Of a stretch of DNA of 64,000 bases, positions 1-64,000 are shown one piece after another. The translations under genes were made by a program, and so were the position numbers. The notes under the pieces are model-generated. The model saw only the letters and a list, made by a program, of their open reading frames with translations. It was not told the origin of the DNA and did not search any database. Location: NCBI GenBank assembly GCA_021234155.1, contig JAJEKV010000305.1, forward strand, positions 248,001-312,000, given 5' to 3'. The number at the start of each line of letters is the position of its first letter. Position 1 is the stretch's first letter. Origin of the DNA: Isoetes taiwanensis. Taxonomy: Eukaryota; Streptophyta; Lycopodiopsida; Isoetales; Isoetaceae.

Positions 1-560
1 CAAATTGCTTCGAAAGAATAGGGTTTGAACTTTATCTCCAACTTTCGAAATGTGTGAAAGTATTCTCTATTTAAACACACATGGTATCAAGATTGTTACC
101 TTTGCGAGCTCATTGCAGAAAGGTTCTTAAAGAACAACAATGTAATGATCAGGACCTTACTAGTAACCGTGCCCAAAGACAACAAAGCAAGCTTGAATTT
201 TATCCCAAACTTTTTGTACAAAACAAATAAGAACATCCTTCGTGTAAAGAGAAATTGTTTGGCGAGAATAGGGCTTGAACTTTATCCCCAACTTTCAAAA
301 TGTATGAAAATTTAGTTTATGTAAAGATAAATTAAAGCAATTGAGGTATCAAGGCTGCTACCTTTGCAAGCTCATTGCGAGAAGGTTCTTAAAGAGGGCT
401 TGAACTTTATCTTCAACTTCTAAAATGTATGAAAATATCTTCTATGTAAAGACAAATTAAAGCATTTGAGGTATAAGGCTGCTAGCTTTGCGAGCTCATT
501 GCAGGAAGGTTATTAAAGAACAGCCAACGTAATCCAAACCTTATTAGTAACCGTGCTAAA
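1..560. repeat. Imperfect direct repeats
   Basis: Three diverged copies of one segment follow each other. Each starts near a 'GGGYTTGAACTTTATC' motif (about 20, 270 and 395) and runs on to a 'GCGAGCTCATTGCAG' motif followed by AAGGTT (about 105, 370 and 495). Copy spacing is irregular and internal indels are frequent. No coding potential is visible. The family is unknown; it may be leftover LTR or satellite sequence. Confidence 0.6.
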
Positions 561-739
561 AACAATAAAACGTAGAATTTTAAGGTTATATGCCAAAGTC
601 AAAAGAAGAATTTGTGACTTGGCATAAATATATTTTTTACAATGTCTTTATTATCTAGCTTTGCAATCCCTTTCTGCTTCCATTCACTAAGGATGGCATG
701 AATTAGGTAGTGTAATGATACCCCACAGTCTAAGGTCTT

Positions 740-1640
740 TTAGGCACTATTTAAGCATGGCTCCCTCTTTCCTCCAAGACATCCATTAGGATGGGAGGCT
801 TCCCCAAAATCATTAAGGATCTGCTGAGTCTTAATGATGGAGTTATGATCCATGGAAATCAGAATAAAGGTGTCATCTGCAAAATGCCCATTAAGGATTT
901 GATCTGCCTGAGAGTTCTCAGGGAGGTATAGACCCTTAATTGAGTTAGTAAACTTAACTTCTTCCAATTTGTTGTGAAGAGCCTCCATAACAATAAAAAA
1001 AAGGAAGGGTGCAAGAGGACAATCTTGTTTTACACCTCTCTGAATAGAGAAAAATGGACTACACTCTTCATTTATAAGTACAACAGATCTCGAGTTCCTA
1101 AGAATAGCTCTGAAGATCCCAATGCTTTCTTCATTAAATCCCATGGCCTTGCAGCTTTTAAAAAGAAAATTCCAGCTCACTGTGTCAAAAGCCTTGGTAA
1201 TGTCCAATTTGAGAAGAGACATCTCCCTGTCTGAAATCTTTAGCCCATTGCAGACCCAAAATAGCAGTGACTACATTATCAAGAATATATCTATCTTTAA
1301 GGTAAGCTGATTGAGAACTGCTAATTATAGAATCAAGGACCTTCTTAAGTCTAGCAGCAATAGCACCTGCAATAATCTTGTAAATAACGTTAGTCAAAGA
1401 GATAGGTCTATAATTAGAAAAGGAGACAGGAGAATCAATCTTTGGGATAAGAGCAATAAGGCTGGTGTTGATCCGAGCATCCAGACATTTCCCAATTCTA
1501 AACTCATTGGCTAACTTGGTGATACAATCCCCTAAGATGGGCCAGTCTTTCTTGAAGAATTCAGCTGGAAGACCATCCGGCCCAGAGGTTTTTCCATTAC
1601 ATTCTAGAGTGCCTGCATCGCAGAGTTTGCTAAGCATCAA
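740..1640 (-). pseudogene. LINE reverse transcriptase fragment (A)
   Basis: Two overlapping minus-strand frames (1640-1185 and 1222-740) together form much of a non-LTR retrotransposon reverse transcriptase. The first holds 'SGPDGLPAEFFKK', 'IALIPK' and 'FSNYRPISLTNVIYKIIA' and ends in 'SQSAYLKDRYILDNV'. The second has 'LDITKAFDTVSW', 'GVKQDCPLAPFLFF' and the catalytic box as 'FADD' instead of YADD. The frame changes near 1190-1220, so no single protein can be made. The endonuclease part and the zinc-binding C-terminus are not joined to it. This is a dead 5'- and 3'-truncated L1-type copy. Confidence 0.9.
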
Positions 1641-1743
1641 GGTACTGCCGCTTATTCAGTTTGGACCTACATGCACCTACGCTTATGCACATTCCATTGA
1701 GAGAACTATTAAGCTCATTTTTTCCTCCCGAGGCATTAAGATA

Positions 1744-2847
1744 TTATAGACCCAATGCCATGGCATAAGCAAAGTTAAGGAGACGTGCGTCGCCCATACT
1801 GAGCACTTTCTGAAAATAGATGATGTGATGGTCCAGTGCAACCCATTGAAATGGCAAGAAACATGCTTTCTCTAGTACAATCTGATAAGAAAGTATGGAC
1901 TTTACTGCAAGTGCTCGAGCTAAGAAAGCTTTCTGCACTTGCTCCAGATCATTTCAGGTGGCAAGGAATATTATTGGGCCCTAAACCTCAATCCCAGGTA
2001 AGAGAACAAGCTCTACTAAGGCCCTGAACAAGTGCGACTGATGGGCCTAGGCACATAATGCTTTCTAGCCTCCTGTAACGCACAGCCGAATGGAAGCGTC
2101 CCCATATGTGGTAGAAAGGAAACTCCACTCATATACTGTAGATGGGAGCCACCTCCACATTTTGGCCCTGGTAAGTGGAGGAAAAAGGTCTTGGTTGGCG
2201 CAAGGATGAGACGAATGGCACCTTCGTCTTAGCCAAATTAACCTGCATGCCAGTGAACTGGCAAAAAGTATCCAGAGATTCTAGATGGTGCTGCATGTCA
2301 TATGGGGTGTAGGCTAAGAGGTCCACATCATCGCCATATAATGAGCTGCCTAATTATATGGTGCACGAGCTAACCTTTCATATGATAAATATATCCCTGC
2401 CTGTGTGAGAGCGTGCAACTCCTCTTCCTCTGGCCACATCATCAACTGTTGCTCAGAAATGACCGCCAGCAGTTTTGCAAAGAGCAAACTGACCATGATG
2501 GTGCAATAATTGGTTGGGCAGTGAGGGTGACTCGCCTTGTATATGGAAACAATCCTGCTAATGGTTCGTCTTTGGGGCTTCTTGAATGCTCGATTGAACA
2601 ATGCTATTAGGACTATTGGGGGCCCGACCCATTTGAACAACTCGGCCTGCATGCCGTACAAATTTGCCACCTTGCCATTAGCGGGATGTTGTAAGCCCTT
2701 GGTGACATCAGCCCCCATGATGACTAGTGTTGGGTCTATCTGTGGGGGTATTGCTACACGAATCCCAAGCAGATCATAAAGCTGCTGCAAATAGTGGACC
2801 CATTGCTCTAAAGTGATGTTCCCTGTAGACTGCAAAGGCTTGTGCAA
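1744..2847 (-). pseudogene. LINE reverse transcriptase fragment (B)
   Basis: A second, unrelated LINE copy in the same orientation. Frame 2847-2350 matches the early RT region ('GLQHPANGKVANLYGM', 'PTNYCTIMVSLLFAKLL'). After an internal deletion, the YxDD box reads Y-G-D-D near 2320-2330 and continues in frame 2326-2129 ('DLLAYTPYDMQHHLESLD', 'GMQVNLAKTK'). A further C-terminal piece lies at 1938-1744. The segment between the fingers and the YxDD box is missing, so the copy is internally deleted and non-functional. Confidence 0.8.
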
Positions 2848-2901
2848 TACCCTTCGGCAGAATGTTCTAGAATGACTATTCTAGGAGATAGAACATTTCT
2901 C

Positions 2902-3026
2902 ATGATAGAGAGAATTGAGAGAACTATTTAAATCCTAAAAAAAATATGAAAATACAAATACAAGCCTATTTTGAACAAATGAAATTATATATGATAGAGA
3001 GAATTGAGAGAACTATTTAAATCCTA
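2902..3026. repeat. 36-bp direct repeat pair
   Basis: A segment containing 'GATAGAGAGAATTGAGAGAA' and continuing 'CTATTTAAATCCTA' occurs at about 2902-2937 and again at about 2991-3026, almost identical. About 50 bp of AT-rich DNA separates the copies. It could be a small duplication or the edges of a mini-insertion. Confidence 0.6.
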
Positions 3027-3124
3027 CAAGAAATTTATCGCGGCGGCCAAGGCCTATAGTAAAGCAGTTTCATTTTTCTGTTCGAGTGTAATTTCTTCCT
3101 TAAAAATTACCATAGAATGACACG

Positions 3125-3600
3125 TTGCATTCATCGCATTTATGGCAGATTTGTGCACTCTGCATTTATTGCGGCCATTAATACACTTTGCATTTATTGC
3201 GGCCATTAATACGCTTTGAATTTATTGCGAATTATCAAAGCACGACATGTATGCACTTTGCATTTATTGCGGCCATTAATACCTTTTGCATTTATTGCGG
3301 CCATTAATACGCTTTGCATTTATTGCGTCCATTAATGCGCTTTGAATTTATTGCGAATTATCAAAGCACGACATGTGTGCACTTTGCATTTATTGCGGCC
3401 ATTAATACCTTTTGCATTTATTGCGGCCATTAATATGCGTTGCATTTATTGCGGCCATTAATACGCTTTGCATTTATTGCGAATTATCAAAGCACGACAT
3501 GTGTGCACTTTGCATTTATTGCGGCCATTAATACGCTTTGCATTTATTGCGAATTATCAAAGCACGACATGTGTGCACGTTGCATTTATTGCGGCCATTG
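3125..3600. repeat. Tandem array, 28-30 bp units with higher-order pattern
   Basis: The unit 'GCATTTATTGCGGCCATTAA' plus a short TACGCTTT-like tail is repeated about fourteen times. Every few units a variant replaces the GGCCATTAA part with 'GAATTATCAAAGCACGACAT'; this variant starts near 3229, 3353, 3480 and 3550. This gives a higher-order period of about 70-127 bp. The apparent open frames over it are a by-product of the repeat. It directly abuts the hAT element. Confidence 0.85.
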
Positions 3601-3616
3601 GCAAATTTGTTAGAAG

Positions 3617-5057
3617 CAGTGTTGGGCAAAGTTTTTTATCTTGGACGGAAATTTTCCTACTATATCTGCAATGAACCGGAATTTGTAATTTTGATCCGGC
3701 AAGTTCCTGCTACTACATTTTGTAACCGGAATCTATTACATTTTTTCCATTAAACCGAATGTGTACACATTACAAACTAGTACTTTTATATATTGAAAGA
3801 ACAAAAATCAGCACTCTTATAGAACATTTAATGCAAGGCGCATATCAAGAAAGAAATATTTATGCCATTCAATTAAGGCAGTTAAAAGTTAGAAGACCTA
3901 TAAAACACTTAATGCATTGGGCATAAAATAAAAGAAATAGTTATGCCATTCAAAAACTTAATGCAAATTTAAATCATGAATTACATGATAAATAAGTTTG
4001 AAGCAAGAGACCTTGTTATGTAGAGTCTTTTTCCATGTCAATATCAATATCCTCATCAACAAGTACTTCTCGCTCCTCACGAGGGATGCCTGTGTAGATA
4101 TGCCGATAGTCCTTGAAAAACTTTCCACATCAAAATACTTGAATTGAAATCATAATCCTCCGTTCCAGGGCCCTCTAGAGCTACACGGATCAATGCATCA
4201 ACGCCATCCCGTTTGAGTCTATTTCTGTACTTGTTCTTTATGATATTAAGACGACTGAAGCCTCTTTCACATGTTGCAGTAGAAGAACATTGAACCAACC
4301 CAATCATAGCAATTTTTAAGAGCTCAGGAAACTTACCTTTCCAAACATCATTGCAACTTACCATGCTCCAAGTGTCCAAGAAACCTCGTCCCAACCATTC
4401 AGTAGTAGCCTGTCTCTTAAAAATCCCATATTCCTCAAGCAACTTTTCTTTATTCACTATTGGAGCAAAAACTTTATCGCCAACGTTTTTCTCAACTCCA
4501 TAGAACTCTCCAAGAGTTCTTACTTCCTCCAAGCCCACCATCGTGCAAATTGAAGGAGCTGCTTAGCAAAAATCAAAAGTAATTTAGAAAGGGGGAATGT
4601 GAAGTACGTAACACACATGCTTGAAAATTCGAATGATAAGCATAAAACATACATACACAACTATCACATGTCACATCAAATCCTTCAAAGAAATCTCAAA
4701 CAACTTAGTTAATAATCATTCAAAGAAATCTCAAACAACTTAGTTAATTTTGTACGTTGAGTTTTTACAAGCTAGCAAGCAACCTATTTCTAGTTTTGCT
4801 TTTTGCCGTATAAGTAAGAGAATTTTTTTGTCTTACCTTCTTTCTTTGAATGGAGCCAAGTCGTTAGCAAGGTAATGGCGGCTCTTCCCTTTGAAATTTC
4901 ATACCTACAAGTTCCGGTTTGTAGAGAAGCTGCCGGCCACATTCCGGAATGTTCATTTTTTTGGGCGGGAGCACATCCGCCTACTTGCCATACTGGACGG
5001 TAAATTGCCAACTCAGCCGGAATTTACCCTCTCTACCCCGGAATTTGCCCAACCGTG
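3617..5057 (-). mobile_element. hAT-family DNA transposon (decayed)
   Basis: The left end reads CAGTGTTGGGCAAA at 3617. The right end, read on the minus strand from 5057, is CACGGTTGGGCAAA. These are matching hAT-type terminal inverted repeats about 14 bp long. Several copies of a CCGGAATTT motif lie inside both ends, as expected for subterminal repeats. The interior encodes a hAT C-terminal dimerisation domain on the minus strand. The 8-bp flanks do not match each other, so no target-site duplication is visible; the element is old or one end has been replaced. The rest of the transposase is absent. Confidence 0.7.
4077..4541 (-). pseudogene. hAT transposase C-terminal dimerisation region
   Basis: This 154-codon minus-strand frame carries the hallmark of the hAT dimerisation domain: 'STATCERGFSRLNIIKNK' followed by 'YRNRL', like the ZNF862/hAT-C family of plants and animals. 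Past the stop at 4077-4079 the other frames still encode an acidic tail, so the true C-terminus has been frameshifted. The catalytic RNase-H-like core and the BED zinc finger are not found upstream inside the element. It cannot be an active transposase. Confidence 0.85.
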
Positions 5058-5146
5058 ACGCAAGGTGTCCGTTTCTTAATCTACTCTAGAGGTCTTTTTT
5101 TACTCTAAAATATAGTTTTTAACTCATAAGTATGTTTGCTGTTCAG

Positions 5147-7401
<2,255 letters not shown>

Positions 7402-10080
7402 CCAACATAAACACAAAAAATATGTAAAAATATAAAATGGAGCACTCGTAAGATACTCTACCCATGGGAAGCCTAAAAGACACGACTATAACACACTTAA
7501 GATACACGACTGCATTTGTAATACTCTGAATTTTGATATGAACCCAACAGAAGCTCAAAAAATATAGAATGCATAATATAAAATGGTCTTAGAATTGAGC
7601 TGTCAAGAAATACGTATATTATCTTCTTATCGTGATACGAAGATAAACATCAGGCAACTAAATGAAGAAGAGCTGAAAGAAAAGCCTCATCTGGCGTCTC
7701 CAATAAACAACAATAGAATATACAAAGCTTACAAATGTATACAATGGTATAGTGTTTAACATACAACAATGCTTTGAAAGTGTAGACCATTATAGTCGGG
7801 ATTAAAAAACTTGACGATAATAGTAACACTAATCAATGATAGGCTATAAACACGATTGAGTTTACGATTCTTTGAGTAGAGCTAATAATCCAGGTTCTCT
7901 AATACTCCTAGACATCTGCAATGATGCTTGATTCTCTGACAATAAAGCTTGATGAATGGGCCTGCAACCACAAATAATGAAGAAATAGCAGAAGCTCACC
8001 GCCTATCAACCTGCACATTAGTAGGAGGGCTACAACCACGCAATGACATGCCAAGCACAGAGCTCACAATATCTCCAACCATCCACTAACTCAAGGGCAG
8101 TAATCTCACAACCAACTATACTAGGCACGAGGGCCTCCAATATCATAACCAAGCACTAGCACATAGGTCAAGATCTCACAATCTCCACTAGCACATACAA
8201 CAATAGCCCACATTTGCCACAACGCAATGCTGCTCGAGCCACAACATTCCACTACAACACAATATGAGTCGCAATGCTTTCATAAAGTCATAATGCCACA
8301 ACAAGAACCACACATGAGCCACAATGCTAATGCTGCTCGAGCCACCTCCACCAACGAACTTACCATAATCGCAAAGTACAAGGCACAAGGTTCTAAACAC
8401 TATCACAACACCAACACAAGGTTATGTATAACACGCTTGAAGTCGGAGTCTGGCAACAAGCAATAAGAAAAGTAAAGGGTCCCATTAGCTAGGTTGTGGG
8501 CAAAGATCAACGTTGAGCAGAAAGCTACTAGTATGGGGTGGTAGGTGGGAAGATCTGGCTAAACAAAAGGAGAAGGAAGGAGACACGGATGGATTTGTTG
8601 ATGAGGAAGAAGAAAGCGGAGAAAGGACACAAATCCTTTATATACAAGAGGGCGATGATCTTGCAATGAATACTCGCGACAAAGGACACAAGGGTGGTCT
8701 TTCATAAATAAACATACTAGCTACTAGTGTGGTCCCACTAATCTTAATGAATTCAACAACACTTCTTTATTAACTGCAATGGTGCTCGAGTCTCCTACAA
8801 CAAAGCTAATAGAGAAGGCCTGCAACCACAAGGCATGAAGAGATGCCAGAAGCTCACAAACTATCGATCTACACATGTACTACAAGAAATAAGGTACTAT
8901 AACAATCATATTGATAGGCCGCAACCACACAACCAAATGCCTGGCAAGAAACCATTGACTCGAGGCCATAACCACGATGACCTCCAATCTTACACGACCA
9001 ACCACTGGTATGAGGGCCACAACCTCACAACCATGCGCTGGCACAAGGGCCACCATTTTACAACCATCCAGTGGCACGAAGGGCACATCACACAACCATA
9101 TGCAAACCATCCATAGCTAAGGGAGCCACAAACTCACAACCAAAATATGACCAACATACTAGCGCAAGGCCAACAAGAGATGCAAAAGTCTTTCGCAAAC
9201 TAGTTATTAATCCGAGGATCGTCTTGAACGATTTCATGGCCACTTTTCTTCGAAACCCTGAACACTTGGCCCAAGTGTTAATTTAGACTTGGTTGAAGCT
9301 GATTTGCAGAAGGAAACTTTCGAGGTCAGATTTGCAAATCAATCAACCCAAAAGAACCAGGACCGTTTGCACTTAAATAAACAAATGATCTTTATATCAT
9401 CAGCCTTGTTTGTTTAGTTTTCCAGCAGTCTTGTTTGTTTAGTCTTTCATGATTATATTTTTTTCAATGATGTATCAATCTAATCTGAATTCGCATTTTC
9501 GCTGGTGTATTCTGAATTGGCATTTTAGCTTGTGTATCAATGTAATCTAAAATGTAAGTTGAATTCACATTTTCCACTCGGTCATGTCCCTGTGACTAAA
9601 CCTTCTACACCTAAAGCTTCTGCCGGTCTTTGGTGATGAAAATGTTCCGTCTATAGCAGTTCCAAGAGCTTCTGCTCGTCCCTCCAGTCGGTGCTATACC
9701 TTTAGTTATGTTGAAGGTCACCCTCTTGAGTTTTCTCCTTTGGGCATTGAGTGCATCTGCTTCCTAATTTGAAGCATTCATCGTGGAGGTTGGATTTGAC
9801 TTTTGGTTTGCTATTACTATTTCCAACTTCTTTTTCCAAGAATTTATCCCTCATGTTCTGACCAAATTGAACCGTTTCCTCTTGTTTTTTCTTTGTGGAT
9901 TGGTGTTTTGTGGTTCTATATTTCATTTAGAGGTTCGTCTGTATTGCAGCTAAAAACTGTTAAGAATGTAGAGAAAGCAGCAAAGAGAAGTTTATGAGTG
10001 CGACACTTTGCCCACAAAACAAGATAAAACTTCATTCACATGAGATCAATATTTATACATAAGATCTTTTCTGGCCATGT
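7402..10080. repeat. Non-coding, degenerate CACAACC-rich repeats
   Basis: I see no convincing gene. Two related stretches (about 7916-8260 and 8778-9140) share a 'GGCCTGCAACCACAA' start, then AGAAGCTCAC, then many short degenerate units of the type CACAACCAxCCACTxGC and GGGCCACAACCTCACAACC. Open frames over them are compositional. About 9290-10080 is AT-rich with no recognised content. Possibly remnants of one duplicated transposable element. Confidence 0.5.
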
Positions 10081-10089
10081 CCCTCCATC

Positions 10090-11135
10090 CACATCCTATT
10101 GGAGACTTCATGGTGGTGGGCACCACTGCCTTCAAACTTCTCAGCACCTCCACTAGCAGCATCAGTTCATCCCCTTACATAGAGACGATGGATTCTGGCA
10201 GGCGTTGTCTCTATTCAAGCATGGTATGAAGCGGGTCGCCTACTATCTTGGCCTAAATTTCAGGCAAAGTTCTTGCTCTCTCAGTGGGATGTGTCTCTAT
10301 GGGAGAAGGTCGCAGAAAATTTGCCTCTTGTAGTGCAAGTTGGTGTTGCTGAAAGAGTGCCATGGGACTGCCATGGAAATATTCACAAAGGCAAGCACTT
10401 TGTCAGATCAGTATATCGCCTTCTTTTAGCACCACAGCCCCTCCAGTTGCCAGATGGGTGGCACCTACAGGTTCCACAACGCACTTTGTGTCGTACATGG
10501 CAATGGCTTTGGGATAGGCTGCTCCACCCTAAAGTCTCTGTACTCTTGTGGCAGGTTATCCACAGGTGCCTGCGCATTAATGCCTTCCGACATCGCTATG
10601 ATCCTCGCATATCTGCAGTATGCCCGCTCTGCCTTTCAGCCATTGAGACTCTTGAGCATTGTCTCTTTGATTGTCCAGAGATTCAACCAGCATGGTCCTG
10701 GCTACAAGGCTTGTTTAACAGTACATTAGACTGCCGATGCATCCTCTTGGCATCCTATCCTAATGCGTGGCCCGCAGCTAAACAGAAGGCATTTCATCTT
10801 GGTTCTAGTTGACTCCTATGGTCGATATGGAAGCGTCGCAGACATCACATCTTCCAAGGCATTTATTCATCTGCACATGGTGTTATTACGGTGGCCCAGA
10901 AAAAGATACTGACAGCCTATGAGTGCTCCTCTCTTGATTCAAAAATGATGGAACGCATCTGGATTCAGTATCTTCGAATTGATTCTTATCGTTAGTCTCC
11001 CTTTCTGGAGTAAGCACATTGTGCTCCAGGCTCGTGCTCTTGTGGCATCTTTTTTGTGCTTACACAGTTAGACAAGACATGTAAATTTTGTACTTTTTAT
11101 CTGATTAATAAACCTTTTGGCTTTCATCCGTAAAA
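10090..11135 (+). pseudogene. LINE 3' end with zf-RVT domain
   Basis: The frame from 10273 carries the C-terminal region of a plant L1-type ORF2: 'TWQWLWDRLLHPKVSVLLWQ' and the zinc-binding zf-RVT signature 'CPLCLSAIETLEHCLFDCP'. A TGA at 10810 interrupts it. The same frame continues ('LLWSIWKRRRHHIFQG') to a stop at about 10996, so a single nonsense change separates two parts of one domain. A roughly 140-bp 3' UTR follows, with AATAAA near 11106 and a short A/AT-rich tail ending near 11150. No RT is attached on the 5' side, so this is a 5'-truncated insertion. Confidence 0.88.
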
Positions 11136-11239
11136 AATATATATATATATTTATACATAAGTATATGCCTTATTAGGCAAGAGTGCCATATTAGGAAAAG
11201 GGGAAATGGTAAAGGTGCACCACATCTCATATAAGGAAG

Positions 11240-13080
11240 AGATTTCGAATACCCTCCCTGCAACTTTAGCCTTTTCAACAAAATAATTATACCTCATAGT
11301 TAAAGATGCTTCCAACCATCCCTCCTTGCATCTTTAATCTAGTGCTAAGCACTTCAAAACAAATTACTCAAGTAAGAACAAAAGATTCTACAAGAACTGC
11401 TTTGTGCGTCTCTTGTTTCTGAAGTCTTAATGTCGTGGTGAAGATATCCGCAATTATTGCTAAAGTTGGACAATATTAAAGAATAATATTCTCCTTTCAT
11501 ACTTCCAACTTGATGTAATGATAGTGCAGCTCAATATGTTCGGATTTGAAATGAAAAACCTCATCCTCCATTAACGCAATTGTGCTTTGATTATCACACA
11601 TGAATAAAGTAGGTCTCATTTAAATTTGACGTAAACAATCCATCAACCCTCGTAACCAGACCAATTCTCTGCTAGCAACAGATGCAACAAATACTCTGCC
11701 TCTGTAGTGAAAACATAAACATATCGTTGCTTTTTGCTCATCCAAGAAACTAAAGATTTCCAAACAAAAAAACAACTCCCACTAGCAGAACTAAAAGTGT
11801 CAGGACAACTACCCCAATCAGCTGTATAGCCTATCAAAGTCAACACATTGATATCAGTTTTCTTTGTGTACAACAAGCCATAAGTGGAAGTGCCTTTTAA
11901 GTATCGCAAAACCCTTTTAGCTGCAGTCCAATGAACCTATCTAGGATTAATCGTGAATTGACCAAGAGTATTAGCAGCATAACTAATATCAGAGCGAGTT
12001 GCATTAGCCAAATACATTAATGCACCAATCAAACTGGCATAGTGACAATTTTTCATTTGCAATCTTTCTTCATCAATGCAAGGACTTTGTTTTTGAGAAA
12101 GTTTGAAATATTTGGAGCTAGCAACAAGAGGAGTACTTGTGATTTTGCTTCAAGAAGGCCAAAAATTTCAATGAGCGCAGAGATGGATGTGGATTGTAAA
12201 AGGTGTAACAAACCCTTAGATCTGTCATGTTGCACTTGAATACCTAAACATGAGTGAATTTCACCCAAGTATACCATCTCAAAGGCTGCATACAATAGAA
12301 CTTATCACTCTATGTAAGTATGGTAAATCATTGCAAACAAAAAATTTATCATCGATATAAGGCAATGAAAACATAAAAGGACCCGTTTTGCTTGCTCAAA
12401 TCAGCATCCAGCGGAAAGCAGAAAAGTGTTAATCTTTATGAACCATGCTCCAGAAGCTTTCCGCAAACTATAAAGTGTTTTCTCAATCTACACACCAAGT
12501 GTTCTTGTCCAGACACAATGAATCCAGCTAGTTGTACCATGTAGATCTCTTCACTCAAATCTCCATTCAAAAAGGCAAACTTTACATCCATTTGATGTGT
12601 ATGAAGGTCATGTTGCACTGCAAATGCTAATAACACTTGCAAACTTGTAGGACGTACAACTGGGAAAAAGATTTTCTCACAATCTACACCTGCAACCTGT
12701 GAGAAATCTTTGACAACAAGGCGGGCCTTAAATTTATCAAAAGAACCATCAGCTTTAACCTTGGTCTTAAAAGCCACTTACATTGAATGGGGTAACGTTC
12801 TGCAGGCAATTCCACAAGTTTCCATGTACCTTTATTGATCAAGAATTCATACTCAGCCTCCATAGCCATTCTCCAAGATTCTACTTGATCTGAGGTTAGA
12901 GCATCGTTAACAGAAATTAGATCAGCAGTCATAGCCAAAGCAGAATGATAGTCTAAGATCCGTTGCGTCGGCTTCCAAGCTCGACGTGCAATAAGATCAT
13001 CATTATGAGCAACCTCATGAACAACTTCATCATCATGAGCAACCTCATGAATAACTTCATCAAGACCACCATGATCTTCC

Positions 13081-13111
<31 letters not shown>

Positions 13112-15002
13112 TAGCAAAATCATGAGCAAACTCAGGGACAAAAGAGCCTCAGCAGGAGCAGGGGCAAGAATCGGATTATATTCATCAAGGAGGGCAGGGG
13201 CAAATGACAGGAGTAGGATTATTCGCATTAATAGAAGGAGGAATGAGGACATTAATGAGAAGATCATCATCCAAAAAAGGGAATTCAGCAAGTATTTCAC
13301 TTTCATGTTGACTAGTAGGCTCAAAATGTAATATGGAAAGCTCATCAAAAGCAACATCATGACCAGTGATAATCTTTCGAGAAGTAATATCCCAAAAGTG
13401 GTATGCTTTAGAGAAGCATATTCAAGGAAAATAGCTTTTTTAGAAATAGCATCAATCCTTCTTTTTTTTTCTTTTTTTCAGTACGAATATGAACATAAAC
13501 AGTACATCCAAAGACACGCAAATTAGCAACATTAGATTTAATACCAAACCAGGCTTCAAATGGAGTTTTACTTTTCAGAGAAGAAGTGTTTTTGCACATA
13601 CGCAACAGTGGCAACAGCTTCTGCCCAAAAACACTTATCCAAACCAGAATAAATAAGCATGCAACACACAACATTCATGATAGTGCGATTCTTTCTCCTC
13701 TCAGCAACACCATTCTGTTGAGGAGAAAAAGGTGTTGTATATTCACAAAAAATGCCTGAATCTGCACAAACTTGTCAAGAGCCAAAGATTTAAACTCATC
13801 ACCATTCAGTTCGCAATCTTTGAATTATAGTTCCAATTTGAACCTCAACCAGCTTTTTAAATGTACAAAAGACAGATAGCACGCCAAATTTTTTGGGATT
13901 AAAAAGTTCTGGCGAGTATAATCATCAATGAAGAGAAGGAAGTATAGGGCTTTACCAATGGAATTACAGAATGGCCCACAAAAACCAGAATGCACAAGTT
14001 CTAAGACACGGGTTGCACAATGTCCTTCTCCAGAGAATGAGTGGCGATGTTGCTTGCCAAGAGCACAGTCCTCACAAACACCCAGTACACCATGTGTTGA
14101 CAAAGTGAGACCATCTACAAGATCATCACAGCTCATATCCAAATCCACAAGATCATCATAGCTCGTGTCCAAAAAAGCTTGAAAGTTAGCATTACCAGAA
14201 CATCGATGCCACAAAGTACTGATATCATCACCACGAGATATCACAACATTAGCAAGCTCATCATTCAATTTGAGTTCATAAAGATTGCCTTGACGAAAAT
14301 CAGTGGCAAAAACAAGACCATCTTTCATGAAACGGCAGACAGGTCTATCAAACTGAACAAGGAAGCCAATATCAGTAAGAAGAGCAAGAGAAAGAAGATT
14401 GCGGTAAAGGTCCGGCACATGTAGAACCCCATGCAAAAGCCGCACACCAGAAGATGTGCCAATTTGAAGGGTACCAATGCCTTTGACTGCAAGAGGTCTA
14501 TTGTCACCAAGATAGACAAATTTCTTAGCAAGAAGAGGGCGATATTGTATCAACTAATGATTGTGATGAGTCATGTGTTGAGTGGCACCAGAATCTACAA
14601 GCATAGAATGATTAGCTTTAACCACTTCAATTGCATCATGAAGCCAGTGTCCCTCATCTCGTATGTCAAGAAGAAGTTTATGCTCAATAGCAAACTTCTT
14701 GTAATAAGATTCATCTTCAGGATGTCCTACTTTTTACAATATTCGCAAACAATAGAGCGATTTTTCTTAGGGAGAGGACCACGACCATATCCATGGCCAC
14801 AATCGCATCCACGCCTATGACCAGAACGACCACTATGATCATCAGAATAATTACTCTGTTCATCATCACGAGATCGTTTAGAATGAACTTGTGCGGATTT
14901 GGCTTCTTCTATCTTCTTTGCACATGGCTCCACTTCTCTGCTGCTTCTTCTCCGCTGGAACAAAATTCTACTTCTTTGTTGGGCTCTCACTGCCGCTGCC
15001 AC
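11240..15002 (-). mobile_element. Ty1/copia retrotransposon, decayed
   Basis: Read on the minus strand, pieces appear in copia order. They are a gag end with 'IVCEYCKK' (start of a zinc knuckle; 15002-14727) and GAG-pre-integrase plus integrase ('LWHRCSGNANFQAFLD', 'CEDCALGKQHRHSF', 'FLLFIDDYTRQNF'; 14553-13825). Next come the integrase end ('KTPFEAWFGIKSNVANLRVF'; 13674-13408), RT ('WRMAMEAEYEFLINKGTWKL'; 12938-12684, then 'KARLVVKDFSQVAGVD' and 'HQMDVKFAFLNGDL'; 12777-12436), later RT (12295-12053) and RNase H ('MRYLKGTSTYGLLY', 'TTEAEY'; 11909-11643). At least five frame changes break it. N-terminal gag and a PBS are missing. LTRs are not clearly defined, although a GGAGGGTATTC motif occurs on the 11.25-kb side and again at 15.3-15.4 kb. 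Confidence 0.9.
13080..13112. repeat. (CAT)n microsatellite inside copia pol
   Basis: About ten consecutive ATC/CAT trinucleotides lie in the copia integrase-RT spacer, with looser copies on both sides from 13000 to 13112. On the coding minus strand they give a poly-Met/poly-Asp type stretch depending on frame. It marks slippage in a dead element. Confidence 0.85.
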
Positions 15003-15279
15003 GTGTATGGCTGATAATTTGGCCTATGTATTCAATGATTAAAATCAACGACACTATCTTTTTTGTGGTAAAAAAAAAAGCAATTAGAGTTGAAATAAGG
15101 ATATGTCCTTAGGATGCGTCCTTCGACATAGTAGGTGCTATCCTCCCAAGATAACTTGAATCAAGATCTGGAATCTTAAATTATAGTCTCTTAAAATAAC
15201 ATTACCGTATGATTTAACTTGTAATCAGACTTGATGATCTTTTAACTTTGATGTGTTGAATAAAGTTTGCACAATAGTT

Positions 15280-15520
15280 TGTGTATTGGTGGAGGGTATT
15301 CACGCATTGGTTGGACATATGATTATTGTAGAGTATTGTATTTTGATTTGTATATTGTATTTTGGTTCGTATAAATACAGAGTTTGAGGTGCTTAGTGCT
15401 ATTTTTTGAGGATCTTATTATCAAGGAGGGTATTCACGTGCATATGATTATTGTGGAGTACTATATTTTGGTCCATATAAATACAGAGTTTGAGGTGCTT
15501 AGTGTTGCTTATTATCAAGA
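15280..15520. repeat. About 130-bp tandem duplication
   Basis: Two copies of a segment run from 'GGAGGGTATTCACG' through 'ATATGATTATTGT' to 'ATAAATACAGAGTTTGAGGT' plus GCTTAGTG (starts at about 15292 and 15426). Each contains a TATAAATA box (about 15370 and 15477), so this could be duplicated LTR promoter sequence of the neighbouring copia element. A few substitutions separate the copies. Confidence 0.65.
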
Positions 15521-16289
15521 GTTATTTGCAGAGGTTTTTGTGTGAATGGTCGAAGAAGGGAATGTGATTCGTCCAGAATTAGAAAGCCATGCTGAATTGG
15601 CTGGTAAGGGGTTTATTGGGTCAGTGATGGGCTGGTAAGAGGTTTCCAGCATGCTCATCCAATGTATCAATGCAGCTCGAATCTACCCTGGCAGTCATGC
15701 CAGGGCAAAAATCTGAAAGCCGCAGGCTCCCAAATCCAAAAGTCGGCAACCATGATTGCAACGGAACATAGGAACGAAACGGATTGGATCAAAACAGATC
15801 ATGTATCGGAACGGAAGCTCGACCTACGTGAGCGCAACGTTTTCGGAACAAAAATGTTTTTTTCCACGTTCGTTTTTCATGCGTTTTGCATGTGTTTGCC
15901 TTGCCATTAATGCCTTCGACTATTTATTTTGCCCGGCCATGCAGATACGATGCTCCTCTTATATCCATTCTTCTTCTTCCCATATGATGTTCCTCTTATA
16001 TCCATTCTTCTTCTTCCCAGACCTCTTACGACAGATGAGGTGGGTTACAGATGAAGATGAAGAAGATGACAAAGAATCTGATATAGATGAAAATGAAGAA
16101 TGATCTAGTTCTAAACGATCTGTTCTTTAGTTTTAGGTACTATTTACTACAATTGCTGCCTTATATAATCTTTTGTGAGGTCAACCAGATCTGAACTTGT
16201 ACCTAAGTTCAGATATCATTTCCAATCTGCTATAATTATAGAAAATTGGCTGCCAAATGTACTCTTTTTTTACGTTGAACAATTTTGAA

Positions 16290-16680
16290 TGGCTGCTAGT
16301 ATTGTACCTAAGCTAGAATGGCTGCTAATATTGTATCTAAGCTAGATTATTTGCTAATATATATTTTGGCTCTCATGATGTTAGAACTATTACTAGTTTT
16401 TTATTTTGTTTCGGATGCCGTTTCGACACTTGTTGAAACTTGTTTTGTTCCGCTGTTTGTTCCTTATTGTTCCAGAGGCATAGGAACACGTTCTGGTGCA
16501 ACTATGGACCACCCTACCTCCAAGTTTTTAGGGATTCCAAGCTCTGAGCTGCAGGCACTGCCAAATCCAAAAATCTTGTCAAATCCATTGGAAGCTCTGT
16601 CAAATCCAAATTTGGAATGGGACGTCAAATCCATTGGAAGCTCTATCAAATCCAAATTTGGAATGGGACCTCTGCGAAAT
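16290..16680. repeat. Two short tandem duplications
   Basis: A 30-bp unit (GAATGGCTGCTARTATTGTA then CCTAAGCTA) occurs twice at about 16288-16345. A roughly 53-bp unit containing 'GTCAAATCCATTGGAAGCTC' and 'AATTTGGAATGGGAC' occurs at about 16575-16625 and 16626-16675. No gene is seen between 15.6 and 17.6 kb. Confidence 0.7.
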
Positions 16681-17668
16681 ACAAATCGGGGAGTTTTGCT
16701 TGCTCTTGAGTAGGGAGTTTTGCTTGCTGTTGAGTGCTTCACTCTTGCGAGAAGGCTATAGCCTTGGCTCCTGCTTTTTTAAAGCTTCAGCCACAAGGGT
16801 GTTGTGCACCATTTGTTCGTGTAAACGCCAAAACATTCAATGATGAATTAAACACCAAAACATACTGTAACCTTTGATGTGGAAGATTCTATAAAAACTC
16901 CCATGATTCAAATGTCCAGAATTAACAATAAGGAAATGAACAATAAAAAAAGCTGCAACTTGAAATATAGGAAGATATTATCCTCAATAAAATTTATATA
17001 AAGAGAATTGAACCAAACTTGTGATTTGCATTTCATAGAGTTTAAAAACTAATACAAAAATCAGAAATGCAGCTCATATTCTACGAGACGAACAGAATTG
17101 ACTTCATTGAACAAAAATTAGGGGTGCTAAAGAGAGAAAAATATTTACTTCCAAACACAGCTAGCACTACCATGCAATTCATAATTGTATCTTGAAGAAA
17201 TAATACAAAGAAGTCAAATCATAATGTCCCCATTCTACCTACTTAATCTACATACAAAGAAATAACGAAATGCATAGAACTAGGAAATTTTTAATTGCCT
17301 ACAAATACACAACAAGATCTTGATACAACAAAACAAAGGCTATAGTTCTTCATATCAAATTGCGCAGTTCTTAATATCAACATTTAGTGAGGCGACCATT
17401 GCAACTTGAGTAAAAACTAATGTCACTGCACAGATACTCTCTATGACTATAACAGCTCTAATCTGTTCCTGCCTACCTATTTCATCCGAACTAAACAAAT
17501 ATGTATCTAGATCTTTAGCACAGTAGAAAATGCAAGCTTCATCTGCCATAGCCACCATAAAAGCAGCTTTAAAACTGCAAAGCTAACAAGAACCACATCA
17601 GAACTTACCAGTTGGCAAAACTTCTTGTAGAGCCCCAAACAGGGGTTTTGATTACTCTATGGATGTCT

Positions 17669-18304
17669 TCACTTCTCGCCCAAGATTTCAGCAATGGTCT
17701 TTCTGCCTGGTGGAATGGGAGGCATTTTACCCTCCATACTGGTACCATAGTGATGTTCAATACTATCACACAAGAAGTAATATTTCTCCACTGATTCCAT
17801 GCAATCCCATGTGCAGCTCATACCCTTTGGAAACATGGCAATATCTCCAGCTCTGAACTCCAAATATTCCCCATCAGCATTGTCTGGATACACTCTAACC
17901 CTCCCTTCAGTGAGATAGCACATCTCAGCCATATCATATTTCCATGGAAATTTGCTGGCCTTGCAGCTCCATCTTTTCCAAGCAGGAACATCTAAATCAG
18001 CCATGCGATAAGCAGAAGGATTTACCTCAATACGAATGCCATATTTTTCAATCAGATGAGGAGCTGGGGGAGGTTTAGGAGGGTCCTGCATCCTCCGGCG
18101 AGCACTGGCAGACATGTCGCGACTTATTTTGAAAGCAGAAAAACCTGCTGCAGCGCCGCCGACGCCAGTTCCGGCGAGGCCATGGCCAAGCTCCACGCCT
18201 CTGCTAGCAAAACGGAGAGCCGGAATCATATTTCCCCTTGTTAGGAGAGATCCGGCGGGGCACGAAGCCAGCATTGCAGCGCCTGCTAGGGTTCTTGCCG
18301 CCAT
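17669..18304 (-). CDS. Cupin_3 / RmlC-like cupin protein, organelle-targeted
   Basis: An intact single-exon frame of 211 codons. Residues 1 to about 65 are rich in Ala, Gly, Ser and Arg with almost no acidic residues, as in a plastid or mitochondrial transit peptide. Residues about 88-180 match the plant Cupin_3 group related to ureidoglycine aminohydrolase-like cupins: 'YGIRIEVNPSAYRMADLDVP', 'WKYDMAEMCYLTEGRVRVYP', 'FRAGDIAMFPKGMSCTWDC'. This is a small beta-barrel. The classic metal-binding His set of cupin motif 1 is largely replaced, so an enzymatic role is uncertain. The C-terminal 30 residues are Pro-rich and look plant-specific. I chose the ATG at 18302-18304 because the transit peptide begins there and a stop-rich region lies upstream. 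A GTAAGT about 60 nt past the stop (near 17608) could be a 3'-UTR intron donor. Function is not known from sequence. Confidence 0.88.
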   Translation of the reverse strand: MAARTLAGAAMLASCPAGSLLTRGNMIPALRFASRGVELGHGLAGTGVGGAAAGFSAFKISRDMSASARRRMQDPPKPPPAPHLIEKYGIRIEVNPSAYRMADLDVPAWKRWSCKASKFPWKYDMAEMCYLTEGRVRVYPDNADGEYLEFRAGDIAMFPKGMSCTWDCMESVEKYYFLCDSIEHHYGTSMEGKMPPIPPGRKTIAEILGEK

Positions 18305-18396
18305 AGCTGTGCGGTGGAACAGAAAGCTAGAAATGCATAGCCATAGCCGCTCCCGAAATTTCTAGAGCAGGGATTTTTTCGGAGAATATTCTCCTT

Positions 18397-18415
18397 AAAA
18401 ACCCTAAACCCTAAA
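18397..18415. promoter_or_regulatory. Telo-box motif upstream of the cupin gene
   Basis: AAAACCCTAAACCCTAAAA lies about 95-110 bp upstream of the cupin ATG. AAACCCTAA telo-boxes are known in promoters of plant housekeeping and translation-related genes, where they recruit Telo-box binding proteins. Here it is two telomeric units, too short for an interstitial telomere. Regulatory use is inferred from position only. Confidence 0.5.
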
Positions 18416-18531
18416 ATATCCTTTGGGTTTTAAGAATTAGCCACCATTTGAGATATTGTTCAAGTAGTAGGCCCATAACAAGATAAGGTCTACCCCATCA
18501 ACACTGTCACTTATGGCTCAACCATTTTGTG

Positions 18532-18690
18532 CTAGGGAACCCATGGGTAGGAGGGGGTTTCCGGCGAGAAACCGCCTGGCGGCGCCGCCGCGAGGGGCGT
18601 TAGCCTTGAGCGGGGCGCCGTTAGCCCCGAGCGGGGCGCCGCCAGGCGGTTTCCCGCCGGAAACACCCGACTGGCCATGGGTTCCTGCAC
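18532..18690. repeat. GC-rich inverted repeat (fold-back)
   Basis: Two arms of about 65 bp (18536-18600 and 18619-18685) are imperfect reverse complements. Both carry GGAACCCATGG at the outside and 'GAAACCGCCTGGCGGCGCC' (allowing one change) further in. The centre holds two copies of a 'GTTAGCCxxGAGCGGGGCGC' unit. GC content is far above the surroundings. It directly abuts the CACTA-like element and may be a separate MITE or a subterminal array. The frames predicted through it in both orientations are compositional and not genes. Confidence 0.8.
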
Positions 18691-18696
18691 GTGGAC

Positions 18697-19728
18697 CACA
18701 GGGCCAGTGTTTTGCGTACGCGTGGCACCAGTAGGACGAAAAAAATCCTGTTCATTTTTGTTCCGACGATTTTTTCTTTCTTTCTTTCTCTCTCCGGCCT
18801 TTTTCGGTGGCTGCATGTTGCCGGAGGAGCAGTATTTTGGACTAATCTGGTAGTTTTTGATGGCGCAGACATGAATCTCCTTGGCGCTTCCTATTATTCC
18901 TCATCTTTTTCTTTTTCTTGTTACAGATATGAAGGCAATGAAGAGTTTTGACGATTTTTTTTTGGCAGGCGGTAAAATCTTTTGGCGCTTGCACATTTGA
19001 GCTTGTTCTTGTTTTTTCTCAATGTTTAATCCATTTTTGCAGGTTCTTTGCTTTGCTTGCGGTCAATCTTGCGGTTTTCTACTACTCTGTTGTGGTTTTC
19101 TACTACTCTGTGCTAGTTTTTGTTTCCTAGCGGCGATCTTGTTGTCATTCTAAGGTATTGTTGTGTTATGTTAACGTCTTAGTTTTTCGTTTGTTAATTT
19201 GTTTTCTTTGCTAATGTTTGTTTATATTTTGGCAGGATCTTGTGGAGTAAGGAATCGGTAGTTTTTGTCTCCGCTTATGGCAGAAAAGGGAACTGAGCTG
19301 CAAAATTTGGCCGAATGATCTTGCCCAAAGACAGGGCTCCATCTTTATACTTTATGTTCTTGGCAGAACACAGCATTGCACCTTGGTTTGGAGTTTTGAG
19401 ATGAATTCCTCAGTTTGTGAGGAAAATTTGAAGATCTCATGTGCCGAAATTGGTACTGCAGAAGAACCTACAGAAGAAACATCCTAAAATCCTCGCCGGA
19501 GAGGCCTTTTCCTTTTTCACCTTTGAAGAAAGCTTGCTATTTTCTTTATTAGCATGATAAAATTTTGCAAAGCTGTGTATAGCGGAAGCAATGCCCTTGG
19601 CATATGAGAAATCCAGGGGCATTTCTTTCGAGTTAGCGGTGCTCTGGTGGCGCCGCTTAGGAAACAGGGAACCAAAGTTACCAAAAAAAACTTACACCAA
19701 AAATACAAGCAAAACACTGGCCCTAGTG
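18697..19728. mobile_element. Non-autonomous CACTA-like element
   Basis: The right end, read inward on the minus strand from 19728, is CACTAGGGCCAGTGTTTTGC. The left end at 18697 is CACAGGGCCAGTGTTTTGC, the same string with one T missing. Ends starting with CACTA define the CACTA/EnSpm superfamily. The 1032-bp interior has no transposase and is T-rich on the plus strand. The 3-bp flanks (GAC and GTT) do not match, so no target duplication is seen. It is either an old insertion or a coincidence of inverted repeats, although 19 matching bases are hard to explain by chance. Confidence 0.6.
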
Positions 19729-20823
19729 GTTTACGGTAAAATCATCGTCATTGCATGAAGCGTAAATGCCCAATACAATATCACATACAAATACACTCAT
19801 CAAATGAAATGACCTATACACAAAACACAAATCAAACAAGTATGTAAGGTTCAATTCCTCGTACTCGCTATGCATCTGGGCATCTGATCTAGTGGTAACA
19901 CAATGCCAGTGCATGCAATGGACACATCTTACTGCATACATCCATATGGACCATGGATTTACCTCATAAGTCAAAAAATGACTCTCCTCCAAGCATTGCT
20001 AGTAAGCACCTACCAAGGCATCATGTAGCAAACACGTAGGAAAAGCCAACATGTAGAAACTCCAACATGTGGCAACATAAAAAGAAAACCCTACCTCCAA
20101 CCGTAGAGTGAATATAACTAGAAAATTCAATGCCAGCTAGAAAATAACTTAAAATCAAAGTAGTTGGTTACCTTAAATTCAGTAGTTGTCAATAACTTGC
20201 AAAAGCTTTCAGGAATAAAACTTAATTCAAAAAATGAGTCCAGTTCTGAGTCAGGAAATTCCTTGTTCCAAGGATCAACAATATTTTCATATATCAAGCC
20301 CAGCGGCAATGTTTTGGACAATAGTCCATGCATGTGTGTCCAGCCAAATGGCAAACTATGACAAACATCCTTTTCAATTTTTGCAGCAACCCCATAGTGT
20401 CATTGCATAGCGGAAGCTATCTGTTCTTGGTTTCTAAATTCAGCCTGCATTAACATATCCAATCATGAGATATTAATATATTGGATCCTGCTTATTGAAT
20501 AGCCAGAATGCATCATACATCAAATTTTAGCAAATGCAAAAAAACCCCTACCAAGAAAGTTTGGCAGCACTGATAAGACCAATGCACAGAAATGTCATGA
20601 AAAAAACCAGTTTGGACTAGTAAAAACTAGCGCAAACACGCATTGGTCAATCCCTTTGCTGTCTTATCTGGCCATACGAGAACTGTTAAAAGTCCAGGAT
20701 GGTACCATTCTTTCCTGGTATCCAGTTACAAAAATCTTTACTACTATTACAATAAGTCTTAATCAGAAGCCTGGATATTTAATTATCCCCCCCCCCTTTT
20801 TTTTTTAGAGTACGAATTTTTTT
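19729..20823. other. No recognised gene
   Basis: AT-rich DNA without protein similarity that I can recognise. At its right end ten C followed by ten T (about 20787-20806) sit just before the truncated gypsy LTR, marking either a rearrangement point or a difficult assembly spot. Confidence 0.5.
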
Positions 20824-21950
20824 GGTTGATCCGATAGTTAAATCCGAGTTTTCAGCTCTCATTCGATAGGATTCGTATTCATTCTTAGCTATAGGCGACC
20901 CCTACAGCCTAAGAATGATAGGCACTAACAAAGGAACCTAACCATGTATGATTAGGTAGATTAGAATAGGTGTATCCTATTATTTTCAGTTCTGTTGTGA
21001 TGATGTTTTATCATTCTATGCGCCACTCTTGTGTATTGGGAAGGGGGGTAGAGACCCAGAGCCCAAGTAGTTGTATGATCCTAGTTTTAGCCCATTAATT
21101 CCCAATTAATGCGGCCTGTGCATAAGAGCCCGCCTGGTTGTGGGTGGCGGAGCTAGACCGGCTGACAAGGAAGGGCTTGTCTGATCACAGTTGATCCCTC
21201 CGGGGTGCGTAGCGGCAGTAGGGCAACATTGTGGGCTAGGCCTAATACCCGCGCCGCGTGAGGGGGGGTATGGGCTCGACACCTCTTGGGTGATCGTCAT
21301 CTTCTAGGGGTTCAAGTCATATACGAAAGCGGTGGCTCTCTAGCTACTTTGTGATTGGCATGAACCTTCGAGGAGAGTGATCTCCTCCCCGCCTCATCGG
21401 GGAGCTGGGGAGATGCAACCCGGTGGTAGCCCCTTTGGCTATGAACCCGGCAGGGCTGGTCGGGGCTCAATACTTTTCAGCCCTATCCACCCAAAGTATG
21501 CCGGGGGGAGGGCGAATGGAGTGGACTACCCAACGACCATGTTTCTATGCCGCCCAAATCCATTTGCCATGAATTGCATGCGCATTGTTATCCAGGAGAC
21601 CCAAGCCGTCGGTCTTTCCCCAAGAGTTCGAGCCCGGTAGGATTTCCCCATGTTATGTTGATGTCTTGATGTGTTGTTGCAGCTACTATGATATGGTGGA
21701 CCACCCTTCGAGGTGGGTATATTATTGTTGATTGATGTCATGTGCTCATGTGTGTTTACGCTTCCAGCCTAGATCGATCCAGGGAGGCGGAATGAATGAC
21801 ACGTCCATTCTTCCCCGTCGGGTTCTTGGCCACCAAAGAAGAGGCGATGTTAGGTGGACGGCCTCATGTCACGCTGGCGAGATCTTTGGTTTGAGGGATG
21901 ATCTCCGGTTGTATCTGATCGGGGCATCGTATAGGAGCCGGGTCGTCACA
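20824..21950 (+). repeat. 5' LTR, truncated at its 5' end
   Basis: Matches 35764-36895 of the 3' LTR from GGTTGATCCGATAG to the terminal CGTCACA. The first 399 bp of the LTR (counterpart of 35365-35763) are absent and replaced by homopolymer-rich DNA. The first ~230 bp differ from the other LTR at only about one base apart from homopolymer length. The GC-rich middle (21100-21620) differs much more. Confidence 0.92.
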
Positions 21951-21951
21951 A

Positions 21952-21969
21952 TGGTATCGAGCTTTGATC
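21952..21969 (+). other. Primer binding site (tRNA-iMet type)
   Basis: TGGTATCGAGCTTTGATC begins one base after the LTR end. TGGTATC-(A)GAGC is the usual complement of the 3' end of initiator tRNA-Met used by plant LTR retrotransposons. Here one base of the canonical string is missing. Confidence 0.85.
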
Positions 21970-22205
21970 TTGGCAGACCAAGATGGAGCAGCGGCAATCG
22001 TAATCCTATAGGAACTAACTAATCTAGACATTCAGTCTTGGAGATAAAAGCCCAAGCACGAACCTCGAGTAGTGGGAATTTTTTTTTCCCGGGGTAGAGT
22101 AGTAATTATCTAGAGTTAGGATAATTAGAGAACATAATTAAGATGAAATAGATAGAAGAAAAGTCACCTAGGAAAGCCTAATAAATTTTAGTCACCTTTT
22201 GACCG

Positions 22206-22929
22206 ACACCTCCAAGGGTGCGCCAGGAGCATGTTAGGTCCATATCTAATTGGTCTCCCGCGCACGCTTAGAGGGGTCACCCCAGATAAACCCTAGAATT
22301 CGGCCTTAGGAGCCCTAAATTGTAAAACAAAAGATGGAATCCTATTTAAAAAGCTCGAGTTAGCTAAATTTGTATGCTAAAACACAGAAAAGTAGTAAGT
22401 AAAAATTAAATTTGGAGCAACACCTCTAAGGGTGCGCCAAAACATAGTTAGGTCATGACCTAACACCCTTCTCGCGCACTCTTGGAGGGGTCCCCTAAAA
22501 GTGACTTCAGAATTTGCTCAAAACTTACTCAAAGTATAAAAGTAATGGTAGAATCTTACTTAAAGTGCTGAAATTAGAGGGAAACGCATGTTAACATGTG
22601 TAAATTCGAAAAGTTTAGACCAGAAAGGGGCAACACCCAGGGATCGAAAAAGTGGGGGTTAGGCTCGAGGATTGCCGGTTAAAATTCTTATTTTTCGGTT
22701 GACACTTTTGCATGCCGGGAAAAAAACTGGTAGCAAAAATAGAGTTTATAGGTAAAATCTAGTATTTTTGAGCTTTACTATGAAGGAAATCTAGTATACA
22801 CTAACATATACCGGCAAATTTTCTGGTTGTATCTGTAATATTTTTCGAACCATGGCAACACCTCTAAGGGTGCGCCAGGGCATAGTTAGGTCCGGACCTA
22901 ACACCCTTCTCGCGCACTCTTGGAGGGGT
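22206..22929 (+). repeat. Hairpin-forming leader repeats 1-3
   Basis: Three copies of a ~73-bp unit lie at 22206-22278, 22419-22492 and 22858-22929. Each starts ACACCTCYAAGGGTGCGCC and ends CGCGCACKCTTRGAGGGGT, arms that are reverse complements of each other. In copies 2 and 3 an inner perfect palindrome occupies the loop: TTAGGTCATGACCTAA (22448-22463) and TTAGGTCCGGACCTAA (22886-22901). Copies 1 and 2 start 213 bp apart. The DNA between the copies is not alike. They lie in the leader upstream of the H3-like frame. Possible roles are RNA packaging or dimerisation, or a protein-binding or insulator site; none is proven. Confidence 0.85.
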
Positions 22930-23035
22930 TGAAGGAAAATGGTTGAAGAAGACTCCACTTTGATTCAAGGTGGGGAGAATTTCGCTAGCAAACCAACAAA
23001 ATGACCAATTCGGCCAAACCCTAAAAATTGAACCC

Positions 23036-23042
23036 TATAAAT
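23036..23042 (+). promoter_or_regulatory. TATA box before the H3-like ORF
   Basis: TATAAAT in CCCTATAAATTAG, 111 bp upstream of the ATG at 23147. It is preceded by AAACCCTAAAAATT and followed about 40 bp later by GTTGTTCTTC and GGCGATCTTC. The same arrangement recurs at 24.9 kb, supporting it as a real internal promoter. Confidence 0.6.
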
Positions 23043-23146
23043 TAGTAGACTTAGGCCTCATTTTTAGGGTTTCCCACGTTGTTCTTCAAGCTCGTCCCGA
23101 TAGGCGATCTTCTGGCGCCCTGCTCCAAATCGATCGCTGTCAAACA

Positions 23147-24331
23147 ATGGCTAGAACGAAACAGACCGCTCGTAAGGTAAGCAAAGATGATAAGCCCAGC
23201 GCCCAAGTCCTCGCCGCCGAGCAGAAACTCAAGGATGCTGAGGAGAAATTGAAGCACGACATGGAGAGGCGACCTAGGTACTACCGGAATTTGGAAAAGA
23301 GGCGGAAGAAAGAAGAAAAAGCCAAGAAGAAAGAAGAGAAGGCAAAGAGAAGAGAGGAAAAGGCCAAGAGGAGGGAGGAGAAGGCAAGAAGGAAGGCAGA
23401 AAAAGAAGCCGCAGGAGACGAAGAAGACCAATGGCGCGAGCGAAGGACAAAGAGCAGGGAAGAACCCGACAGGAAGGGCAAGAAGGTAATGACAGAAGAG
23501 CCCCCGCCTAAGAAGAGGAGGACCTCGGTCGGCGTCGTCATCGGCGAACGAACCGAAGGCGACCAACCTTCATCCTCGTCTGAAGATGCCGGTGATTTGC
23601 AGGACTTTTTGGAGGAAGTGCTTTTAGGAACTGGAGAATCCTCGCAGAAGCAGTAGAACCCTCATCCTGAGACAGATGAACCCCAAGAGGAGGACCCACT
23701 TCCAGCCCAGGGCCCGGCAGAAACGCAAGTTGAGCTACCCCCGCCAATGCCTCCACCGTTTTCAGAATGGCAAGAGGCAAAGAAGCTAGGTGAGGAGAAA
23801 GCAGCCGCAAAGAAGGCGAACAAAACGGCCAGGGACTCGTACACCTTAGGGCCCGAGAGGAGATACAAGAAAGAGCTAGCAGATTACACAATATACAAGA
23901 AGATGCACGCCAAGTACACTGCCTACTACGAGGCACACAGGGTAAAGTATATCGAAGGAGGGCGGCCAACACCAGAGATATTCCAGCTGAAACCTCCACC
24001 AGAGCTTCCGGACCCCCCGAAGAAACCCATGAAAAGATCCCAAGACTCCCCGTTTGCGAGAGCCCTGCGAGAAATCCGGCACTTCCAACGGAGTTACGGA
24101 TTTCTGATTCCCAGAGCTGCATTCCAGAGGTTCGTCCGGGAAATTTTATGGGACTTCGACCCCAACAAGCGAGTAACTAACGACATGTTACTCGCTTTAC
24201 AAGAAGCAGCAGAGATGGAAGTCGTACAACACTTCGAGGATTCACTGGCATGCACGCTCCATGCAAAAAGAGTCACGCTTCAACCAAAGGATATGAGACT
24301 GGCCAAATACATTAAGAGGACAAATAAATAG
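23147..24331 (+). CDS. Histone H3-like protein of a gypsy element (one in-frame TAG)
   Basis: One frame of 394 codons interrupted only by TAG at 23654-23656 (codon 170). The ATG context CAAACAATGGCT is strong. Residues 1-10 are M-ARTKQTARK, identical to histone H3 1-9, so the H3 sites R2, T3, K4, R8 and K9 are present; S10 is Val. Residues about 28-90 form a Lys/Glu/Arg-rich helix with AKRREE repeats, probably coiled coil. PPPKKRR (119-125) resembles the SV40 nuclear signal, and PSSSSEDAGD (141-150) is acidic. A Pro-rich stretch follows the TAG. Residues about 304-392 are an H3 histone fold without gaps: 'ALREIRHFQRS' (alpha-N), 'FQRFVREILWDF' (alpha-1), 'LALQEAAE' with 'FEDSLACTLHAKRVT' (alpha-2) and 'PKDMRLAKYI' (alpha-3). 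By eye about half of some 88 positions equal canonical H3. Cys110, His113, Lys115, Arg116, Thr118, Lys122, Asp123, Leu126 and Ile130 are kept; Arg129 is Tyr. Loop 1 has canonical length, unlike CENH3. The frame is better preserved than pol. Whether TAG is a mutation, an error or read through is open. Confidence 0.9.
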
Positions 24332-24468
24332 AGCAGAAGCTACCTTTTTTGTAACTAACAGGCTTATATGGAATGTATAAAATTTTGAATGAAAAGGATA
24401 TATAGTTGTTTAAACGTGCATTGGATTAAGTATAGTAGTAGTTAAGGAGCAAATGTCAAATTTTGGCC

Positions 24469-24755
24469 AACACCTCTAAGGGTGCGCCAGGGCACAGTTA
24501 GGTCTGAACCTAACACCCTCCTCACGCACTCTTAGAGGGGTCCAGCCAACTGGGCCCTTGATCAGCCACTTACCTGCTCCAAATGAAGTAAATAAGCAAA
24601 GAAACTTGCAGTTAAGAAGAAAATAAGTAGGAATTCACGTCTTTGAACTTGTTCTTGACACCCATTAGGCATAGATAGGCCAACACCTCCAAGAGTGCAC
24701 CCGAGGCCACTTAGGTCCCAACCTAACACCCTCCTCGCGCACTCTTAGAGGGGTC
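24469..24755 (+). repeat. Hairpin-forming leader repeats 4-5
   Basis: Two further copies of the unit described at 22206 lie downstream of the H3-like frame, at 24469-24542 and 24683-24755, starting 214 bp apart (copies 1 and 2 start 213 bp apart). In copy 4 the arms CTCTAAG and CTTAGAG pair perfectly; in copy 5 the change to CTCCAAGAGTGC on the left matches GCACTCTTAGAG on the right with one G-U pair. The inner TTAGGTC....ACCTAA is present with imperfect centres. Confidence 0.85.
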
Positions 24756-24934
24756 CGACCTTTCAAGGTCCATAACTTGTGCTAGACATATCCAATTCGG
24801 TCAAAAGTTGTTGCATTAGAACCCTAAAATTGTATACAATCCATTTTAGCTCCAAATTAACCTAGAAACAACAAACTTCATCTCAATATGCCAAAAGTTT
24901 TAGAAACCCTAAAAATTTTAGGGTACAAGACCCC

Positions 24935-24942
24935 TATAAATA
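24935..24942 (+). promoter_or_regulatory. TATA box of the second internal promoter module
   Basis: TATAAATA in CCCCTATAAATACCC. As at 23036, AAACCCTAAAAATT precedes it and GTTGTTCCTCG...GGCGATCTTCC follows, 39 bp downstream. It probably serves the ORF starting near 25.0 kb. Confidence 0.6.
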
Positions 24943-24990
24943 CCCTCATAACCTCTAAACCACACCTACCGAAGTTGTTCCTCGCACTCC

Positions 24991-25356
24991 AAGGCGATCT
25001 TCCAAAACCTCCTTAAGCGCTTCCAGCCTCCGTTTGATATCGGTAAAGACTCCTCCTCATGGCTACCTCTATCCTTCATCACCTGGTACAACGCCTCTCC
25101 CCACATTGCCGAGGTAGATGTTAACCTAGTATTCCAAGTTTTCCGTAAAGAATTTGACTTGTCCTTAACCCCGAACTCAAACCCGTTCTACCAACAAGTT
25201 CGTAAGAATTCCAAGAGACAAGAGCTCCTAGCTTGCAAGAAGTACCCCATGCATAGGGTACTTTGTACCAAAGACTGTATTGCAAAACGTTCTTTAGTCA
25301 CATACCCAACATTGCTAAACCGCCGCATTAGAACCGAAAGCCACCCAACTACATGA
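24991..25356 (+). CDS. Unrecognised ORF behind the second promoter module
   Basis: An open frame of about 120 codons ends with a stop after 'RRIRTESHPTT' at 25356. It includes 'WLPLSFITWYNASPHIAEVD' and 'VFQVFRKEFDLSLTPNSNPF'. It has no in-frame ATG. ATGGCT at 25059, in a context like that of the H3-like start, opens a different frame, so one indel near 25060-25120 may have split the original N-terminus. I cannot assign a family. It is not one of the standard retroviral domains and shows no histone-fold signature. Confidence 0.4.
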   Translation, partial: KAIFQNLLKRFQPPFDIGKDSSSWLPLSFITWYNASPHIAEVDVNLVFQVFRKEFDLSLTPNSNPFYQQVRKNSKRQELLACKKYPMHRVLCTKDCIAKRSLVTYPTLLNRRIRTESHPTT

Positions 25357-26839
25357 CCCCTCGAAAGCGCATTAGAAAGAGATTTTTCTCTTACAACACG
25401 CCCCTTATCACTATATTTATTCTATAGGGCCCAAACCCGTGGTAGGTGAACCATCAATCCAGCCCACTAGAGGTCACACCCTTTGACGCAGCAATGGACC
25501 TAACAACTACCGCTTGAGTACCTAAGAGGCCATAGCAAATCATCCGGAGGAAAGTGAGGACACGTAAGAAGAAAGCGGGGAAGAAGAAATGGAAGTGGAC
25601 TCAAAAGAAGAACGCCGAGAAGCGTAACGTGATGTTACCCGATTGCCGACAGAGCACACCGAGGATTTTAAACCAATTGGGCCGGGAATAACAAGTCTAG
25701 CAATCGATTATAGTCGAGGGGCAGGAATATCCGCTCCTAAACCATATTAAAACCTTCCCAATGCGGGGACGTTATCGCGCCGACTAACTCCTTCACCTTC
25801 TACCGCAAAATGCCGGACTTAGAGGATTTCATCGACTAAGAAACAGATGACTTTCCAAGTGTAAGAAAGCAAAGAACATACATGTGACACAACATGTCGA
25901 TATCGGGGCCTCATAGCACTATCGTCGAGGCATGATGACGAAGAGCAACTCCCTACACGAAGAGGAGGAGTTTGTGGCACCCAAGAGCAGATGGGAATAA
26001 GGGGAAAGACAACAAGAGCAATCGCTACCGTAATCTTCTTCACAAGTACCATTACCAACGCTCCAAGGGAGAGCCACGAACTTAACAAGTGTACTTAACG
26101 CTTCTTCCATGATTAATAAGAATTAGTTCAAGCACGGCCGACAAAGATGCATCAAGGCATGTGTCCACTGGAGCACGGGGGAGGGATACCCCGAAAGACT
26201 TAAATACTATCTTCCGCTCCCAACGCATCGTAGGATAATAGTATTTCATAAGCTTTTCAGCCCACGAGGAGAGAAGAAGCCGCGGTGATGCCGATAGCAC
26301 TATCGATTTGGCATGCACGCCGCGGCCATCGTAAAAAGTCTAACCATGTAATTTTGGTGAAGGGAGGACACCTTGAGCATTTTCGACCAGGGTACCCCCA
26401 CCTTCGACAAGGTAGGTTGGCGAATAGCAGCTCATACCCGATAGACGGGTCGAAGAGCTAGCCTTAGCTATCCCGAGGGGATCATCGAGGATATATCCTA
26501 ACTTGGGACGCATGCTGGTACGCCCAAGTGAGGAAATTCCTTGAGGATCACCCATCCCATCAAGAAATCTATGTAATGAAAATCATGACTATTGTATTAA
26601 GTTAATATATATCGGCTATATATTAATAAAAATATAAGATCTTTTGAATTGCATTTTAAATGTCTTTTTGATATCTTTGTCGTAACAATCGTATCATTCA
26701 AACTCTTAATGCAACCAACAAGAGAACTCATGATAAATGGTGCCAATGCAATATGTGCAGCTAGAACAGCCAGGAATGTCGAAATTGAATTCCAAGCCCA
26801 AGGCAGAAAGCAGACACCACCGGACAATTCCAGTTTCGG
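25357..26839 (+). other. Degenerate inner part of the gypsy element
   Basis: No intact gene. Short coding-like pieces remain, for example an acidic stretch 'SGEEEMEVDSKEERREA' near 25575-25625 and 'NSFTFYRKMPDLEDFID' near 25780-25840. Stops are frequent in all frames. It may be the decayed C-terminal part of the preceding ORF plus the N-terminal part of gag. Confidence 0.45.
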
Positions 26840-27595
26840 AATCTGTTCGAAGAGTATTACGCACCTACGCCAGAGGAGGAAATCTCGCAGATGAGGTCAG
26901 ATCTGCAAGAAATAAAAGCCATGTTAGCCGGCAGGGGAAATAACAGCGTGATCGAACGCGTAAGCCCCGTGAGGCCCGCTTTCAACACAAAGGAAAGGAA
27001 AGAAAGAGGAGCCGGGCGCAGCTTCTTCTAGCTCCAATTTTCGATAGCTCGACTCAAGCTCTGGGTCTGAGAAAGAAACAGAAAGGACCGCCCGAAGGGA
27101 AGAAAGGATAAGGGTGAGACAGCCAAGCCAATCCGATTACCAGAAAAAAGTCGATTCGGCCTTGAGTAATGTTTGGAAAGCCCGCAGCCGGAACAGCCCG
27201 CGAAAATGATCGTGGATGGAAGTCGGGCATGGCTAGACGAAATGAGCGAATATAGAAATGCTTACGGCATGAAGGATAAGGATAAGGGCAGAGTAGCCAC
27301 CGCTAACTTGAAAGGGGCAGCCCGTATTTGGTGGAGGGGCTATGCCAAAGCCCACGGAATGAGCAGAGACAAGTGCAGGTTCTCAAAGTTTGCGAAGGCC
27401 TTCAAACGACACTATGTGCCAAGAGAGCACAAGTGCCATCAAATGCAAGCATTCCACAGGTTGCAACAGGGGAACAAATCTGTACAGAAATATACGAAGG
27501 AGTTCATGAGGTTGAGGCTTTATGTGCCAAAACTCAGTGAGAGAAGAGCGGTGGAAGGCTATGTGGAGGGCGTGAATGAAGAACTACGGAATTAG
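26840..27595 (+). pseudogene. Ty3/gypsy Gag
   Basis: The first piece, 'EEYYAPTPEEEISQMRSDLQ' followed by EIKAMLAGRG (about 26845-26940), has the coiled-coil look of a gag N-terminus. The main piece 27173-27595 is a Retrotrans_gag domain with 'LKGAARIWWRGYAKAHG', 'FSKFAKAFKRHYVPREH', 'FHRLQQGNKSVQKYTKEF' and 'LSERRAVEGYVEGVNEEL'. Stops and frame changes between 26990 and 27170 separate the two. No CCHC zinc knuckle is visible downstream (27600-28080), where it would be expected. Gag forms the virus-like particle of the element. Confidence 0.85.
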
Positions 27596-28089
27596 TCGTG
27601 GCCCCGAACCCGGCCAAGATCGGAGGTCAAGCAAAGGCCATAAGCTTACAAGGAACGGGACCCCAGAATAGTGAACCCAAGTAGTGGTATGACAAAGGAA
27701 AAGGGTATGGGGGCCATAGCCCAAGAGCAACCAGTCCATCATCTGCTAAAACGCCATACTCGGGAAATCAATGGAAACAGCCAGAGAAAAAGCACGTCAG
27801 CTTCAAAGACAAAGGACAAGGGGGAGGCTCAAACTACTCAAAGACAGTCAAGCAGTTCCTCAACTCCATTCCGAAGGAAAAGCTGCAAGAATGCATAGAA
27901 AAGCAGGTTATAAGCCCGGTGCTTCCAGCCCAGATAGAACACACAACCGCCTGCTCGCGGATGAACGCAAAGACTTAAGCGGAGATGGGAGGTTGGGAGA
28001 CCCCGCCAGAAGAAGAGGAGGACGAAGGACGCGACTTTATCCATGGTGAGTGTCATATCTTTGCCGCCATAGATACAGAAAGCGCAGAG

Positions 28090-30226
28090 AATAATATCCA
28101 CGATTGGTAAGATAGCCGCCAAATCCTTTATAGTCCTCATAGACTGTGGCAGTTCCCACAATTTTGCATCACCAAGGATGGCCGAAATGCTAAAGTTGAA
28201 AACAGTGAAGTCTAAGCCCAGGCCAGTAGTGTTAGCTAGTGGAACCATCAGGCACACTGTCGGCAAGAGGGTGGATTTCAATATAGACTTACCTGGCATC
28301 AATATTGAAATGGGGGCAGAGATCATGAACATCGGAAAATATGACCTCATCATAGGTATGGAATATCTCCACCCAGCAAAAGCACAAATAGATTGTGGGG
28401 AGTTTAAAGGTGAAGCTAACTACCAACCGGAAGATTATAGAAATCTGGGTAAGCAAGTAACACCTATAATGCAATGCATGTCGAGTAAGAAGTTACATAG
28501 ATGCATCAAAAGGGAGCAAGTTGCATACATCTTCAAATTAGAGCTTGCCGAAGAAGAGGCACCAGAGGATAAAGAAGATAAATCAGTGAGCAAGCTACCC
28601 AAGCAGATAGCTAAGCTAATAAAAGAGTTCCATGACTCGTTTCCCGATGAAATCAAGGAACTTCCACCATATAGAGGAATGGAGTGCGAGATTGCACTCG
28701 AACCAGGCACCAAGCCCACAAGTAAGGCACCGTATAGAATGACGGCTCACGAACTATCAGAGTTGAAGAAGCAATTGCAAGAGCTATTAGACCTAGGGTT
28801 CATAAGGCCTAGTGTCTCTCCGTTCGGAGCCCCCATCTTATTCGTCAAGAAGGATGGAAGCTTGAGGATGTGTATTGACTACCGTCAATTAAACAAAAAC
28901 ACCATCAAGAACAAGTATGCCTTACCAAGAGCAGATGACCTGATGGATCAGTTACAAGGTGCCAGAGTCTTCTCCAAAATAGACTTAAGATCTGGATATC
29001 ATCAAATCAGAATCAAGGAGGAAGATATCCACAAAACGGCGTTTCGAACAAGATATGGCCACTACGAATTCACAGTGATGCCATTTGGCCTATCTAATGC
29101 CCCAGCAACGTTCATGAGACTCTGAACGATATCTTTCGGGAATTCCTTGACACATTTGTTATCGTGTTCTTCGATGACATTTTGGTGTATAGCAAGTCCC
29201 TAGAGGAGCATATTCAGCATTTGAGAAGGGTACTTGAGAAGCTGAGAAGACATCGACTTTGGCGCTAAGTTGTCAAAATGTCACTTCGCCAATCGAAAAG
29301 AGTGGAATACTTGGGGCATATTATATCGCCAGACGGCATCTCCAATCGATCCCGAAAGATCCAAGCATTGATTGAATGGCCAGCACCAAAGAACATACAC
29401 GAGGTGAGAAGCTTTTTGGGCTTAGCAGGATATTATAGAAAGTTTGTCAAGAACTTTGCTAAGATAGCAGCACCTTTGACGGACCTCACCAAGGCAGAGA
29501 AGATAAAAGACTGGGTGGCACATTGGCAAAAGAAGGCTCAAGCAGGATTTGAGAAGTTAAAGGAAGCCTTAACAACCACTGCCTTAACATTGCCCCGATC
29601 CGTAGAAGGACAAGCTAGTTGCAACCGATGCTAGCAAGATTGCGGCGGAGCAGCCTTAATGCAAGAAGAAAGAGTTGTAGCATACGATTCACGGAAGATG
29701 AACCACGCAGAGACTCGCTACACCCGACACATGATCGAGCTATTGGCAAGAGTAAGAGCTTTAAAGATCCGGAGACACTATCTATTGGGAAGGAAGTTCC
29801 ATTAGATATCGATCATCGAGTCTACAATACATCTTCACGCAACCATTGCTGAATTTGAGACAAAGAAGATGGATGGAGTTCCTGGAAGAGTACGATTTTG
29901 AGATTGTGTACAAGCCAGGGAAACTCAATGTGGTTGCAGATGCTCTGTCAAGACATCCCTTAACAACAAGAGTGCATTGCAATGCCATATCAACACTCAC
30001 CAGTGAGTTTGGCAAGAAAATAGAAGAAACGTTGCCAACGGACAAGGACTTCCAGGAAGTATGGGCAAGCCTTTCTAAAGAGGCAAGAACGGACAAAGAG
30101 AGAGAAACCTTCAAACATTTTAAGAAGGAGGGAAATCTCTTGTACTATAAGAATAAGTTGTGTGTGCCAGAATCATCTGGAGTCAGAAGGTTGATTCTCC
30201 ACGACACCCACAAATGTAATCAATAG
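28090..30226 (+). pseudogene. Ty3/gypsy Pol: protease, RT, RNase H
   Basis: The protease begins near 28100. Its catalytic motif reads L-I-D-C-G-S-S (Asp codon 28142) instead of D-T/S-G, followed by '[10 protein letters not shown]'. RT follows in the same frame: '[20 protein letters not shown]', '[18 protein letters not shown]', '[15 protein letters not shown]', '[13 protein letters not shown]'. A one-base loss at about 29124 shifts the frame before '[12 protein letters not shown]' (catalytic FxDD, about 29160-29190). Another shift near 29265 precedes 'VEYLGHIISPDG' and 'FLGLAGYYRKFVKNF'. RNase H remains as 'ERVVAYDSRKMNHAETRY' and 'EFLEEYDFEIVYKPGKLN' with 'VVADALSRHP' (29640-29960), again across frames. 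The integrase zinc-finger start 'RRLILHDTH' ends the last open piece. Clear family, dead copy. Confidence 0.93.
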
Positions 30227-31515
30227 CCGGCCACGCAGGTTTTACAAAACCTACTTCAAGATAAGGAGTAGTTACTATTGGCCGTGCATGAAGAAGCAGA
30301 TAGCAAGGTATATACGCCGAAGTGTCCAAAATTTATGTCACAGACCAAAGCGAGCAACTACGAATTCGGGGCATTAGAGCCATTGCCGCACCAAACTCCA
30401 AGTGGGAGATAATTAGCATGGACTTCATTACATGTGGCTCCCTAGAACCATAAGGGGCAAAGACGCCTTTAATGGTCGTGAGTCGACAAATTGTCGAAAA
30501 TGGCGACTTTGTGCCTTGTAGAAGCACCGACACGGCTTTGGACAATACGTGTTATTTACAAAGGAGATTTTTAGACTCCATGGGATGCCAAGAGAAATAA
30601 TCTTTGATCGGATTCAAGTTCATGAGTGCATTCTCGCAGATCTCTTCAAGACCATCGAACGAAATTATCGATGAGCTCGGCTTATCACCCTCGACCGATG
30701 GGCGACGGGAGCACTCAATCAGATACTTGAAGATATGTTATGGAACTATGTCCGGAACAAGCAATCAAAGTGGGATGACTTCATTTACTTGGTTGAGTTT
30801 ACATACAATAGCACCAAGCGGTGAGTCATCCCAAATGTCGCCGCTTATGATCAACTACGGCCATCAATTGTTTGACACCGACACTTGGCACAACCCCGCG
30901 GTCCAAGGTAGAAGTATCCCGCCAGATGTTAGCCGAGATGCAACAATTGGTTGAGGAGGTGAGAGGATACCTCTTAGCAGCAAGAAGCTTCAGGCAAAGA
31001 GCATAGCTGATCGGCACCGAACAAGAAGGGAGTTCAAAGTAGGGGACAATGTTTGGCTGAAGATAAAAGTCAAACAAGCAAAGCTCCGCGATCGGCAATT
31101 GCAAGAAGCTTGCTCCAAGGTGGGCTGGTCCATTCAAAATTGTCAAAAGAGTGGGCAACCAAGCCTACAAATTAGACTTACCAAAGACACCTAAAGATCC
31201 ATAGAGTCTTTCACGTAAGTCTCCTAAAGAAACACACTCCTAATCCGGAGGAAGTATTGGAGACACCGAAGCCATCGAAATTAATCGGACGATCAGCTTG
31301 AGATTGTCCCCGAGCTTCTTCTCGAACCGATCCTATAAGAAGACGAGAAGATCTCAATTTCTCCAAGCACTTTGTGAAATGGACGCACTTACCGCTGGAA
31401 GACGCACGCGGGTACTACAATCGATCTTGAGAAGCACCCACAATTCATGGAGCAATGCAAGGGTCGCCTCGTCACCGAAGTAGTCGACTCCGAACCAATG
31501 GGGGAGTGAGGTAAT
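30227..31515 (+). pseudogene. Ty3/gypsy integrase with C-terminal chromodomain
   Basis: Broken into many short frames. Recognisable pieces are 'LSKMATLCLVEAPTRL' (core, about 30495-30540), a 'SSAYHPR' segment of the DDE core (about 30680), 'WNYVRNKQSKWDDFIYLVEF' (about 30740-30800), 'LAPRWAGPFKIVKRVGNQAY' (about 31105-31165) and 'HRVFHVSLLKKHTP' (about 31200-31240). At 31370-31505 'FVKWTHLPLEDA' and, after one frame change, 'DLEKHPQFMEQCKGRLVTEV' look like a chromodomain (W in LVKW, acidic LPLEDATWE-like helix start). Chromodomains of chromoviruses bind methylated histone H3 and steer integration to heterochromatin. Here the aromatic cage cannot be judged fully because of the frame break. Confidence 0.8.
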
Positions 31516-32057
31516 ATAGGAGTCTACTTCCGATGCCACGGAAGTAGTCAGCTTGAGAGAAAAGAGGTCATTCAGATGCATGATAGGGAAGCACCTCTAG
31601 TCAATGCTTACCACGGGAAGGATCCTTCACGCACAAATACGGGGAGGACACCAACCTTCACGCAAAAAGCAACTAAAGGTGTAGGCATGAGTGTCATCCT
31701 AGGCATGATAGGGCGCTGTCTCCACGGCTATGATGGGAGAAGCATAATCTTCCTACGCCGGGAGATATGCCTTGCATTCATGCAATTGTGTAATGGGTGG
31801 TTCCCTAACAACCAACCCTTATAATAAGTAATCATGTACTAATGTAGTGTTGAACCTGCAGGCCAATAGAATGACGAACCGGCGGGAGATTGCACTACAA
31901 GACTGGTGGCATGTATAGCTACAATGAGACGAGAACCTTAAGAACAATTTTATCATGATTAATCTTGATATTATAATTGATAATTGAAGTAAGGCATAAA
32001 TTAAATGCCTTATCACGTGGTGATTATAAACATTTCAATTATAACTTTTAAGTATTA

Positions 32058-35000
32058 TCTATATATAATAATAAAGGCGTTTTATGATAGTTTGTGCACA
32101 GTTTGAGCCGTCGAATTTTTTATTTTATTTTGGTTCGTTGGATTTTCGGTTTCATTTTTTTTCTGATGCGGTTGGTTTTTTCTTATGGAAGCTCTGGAGA
32201 TGTTTTACTTGGCCATCGCTCTTCTGGAGATGTTTTACTTGGCCATCGCTCTGTTTTATTTCTTTCGGATTGTATGTTCATTTCTTGTGCCCTTTGAACG
32301 GCCGAGCTTATATTTTCAAGAGACCAGTGCTTTATTCAAAGCTTGCCTGGTCCGAAACCAGCATTCGAATAAAGGCAGGGAGCTACTGGAGGGAGGTCGC
32401 TCCATTCAAACCCTGCAAAATAAGCCGTTCCATTCGGCATCAGGTTTTGATATTTCGCTAAAATGTTTTATCTTATCGCATTTCTTTTTACCGTCATTTT
32501 TCCTTCAATCCTTTACATCCTAGGGTTCTTTAATGATTACATGCTTCTATTGATCCATATCTGTTTGGTTTATAATTTTGGCGCTTGTTTTGGATATATG
32601 ATGTTCTATCTATTGAAATAAGATGTATCATTCTTTTTCTCGATAAGTGAGTAGATATCCACGGCCATCGATCAACAATGTAAATTTCATTTCATGTATA
32701 AGCATGAGTATCCAAAATGCACTCAAAGATATAATGTTCTCGTTTAGGTATGGGAAGTGCAATCTCTCACCAATCTTGTTTTATGCTTTTTATGTATAGG
32801 CATGGGTACTACAATCCACTCGCATGGCGGTGGCCGAGGAAGGCATCAATCTCTTTTCTATAGAGACCTAACCGTGGCACCGGCCAATGAGATCTATGTC
32901 TTTTTACTGTGGCAGTCCAATACACCGGCAAAGCCCCCCCGCCGCCTTATAGAGAGAAAATGCCTGGTGGAACAGAGCCTCCTCCTCCACCTTTTATACT
33001 TTGGAGGATAGAATTGAAAGAAATCCAGAGGCTTCTGGCTGTGAGATGCATTTTACCGCCACCCGACTCGAGGTATCGAGGTAAGGCAAGTCTCCACTCG
33101 AGAACTCCTAAATCGGTTGTAAATGGGAAAGGTCCTGTGCTTGGATATGGTGATACTCCTGTCATATCTCCACAAACACCGTGATGTCCAGACTTCAGCC
33201 AGCCCCTCATGGTGGTCACCTAGAGAGCGCCTTGCATCTTGGAAGAAGAGATGGTGAAAGAGAGGATGGAGCTTGAGAATCAAGCTGATCAAACTTCGGT
33301 GACTACTATTTCATACTGCAATGCATTCACCACGTGTCCGGATGGCAAAGTGTGTTTATATTTGAAGATGTCTTAATTGTACATATCTTATGTTAGTTTT
33401 TTATAGAACAAATGGAAAAAAAGGGGGTTATAGTAATACAATGTTAAAAGTTGTTTATATTTTATGATATAGGTAAAAACGAAAAGCTTCTAAAGAAAAG
33501 GGCTCGAAAGTGAGGAAGATTTTGAAGCCTTTGCGTATGACATAAAAGAGATAATGATATATAAGAGCATTTCCGCCCCTCGAAACGTAATCGAAGAAGA
33601 CGACGAGGAAAAGCTAGAAACAAATTTTTCTACCCCATTTAAACACCGGGGACGAAAATCTGTTTTGTTTAGATTGAATTTCGACAAATTATTTCTGTTT
33701 GGCGGTGTGTTCTCGAGGGGATGAAAATGGATGCGAGGATGTTGGCACCAAAGAAGAGTCAAGATGTCCGATCAAGATGCCCGACGATCCTTCTATCTAG
33801 ACCGACCGGGCTTGGTCGGATCATCCGCTACTTGGGTCGATGCTATTGGCGTGGTGGGAGGATTTTCTTCGGTATTGTCATGAAGTTAAAAGGCAGTGGA
33901 GTGATTGCCCATAAGACTTTCCACAGGTTTGTTGAATGCTATTGGGACATATGTATCTTTAGTCTTGTGTGAGTAGTGATTTTAAATGAAGTATTTATTC
34001 TTTAGTAAGGGCCCATTGGAATACAAAGGTATGTGGTACATGCAAGAGTGGGTGGGAGACAGACGACAAAGGATGCAACTGGCAGAGCACCGGAATCAGT
34101 TGGTGCATCTCTTAGACGTTACAATGAATATGCTCTTCAAAAGGTCAGAGTTCATTCACATATCCAAAATGATAAAATAACATGTACATGAAGGAATACT
34201 ACTTGCTGTTCATAAATCTTTTGGTATATTGCATTCGTGTCCTTTATAAGTTGTTGCTTTTTTCTGATTACATATGGAAAATGTTAATATAGAACATGTA
34301 GAATGGCATTTTGAAGGAAGAAAAAAGGTTCCAAATCAATGCCCTGTTTATGATCACATTGTCATTAACTTTGTCATGTGTTCGATACTGCCTTTGTAGT
34401 GGATATTCGGGACATTTAATTGTTGCTATCCAAATTGGACTCAACACTTGCAAAATGTGGATAAAATCTTTGGATTTAATAAGCTGCCCTAGAACGTAAA
34501 CTAATTCCTTCTCAGACAACACAAACCTTTAGGTCCTGCAAATTACCATACATGTGGAACTAGGGGTGGAGAATGGAGATGAATAGCATTCAACCATTAC
34601 AATCAAAATGAAAAAGCTTTGTTTATTGAAGCACTATTCAAATATTGAGTGCATACTGGATATTGATTGCTTTTAAACAAGATAGGTCTTATTAAAGCTT
34701 ACAAAGCAACATTCAATATCACTACTTTTAAGATTCCAATTAACTTTTGTGTCAAGCTTAAGGGTCATATTGGGCCTTTCGATATCTTCTTTATGTCAAA
34801 ACTTAAATGTTCAACTTATTTTTGCAACCCTTTTATGAGCACACTTTTTATTATCCTTGGAGTTGCTCCACTTTTAACACCTTTACTTGAATTTTCAAGT
34901 GCTCCTGTTTAACAACAAATGGATTATTTTAGCCCATCAACATCAATGTGCCCAATTATGGAATTTCTTTTAAAAACATTTCATGCCTACAATTTATGAT

Positions 35001-35251
35001 CTAACTCTTGCTCCCCATCAATGTACCCCATCAATGTACCCAGTTAAAGTTAAGGAACTCCTTTTGAAAATATTTCATGCCACTTTATGATCTACTTCTT
35101 GCTCCTAATGCTTAATATCACATCTACTCGGAATGCCCAATGAAATATCAACGTCCATAAGGTCATCAAGAATTTACAATGCGCTTTTATATAGTTGTTA
35201 TTTTAATATATTTCCAATGAAAGCCCAGCAACGCTGGGCACTTTTTCTAGT
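32058..35251 (+). mobile_element. Nested Helitron, 3.2 kb
   Basis: The 5' end at 32058 is TCTATATATAATAATAAAGG after an A at 32057. The 3' end is the hairpin GCCCAGCAACGCTGGGC, then ACTTTTTCTAG ending at 35251, followed by T at 35252. TC...hairpin...CTAG inserted between A and T without target duplication is the Helitron signature. No Rep/helicase is recognised, so it is non-autonomous. The interior has a 31-bp tandem duplication (about 32190-32252, 'GGAGATGTTTTACTTGGCCA'). It also has a Pro-rich coding-like stretch near 32910-33180 that may be captured exon sequence. It sits between the chromodomain and the PPT of the gypsy element and is therefore younger than that insertion. Confidence 0.88.
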
Positions 35252-35351
35252 CTTGTAATAATTGTGTTAATTACATGTAAAATCCAAGGTTCTTTATACA
35301 GGTTCTTGTCAAAGGTCGGGAGACTCGTGATGCTGCGGACAGCATCAATCC

Positions 35352-35364
35352 AAGGTGGGGAGAA
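35352..35364 (+). other. Polypurine tract
   Basis: AAGGTGGGGAGAA lies directly before the TGTGACG start of the 3' LTR. Such tracts prime plus-strand DNA synthesis in LTR retrotransposons. The same GGTGGGGAGAA string also occurs at 22970-22980 in the leader. Confidence 0.88.
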
Positions 35365-36895
35365 TGTGACGTTCCAGAATAATATACGGTATGAATACGT
35401 ATATTATACTGACACGTCACTAGTACATGTCGACTCAGACGACATGTACACAGCGACCATAAAAGGGAAGTACCCTAAGGCCACATGTGAATATAATACC
35501 TTTTGCCATGTGGCAATAGCCCATTGACCAAAAGGGCCCAGCCCTAAAATCGTGGGGATAAAGGGACATAAACCCTAAAAGGGAAACCTTTTCGGTTTCT
35601 AGCCCCTATAAGTCGGATTGAGCAAAGACTGGACGCTTTTCACCTGAACAAGCTTGAGAGGAACCGAATTTCTGTTAACCGATCGGGCCAAAGCCAATCT
35701 CGGAGATCCAAAGAAGATGGATGCCTCTCGGAGGAGTGGGAGCCAGCCAAGAAGCGGGTTAGTGGTTGATCCGATAGTTAAAGCCGAGTTTTCAGCTCTC
35801 ATTCGATAGGATTCGTATTCATTCTTAGCTATAGGCGACCCCTACAGCCTAAGAATGATAGGCACTAACAAAGGAACCTAACCATGTATGATTAGGTAGA
35901 TTAGAATAGGTGTATCCTATTATTTTCAGTTCTGTTGTGATGATGTTTTATCATTCTATGCGCCACTCTTTGTGTATTGGGAAGGGGGGGTAGAGACTCG
36001 AGCCCAAGTAGTTGTATGATCCTAGTTTTAGCCCATTAATTCCCCACCACGCGCTCGGTGCATAAGAGCCCGCCCGGTTGTGGGTGGCTGAGCTAGACCG
36101 CCGACAAGGAAGGGCTTGTTCGGGATCACGATTGATCCCTCCGGTGCGTAGCGACGCCGGGAACATTGTGGGCTAGGCCTAATACCCCACCGCACCGCGT
36201 GAGGGCGGTGGTATGGGCTCGACACCTCTTGGGTGATGCGCCATCTTCTAGGGGTTCAAGTCATATACGAGCAAAGGGCTCTCTAGTCGCCTGCGGATTG
36301 GCATGAACCTTCGGAGGAGAGTGATCTCCTCCCGCCTCATCGGGAGCCGGGAGATGCAACCGGTAGTAGCCCCTTTGGCTATGAACCCAAGCAGTTACTC
36401 TGGCCAGCCCAATACTTTTCAGCCTATCCGCAAAGTATGCAATGTGAGGGGCGGATGGAGTGGACTACCCAATCCACCATGTTTCTATGCCGCCCAAATC
36501 CATTTGCCATGAATTCGCCTCGCATTGTTATCCCGGAGACCCAAGCCGCCGGGCCTTTTCCCCAAGAGTCTGAGCCTGGATAGGATTTCCCCATGTTATG
36601 TTGATGTACTGATGTGTTGTTGCAGCTACTATGATATGGTGGACCACCCTTCGAGGTGGGTATATTATTGTTGATTGATGTCATGTGCTCATGTGTGTTT
36701 ATGCTTCCGCAGCTAGATCGATCCCGAGGGAGACGGGATGAATGACACGTCCATTCTTCCCCGTCGGGTTCTTGGCCACCAGCAAGAGCCCGATGTTAGG
36801 TGGACGACCTCATGTCAGCGAGCAGATGCTGGTTTGAGGGATGATCTCCAGTTTGTATACGATCGGGGCATCGTATAGGAGCTGGGGCCGTCACA
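35365..36895 (+). repeat. 3' LTR, complete
   Basis: 1531 bp from TGTGACGTTCCAG to CGTCACA, bounded by the PPT on the left. It contains the 1.13-kb stretch shared with the 5' LTR plus 399 bp missing there. A likely TATA element has not been assigned with confidence; CCCTATAAGTCG at about 35605 is a candidate. Confidence 0.92.
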
Positions 36896-39800
36896 TTCGA
36901 TATGCTATATTAACATATTATTATTAATAAGCTACATAATCTGTACGGAATAAATATAAATGTTGTGCGCAATATGTGTGAATGTTGTACGAAATGTGTA
37001 CGGAAATTTAAAAAAAAAAACAAACAAACAAAAATGGCCTAGGGGTGTGCATGGATCCAAAAAAAAAAAATGGATAACACGAGGTTTATACTTAGAAAAT
37101 ATTGCAATGGAACTACATGGAAAATGGGTCATGGGGTATGAAATAATATTAATACAATAAAGAACATGGAATACAGTATGTTGTAGAATACAAGGAAGTG
37201 TAAATTATCCCTAGTCAAGCACACCTTCTTCTTTGATAGTTTGCCTTGCAGCCTCAAATACCTTAGAAATATACCATGGCCTCCCAGACCATTGAAATAT
37301 GTTTAGAGTCGAAGGCAACCTTCTAGCAAGCAATAAAACGAACAAATAAAAGAAAGCAATAACAATCATGTTACATTTGTATACGAAGCATTTATAGGAA
37401 AGGAAATTGGAAGAATGAGAAAATGATGCAAGCCGTAGTTCTATAAAACAAGGAAATGACCTGTGGTATTCTAGTATTTTAGTATTCTAACGGAAACTGC
37501 TACGAGTGTCTAGCATGACAATGGAAAGAATTAAGCTAAGTGAGGCATCCACTTTCTTTGTTGGTAAATGGAAAGAATTAAGCTAAGGGAGGCATCCAAC
37601 TCTATGTATATTCTGGCAATCATTTCGCTTAGAAAATATATGACTTTATAATAGGTACACAAACAATTTTTACTTCTATTATGTAGATTTATCATGACAT
37701 ACTAGAAACATGTGCCCGATGATGCCTGGCATTTGTCATATGGAATGGGTAGACATAATGGGGTATGTAGGTGGAATAAAAAATAGTAAATGTGCATGGA
37801 TGTAATGAAGTGCCAAGTGAGAAGGATTTGCAAATACTGAGCGGACAGAAATGTATAATGTGGAATCGAATGGGTAGACATAATGGAATGCATAGAGTTT
37901 ATGGTGCTTCTAATAATTTAAGGCTTTTGAAGATTGTGTGGTTAACACAATTGCTATTGGATGTTGTGTCTTTGTCTATGTGAAAGAGTGCAGTATAGTT
38001 TGTGGGGGTGTGTTTGTGTGTGGCTTCATAGTATCTACCTAGTGTGGTAGTAATGTTTATATTTCTGCATGGCCATTGGGTGTGCATGCATTTGAGAGTT
38101 CGTTTAGTATTGTTCATGCTTAAAACATTGTATTTGATATAAAAATAAAGGTTGGGAACTCAATCTTTGGAAGTTCCTTTTATCTTCGGAAGTTGTAGAC
38201 TTTCTTAATGTGACTTGATGACATGGTTGATACATATCATTGTCTTTCCATCCATAATCCTTTCAGCTCTTCAAAATTTATAATATGATGGATCCTTGAA
38301 CTCCTCCAAACCCTTAAATAAGTAGACATGAATTCGTAAAACCTAAACCAATGCCAACTAGTAGTGCTTGTGCCTTGGTTTAAAAATGATCCCATATAAC
38401 CATTCAATACAAAAATACAATTTTCAGGAGCTTACAAAATAAAGAATTATGGATATTTTGGAGGTCTAATGAGTGCATAAAAATTGAGAATTGCAATTAT
38501 TAATGTAAATGCTTTGTATCCCAAAAATGTCACATATAGTAAACATAAATGCCACAAAAATATTGCATGATCATTCAATATAGGAAGGCATAAGCAAGAA
38601 AAACACATTTGGGAGAATTGAAGGCATAAGAAAGATGTCCTCTTCTCAATGTCCACATTGTTACTATTGGTGTAGAATGCCAAACCATACCAGTCAATGG
38701 GATGTTGCTGCATATTATTGTAATTACTTGCTGAATTCCAAGCCGACATATTTTAGATCTCTTGGTAGTAGCATTAAAAGTACAACTTGTTTCAAATTGA
38801 CCATGATCTAGCTTTCAAGATTAGAATTGATTGAGTTCCTAATATTGTTGCATTGTCAAAAATTGTATCTTAAAATATGTTTCATTTGTTGCCCCTGAAA
38901 TGTATTTCATTTATTGCCTTTACATGCTGGTCTAGAAGACCACTTATCCTAATGTAATGGGAACTTTTAGATGGCGAGGCTAAAAGCAATGCCCCTAGAG
39001 TTCCCCCTAGGTTCCAGATTTCCTAAGGTGGGATTAAATCCTAACTACAAAGTGTGCATGCATGGCAAAAGTTTTGCCCAATGGATATGTGGTGAGTTGG
39101 TATAGGCCTAATAATGCCAAAATAAGCGTATGTTTGGTCATGGGTTCAAACCCTTTCAATGTCTTTTATCCTTAGAAGTTGGTAACTAAGGGTATATGAT
39201 GATGATCCCCTGACGTAGTAAAACTTAAAAAATATACGTGTTCTCTACTTTGGGGTAGAATCTAAAAGCCTATACATGTTCTCCTTGGTGCTACAAGGCA
39301 GTGGGATAAGCTATAGTTTGTACAAGATTAGTCTATTATAGACCACAAACAAGAACTAGCATTGAGTTTGGATAATCTGAATGTTTGAATATTGCTAATA
39401 TTAGTATTCATTTTATGCGGTGGTACACGATTAGTCTAGTATAGACCTTAAACAAGAACTACATTGAGTTTGGATCATCTGAATGTTTGAATATTGCTAA
39501 TATTAGTGTTCATTTTATGAATAAGAGCACAGTGATAGGTGATAAATCGTGGTGTTCTATAGCTTACTTGCCGGCCCTCTCATCCTTTTTAGGCTAACAT
39601 TTGTTCGATTGGCTGTAGGTAACTGGGTCTCCATCTTTTTGCTTTTGTTCATCTAGGATGATGTTACAACTTTAATCGTTATCATAATTCGCAAAATTCA
39701 AGTTATCTGAACTCTGTAATCTTATATGTCTTCCCAGCAGAGCAAGAATGAAACTTATTCTAGGATATGCTATCTTTTTATTTTTGTTCATCTAGGATGA

Positions 39801-40115
39801 TGTTATAACTTTAGTCGTTATCATAATTTGCAAAATTCAAGTTATTAATGAACCTTATTCTAGGAATTGCTATTTTAATGCATGTTGCAAGGCAGCATTT
39901 ACTCAGCTCCATTCATGGCTATACATTTAATAAGGCAAAGATGATAAGAGATATAGAGTGAAAGCTTGCTGGACCACCTTTTAAATGCAATGAAGCTTTT
40001 TGGCTACAAATGAGGTCTTCCTTTCTATAAACAAAGAATAAAGAATATAAATATTTTTTTATTTTGTACACTCTTATGAGGTCTTTCCTTAAACCAAAAA
40101 AGGTACAAGAATATA
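36896..40115. other. No recognised gene; duplications
   Basis: AT-rich DNA without recognisable proteins. Local duplications are present. A ~47-bp unit (GGAAAGAATTAAGCTAAG...) occurs twice at about 37524-37600. A ~105-bp unit with 'GAATGTTTGAATATTGCTAA' occurs twice at about 39325-39520. A ~65-bp unit with 'CATCTAGGATGATGTTA' occurs twice at about 39650-39850. Confidence 0.55.
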
Positions 40116-40928
40116 TGAGAATAGAATAGAATAGAATAGAATAGAATAAAATAGAGTTTTTATCGTCCATAGAGACCAATTGGTCTATGGGACCCAACAA
40201 GAGGCGCAGTAAGCGTATTACTGTTCGGGTTAAAAAACCCCCTCCCCACCCTAAAGGGTTGTTTGGGGCAAAAACTGTGGCAGGAATAGGCTCGCTGTCA
40301 AACTGTACAAATACAAAAACAAATACAAATATAGATAGAAATATGTACATGCATCAGGTAAGTGCCCGAGGGCCAAGTTGATCTCGACGATCCATAATCT
40401 CTTGAATGTATGAGCCCAACCTCCGTACCGAGCTCGTGCTCAGCATCTCATGCATGGGCTGGCCAGGATGGACCAGCTCAGCATAGCGTGTCCGAATGTC
40501 ATATATGCTGGGCAACTCTGAAGGGTGTGGCATTCGTCTTCCACAGCTCCAACCTGGCAACGTTGACAAAGCCTCTCCTGACGCAGCTCTCCAACCCATC
40601 TCCCTGTCTCAATCCAGAGATGGTGTGCACCTGTGCAGATAGAGGCAATGGATCTGCGCTTTTTCATGGGTAGATGAGTGCGCAGGTAGCATTGCGGGCC
40701 CCGCTTCAACCTGGGATTTATGTGGCGTTGATAATGTGCCGTCTTGACCTGTTCAAGGGTGCTGGCATCCCATAGCTTACTGAGGAAGCATGCGTCAAGG
40801 TACTGTCTCAGACTGTGACGATCTGCCTCCGTTTGCACTTGGACGCACCTGTGCTCTTGCACATTCCATCTGGCCAGCCACTGAGCTCTCTTTTCTCGCC
40901 AGCAGGCTTTTAGGCGTTGAGGCCCCAT
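40116..40928 (-). pseudogene. LINE 3' end with pentanucleotide tail
   Basis: On the minus strand the frame 40928-40440 encodes a LINE C-terminus: 'WDASTLEQVKTAHYQRHINP' and a Cys/His cluster 'RLCQRCQVGAVEDECHTLQS' followed by CPAYMTFGHA, matching the zinc-binding end of ORF2. A frame change near 40440-40460 leads into 'VRRLGSYIQEIMDRRD' (40599-40354). The 3' UTR runs to about 40160 and ends in repeated ATTCT units (plus strand GAATA, 40116-40155). Such simple-repeat tails are typical of some LINE clades. The RT is not attached. Confidence 0.85.
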
Positions 40929-40929
40929 T

Positions 40930-43100
40930 AGAACAAGTACACGTGTCTTTTACCTACCTAGCTGAGTAAAAATAGAGTTACTCTTATCAGGCTAATGTGT
41001 GCAATCCCAGAAGTTGGTGATTCCATGTCATAGAATAACCAACGGTCATGATTGTGCCATGACCCATAACAAGGGTAACTCTATTTTCACACCACCTAGC
41101 AAAGTAGACCATCTTGTTTATGTTCGCTGCATTGTTCTAGGTAATTTGTGAAATCTTTGATTTTTTTTTTTTTTAAGAATTCTATTGATATTGAGTGAAT
41201 ATTACATGACTATATAGCAAATAGACATTTTTTGTTGAAGGACGTCAGACTTTATTCAATCAAAGAGTCAAATACAAGTATAAATGCAGAGACAGGAATA
41301 AAATCTCAGCAAATAGACATTGTCCTGCACAAGTTTGAAGAGAGGGTAGCTACAGAGTCGGCCTTCAACCTTTTGCATGGTATTGAAGACCTTTTATCAT
41401 TACAGCTTGATGAAAGTTCCACAAACTACCTCTTTCAAGGTAGCCTCACAGTCATATGTATGCACGTGTACTTTCTTAAACACCTCTCCAAGGCATCCAT
41501 CAATTGTGTACATGGGGTGAAATCTTTGATATTATGAAAATTGTTTATTTGATGAAAAGAGACTATACATGTCTACTTGTTCATGTGTATGTGCACTTAT
41601 TGCTAAGTTAAAAATATTAAATTTTGTGGTAATGTCTATTACCTTACGCAATTTCTTTTGATATTGTTTCTATAGTAACAATATTTTGAACTTGTCGTTT
41701 GCATAATACATGGTTTATATGGACATAAACTTGTTTTGGTAGACGTCTCTTTGATTATAAGGATAAAGGATCATTTAATTATTAATTATTAACTTGTAAT
41801 CAAGTCCAGGCTTAAAAGAAAAGTGCGCCTATTTTCTTTTAGGCTTAAAAGAAAAGTGCGCCTATTTTCTTTTAGGGCTGTTTATTGGTCTTTATGCTCC
41901 TAAGTCTATTGAGGAATGGTAAGATGAAAGTCCTTATAGACTTGAATGTTTTTTTTAGCACGCCAGCCGAACCAAGCCTACAGCTTTCCTTGCAATTCTA
42001 GCCTATCCACGTAGCACCTCCACCTCACCAAAAACTGATGCGTCATGTGCCTACACCATTAGATCGTCTTTTTTTTTAAATCCAGGGCTACGAAAATTAG
42101 AAAAGAGCCTAAAAATTGACACAGAGATATGATGGTTGCGCGATCCCTCTACCGGTTACTATTCTCCTCCTCCCTTTCTCCCTGCTCATTGTTGGAAAGC
42201 AAGCATGCAGAAAGCAAAAGGTATTTGACAAAAGCCTTGCATTGCAAGTTTCTGAAAGCAGTGCCTCCAAGCTTTGAGAACTTTTTTGAAATCAGGGCCT
42301 CCAATCTTTGACATAAGTTCCAAAAACAGGGCATCCAAGCTTCGAGATTCTTTCTGAAAGCAGGGCGTTTGCAGAGATCGCCATGAACCGTGGCCTAAAG
42401 CAATCTCCCCGGAATGCAAACAGAGGGCGCGCTTGTTAAAGATAGATAGAACCGACTCATCCAAAAACATGCAAGATAGATAGAGCCGACTCACCCAAAA
42501 ACATGCCGGAAAAACCATTCTTAAAACTCAGTAATTCCAAAAACTAAAAATCACTCTAATTTATTGCCAGAAAGTTACATATTTATAATTCCAAAAACCA
42601 ACTGGTAATCATATATATAGAACCGACTCACCCAAAAACATGCTGGAAAAACCATTCTTAAAACTCAGTAATTCCAAAAACTAAAAATTGCTTTAATTTA
42701 TTGCCGGAAAGTTACATATTTATAATTCCAAAAACCAACTTGTAATCATATACATTTTTTATGTCATAGCAGCATCCCATCAAAGAGTATTTTAATAGAC
42801 ATGACCTTGACTTTAAGGAAAAACATTTTAATAAACATAACCTTGTCAAAGCATTTTGGCGTGCTTTTTTTTGCTAGTTTTTCTTTTTTTATCCTTGTTT
42901 TGAGCTCTATATATTTTGTTCCAGCAAAAAGATCGTGTGCATAAAAATCACTTATTATTAAACTTGTAACACCACCAAATTTCAAGGAAATCCGAAGTCT
43001 TCATACATAATATACATTGGATTACTTTCAGATATGTATGCTGCATTGAAGACTAGCATAAATTCATCATAAACTTCAAAGAAGAATAGCCTTCGATCAC
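40930..43100. other. Intergenic, with small tandem duplications
   Basis: No gene is recognised. A 33-bp unit (GGCTTAAAAGAAAAGTGCGC..., itself palindromic through AAAAGAAAA/TTTTCTTTT) is duplicated at 41808-41875. A 137-bp unit with 'CCGACTCACCCAAAAACATG' is duplicated at about 42486-42755, with a partial third copy at about 42445. Six or more poly-T/poly-A runs are present. Confidence 0.6.
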
Positions 43101-43103
43101 GAA

Positions 43104-45015
43104 TCAAGCTCGTGGCTTAACAAGAACCAAAGAATGGTTAGCAATATGCAGGCTAAACTGGCCACCCTTTTCTGAGACATCCACTTTGTTCAATCCAGGA
43201 GGAGGCAGGAGCTCAAAGGTGGAGACCAATCTGCCAACAACAAGAGAAAGGATTGGCAAAGCAAGAATAATCCCTGGACAGCTTCTTCTTCCAACCCCAA
43301 ATGGCAGAAACCTAAAATCATTTCCACTTGCTTCAATCTTTCCATCCATGAACCTGTCAGGATTGAACACTTCTGGGCTTTCCCAATTTGCAGGATTATT
43401 TGCCAGCCACCAAGCATTCACTAGTATTTTGCTCTCTGCTGGAATGTCATAGCCTGCTAGTTTTGCCTGATGCAGGTTCATGTGTGGTACCAGAAGTGGA
43501 ATTGCCATATGCAGCCTCAGGGTTTCTTTTATCACTGCACTTAGATACGGAAACTTGGGAATGTCTGGCTCTGTTATCAGATTTCCTTTGCCTAACCCTG
43601 CATCCAATTCTTCTCTCACCCTTTGTTGGATCTCTGGATTGTTAACCAGCTCTGCAATTGCCCATTCTATGGACCAAAGTGTAGTTTCTATAGCTGTAAT
43701 TTGAGAAACAAAAAGCAAATACATAAGTCAATTGATGTTAAAAGATTGAATACAAAATATAATATGTTAGTTGAACTAACAAGAATAAGTTAGTTTATCT
43801 GACAACTGTGAAGAAACATAAAAAACTGGGAAAGGACTATTCATATACCTACTACATTGATATTCTCCACAATATATAGAACATTATCTTCAGTAATCTC
43901 CCCTTTATCCTGAGCTTCCAAAATGTGTTCAATTGCACATTTCTCAGCAGCTGCATCAGAGCCCTTGGTACTCAAAATTTTCCTGCTCATAATTTACACA
44001 TATTCAGTAAACGAAAGAATTCTAAAAGTTCTGGCAGACAAGAACATCATGATTTCATACAAGGCCTACTTAATTTCTAACTGTTATACCATCATACTAA
44101 CAAAGCAAACTGCAAGTGCAGGAAATGATCTTACTTTCGTTCTTCCAAGAAGTAAGCCTTGAATAATTGTAGCCTCTTTTCTTTGACTTCACTGCAAAGT
44201 TTCAAATATCCTCTCAAAAAGGGCCTTAAAATGGGAATGAAATCTCCATAGTTGTAATCAAAGCTCTGGGCCAATCTACTTCTCTCGCCATTCAAAGCCC
44301 GGAGCTTCAAAAACAAAGGATCGTCTTCCCTCTCAAACCTTCGATCAAACATCATCCGGTACATAATATTATACATCATAAGCTGCAACCTTTTTCTGAT
44401 AACAACTCCGGTAGTTTTTGCCTCTTCTTTAGCCATCAAATCCTTAATAACACTGTTAATTTCAGACTCCCAAGCAAATCTAGATTGCTGGACTACCTTG
44501 TTTGTGAAAAATGGCACGGTCATGATCCTTCTCATCCTCCTCCAATGCTCGCCATAGACAGTGAACACCATATCTTGCCCTTTTCCGGTGAAAATATCAA
44601 AAACCACATTCCTTGTACGGGAACCAAATTCCACACCTTGAGTATGAAGCACTTCTTTGGCAAGCTCCGGCGAGGAAACAACCACCAGGTTTCTCTGCCC
44701 CATTTTGAGCATGAAAATGTCGCCATATTTCTTGGCCAAGTCCGCAAGATTCCGGTGGTTAAGATCATCCCCAACCTGGAGCCAGTTACCGAAGATGGGG
44801 ACGCTGGGAGGACCAGGAGGAAGCTTGAGGTTTCTGTTTTTTAATGCAGGGATGAGAAAACTGAGGGCCAGAACTACAAGCGCAGCTATGGCGACAGACT
44901 CTGCCCAGGGGATAGAATTGGGCGCTTGAAAATCCAAATTCGGTGCAGCTGATGCAAAATCCGCGGCACTGGCAAGGATTGCCATGATCGAGAGGCCAAT
45001 CCGGCAGGTGGGCAT
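43104..45015 (-). CDS. C4H: trans-Cinnamate 4-monooxygenase (CYP73)
   Basis: Three exons on the minus strand: 45015-44135, 43982-43849 (134 nt, the conserved C4H middle exon) and 43693-43104, with GT-AG introns of 152 and 155 nt. The product is 534 residues. The enzyme hydroxylates trans-cinnamate to p-coumarate in the phenylpropanoid pathway, anchored in the ER and fed by P450 reductase. Visible features are an N-terminal hydrophobic anchor (about 38-58), the proline hinge LPPGPP (65-70), I-helix [11 protein letters not shown] (339-349), K-helix E395-x-x-R398 in '[20 protein letters not shown]', FNPDRF (448-453) and heme loop [10 protein letters not shown] with Cys477. No frame break is present. 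The N-terminus is about 30 residues longer than the usual 505-residue C4H, as in class II CYP73 proteins. A second Met (residue 11) could also start it. I see no reason to doubt that it works. P450 partner genes are not in the window. Confidence 0.95.
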
Positions 45016-45188
45016 TGATCAGAAACAAGAATTAAGAATTTTTATTTGAGCAGATCATGCAAACATTTCCTCTTGAACAGGCAAATTCTGTGCCTCAAAG
45101 AGAACAGAGGGCGGGATTTATGGCGGGTCGACGGGCTGACGGATGACGTGCTCGTGGTGACGGGCTAGATCTGGAGCTAGAATGGTTG

Positions 45189-45196
45189 TTATAAAT
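45189..45196 (-). promoter_or_regulatory. Possible TATA box of CYP73
   Basis: On the minus strand ATTTATAA lies about 175 bp upstream of the first ATG. It is the best TATA candidate near the start. An ACCAAC core, as in AC elements of lignin-pathway promoters, lies on the plus strand at 45563-45568, but one such short match is weak evidence. Confidence 0.35.
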
Positions 45197-46078
45197 GAAC
45201 CATGTGATGCGTGTATGCTTTTGCTTCCAATATTTAGGCTTGCCTACGTCTTCTAAACATGTCCACACTTTTTTATGCCCATGGAGAGAGGCAAATTTCG
45301 TCAATTACAAGCCCAATTTTGCTCAAACCTTGAAAACCACATGCCCTCTCCCCCTTCCTTTTGTGAAAATTGCTTCTTCTTCTTCTTCTTCCTCTTGAAA
45401 GTTGATATCAGCTTTGCCCGACTTATTTCACAGGCAATCATTCGGTCACAAGCCATTCCGAGGGTTCGAGCATTGGCTCTCCCTAACCGGATCTCCAAAC
45501 CCTTACCCGTGTACTGGCCTGCCTCTGACCGAACGTTATTCCTACCATATTAAAAAGGGACAACCAACATTCTAATACACTTGCATATGGTCCTTCTAAG
45601 GTGGCAATTCCATTTTTGTGTAACTCCTATGTTATCAGATGAACACAAATATCGTACAAATGGTCGGTGTCATGTCAAATATTATAGAATTGAACGATTG
45701 GTAGCATAACATAGACGTATGGCATTTGGACAAATGGTCACCAGAGGTTTCACGAAATCAACTTGAGGTACCACATTCTAGACAAATGGCATTCTCATGA
45801 TGATCAAAGAAGCTTCAGGGGAAGCAACTCCAGGTAAGTTGCAGACAAAAGTTGTACTAATTGACATCCTTAACGAGATCTCCTATGGTATATGGGACCA
45901 ATTGTTTGCTTTGTGAACGTTTTTGAATATTCAATTAAAACAACCATTCTCACCTTGAATGCATGCCCACTTGAAGTTACAAGGACTCATAGAGAATCTT
46001 TACATGACTATAGTCTTGAGCTATTCAAAATCCTTTATGATTTGCGGTGAACTTTTTTGAACTTATATAATGACTAGT

Positions 46079-46125
46079 AATGGGTGCCCGGCATTGTCGA
46101 GCATAAATACGATTATATTTGGGGA
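46079..46125 (-). mobile_element. Helitron 3' terminus
   Basis: Read on the minus strand: GCTCGACAATGCCGGGC (a hairpin with G-U pairs), then ACCCATTACTAG, then T. Hairpin plus CTAG plus flanking T matches a Helitron 3' end. The element would extend toward higher coordinates. I could not find its TC start, so its length is unknown. Confidence 0.5.
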
Positions 46126-49070
46126 TGTGCGTAAAAACCTTGCTAAAATTTGATAATGTGTGCACGATCAACTTCCGTATATTTATAACTTCAGATTTTT
46201 AATTGTTTTTTACTGTATTCGTAGCTCGAAAGGTAGAAAGCTGACGCTGGCAACTCAGTTAGGGGAAGAAGTCGTATTCTGCTATTGTCGAAGGTCGAAT
46301 TGGGGATAAGAGTTCGCGTGCGGGCTGGACAGATGGTAGCCGGCCATGGGCTTGCCAATTCCAGCTGTTGCATGTGGCGGGTTGAGGACGAACCTGATAT
46401 GCTGGATTGGAAGTGCCTGGGTTGGGTCGGCAGCGCTTGCAAACATTATCAGGTGAGACGGCTTGCTCTTGTGCACTATCAAGCATAGTGGATCTGCCCA
46501 TTAATACAGCAGCACTGGTCTGTGAATTTTGTAGTCTTTTGCTCTTTCTCTTTTGAATCCAACTAGAGGGCGATTGTGGCATGGCCCAACTCATTCGAAC
46601 TTTTGGCAGACAACAATATGTAAGATTTATTGGGCAAACAACTGCTCTATTTGCAATATCCAGCTCTATTGGTAAAGAATCCCGTCCAACCCAAGGCCCT
46701 TGCTAGGCGATTTGAAGCCTTGGTTTTACGGGTTGCTTTGGGCTATTCACTCTGGAGCAGTTGATGCCCTTCAAAATTTCTCTGCCCAATTTTGGATTGG
46801 CAGAGCTGCATCCTGCCAATAGTCAGAAAGCCAATTCAATTCGACTTTCTGTTACAGATTGAATTTGAATTCTATTGCTATTTGCATATCTGACATGTGA
46901 CTGCTGCAATCCCATTTTCGATGAGTTTTCTGTTAATTTTGTGGATTGAGATGCTATGGGATGACTCAAATATTTTGTATTTTTTGTTGCTTCCAGATTT
47001 CAGGCTGGCTCTGTCGGTTCCTGGAGGATAACCAAGGTCTGTTAGAATTAATCACGGGCACCAAACCCACTGGGCATTAACTTATAACCCTGAAGTCGAA
47101 TAGCCAAAGCAGGGCAATAGTTTCTGTGCAGCAATATATTTACTGAAGCATTCAACAGCCTTACCTGAAGACATGTTTTGGAAGGGAGACTTAAATTCCT
47201 GTTTTGGGCATGACGTAAAAATACTATCTATCTATCATAAGCTCTGGAGGATATTTCCCCTTGGCATTAAAGCTGTCTGTAGGTGTCTCACAGAATCATA
47301 AAAGCGCTGCTTGCAAGGAGTAAGCAAAAGATTAGCCCACGTGTATTTTTGATTTAGACAATGGTTTGAGAGCAATTTGTCCTCCTATTTTATGGGGTCA
47401 ATTCGACCCCTGGTTGACTGCACACCTGGGGCCTGGATTACCCCAGGCAGCATATTCTGTGGAAGGTGCCGTCATTGGACGGCCAAAAAATGATAATACA
47501 AGCAAAAACGATAATAATAGCCCATAAATATGAGAGAAGGAAGATGATGTTAGATTGCATCACTTAGATAGAGTGTACTCTATGTTTTACAAAGTTTCAT
47601 GGAGTATGAGTTGAATGAGTGGAATCTTGGAGAATGAAATTCAATTTTCTATTGTCAAAAATACAATGTTCACAGAAGTGGAATGTTTTTGCTCATGGGC
47701 CATTCACTGGGATAGTTAAGGACTCAATACTCAAAGATTGGCATTGACATCCATGTATTTGAGTTTTTTACATTCCATCCTATGCCAAAATTTAAAAAAA
47801 AAGTCACCAAGGAAACTTTTCTCGCATCAATTTTACAAGATGAGTTCGCAAGGTTGCAAAATAGATTCCCATAGTTAAAACTTTTTGGCAAGCATTATAT
47901 GTTACCGGTAAGTTTGGATGAGAGTTGTGCATCCAACAGAGAAAGGTAGAAAATGTTTGCCATGGAAGCTCAAAAAAGAGGACCATACTACTTGTAGAGA
48001 TTACATAAAGAGATAAGAGCACATGTCTCACCTATGGTAGTGATGTCATTGCACCACCCCAAAGGCCAAGTATGGTGACTGGTGGCTTTGCTGAGAACAC
48101 CTTATGCAAGGAATGGCGTATAAATTCCAAAACAAAGTGTTTGTTCAATTGGTTTGTTGGCCCTATGTGCAGGAGGCGATCATTGTTTCTAGGCTTTCAG
48201 GGTGACTTTGTAGATGTTCACATTTGGATCTGAGGTTATTTAGATGGGATGATATTGCAAACATCTACCAATGTTAGTAGTCCATATTAGAGATGGTTTA
48301 TAGGCATAGGCTGACGTTTTTATGTCGTGATTACTCAGATACATTTGGTTTGTGCCTTTGTGATCTAGTTGGTTTTGTTGATGCTTTATAAAGGAGTTGT
48401 CTAAGAGTAAGTTTATTTGTGGTTTGTTCAACACAGTGAAATTTGTAGTCTAGTTGATTTTGTTGATAGTTTATAGAGGACTTGTGTCTAGTAATACGTT
48501 ATTTGTGGTTTGTTTAACATAGCGCCAGCTATTTGTAGATCTTTTTTAATCTTTTTTCTTTGGAATGAACAATGTATGTGTATACCCACTCTTTTGTGAA
48601 CATATACTAATTGTATATGAGTTACACAATAATAGCAAGGGTAACATCTTTTAGAGAACTCTACAGATACTATTCAAGTCACTTATTTGCAAAGGAGTGA
48701 AACACAGAAATTATGAGGAAGAATAATCTTGACCTCGTAGATTTCTCACCTCAAAAAATCAGACATACCTCCTTAAAAAAACCACATCCCCATAAAGCAA
48801 AAACCCCAACTCCTTAAAAAAACAATAATGGACGGAGCTTCTAGTGCAGGCCACATGCCTCAGAGGTAAAATTCCTCTCAGATTGCTGTTGTTTGGGTTC
48901 CTGCTATTGTGCTACATATTGCAATTTGGTTTTCGTGGACGATAAAATTCAATTCAATTCAGTTCAATTTTTTTTTTTGTCTGCAAGGACAGCTTTTGTA
49001 GCGTCTAATGTATTCGAATGCCTTGGGTTTGTGGATTGGTCTTAACTTTGGAATTTAAGAAAGCGATACA
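46126..49070. other. No recognised gene
   Basis: Short open frames exist (for example on both strands at 46.2-46.6 kb), but none shows family motifs and overlapping frames compete. About 47.5-49.0 kb is AT-rich. Part may belong to the minus-strand Helitron whose 3' end is at 46079. Confidence 0.45.
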
Positions 49071-49260
49071 ATGACGAGTGGAGGGGAGCCAATGATTTCG
49101 GCCGATAACGGGCCGGCGATGGCGGCCGCCCTAAGGAAAATGTGTTAGGCAGGGGCTTTTGGCCCTGCCGAAATCCTTGCAGACATCAAACAGGTTTACA
49201 GAGTGCTGGAAGAGCTTGAAGACTGTGGTTTGGGATGCACTTTGCCGCCCCTTTTTTTTC
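49071..49260 (+). pseudogene. Possible dead first exon of an unknown gene
   Basis: ATG at 49071 opens 'MTSGGEPMISADNGPAMAAA' and LRKMC. After a TAG at 49146 the same frame gives 'GPAEILADIKQVYRVLEELE' and DCGLGCTLPP up to a pyrimidine tract. GC content is locally high and residue usage is protein-like, unlike the flanks. A T-rich stretch with CTTTTACTTTGT-like runs follows. It may be a transposon-captured exon or a mutated first exon. I do not recognise the family. Confidence 0.3.
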
Positions 49261-49332
49261 CCTGTCTTCATCTTAAGGATCGTGAAGGGTATGTCCTTTT
49301 CAGCGAGCTTTCTTATTCTGTCCATAGTTCTT

Positions 49333-49530
49333 GTAGATCTGTCATTTGCTCTTACCTCTTTTGGAGATCTGTCGCCCCATTCTTGTTTTTCTTGTAGATC
49401 CATCTAGGGTTTTATTTTCCTGTAGATCCATTTGGGGCTTTACCACTTTTATTTGGCATCTTTCTTTCCCTTCCGTAGATCCATTTGGGGTTTTATTTTC
49501 TTTACAGATCCATTTACATTGAGCAGATCT
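49333..49530. repeat. GTAGATCCATTTGGGG tandem motif
   Basis: Four to five copies of TGTAGATCCATTTGGGGTTT followed by TATTTTC, with variants, lie at about 49333, 49393, 49421, 49475 and 49503. Spacing alternates between about 28 and 55 bp. It resembles a repeat-rich intron or leader. No function can be read from it. Confidence 0.65.
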
Positions 49531-50189
49531 GATTTTCGAAACCTCTACTCCTGCATCTTCTCACCTTTCCATTCGTTTTTTTTTTTCCCTTATTTGCCTT
49601 TGTTCTGGTTTTGTCACAGCTCTGCTCATCTTGTTTGTTGCCATTTGCTCCACTTGTTCAGGTTTTGCTCTCCATGCCTAATCATCTCTGTTCTATTTCA
49701 TTCACCTGGGTTTTTCTATCTTGTATAGTGTCACTTGTATTCTCTCTTTCCATCCCTTTTACTTTGTGCCGCTGGCTACTGTTCTTCACGTTCCTCCTAG
49801 CTGGTTGTCCTAATAACTTTCCAGTCCATATAGTTTGCTCCCTCTACATTGAAACGAGAACTGATATGTCAAGTTTGCATCTTTTGGATGGCTTCTTAAG
49901 ATTCTAGCTTCCCAAATAAGATGGGCAGTATTGCATGGGAACATCAATTGGACACCAATAATGGCCTTTGCAGCTATAGTATTTGTATATGCAAGAAGAA
50001 GGTTGCTGTCTTATCCATTTATGGAGAGCCTCATACATGAATATCTTTAGGAGGGCACTTCATTGCTTGTACGTGGACATCTCTAAATGGACAGACACCC
50101 TATAGTATTGTATCATGCATAAGAAGAGGCGAGTGAGAGGTCACTATAGGCCTTTTGATAGTCCTTTGTTTGAAGTCCATTCTTATTAA

Positions 50190-50214
50190 GATAGATAGAT
50201 AGATAGATAGATAG
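50190..50214. repeat. (GATA)n microsatellite
   Basis: Six consecutive AGAT/GATA units in otherwise ordinary DNA. Confidence 0.95.
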
Positions 50215-50469
50215 TATTTTAACGTCACACCACTAGGCAGCATCCAACTGGACATGTGACAACACTACATTGCTTTGTTGGGCCCTGCCCCCAACCACTT
50301 TACATTGCGTCTGTGGGTTTTGAAATAGCTTAGATTTGTACCTTCTTGATGGCTATTCTGATGAACAATACTCGGGGTGTGCTTTATGGTTTGGAATATG
50401 GCCATTGGGCAGTACCAATCTGTGATCTATAGGAGATTGTAATAATTGCATGGTCTTTTCTCTTGGACA

Positions 50470-51057
50470 TGATTGGAGGCTTCTCTTATTCTGAAAGTTG
50501 TTGTTGGGCACCAGTTTGGCCCGTGCTCCTTTGTCCCAGCCAAGGGATGCTTTGTTTGTTTGTAGGTGATTTCAGTAGTAGTTCTGATAAGGCCATGGGG
50601 TACCAGAGGAGGAGGACTCTTGGACCATCCCATTCTTGGCCCAATGGTTTTGACAAGATCCAGTTGGGTTAGATGCATATGGGCTAGGCACAGATGTTAA
50701 TATTCGAGGCGCTTTGTTGTTGCGTTGCTCGCAACAATGCATTCTTGATTTTGGGTGGGCTTCATCGAGTGTCAACATCTGTCCAAGTATTGTATCCATG
50801 CTTTATCTCCACTTCATTTCAGTTGCTTGCGCAAAGACAATGTGCTTATATTTCTAATCATAGGGCCAGGTTTTTTGAAGGCAAGTGTAGTGGATGCATG
50901 GAGAAGAGCTGCTTCTATTTGGGGCAGTTTTGTACCTATTTTCTACTGTACTTGTTATGTTATAATTCTTCCATTTGGCTATGAGGGCCTTTTGAGTCTA
51001 GGAAATTGGCTGTTTGTATGTAACTTTTATATCAATAAAAAGCAGCAACCTTACCTT

Positions 51058-51088
<31 letters not shown>
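50470..51088 (+). mobile_element. LINE-like insertion ending in poly(A)
   Basis: A 28-bp A run (51061-51088) follows 'TATCAATAAAAAGCAGCAAC', a polyadenylation-like 3' end similar in style to the LINE tail at 11.1 kb. Upstream, 'LFVGDFSSSSDKAMGYQRRR' (about 50545-50610) resembles the GDFN...DK-G segment of LINE endonucleases. The stretch between it and the tail has no RT, so this is an internally deleted copy or a SINE-like derivative. Confidence 0.5.
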
Positions 51089-51090
<2 letters not shown>

Positions 51091-51290
51091 AAGAAAGCTC
51101 CAATGGTTGTGCCTCTGATGGTTGTGCTTCTGTGGAGATTAAAATCTTGAGGACCTCTGGTTTGGTATTTCTTGTTTGATGCTGGCTTATATGTTAGATG
51201 CTTCTCTTTGGAGCTTTAACTAGATGCTTAGAGGCAAAAAAAAAAAAGGGGGACCATTGATTAGAGGCGCTCGACCGGTTGTAGCAAGAA

Positions 51291-51580
51291 GTTCTGTTCC
51301 ATTGCTTTCTCGTAATAAAAAGAGGGATTTTTGAAAGAGTTTTGTTCCATTGCTTTCTTGTAATAGAAAGAGGGATTTATTATAAAGAAAATGTGCTCTG
51401 GTGACGTCGATCTGACTTGGAGGTAAGGATCTCTCAGTCTAGAAGAGAGATATTCACTATTTCTCCCTAGAAGAGAGATATTCACTATTTCTCCCTGAGA
51501 TATTCACTATTTCTCCCTGCCTATTGCCTGAACAAGAGAAATATTCACTATTTCTCCCTACTTATTGTCCGAACAGGGTT
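51291..51580. repeat. Tandem repeats
   Basis: First, a 52-bp duplication with 'TTCCATTGCTTTCTYGTAAT' (about 51297-51378). Then four to five copies of AGATATTCACTATTTCTCCC at about 51449, 51477, 51497 and 51540 with variable spacers. Neither shows coding potential. Confidence 0.75.
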
Positions 51581-52177
51581 CAAGCATACCGCATTCAATG
51601 ATTTATAAGATTTTTTGTTGTATTATTTGAATAGTTGTTTTGCACAATTTGTTTTTGTTTTTGTTTTGCACCATTAGTTTGGGCATGAGTTCTCAAATAA
51701 AAAATTGCTGACCTTGGATGTGGAAGATTCCAAGGAATTTTTCATGGAATCTTTCACAATCCGAGCCTCTAAAAAATAAGACTTTATGATCATGCATAAT
51801 AATTCTTTGCTGGCTTTATGTACATGGTAGAGAAAAATGCATCCATCCTCAATTTTCTTACGTTTTTAGTCCCAACGCTGTTTTACCAAGAACTATATAG
51901 CAAAGAGAGAAAGAGACAGCATTAAAAGTGAACAAGCTTAATATTTCTGAATGGACACGAAATTCATATCTGATACTTTATGAATGGTTTTATTACAAAG
52001 ACATGTTAAGCATAGAATCACCCCCAAGACGTTCTTTTGAGGAGCCGAACAATTTGTCCAGCTTCAGAGGACAGGATTGGTAAAATACAAATAAGTTAAG
52101 CTTCCCAAAGTTCCATTGCAGCTGGAAATAAAAATGGCCTTTTCTTATGACCAAACTACAAAACAGACCTCCAAACA

Positions 52178-53317
52178 TCAATTTTGAGAACCAACTTCAG
52201 CTGGGCCCTGTGAGGATCTGGCCTCCTTAATCTCTCCCAAGTTTATTTTCGAGTTTGAGATCAGGTTCTCTGTGACCTCTTTACAATAATCTGCTGAAGC
52301 ACTCTCTGATTTCTGTGAGCCAGTAAGGCGAGCCAATAGAACAAAAGTATAGCCACCTAGAAGATTATTCAAAGCACGAGTGAACAGCACAGAGGCCTTA
52401 AAGGCTGAAGGAGGCAGCATATTGGCAAGGCTGAATTCAAATCCATTCAGTGCCTGATATCTAAGATTGCTGCTGAATGCCATATGCAAACCCCATGTTA
52501 CAGCATTAAGAAAAGTTGGAGGTGGCTTGTTCTGAAGAACAAAATTTTGATCCATCTTTTTTCTGGCATTAAGCAGACCATTTGACAAAGCAGTTCCAAA
52601 CAATCCTGCCAAAAATCCTACTCCAGAAAATATCAAACCCTTATATACGAAAGTTCCACCCCTGTCTAGAAGAGAATAAGCACCGGGCTCAAACATATGT
52701 CCTGCAGGACACTTAGCAAAAATTCCTGGCAATCCTGCCCCTATTGCAGCAGCAGCAGATGTAGGGGCCAGCAAATACATCAGAGTAAAATTAAGTATAG
52801 ATCCTACTACTATAGTCGAGAAAACAAAATCCAGCTCATTGAGACCAAAATTAGGGCGAGAAGCCATGTCTCCTAAAACATTAGCTCCAACTCCGACAAC
52901 TTCTTCCATCAAAACCTTGAAAGGAAACTGAGGATCTGCTTTCACTCTGTCTTTCCAACCTTGAAAAAAAAGACTTAAAATACCTCCAGGGTTATTTAAT
53001 GCCGAGCTATCATCTGATCCGCCATTATCACCGCCTTTTCCCCACGATCCACCATTGCCACCATCGTTATTGAAACCTCCTGTGCCGTTATTACCACCTT
53101 CCAGGATCATGTAAGGCTCTTCATGCAGTGTGGAAGAAGCTAAGAAGAGATTTTGAAAGGAAGTATGAGAAGAAAAAAAAGATCGAGGTAAAAGCTTTCC
53201 TTGAAAGCTGAGATTTTGAGATTTTGGGCCGATCCGGATTCTGTTATATGCACAGAGCAATGGAGGAGCAAAAAAAGTTGTATTCGCCATAGCCAGAGAT
53301 GCCGCCGCCGGATCCAT
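52178..53317 (-). CDS. RETICULATA-related protein (DUF3411), chloroplast envelope
   Basis: A single-exon intact frame of 379 codons. Residues 1 to about 60 are rich in Ser, Phe, Leu and Arg with few acids, as in a chloroplast transit peptide. A Gly/Asn-rich spacer (74-101) follows. The DUF3411 domain spans about 112-335 with 'FPFKVLMEEVVGVGANVLGD', 'NELDFVFSTIVVGSILNF', 'GIFAKCPAGHMFEPG' and 'LLGGYTFVLLARLTGSQK'. Hydrophobic segments at about 164-186, 228-249 and 305-330 suggest an inner-envelope membrane protein. RETICULATA-family proteins affect plastid development and leaf mesophyll structure, possibly by transporting amino acids; the substrate is unproven. Start choice: the first Met, with Met10 an alternative. 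It is unlinked in function to the CYP73 gene on the same strand 7 kb away. Confidence 0.93.
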   Translation of the reverse strand: MDPAAASLAMANTTFFAPPLLCAYNRIRIGPKSQNLSFQGKLLPRSFFSSHTSFQNLFLASSTLHEEPYMILEGGNNGTGGFNNDGGNGGSWGKGGDNGGSDDSSALNNPGGILSLFFQGWKDRVKADPQFPFKVLMEEVVGVGANVLGDMASRPNFGLNELDFVFSTIVVGSILNFTLMYLLAPTSAAAAIGAGLPGIFAKCPAGHMFEPGAYSLLDRGGTFVYKGLIFSGVGFLAGLFGTALSNGLLNARKKMDQNFVLQNKPPPTFLNAVTWGLHMAFSSNLRYQALNGFEFSLANMLPPSAFKASVLFTRALNNLLGGYTFVLLARLTGSQKSESASADYCKEVTENLISNSKINLGEIKEARSSQGPAEVGSQN

Positions 53318-53714
53318 ACTCCCCCCCCTCTGTTTAGAGCTCGGCTTCTGTTTGGGTACTTAAACGGTCCATATTGGCTCCCTTTTGAGATCTAAAGGCT
53401 TAGAAAGAAGGTTCTCCACTAGCCCTTTTGAGATCTAACGGCTCAGATAGATTCTCCATTGTGTTAGTGAACCTTGAACTGTATTTTTTATTTTATACAA
53501 GCGTTTATAGTATATTTGTCGTTGTCGCTTGTATGCTTTCAACACGTTCTCTCTTTGTATCAATCTCCCTATCAATTGTTGCATTTACGTATTTGATTAG
53601 CAAATATGCAATCTAAGTTGCCTAGTGGCATGTGCACCCATTGTGTATAGACAACTATATGCTCAACAACAATTACCATCCGAGTACGTCGCTAAAATAT
53701 CAGTGATTAGGATA

Positions 53715-54196
53715 CATGCTTACTTATGAAAGCCCCAACCTTCCAACCATGCCAACATGCATCATTGATTAGAATGCATGCTTACTCACGAAAGCACCAA
53801 CCTTCCAACCATGCCAACTTGCCAACCGAAATTGGCGAAAGATGGGGTAGATAACGCCCTGGGCCGAGGGCGTTACCATAAAAAAAGATTGAGGCATGGC
53901 CAAAATGGCGAGGACGTGCGCAGCACGCCCGAGCCATTTTGGCCATGCCGATTTTTTTTTTTTTATGGTGAACGCTCGAGGGCCAGGACGTTATCTCCCT
54001 TAACACACTGCCCCGAGAGTTTTGGGCCATCCGATCACCATCAAAATCGATCAAAATCGTCCATTCGATAACATCCTAGTAACACCCTAGGATGTTTTGA
54101 AGTAGCAATGTGTTATGGCTCATAACATCATTGACCAAGATTGATCTCAACCGTTGGATCACTATAAACTTGAGGGGCAATGTGTTAAGGAGAGGT
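53715..54196. repeat. Fold-back MITEs and a short duplication
   Basis: Three structures lie together. A ~54-bp duplication with 'CAACCTTCCAACCATGCCAA' is at about 53715-53815. A 148-bp fold-back at 53849-53996 has arms of about 70 bp that are near-perfect reverse complements (AGATAACG..., GGCATGGCCAAAATGGC near the centre, A/T runs opposite each other). A second inverted pair has TTAACACACTGCCCC at about 54001 facing GGGGCAATGTGTTAA at about 54176-54190. They look like non-autonomous MITEs of one family, one inside or beside another. Confidence 0.8.
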
Positions 54197-54545
54197 TGGT
54201 CTGAGAATGCGCCAACCGAGGTTGGCTTTGTCTATTTTTAGAGTATAAAAAAACATGGAAGTACAAAAAATTCAAGAAAATTCGACATGTGAGAGAATTT
54301 GCAATCGGGAAGCATAACTACCTATGATCATGTCGAAGCACACTGACCTGCCAACTGAATTTGGCGAAAGATGGAGAGGTTGATCTGAGAATGCCAATTG
54401 AGGTTGGCCTTTGTCTATTTCTAGAGTATAAAAAAAATATGAAAGTACAAAAAATTCAAGAAAATTCAACATATGAAAGAATTTGCAATTGGGAAGCATA
54501 ACTGCCTATGATCATGTCGAAACACACTAAACGCATGCTAGATTT
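54191..54545. repeat. 184-bp tandem duplication
   Basis: Units start at 54191 and 54375 with AGAGGTTGRTCTGAGAATGC and contain 'GTACAAAAAATTCAAGAAAA' and 'AAGCATAACTRCCTATGATC'. About one base in ten differs, so the duplication is not recent. Confidence 0.8.
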
Positions 54546-55149
54546 GCCAAAAATACATAAGCAAAAGACGGAATTGCCAAGGTGAATCCTGCATCTGATT
54601 CAAGATTGGAATAGAATTTTCTAGCCTTTGATTAATCAACTGGATCTGGATATATCGATGCGATGCTGGCAACAGAGCAGCAACAATAAGTTCGCGTTGA
54701 TGGGAGCATGGAGGCTCCAATTTCGCGCAGAAGAGGACAAAAAAAGGCAGCCAAACCATTTTTTAAAAAGATTGTCAACTTCGATTGGTGTTGACCAACT
54801 CCAACTGCAGCTGGAAAAGGTTAGGAAAAAGGGCCTCATGAAAGTGATTAGCATGCTTGCCTAAATGGAAGTACAAGATTTTTCAGAATTCTAGCATGTC
54901 TATGTATTTGTTCACCTGTGCAAACTTTGACGTGACACATGCAAAGCTATTTTCATATCAAGCGTCCAGAGAAAGAGAAGCAAAAGTAAAAAGCAACAAC
55001 AACAGCAAAAAACGCAAAAAAAGAAAAAAAAAAAACTTTCGATCTCTCGAATTCCAAGTTCTTCAAGTGAGACAAGCAAACTACCTATTCCATAGTTTCA
55101 ACCTTTTGGGTTGGTGGCTTTCTTGCATCAAGATTGCCCCAGTTCCTTT

Positions 55150-56060
55150 GTTGCAAGCATCTGTAGCTCATAAGGTTTCTCTAGGGCAGGGAGCACTAGC
55201 ATTGGTGTTGTTGTGAGGGCTACTTTTAGTTCCTCAAAAGCACTATTGCACTTATCTATCCAAGCACCTTGCCATTTCTTGGTGTTCTTCTTTGTCGTCT
55301 TTGTTAGAGAAGCTGCTATGCGTGAGTAATCCCCTAGGCCTAGTAAAATTAGAAATTCCTTAACATTCTTTGGTGTCGGCCATTTCTCTATTGTTTTGAC
55401 TTTGGCTATAGGTCTGTGGATAGTCCATTTGCTCCTACTATGTGGCCTAGGTAATCCACAATAAATACCGCAAATGAGGACTTGCTCCTTTTTGCATATA
55501 GTTTGTTCTTCCTAAGAACATCAAAATCATGTCTCAAGTTTGTCACATTCGTGTTGAAGGACTTGAGTACATGAGCACGTCATCAAAAAATGTGCTAATA
55601 GACTTATCCAAGTATCTACAGAAGATGTAATGCATGAACATTGTTGGTGCGTTGCATAGGCTAGAAGGCTGTGAATTTGTAATGGCGTACCATGTTCTAG
55701 AACCAGTTTTATGCATGTCCACTTCTTTGATACCACTTTGATGGTATCCTGATTGGTGATCAATCTTTGAAAAGAGTTTGGCACCTTGCAATTGATTAAA
55801 CAGATCAGCTGCTCTTGAAAGGGACGTGTTCTTTATAATATCCTTATTCAATCTACATTTGTTGGCCGATCTTATTTTCCAAGAAGAAGGATGGCTCGTA
55901 AGAATGTGCATCAAAAACTTCTTTAGTTGAACTTTGAGCTCGAACATTTTGCATTTTGCATGCCTATGTAGTGGCTTGACCATTGGCTTGGCATCTGCGA
56001 CACGCTTAATTTCACATTCTACTTCCCGCCATAGGGATATATGAGGAGTCTTTTCTAGAA
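55150..56060 (-). pseudogene. Ty3/gypsy RT-RNase H fragment
   Basis: On the minus strand 'AADLFNQLQGAKLFSKIDHQ' and SGYHQSGIKEVD (RT palm), then 'STFFDDVLMYS' (catalytic FxDD), then further left 'KKWQGAWIDKCNSAFEELK' and VALTTTP (connection to RNase H). Frames change several times. It is a different and more decayed element than the one at 20.8-36.9 kb, in the opposite orientation, and without visible LTRs. Confidence 0.85.
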
Positions 56061-56171
56061 TTTATCATCATACTCTGCCTTGAGTTCTTTTATCTTTTAT
56101 AGAACAACTTTTTTTTCTTGGTTTTCTTTCAACTCGAGTAACACTAAGATTAGCTCCACATAATCTATCTA

Positions 56172-56240
56172 TCTATATATATATAGTAATAAAAGCAAAA
56201 AATGATAGTTTGTGCAGCATCTCTCGGATGTTAGATGAAA
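56172..56240 (+). mobile_element. Helitron-like 5' terminus
   Basis: After an A at 56171, TCTATATATATATAGTAATA is followed by AAAGC and ATGATAGTTTGTGCA. The nested Helitron at 32058 starts TCTATATATAATAATAAAGG and also continues ATGATAGTTTGTGCA, so both belong to one family. No matching hairpin-CTAG end is found downstream in the window, so the end may lie beyond 64000 or be lost. Confidence 0.65.
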
Positions 56241-56914
56241 TGGAAGGTCGAGATGTCTTTCCCCAATTTTCATGAGCAGTTGGGGTCTCCTTCATCCTTA
56301 TGTGGTTTCTTGCCATGCTTTCTGTGAGGCACCTACGTAATAAGTTCTCATCTTTTATATGATCTTCTTCATTTTTCTAAATACTAATACATCTCTAGAT
56401 ACTCTGCCATCAATTTGCTTAAAGAGAATGAGACCTCGCTTGGTCGGTAGCCTTGCACTTGCACCAGATTCTAGATTCTGACGACCATCTTTCGACCATC
56501 GCTTCATTCCTAAGTAAGCATGCATCCTCCTATAATTTCTTTTCTTTTCTACTCCAGTAATGAACATCATAACTTATGTTGAGAGCCACGCAGGAACTAT
56601 TCTCACATCCATTTGTTGGTTGTTTTCATAGGTAAATGCCCCTTATTGTAATTTCTTTCTATTTATCATTGTGGAGACTAAGAAGATACTCAATAACGAC
56701 TTTGAATTTCATTTGGTAGCCTCCTTAAAAGAGCAAGACATGCAACAGAAGTCATGCCCTCTCATGTATCTGGAGTTGGTATCTCATGTAAGTTTTTTCT
56801 TGCTTGCTTAGACGAACTATGTTTTCGTATTCCTTCAAACAGATTGGCGGCAATATGTTTAGCAGTTAGTGCTAGCTAATATTTATTACATGCCGGGTAA
56901 AAGCATGAAAGGGT

Positions 56915-56985
56915 GTACGTACATCGTACTGAATTGAAGGACGAATTTGTGCTTTTTTGGGGTACATTTTAGATGTACATCAAGA
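56915..56985. repeat. TGTACAT motif cluster 1
   Basis: GTACGTACAT and GTACATTTTAGATGTACATC occur within 70 bp. The same TGTACAT/ATGTACA words are dense at 58020-58410 and 60385-60465, on both sides of the transposase-like pseudogene. Confidence 0.55.
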
Positions 56986-58019
56986 TACTATGGTTTGTCG
57001 TTTTGTGTCAGATATGCAATGATTGCAAGATCATCCCTGACATTCCCCCCGAAATTCTTGGTTAACCACCGAACCACCGAACCAATTCGAATGGATCCGT
57101 CCCTCCCTTTCCGAAATCCCCCCCTTTCACAGGACGAACACCGAACGAATTCCAGAAGCAAATACATGCCAATTGAATCTACAAGAAATACAAATCAATT
57201 TCAATGCTCATGGAGGGTGAGAATTCCAATGGAAGTGATGGTTCTAAGCGCCAAGTATGCCGACATTGGCGGTGTTATGCCACAAAACAAATAAAGCGGC
57301 GTGTTGGCAAGGTCGGTGGATTGCATCCTCGATTCCGTCGGCCAAACGCTTTCGCCCAGATCAAAGATTAGTTTTTGTGATCGCTTTGTTGCAAGATGAC
57401 AGCTTTTTTTCGTTTTCAAACCCGTAATTGGAAATCCTTCCGGGTTATTGTTATGAAATCAATGATCAGAAGCTTGAAAGATGGGCTTCAAGAAGTAAAG
57501 TCCGCTAATAGCAAAGATAAATTGGATGCAAAACATTCATCATTATCAATGATTGTTGGAAAAAAGGAGATATAAACAAGAATGTTTCTTCAAAATTGCT
57601 AAAGATACGACCAAGAAATTTATCCAAAGTGCAAAAGAAGAAGGAAGATAATGTCATTAAGTGGAGCAAATGTATGGGCTTTGGCCGGAAGGATGCCAAG
57701 ATCAAATAGAATCGATGATTCAATCAAATGTCAGGGTTACGTGAATTTTGGCTTGATAATACCAAAGTTTCACCAAAGGTTAGAGATGTCATGAAGAGGA
57801 GAACACAAGCAATACAATACCTTGATATCTCCTGAGTGTTTGCTCTTGTAATTGAATCAATTCAGTTTTGGAGATTATGTTTTCTTCCAAAATTCTTTCA
57901 TGACTTTCTTCTGTACATTCTAGTTCTGTTCCGAGTGACCTGTTAATGAATACACATGGTTTTCATGAAATGTATTGCATTTTACATTGTTTACATTTAT
58001 ACATTGTTTACATAGTAGC

Positions 58020-58410
58020 AGAAATCTTGCAGTGATGTGCTATTAGGTACTTTTTAGATGTACATCCATTAACACTTACATGTCCATGCAGCTGCATTTA
58101 CATGTACTTGAATATCAAAATTACATCATTTTACATTTTAGTGTACTTTCAGGTAATGAAGCCAAACAAATCAGACATATGTACATTAGTTGTACTAATA
58201 TTGTAACATTAATGTGATGTACTAATATTGGAACATTAATTAGATGTACATTAGATGTACACTGGATGTACATTGGATGTACAATAACAAATCAGTGGAA
58301 CTGTTGGCTGTACATTAGATGTACTGATGTACATTAGATGTACAGTAACAGATCAGTGGAACTGTTGGATGGACATTTTATGTACATAGAACATACATTA
58401 ATTGTACAAT
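58020..58410. repeat. TGTACAT motif cluster 2
   Basis: More than a dozen GATGTACATTAG-like words lie in about 390 bp. They include a duplicated ~56-bp unit with 'CAGTGGAACTGTTGG' (about 58290 and 58345). Most words are palindromic at their TGTACA core. Confidence 0.8.
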
Positions 58411-58859
58411 AGTATAGTTCAATACTCTTTTGGCATCCGGGTTTGACATCATTTTGCTAACATGGTCTTTAATGCTTTTGTTATTGGTCGAAGCTTTATC
58501 ATCAGTTTGTATATCGTAATCCCCGATACCAAAATTACCGACCGGCTCGAAGTATCCAAACCCTGATTGCATAAGGAAATTGAAGGAGAGAAACACATGT
58601 TGTTGTGTCAAACATGAGCAAGCAGATCCGCACGTAAAGGCCTTCAATGATATGAGGAGATCCCTACATGTTAATTGCACTTTTGCCGGCGGGCAGTTGT
58701 TCCGCGGCATCCCAAAGAAACAATGGAGTATGTCAAGCAAACAAGAAGACTTTTGATAATGTTAGTATCTTGTGGAGGTCAACAAGTTATGAGAAATATG
58801 TGACGGATGAATGGCATAAACTAAAATGCATCAAAGGCTTAATGTGATGAATATGGAGG

Positions 58860-60130
58860 AAGAAATTAGACATCCGTCCAAATGAGGAAGATGGAGTTGA
58901 GAATGTGGTGGCAAGTATATGCATATGTCAATGAGCCATCCAAAAGGTACATCCGAAGGCTTAGATTAGTTGATCGTAATGACAAAGCATCTGCTTTGTT
59001 AAAGAACATGAAAAATCAGCTTGCTAAGTTCCTGATCATAACTTTACAAAGACAATCGGGCAGAGCAAACGGTTTAAAAGATGTGTTGAGAAACTCCCGG
59101 ATAATAGTGTGTTGTCCGTTGTTGACTTTGCGAGAACTACACATTGAAACCAGGGGACGTAGTGCAATCCGAGCATTGGAATCTGATCAAATTAGTATTT
59201 TGGTCCATATTTCAATGATGAAAATAGAAGGTAAGCTTAAAAAACGGTGCATTTCTATGTTTCGATGACGGTGAAGCATGACACTCATTTTGTGCAACAT
59301 GGTTTTAAATTACATTTGGGGTGGCTTAAGAATAATGGAGGTGGACACATAAACCTTCATTATGTGTGGTCGGATAGTTGTGCATCTCAATTCAAATCTG
59401 CGGGCATGGTATGGAATCGTAGATACCATGTTGAAAAATAAAATTCGAGTGATATGGAATTTCTTTGGATCCGCCATGGGAAAGGCACGCATGATGGCGA
59501 GCCCGGTATAGCAAAGTTGTGGCTTGAGAGCGAAAGCAGAGAAAACAAAATGGCATGCCGGTGACAGTAAAAGCGGCTTTTGTGCGCTTTTAAGGGCCAA
59601 GGAATCGATTGTGAAAGGGTGTTTTGGGAGGTTGGAAAACAGATGTGAACAGCAGCAAGCATTCAATTGCAAGACTTTACCACGGTACTCGCCAGATACA
59701 TTACAGGTCAACTATAAACCCAAAGATCCAACAAAGTTGCTATATGCACCACTCTCGTGCTTTTGTGATGCTTGCATTAACTTCAATTGGTTGAATTGTG
59801 AGAACATTAAACATTGTGGAGAATGGTCTCTAAAAGTTTGAGCCCACGTGATCATATTGCCTCTCGTGTTGAAGCTGAAAAATGATGTGGATGTTTTGTA
59901 TCAGAGGACTAGGCCGGGTTTAGATGACACCTTGAAGTCGCTGTTCGGATGTATTTGTGTCTTTTGCAAAGCACTGCACAATGTGGAAGGTGTTTCATAC
60001 TATGTTCTCATGTGCACCAGGAAAAGCATGCATTGGAAGAAGATTCAATTGATGACTATGGAAATGAATACTCTGCCGGCACTAGTGTCATTGAAGGACA
60101 ATATTATGAACTAATCCCCGCCGCCACAAT
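58860..60130 (+). pseudogene. Transposase-like gene, frameshifted
   Basis: Pieces in three frames make one protein-like region. They are 'WWQVYAYVNEPSKRYIRRLR' and LVDRNDKASALLKNMKNQLA (58900-59040), 'DTHFVQHGFKLHLGWLKNNG' (59280-59340), 'YVWSDSCASQFKSA' (59355-59400), 'IRVIWNFFGS' then, shifted, 'HGKGTHDGEPG' (59445-59510), 'KWHAGDSKSGFCALLRAKES' (59550-59610) and 'QVNYKPKDPTKLLYAP' (about 59705-59755). The conserved S-D-x-C-x-x-Q-F-K and H-G-K-G-x-x-D-G motifs resemble the catalytic core of DDE-type transposase-like proteins found in many eukaryotes. I cannot name the superfamily. At least three frame changes make it inactive. TGTACAT-rich clusters flank it. Confidence 0.6.
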
Positions 60131-60384
60131 AAGTATAAACCGCTTCCTACTAAGAATGTTTTGGTACCTGCAGAACTGGTGATTGGGGTTGAATCCCATT
60201 CAAGAAAGTAAAACACAAGATGAAGGGGCAAGCACAACATTTCACTTGCCGATGAAGTCCATGAGACATTGTTATCACAACTTCCAAAGAATTGTAGATG
60301 ACATGGACTAAGTCGATCTGTAGTACTTTCCAGAAATATTGTAATACTTTGTTATAAGAAATGAAGAACCGGACTACTTCGAAG

Positions 60385-60465
60385 TGCATTATGTACATCA
60401 ATGTACATAAGATGTACAACAAATGTACATCTTATGTACATATGTTGTACATTCGTAAATATTAT
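60385..60465. repeat. TGTACAT cluster 3 with perfect palindrome
   Basis: Seven ATGTACA/TGTACAT words lie in 80 bp. Positions 60401-60418 and 60424-60441 are perfect 18-bp reverse complements (ATGTACATAAGATGTACA and its complement) around the 5-base loop ACAAA. Confidence 0.85.
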
Positions 60466-61329
60466 AAAAATTTGTTAAGTGTAAGTTGATTAGAATTGAA
60501 CACAAGAAAGTTGAATTGCATAAACATTAAAAAAATGGTTTCAGTCATGGCAAAGATAAGAAATGGACAGTTTTCATGTACAAATGGTTGATATATTTAT
60601 ATTGTGGACATAAATACAACACACTTAGAAAATGAGCATGGCTCATAATTCATGACCAAGCTTCAAAATGTCGGTAGGAGCCTGATATCTTATGACTATT
60701 GCATCATGTCTTCCGGCCGAGAGGCTCAAGAGATATCCTCTAAAAGCAAAGAGTCCATGCGGTTTCTATAGCACGTGCCATCGGCAAACCTTTCCATCCT
60801 ACATGGCTCGCGTGATCTTCCAGACACGTGCCTTCCCCAAGGGTTGTGCAACAAGTGATTTGTTGCCAATATACCTTTCATGGTTGCTCGTTCCTCATAA
60901 TTTTCAATTTGCTCAACCTTTTTCCAAAGTTCAGAACAAAGAAGATAGAGGGCGATAATCGGTCCCCAACCCTATGTACTTGCAGCTTGTGTTGGTTTGT
61001 ATTACCTCTGGGTGCAAAGCAGTAACTCTATCTCTTAGTTTCTTAATAGTCTTTTGTGTTTCAGTCCATTCATCTACAAAGCAAATGAAGATCACTTAAT
61101 TATGTATACACACTCATAATTGTACCAATAAGAAAGACAAGAAAAACAGAGTACTCAAGTGCAATGAACAAAAACTTTGATACATATATTCATAACATTT
61201 GAATTTGTACATCAGTCAAAGTCTGTACCAACAATGGGCCAGTCAAGAGGCCAATAACATGATGGCGCTTTCTCCATTCCTTTGTTCGTGATATTGACTA
61301 AATTTAGGCAACAAAGCACCCAAGTTTGC

Positions 61330-62010
61330 CATAGTTTGCCAAAGAAAAATCTGTTCCACCGCCCGATATGCCATCTGCTGCATTAGTCATTGGATGCTCT
61401 TTCACATAAACTATACCATCTTTCGCCATTTTGAATCCATTAAGCCATGGAATGAGCTCCATGACAAGCAATGTCACCGCCTAATATCGGTATCAAGAGA
61501 AAGGACATATGTAGCTTCCACACGGGATTCAAAGTGGATTTGTATCTTTCGCCGTCGATCGAACTGTATGTTCATAGTACTCTGGGTACTCTTTCCATAC
61601 CACAACTAATGGTTTCACAAACAACCCTTTTGAGGTTCAAGTAGGGTGTTTGTGTGGCGAGTCCAACACCGCGCTCCCCGGTTGTAAACAAACTTCACTT
61701 TATGGAAAAAGCATCACAAATATGTTCCACAATTGGTTGAAGATTTTTAGAAGTGAGTGAAGACCAGATGGCAACATCAAACCCTTCTCTTACAAATGCT
61801 AATAGTTGATGCTAACCCGGCTTAAAAAGAAAAAGAACTGTTCATTTCCTATATTAAATTGAAGCTCATCTTTACGGATCTGTTGGTATCTTGAGTTAAT
61901 ATTTTCATTCTTGTGCACACTCTTGCCCAACACGTAATTTAAGTCAAAGATAATGAGCTTTCTCCCGAATTAGATGATTCACAAATTCTCAGCAAAAACA
62001 CTTGAGATTC
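61330..62010 (-). pseudogene. FCP1/NIF-type HAD phosphatase fragment
   Basis: Minus-strand pieces follow the order of plant NLI-interacting-factor-like phosphatases. They are motif I as 'KLIIFDLNYVLGK' (about 61985-61945; the D-x-N variant seen in a plant subgroup), 'FVREGFDVAIWSS' plus LTSKNLQPIVEHI (about 61795-61720), 'KPLVVVWKEYPEYYEHT' (about 61620-61570), 'DGERYKS' (about 61560-61535) and 'GFKMAKDGIVYVKEHP' (about 61440-61390). Stops and frame changes separate them, and introns may also contribute. HAD phosphatases of this class remove phosphate from RNA polymerase II tails or related proteins. Here it is probably a gene copy carried in a transposon. Confidence 0.65.
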
Positions 62011-63492
62011 ACAATTTATAATTACATTTCAGGATCACACAATTGAGAAAACACATTGATAATTACACGATTGTTATTTGCCGAGGTGTAAGTGAGACAA
62101 ATAAATTAATTTTTCATTACTTATTGAGTACAAAGAAGCTCTGAGCATGGCTCATACAAAATTGTAATTTACAAACAAGTCAAAGGGACTATCTACCCCG
62201 TGTAGGAACAAGCGCTTGTATATTCATCTGCGCCTTCTACAATTAATGCCTCCATTAGATGATCCCTCCGTGACTTGGCATAGGCATCGATGAACCAACC
62301 GGGTGTCATACGCATGGTGCACAAGTATTAGAGGACTATACCAACAAATAACTAATAGGAAAATAACATGTTCTACTTACAAAAATGGAGCTTGGCATTG
62401 CATCAACCACGAGCATCTATGAATTTGTGCATGTAAGCCACAATGTACATGCAAGGGTTCTTTGGTACTAGTTTTCGCATTTTAGGATGAGAACACGTGA
62501 GCATCAAAGTTCTTCCTACCATGGCTTGCCGCTGATCCGAGCATCATGTTATTGATCACAAGCTTATGAAACCTCGCAAAATTGCAAAATGTGAGAATAA
62601 ATCAAGCATAAGAAATTGCAATATGAGAATAATCAAATCATAAATACAAAACGAAACTCATACTTACCTCGGACCACTTTAGCATCGGTTACATAGCCTT
62701 TTGAGGGAGAGGATCTCAGATACTTGGGCTAGCTATAGATGGAAAAGAGCTTTTCTTTGGACCGCAAGCACAAGTATTGCCAATGCCACATTTGGGCCTT
62801 TGAAGAATTGGAACAAATATGTATTGGCATCTTGCAATCAAAATGCCATCCAGCCCTTCCTTTATGTTAGTGTTACGTATCCGCCACTTGTTCTTGAGGG
62901 AATTCACAAAATTCTAGAAGGTGTCCCATCGAACAGTAAAAACTTGTGTTTCCAATCGGATGGAACACTTGCTACAAAGGTACCGCACACAAATACGAGA
63001 ATACATATTAATACATAAGATGAGTGACTTAGGGAATGAAATAACATAAATATGTTGAAATGCTAGCCTACCTCCCATAGACATCTACCATCTTAGAGGT
63101 CAAGTCCACTTCCAGGAAACCTCGCCAACATCACTTTGAAAGATAGAGGGTGCGGGGCTTAGGAGGACAAAGTCCTATAAAGGAGTGAATGGAACCAACC
63201 TTTTAGTGGGTTCACTAAACTGCATAAGGAAACAACAAAGATTAGCAAAAAGAATATATCTATTGTAATCAATTGTATATTACTCACCTTGTAAATTCAT
63301 CATCCGCTTCAAAGATCTTCGTGGATCTATTTGCACCTTATTTGTTATCACATCAATATTTGTTTGTAGATCCTCTTCCTCTTAGGTTCGGAGCTTGAAG
63401 GATCGGGATCAGCTTCCTTCACGCCTGTGATGGTGTCCTATGTACAAAAAAAATGTGGTTAATTATCATAAATCTGAGATGTTTAACAAAAA

Positions 63493-63816
63493 TTAGTTCA
63501 TCTTGGACATACCTTTTCTAGGTGGTGGTGGCACTTTTTTTTGCACGGAGATTTTCTTTTCAGGAGGACATTTTTTTTTGTTTTGGAGATTTTGCCTGTT
63601 TCTTTTTTTTCCTCTTGGAGTGCCATCACCAAAGCATTCTTTTGCCTCCCTCTTTGGAGTGGACTCAACTACCAAATCAACTTCCTCTTCCCCTGGTATC
63701 TCCGGGATAAAATCACGGATCTGTGTCCTTTGTAAGCTTCTTACGTAACGGGTCCAGGCTGGGACTCCGCAGATGATGCCGAGGAGGAAAATTCGAATCT
63801 TTCTTAGCTTCTCCAA
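63493..63816 (-). CDS. Unrecognised Lys-rich ORF
   Basis: An open frame of 107 codons. The N-terminal half has 'FIPEIPGEEEVDLVVES'. The C-terminal half is very Lys/Pro-rich ('KKCPPEKKISVQKKVPPPPR'). It could be a piece of a protein tail within the same transposon-like region as the phosphatase copy. Low complexity makes any assignment unsafe, and other frames of similar length overlap it. Confidence 0.25.
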   Translation of the reverse strand: MEKLRKIRIFLLGIICGVPAWTRYVRSLQRTQIRDFIPEIPGEEEVDLVVESTPKREAKECFGDGTPRGKKRNRQNLQNKKKCPPEKKISVQKKVPPPPRKGMSKMN

Positions 63817-64000
63817 TTACTAATTTAGCACTTGGTGATGAAAGAGTTTCGTTGCGTAGCCATTGAAGGATGCAGACCGCAAGAATCGCTTTTAGCTTTC
63901 AAGTGCCATCCTCTCAATTTCCTCAACTTCACTTTGCCATGTTCGAGGAGGCATTTTGCATGGTTCTATTAACCGGCTTGTAAATGTCATTGGTGATCTG

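What the first reader, a model, noticed from the sequence alone, without database searches (positions are those of the whole stretch)
23147..24331. A retrotransposon-encoded histone H3: exact H3 tail plus H3 fold in one ORF
Inside a gypsy element, between PBS and gag, one frame starts M-ARTKQTARK (identical to H3 residues 1-9) and ends in an ungapped H3 histone fold about half identical to canonical H3, separated by a charged linker of about 290 residues with a PPPKKRR nuclear signal. Known plant LTR elements carry chromodomains, but I know of none that carries its own H3. The K4/K9 sites in the tail and the tetramer residues (Cys110, His113, Asp123, Leu126, Ile130) are kept, so it could be modified like H3 and enter or poison nucleosomes. 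It might mark element DNA, decoy silencing enzymes or help target heterochromatin. The role is inference; the sequence identity is direct.
Basis: partly seen in the sequence, partly recalled or inferred. Interest (0 to 1): 0.98.

Follow-up and report, generated by a model that had tools for sequence, protein, structure and literature searches.

The report
Retrotransposon family carrying histone H3
A large family of jumping genes (Ty3/gypsy retrotransposons) in a plant genome carries its own gene for a long, altered histone H3, and selection has kept both the H3 tail and the H3 fold, so the jumping gene probably uses it to act on the host's chromatin.

Summary
At 23147-24331 the frame starts MARTKQTARK and ends in an H3 fold (Pfam Histone E 7e-23; PDB H3.3 E 3e-21). 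This copy has one in-frame stop and sits in an old Ty3/gypsy element.
The host genome (1.66 Gb) holds many copies. Of 150 scored matches to the second part (9,547 candidates) 108 lack a stop. The tail's codon pattern occurs 1,051 times, its control 0. In 20 of 20 wide loci gag follows the H3 gene; in 17 the LTR precedes it.
Among 33 intact ORFs dN/dS in subfamily A is 0.02 (tail), 0.16 (linker), 0.05 (fold); subfamily B is similar. Residue 10 is never Ser (0 of 40).
A TATA box about 111 bp before the ATG (46 of 52) and covarying hairpins suggest an own promoter. A third subfamily joins another N-terminal domain to an H3 fold.
Best reading: a conserved accessory H3 variant that pairs with H4 and shows an H3 tail to chromatin enzymes; the role is inference. 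Nearest precedent: a fungal hAT transposon (PMC3538342). I found no LTR-element H3 in print.

The parts
20823..21950 (+). 5' LTR
   Evidence: 89.3% identical to 35763-36895 over 1157 columns, 49 gap openings; same LTR upstream of the H3 ORF in 17 of 20 other copies
22198..22931 (+). three upstream hairpin repeats of about 75 bp (22198-22279, 22418-22493, 22855-22931)
   Evidence: covarying stem between subfamilies A and B
23036..23041 (+). TATA box 111 bp upstream of the H3 ATG, with an AACCCTAA-type motif nearby in most copies
   Evidence: position read; TATA in 46 of 52 copies, 14% expected; AACCCTAA in 49 of 52, under 1% expected
23147..23653 (+). H3 fusion ORF, first part: MARTKQTARK tail (23147-23176) and Lys/Glu-rich linker with PPPKKRR
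   Evidence: dN/dS tail 0.02, linker 0.16 among genomic copies of subfamily A
23654..23656 (+). in-frame TAG stop of this copy
23657..24331 (+). H3 fusion ORF, second part: rest of linker and H3 fold (about 24014-24328)
   Evidence: PF00125 E 6.8e-23; PDB H3.3 E 3.1e-21; fold model matches nucleosomal H3
24466..24756 (+). two downstream hairpin repeats (24466-24543, 24680-24756)
24935..24940 (+). TATA box upstream of second accessory ORF
   Evidence: read by eye; TATA at -119 of the ORF2 ATG in 12 of 13 copies
25059..26600 (+). second accessory gene (ORF2), broken in this copy, about 504 aa in two intact copies; no Pfam match
27173..27595 (+). gag (Retrotrans_gag, Ty3_capsid)
28178..31506 (+). 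pol with several frame breaks: RVT_1, RNase H, integrase C-terminal SH3
35763..36895 (+). 3' LTR

Best explanation
A lineage of Ty3/gypsy retrotransposons took up a plant histone H3-class gene and turned it into an accessory gene between the 5' LTR and gag. The gene probably has its own TATA promoter, separate from the LTR. Its product of about 395 residues has the exact H3 tail up to Lys9, a long charged linker and an H3 fold. Shown: the anatomy, many copies, two subfamilies with both tail and fold plus a third with a fold only, and purifying selection on tail and fold. Inferred: the protein enters the nucleus, pairs with H4 as an H3 variant, and enters or caps nucleosome-like particles. The linker would hold an H3-like N-terminus away from the particle, where Lys4/Lys9 enzymes and readers can bind it but the Ser10 phosphorylation switch cannot act. 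The element would thereby weaken or redirect heterochromatin on its own copies, or mark sites for integration.
For: Histone fold. Copies. Element context in 17-20 of 20 loci. dN/dS of 33 intact ORFs (26 A, 7 B): tail 0.022 and 0, linker 0.162 and 0.165, fold 0.053 and 0.075; synonymous differences saturated between A and B (fold pS 0.985) while fold pN is 0.20. Gag of wide loci: 0.038 (9 A) and 0.104 (7 B). The fold keeps 26 of 27 (A), 25 of 27 (B) and 26 of 27 (C) sites that are 95% conserved among 242 database proteins, 16, 13 and 35 of 36 middling sites, and 2, 4 and 13 of 21 variable sites. Residue 10 is P or V in 40 of 40 perfect tails. TATA. Hairpins: 6 of 19 pairs with compensatory changes in 13 repeats.
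Against: No expression, localisation or binding data. A and B have Pro in place of R63 and, by alignment, lack the H3 residues just before the fold (that these touch DNA is recalled), so a normal nucleosome is not assured. Subfamily C (4 loci) has an H3 fold without the H3 tail and without a TATA box within 200 bp, so tail and promoter are not universal in the lineage. 6 of 52 copies lack the TATA box. The loci are among the best-scoring protein matches, which favours conserved copies. The window copy is itself broken.
Confidence: 0.5

Rival explanations
1. Histone-tail decoy: the protein works mainly as a soluble H3-tail mimic that occupies H3K9/H3K4 writers and readers; the fold only dimerises with H4 or stabilises the protein.
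For: The tail is the most constrained part (dN/dS 0.02 in A, 0 in B) and identity to H3 ends exactly at K9 while the following residues differ between subfamilies.
Against: The fold is nearly as constrained (0.05) and keeps near-invariant sites; subfamily C keeps a fold closer still to H3 with no H3 tail.
Confidence: 0.25
2. Centromere or heterochromatin targeting: the fold is CENH3-derived and directs the element to centromeric chromatin.
For: 9 CENH3-type against 6 H3-type matches at 39 discriminating sites; A+B beside plant CENH3 in the tree with support 91/78.
Against: 24 of the 39 sites match neither; loop 1 lacks the extra residue of the plant CENH3s compared; the tree tool flags long branches meeting; one clade of A+B+C is not rejected (p-AU 0.10).
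Confidence: 0.1
3. Nucleic-acid packaging: the basic protein condenses element cDNA or RNA in the particle or the pre-integration complex.
For: Lysine-rich linker; gene lies upstream of gag.
Against: Does not need an exact H3 N-terminus or H3-specific sites, both kept; probable separate promoter.
Confidence: 0.1
4. Passive gene capture without function, amplified by hitch-hiking.
For: Plant LTR elements do pick up host gene pieces (PMC7264820, passages seen).
Against: dN/dS 0 to 0.08 for tail and fold at high synonymous divergence in separate subfamilies; conserved TATA spacing.
Confidence: 0.03
5. Assembly artefact or host H3 gene next to an element by chance.
For: The window assembly shows many small gaps between its LTRs.
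Against: Same order and spacing in 17-20 of 20 loci on many contigs.
Confidence: 0.01

Closest known systems
H3L in a hAT DNA transposon of the fungus Pyrenophora tritici-repentis (Manning et al. 2013, PMC3538342; passages read)
   Same: A mobile element carries an H3-like gene in many copies (26 H3L genes in the reference genome)
   Different: DNA transposon, nearly identical copies (four full-length variants differing by one residue); the passages seen describe no long tail-linker-fold fusion, diverged subfamilies or selection test
Viral histones, e.g. bracovirus H4, single viral H3s, medusavirus and clandestinovirus H3-like, nudivirus Orf1 with an H4-H3 doublet at the end of a 1111-residue protein (review PMC9145170; passages read)
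   Same: A parasite encodes a core histone; some have long unrelated N-terminal parts
   Different: In the passages seen all are DNA viruses or virus-derived; words beginning 'retro' occur 0 times in that review
Captured domains of plant Ty3/gypsy elements (PMD, G-patch, AIR1, B3, 2-ODD and others; PMC9289625, section 12 read in full)
   Same: Extra conserved gene in a gypsy lineage, multi-copy
   Different: That screen of 121 angiosperm genomes reports 15 domains; the section names nine of them and no histone; the figures with the rest were not seen
Chromodomain of chromoviruses (PMC6317226, passages)
   Same: Element-encoded chromatin module; type I binds methylated H3K9
   Different: A reader of histone marks (partner of type II unknown); here the element encodes the H3 itself
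Plant CENH3 / H3.3
   Same: Same fold class; 47 of 105 (H3.3 P0151) and 51 of 105 (CENH3 P0120) aligned residues identical
   Different: About 290-residue linker, Ser10 lost, Pro for R63, carried by a retroelement

Membership tests
Histone H3 family | H3-type histone fold | tested here: met
   PF00125 far above its cut-off; H3 best in PDB; 26 of 27 near-invariant sites kept in subfamily A; fold match
Histone H3 family | H3 N-terminal tail | tested here: inconclusive
   Residues 1-9 exact in 40 of 60 loci of A and B; residue 10 onwards not H3; absent in the 4 C loci
Histone H3 family | Pairs with H4 and enters nucleosomes | not testable with these tools
   Needs biochemistry
CENH3 | Longer loop 1 of plant CENH3 | tested here: not met
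   Loop 1 has H3 length (three plant CENH3s compared)
CENH3 | Centromere localisation | not testable with these tools
   none
Ty3/gypsy (Metaviridae) LTR element | LTR, gag, RT, RNase H, integrase in gypsy order | tested here: met
   (RVT_1, RT_RNaseH, SH3_Tf2-1); LTR-H3-ORF2-gag in other copies; the one integrase-core piece scanned gave no integrase match
Chromovirus | Chromodomain after integrase | tested here: inconclusive
   Chromodomain-like peptide by eye at 31302-31506 but 0 Pfam families there and in the matching piece of L075; frames broken
Pyrenophora hAT-H3L | hAT DNA transposon | tested here: not met
   The element has LTRs, gag and RT

The most novel reading that the evidence does not exclude
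A retrotransposon lineage encodes its own histone H3 variant and lays it on chromatin: a selfish element writes part of the host's nucleosome code, using an H3 tail that can carry the silencing mark at Lys9 but lacks the Ser10 switch, to escape or exploit heterochromatin. Because tail and fold are maintained in diverged subfamilies, H3 would here be a lasting replication gene of the element.
Probability: 0.4. Interest if true: 0.98.

Novelty: new variant of a known kind. Interest (0 to 1): 0.94.

Why it matters
Mobile elements are silenced through marks on H3 tails. An abundant, selected element-borne H3 would mean that a retrotransposon lineage competes with its host at the level of the nucleosome itself. 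It would give a natural test of which H3 residues matter for silencing (K4/K9 kept, S10 lost, R63 lost), a plant counterpart to viral histones, and a possible source of new histone variants for host genomes.

Tried and rejected
Intron idea: the K9 codon is followed by GTAAGC in the window, so I considered that the linker is an intron between an H3.3 first exon and the fold. Rejected: the linker shows codon structure and dN/dS 0.16, and most other copies have other residues after K9. I did not establish where plant H3.3 introns lie.

Relatives elsewhere: three searches of 5.8 billion proteins listed 120 of 675, 120 of 134 and 3 of 3 hits; the listed hits cover at most 57, 41 and 45% of their queries, that is the fold region, and none was recognised as carrying this linker. 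One search scored only 8,000 candidates. Six metagenomic proteins of 388-433 aa with MARTKQTARK, a different linker and an H3 fold (P0167, P0191, P0198, P0216, P0220, P0224) look like analogues; in the host genome the 99 scored matches of P0191 lie within residues 292-424, the fold end. Viral contigs gave nothing. Rfam and tRNA scans of the window gave nothing. A first structure model without alignment was poor.

Lineage of the fold: the trees do not settle H3.3 or CENH3 origin, nor one or two captures; several rows meant for the second tree fell out at my cut of the fold (31 rows left). A host CENH3 in one exon was not found with P0120: the best of 150 scored matches were element-type long frames at 62% identity or less, beside ordinary H3. 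A chromodomain could not be confirmed. L074, fetched as the pol end of one copy, showed no recognisable pol by eye, so only L075 was usable.

Full report
What is in the window. The frame 23147-24331 reads MARTKQTARK, a lysine/glutamate-rich linker with PPPKKRR, one TAG (23654-23656), more linker and a C-terminal H3 fold. The second part matches Pfam Histone at E 6.8e-23 and no other family at E 0.01, and solved H3.3 at E 3.1e-21 over 92 ungapped columns. The linker gave no match at E 0.1 or better in Pfam. An AlphaFold model from an alignment of 44 rows has pLDDT about 95 over the three helices of the fold (mean 78 for the whole piece), and Foldseek's 50 listed matches are H3 chains of nucleosome, octamer or related entries (419 matches at E <= 0.001; target TM 0.61-0.80 among the 50). 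The H3 stretch lies between a 5' LTR (20823-21950) and gag (27173-27595), with RT, RNase H and integrase-end pieces downstream and the 3' LTR at 35763-36895. This copy is old: its LTRs are 89.3% identical and pol is broken by frameshifts; part of that may be assembly error.

It is a large family. The host genome (1,658,258,908 bases, 1,110 contigs; unnamed; taken as a plant because its best H3 gene is 98% identical to a plant H3.3) was searched with the 224-residue second part. The tool scored 150 of 9,547 candidates. Identities of copies other than the window run from 54 to 97%, and 108 of 150 have no stop inside the matched stretch (my count of the table). The degenerate 30-base pattern for MARTKQTARK occurs 516 + 535 = 1,051 times; the reversed control occurs 0 times. 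A search with plant H3.3 shows 15 full-length ordinary H3 genes (93-98% identity) among 150 scored matches, and six of six loci read from the tail list are not ordinary H3. So the great majority of the tails are probably not ordinary H3 genes; intron-split H3 genes were not counted.

I fetched 60 of the 150 places (20 with wide flanks, 40 at ORF level). 36 of 60 have an open frame of at least 375 codons from the tail; in 40 of 60 the best tail is a perfect MARTKQTARK. Two subfamilies appear: A (window-like) and B (55-59% identical to the window's second part; tail mostly followed by VMPPGY). In the 20 wide loci, gag is downstream in 20 and the window's LTR upstream in 17 (11 of 13 A; 6 of 7 B, at about 70% identity). 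So the H3 gene belongs to the element and stayed in place while LTRs diverged.

Selection. I dropped L060, L061 and L062 (frame breaks) and used 33 ORFs (26 A, 7 B). Nei-Gojobori dN/dS, pooled over pairs: A (325 pairs) tail 0.022, linker 0.162, fold 0.053; B (21 pairs) tail 0, linker 0.165, fold 0.075. Between A and B synonymous sites are saturated (fold pS 0.985), so no ratio could be formed; fold pN is 0.20. Gag of wide loci gives 0.038 (9 A) and 0.104 (7 B), ORF2 0.192 (8 A) and 0.116 (5 B). Pairs are not independent, and the loci are the best protein matches, which favours conserved copies; but low dN at high dS is not expected of neutral copies. In subfamily C the fold gives 0.016-0.053 in the three of six pairs that can be computed.

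What is kept. Against 242 database proteins (the hits), A, B and C keep 26, 25 and 26 of 27 near-invariant fold sites, 16, 13 and 35 of 36 middling sites and 2, 4 and 13 of 21 variable sites. C110, H113, K115, R116, D123, L126, A127, I130 and R83 are the commonest residues in all three; R63 is Pro in A and B; E105 is Gly in C (roles of these residues are recalled). The identity of the tail to H3 ends at K9: the next residue is P (24) or V (16) in 40 of 40 perfect tails, never Ser, and the six loci picked by the tail pattern have R, P, P, A, P, Y. Those six are decayed beyond the tail, and they were chosen for a perfect tail, so they say nothing on tail conservation.

Regulation. Of 52 copies with enough upstream sequence, 46 have a TATA box (14% expected from shuffles), 45 of them at 107-114 bp before the H3 ATG as in the window (111 bp); L011 has it at -84. 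One also lies at -119 of the ORF2 ATG in 12 of 13 copies found. AACCCTAA lies in the same stretch in 40 of 43 A and 9 of 9 B copies (under 1% expected); that this motif (telo box) marks promoters of dividing cells is recalled. Hairpin repeats of about 75 bp flank the H3 gene in A and B. I aligned 13 of the 19 located in the window, L014, L022 and L027; 6 of 19 consensus pairs show compensatory changes. In the window alone, 5 repeats showed none. Folded singly, 14 repeats of L014, L022 and L027 gave z from -1.8 to -4.0; the weakest, in L022, folds differently and was left out of the alignment. The A and B leaders do not align by blastn. This points to a separate transcript for H3 and one for ORF2; no RNA evidence is at hand.

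Subfamily C. Four loci chosen carry ORFs of 409-451 aa with another N-terminal domain and a C-terminal H3 fold. Both wide ones (L069, L070) have short LTR-like matches upstream; L070 also has a gag piece (65% over 80 aa) and an ORF2 relative (24% identity, E 1e-5); L069 showed no gag match. None of the four has a TATA box within 200 bp. In a fold tree of 31 rows A+B are one group (100/99) and C sits beside H3.3; one clade for all is not rejected (p-AU 0.10), and the A+B join with CENH3 (91/78) may be long-branch attraction. Origin from H3.3 or CENH3, and one or two captures, stay open.

How it may work. Shown: element-borne, multi-copy, conserved H3 tail and fold, conserved promoter-like layout. 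Inferred: a nuclear protein that pairs with H4, with an H3 N-terminus on a long charged tether. The loss of Ser10 next to a kept Lys9 would allow methyl-mark writing and reading without the phospho-switch (recalled biology). I favour an H3 variant acting on element chromatin; a soluble decoy is the main rival.

Known work. Eight literature searches aimed at histones in mobile elements (searches found 0 papers) in an open-licence library listed no paper whose title or abstract start reports an LTR element with a histone; I saw capped listings and opened few papers. Two more searches were on introns and on histone mimicry. The nearest are a fungal hAT transposon with H3L genes (PMC3538342, passages), viral histones (PMC9145170, passages) and a screen of 121 angiosperm genomes for extra domains in LTR elements, whose section on results names nine of its 15 domains and no histone (PMC9289625, section 12; figures not seen). 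Most subscription papers and bioRxiv preprints are not covered.

Noticed in passing
window 25059-26600; L022:2085-3596 (minus strand): Second accessory gene (ORF2), 504-506 aa in two intact B copies, MATSSFKRWYSAT..., between H3 and gag in A and B with a weak relative in C; no Pfam match; dN/dS 0.12-0.19; own TATA box at -119 in 12 of 13.
   Followed up: partly
window 22198-24756 (five repeats); L014, L022, L027: Strong 75-bp hairpin repeats flank the H3 gene in both subfamilies and covary between them; possible protein-binding palindromes or RNA hairpins.
   Followed up: partly
L069, L070, L071, L072: Third subfamily: an unknown N-terminal domain of about 300 residues fused to an H3 fold close to plant H3, with E105 changed to G and no H3 tail; one search lists many more long open frames with such folds.
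   Followed up: partly
P0167, P0191, P0198, P0216, P0220, P0224, P0229: Metagenomic proteins of 388-433 aa with MARTKQTARK, a long linker and an H3 fold; the first six form one family (57-88% identity to P0191). Source organism unknown; worth checking for mobile-element context.
   Followed up: no
L076-L081: Further, decayed H3-tail copies with other linkers, suggesting more and older subfamilies.
   Followed up: no
window 17669-18304 minus: EutQ-like cupin ORF (PF05899), an apparently ordinary gene near the element.
   Followed up: no
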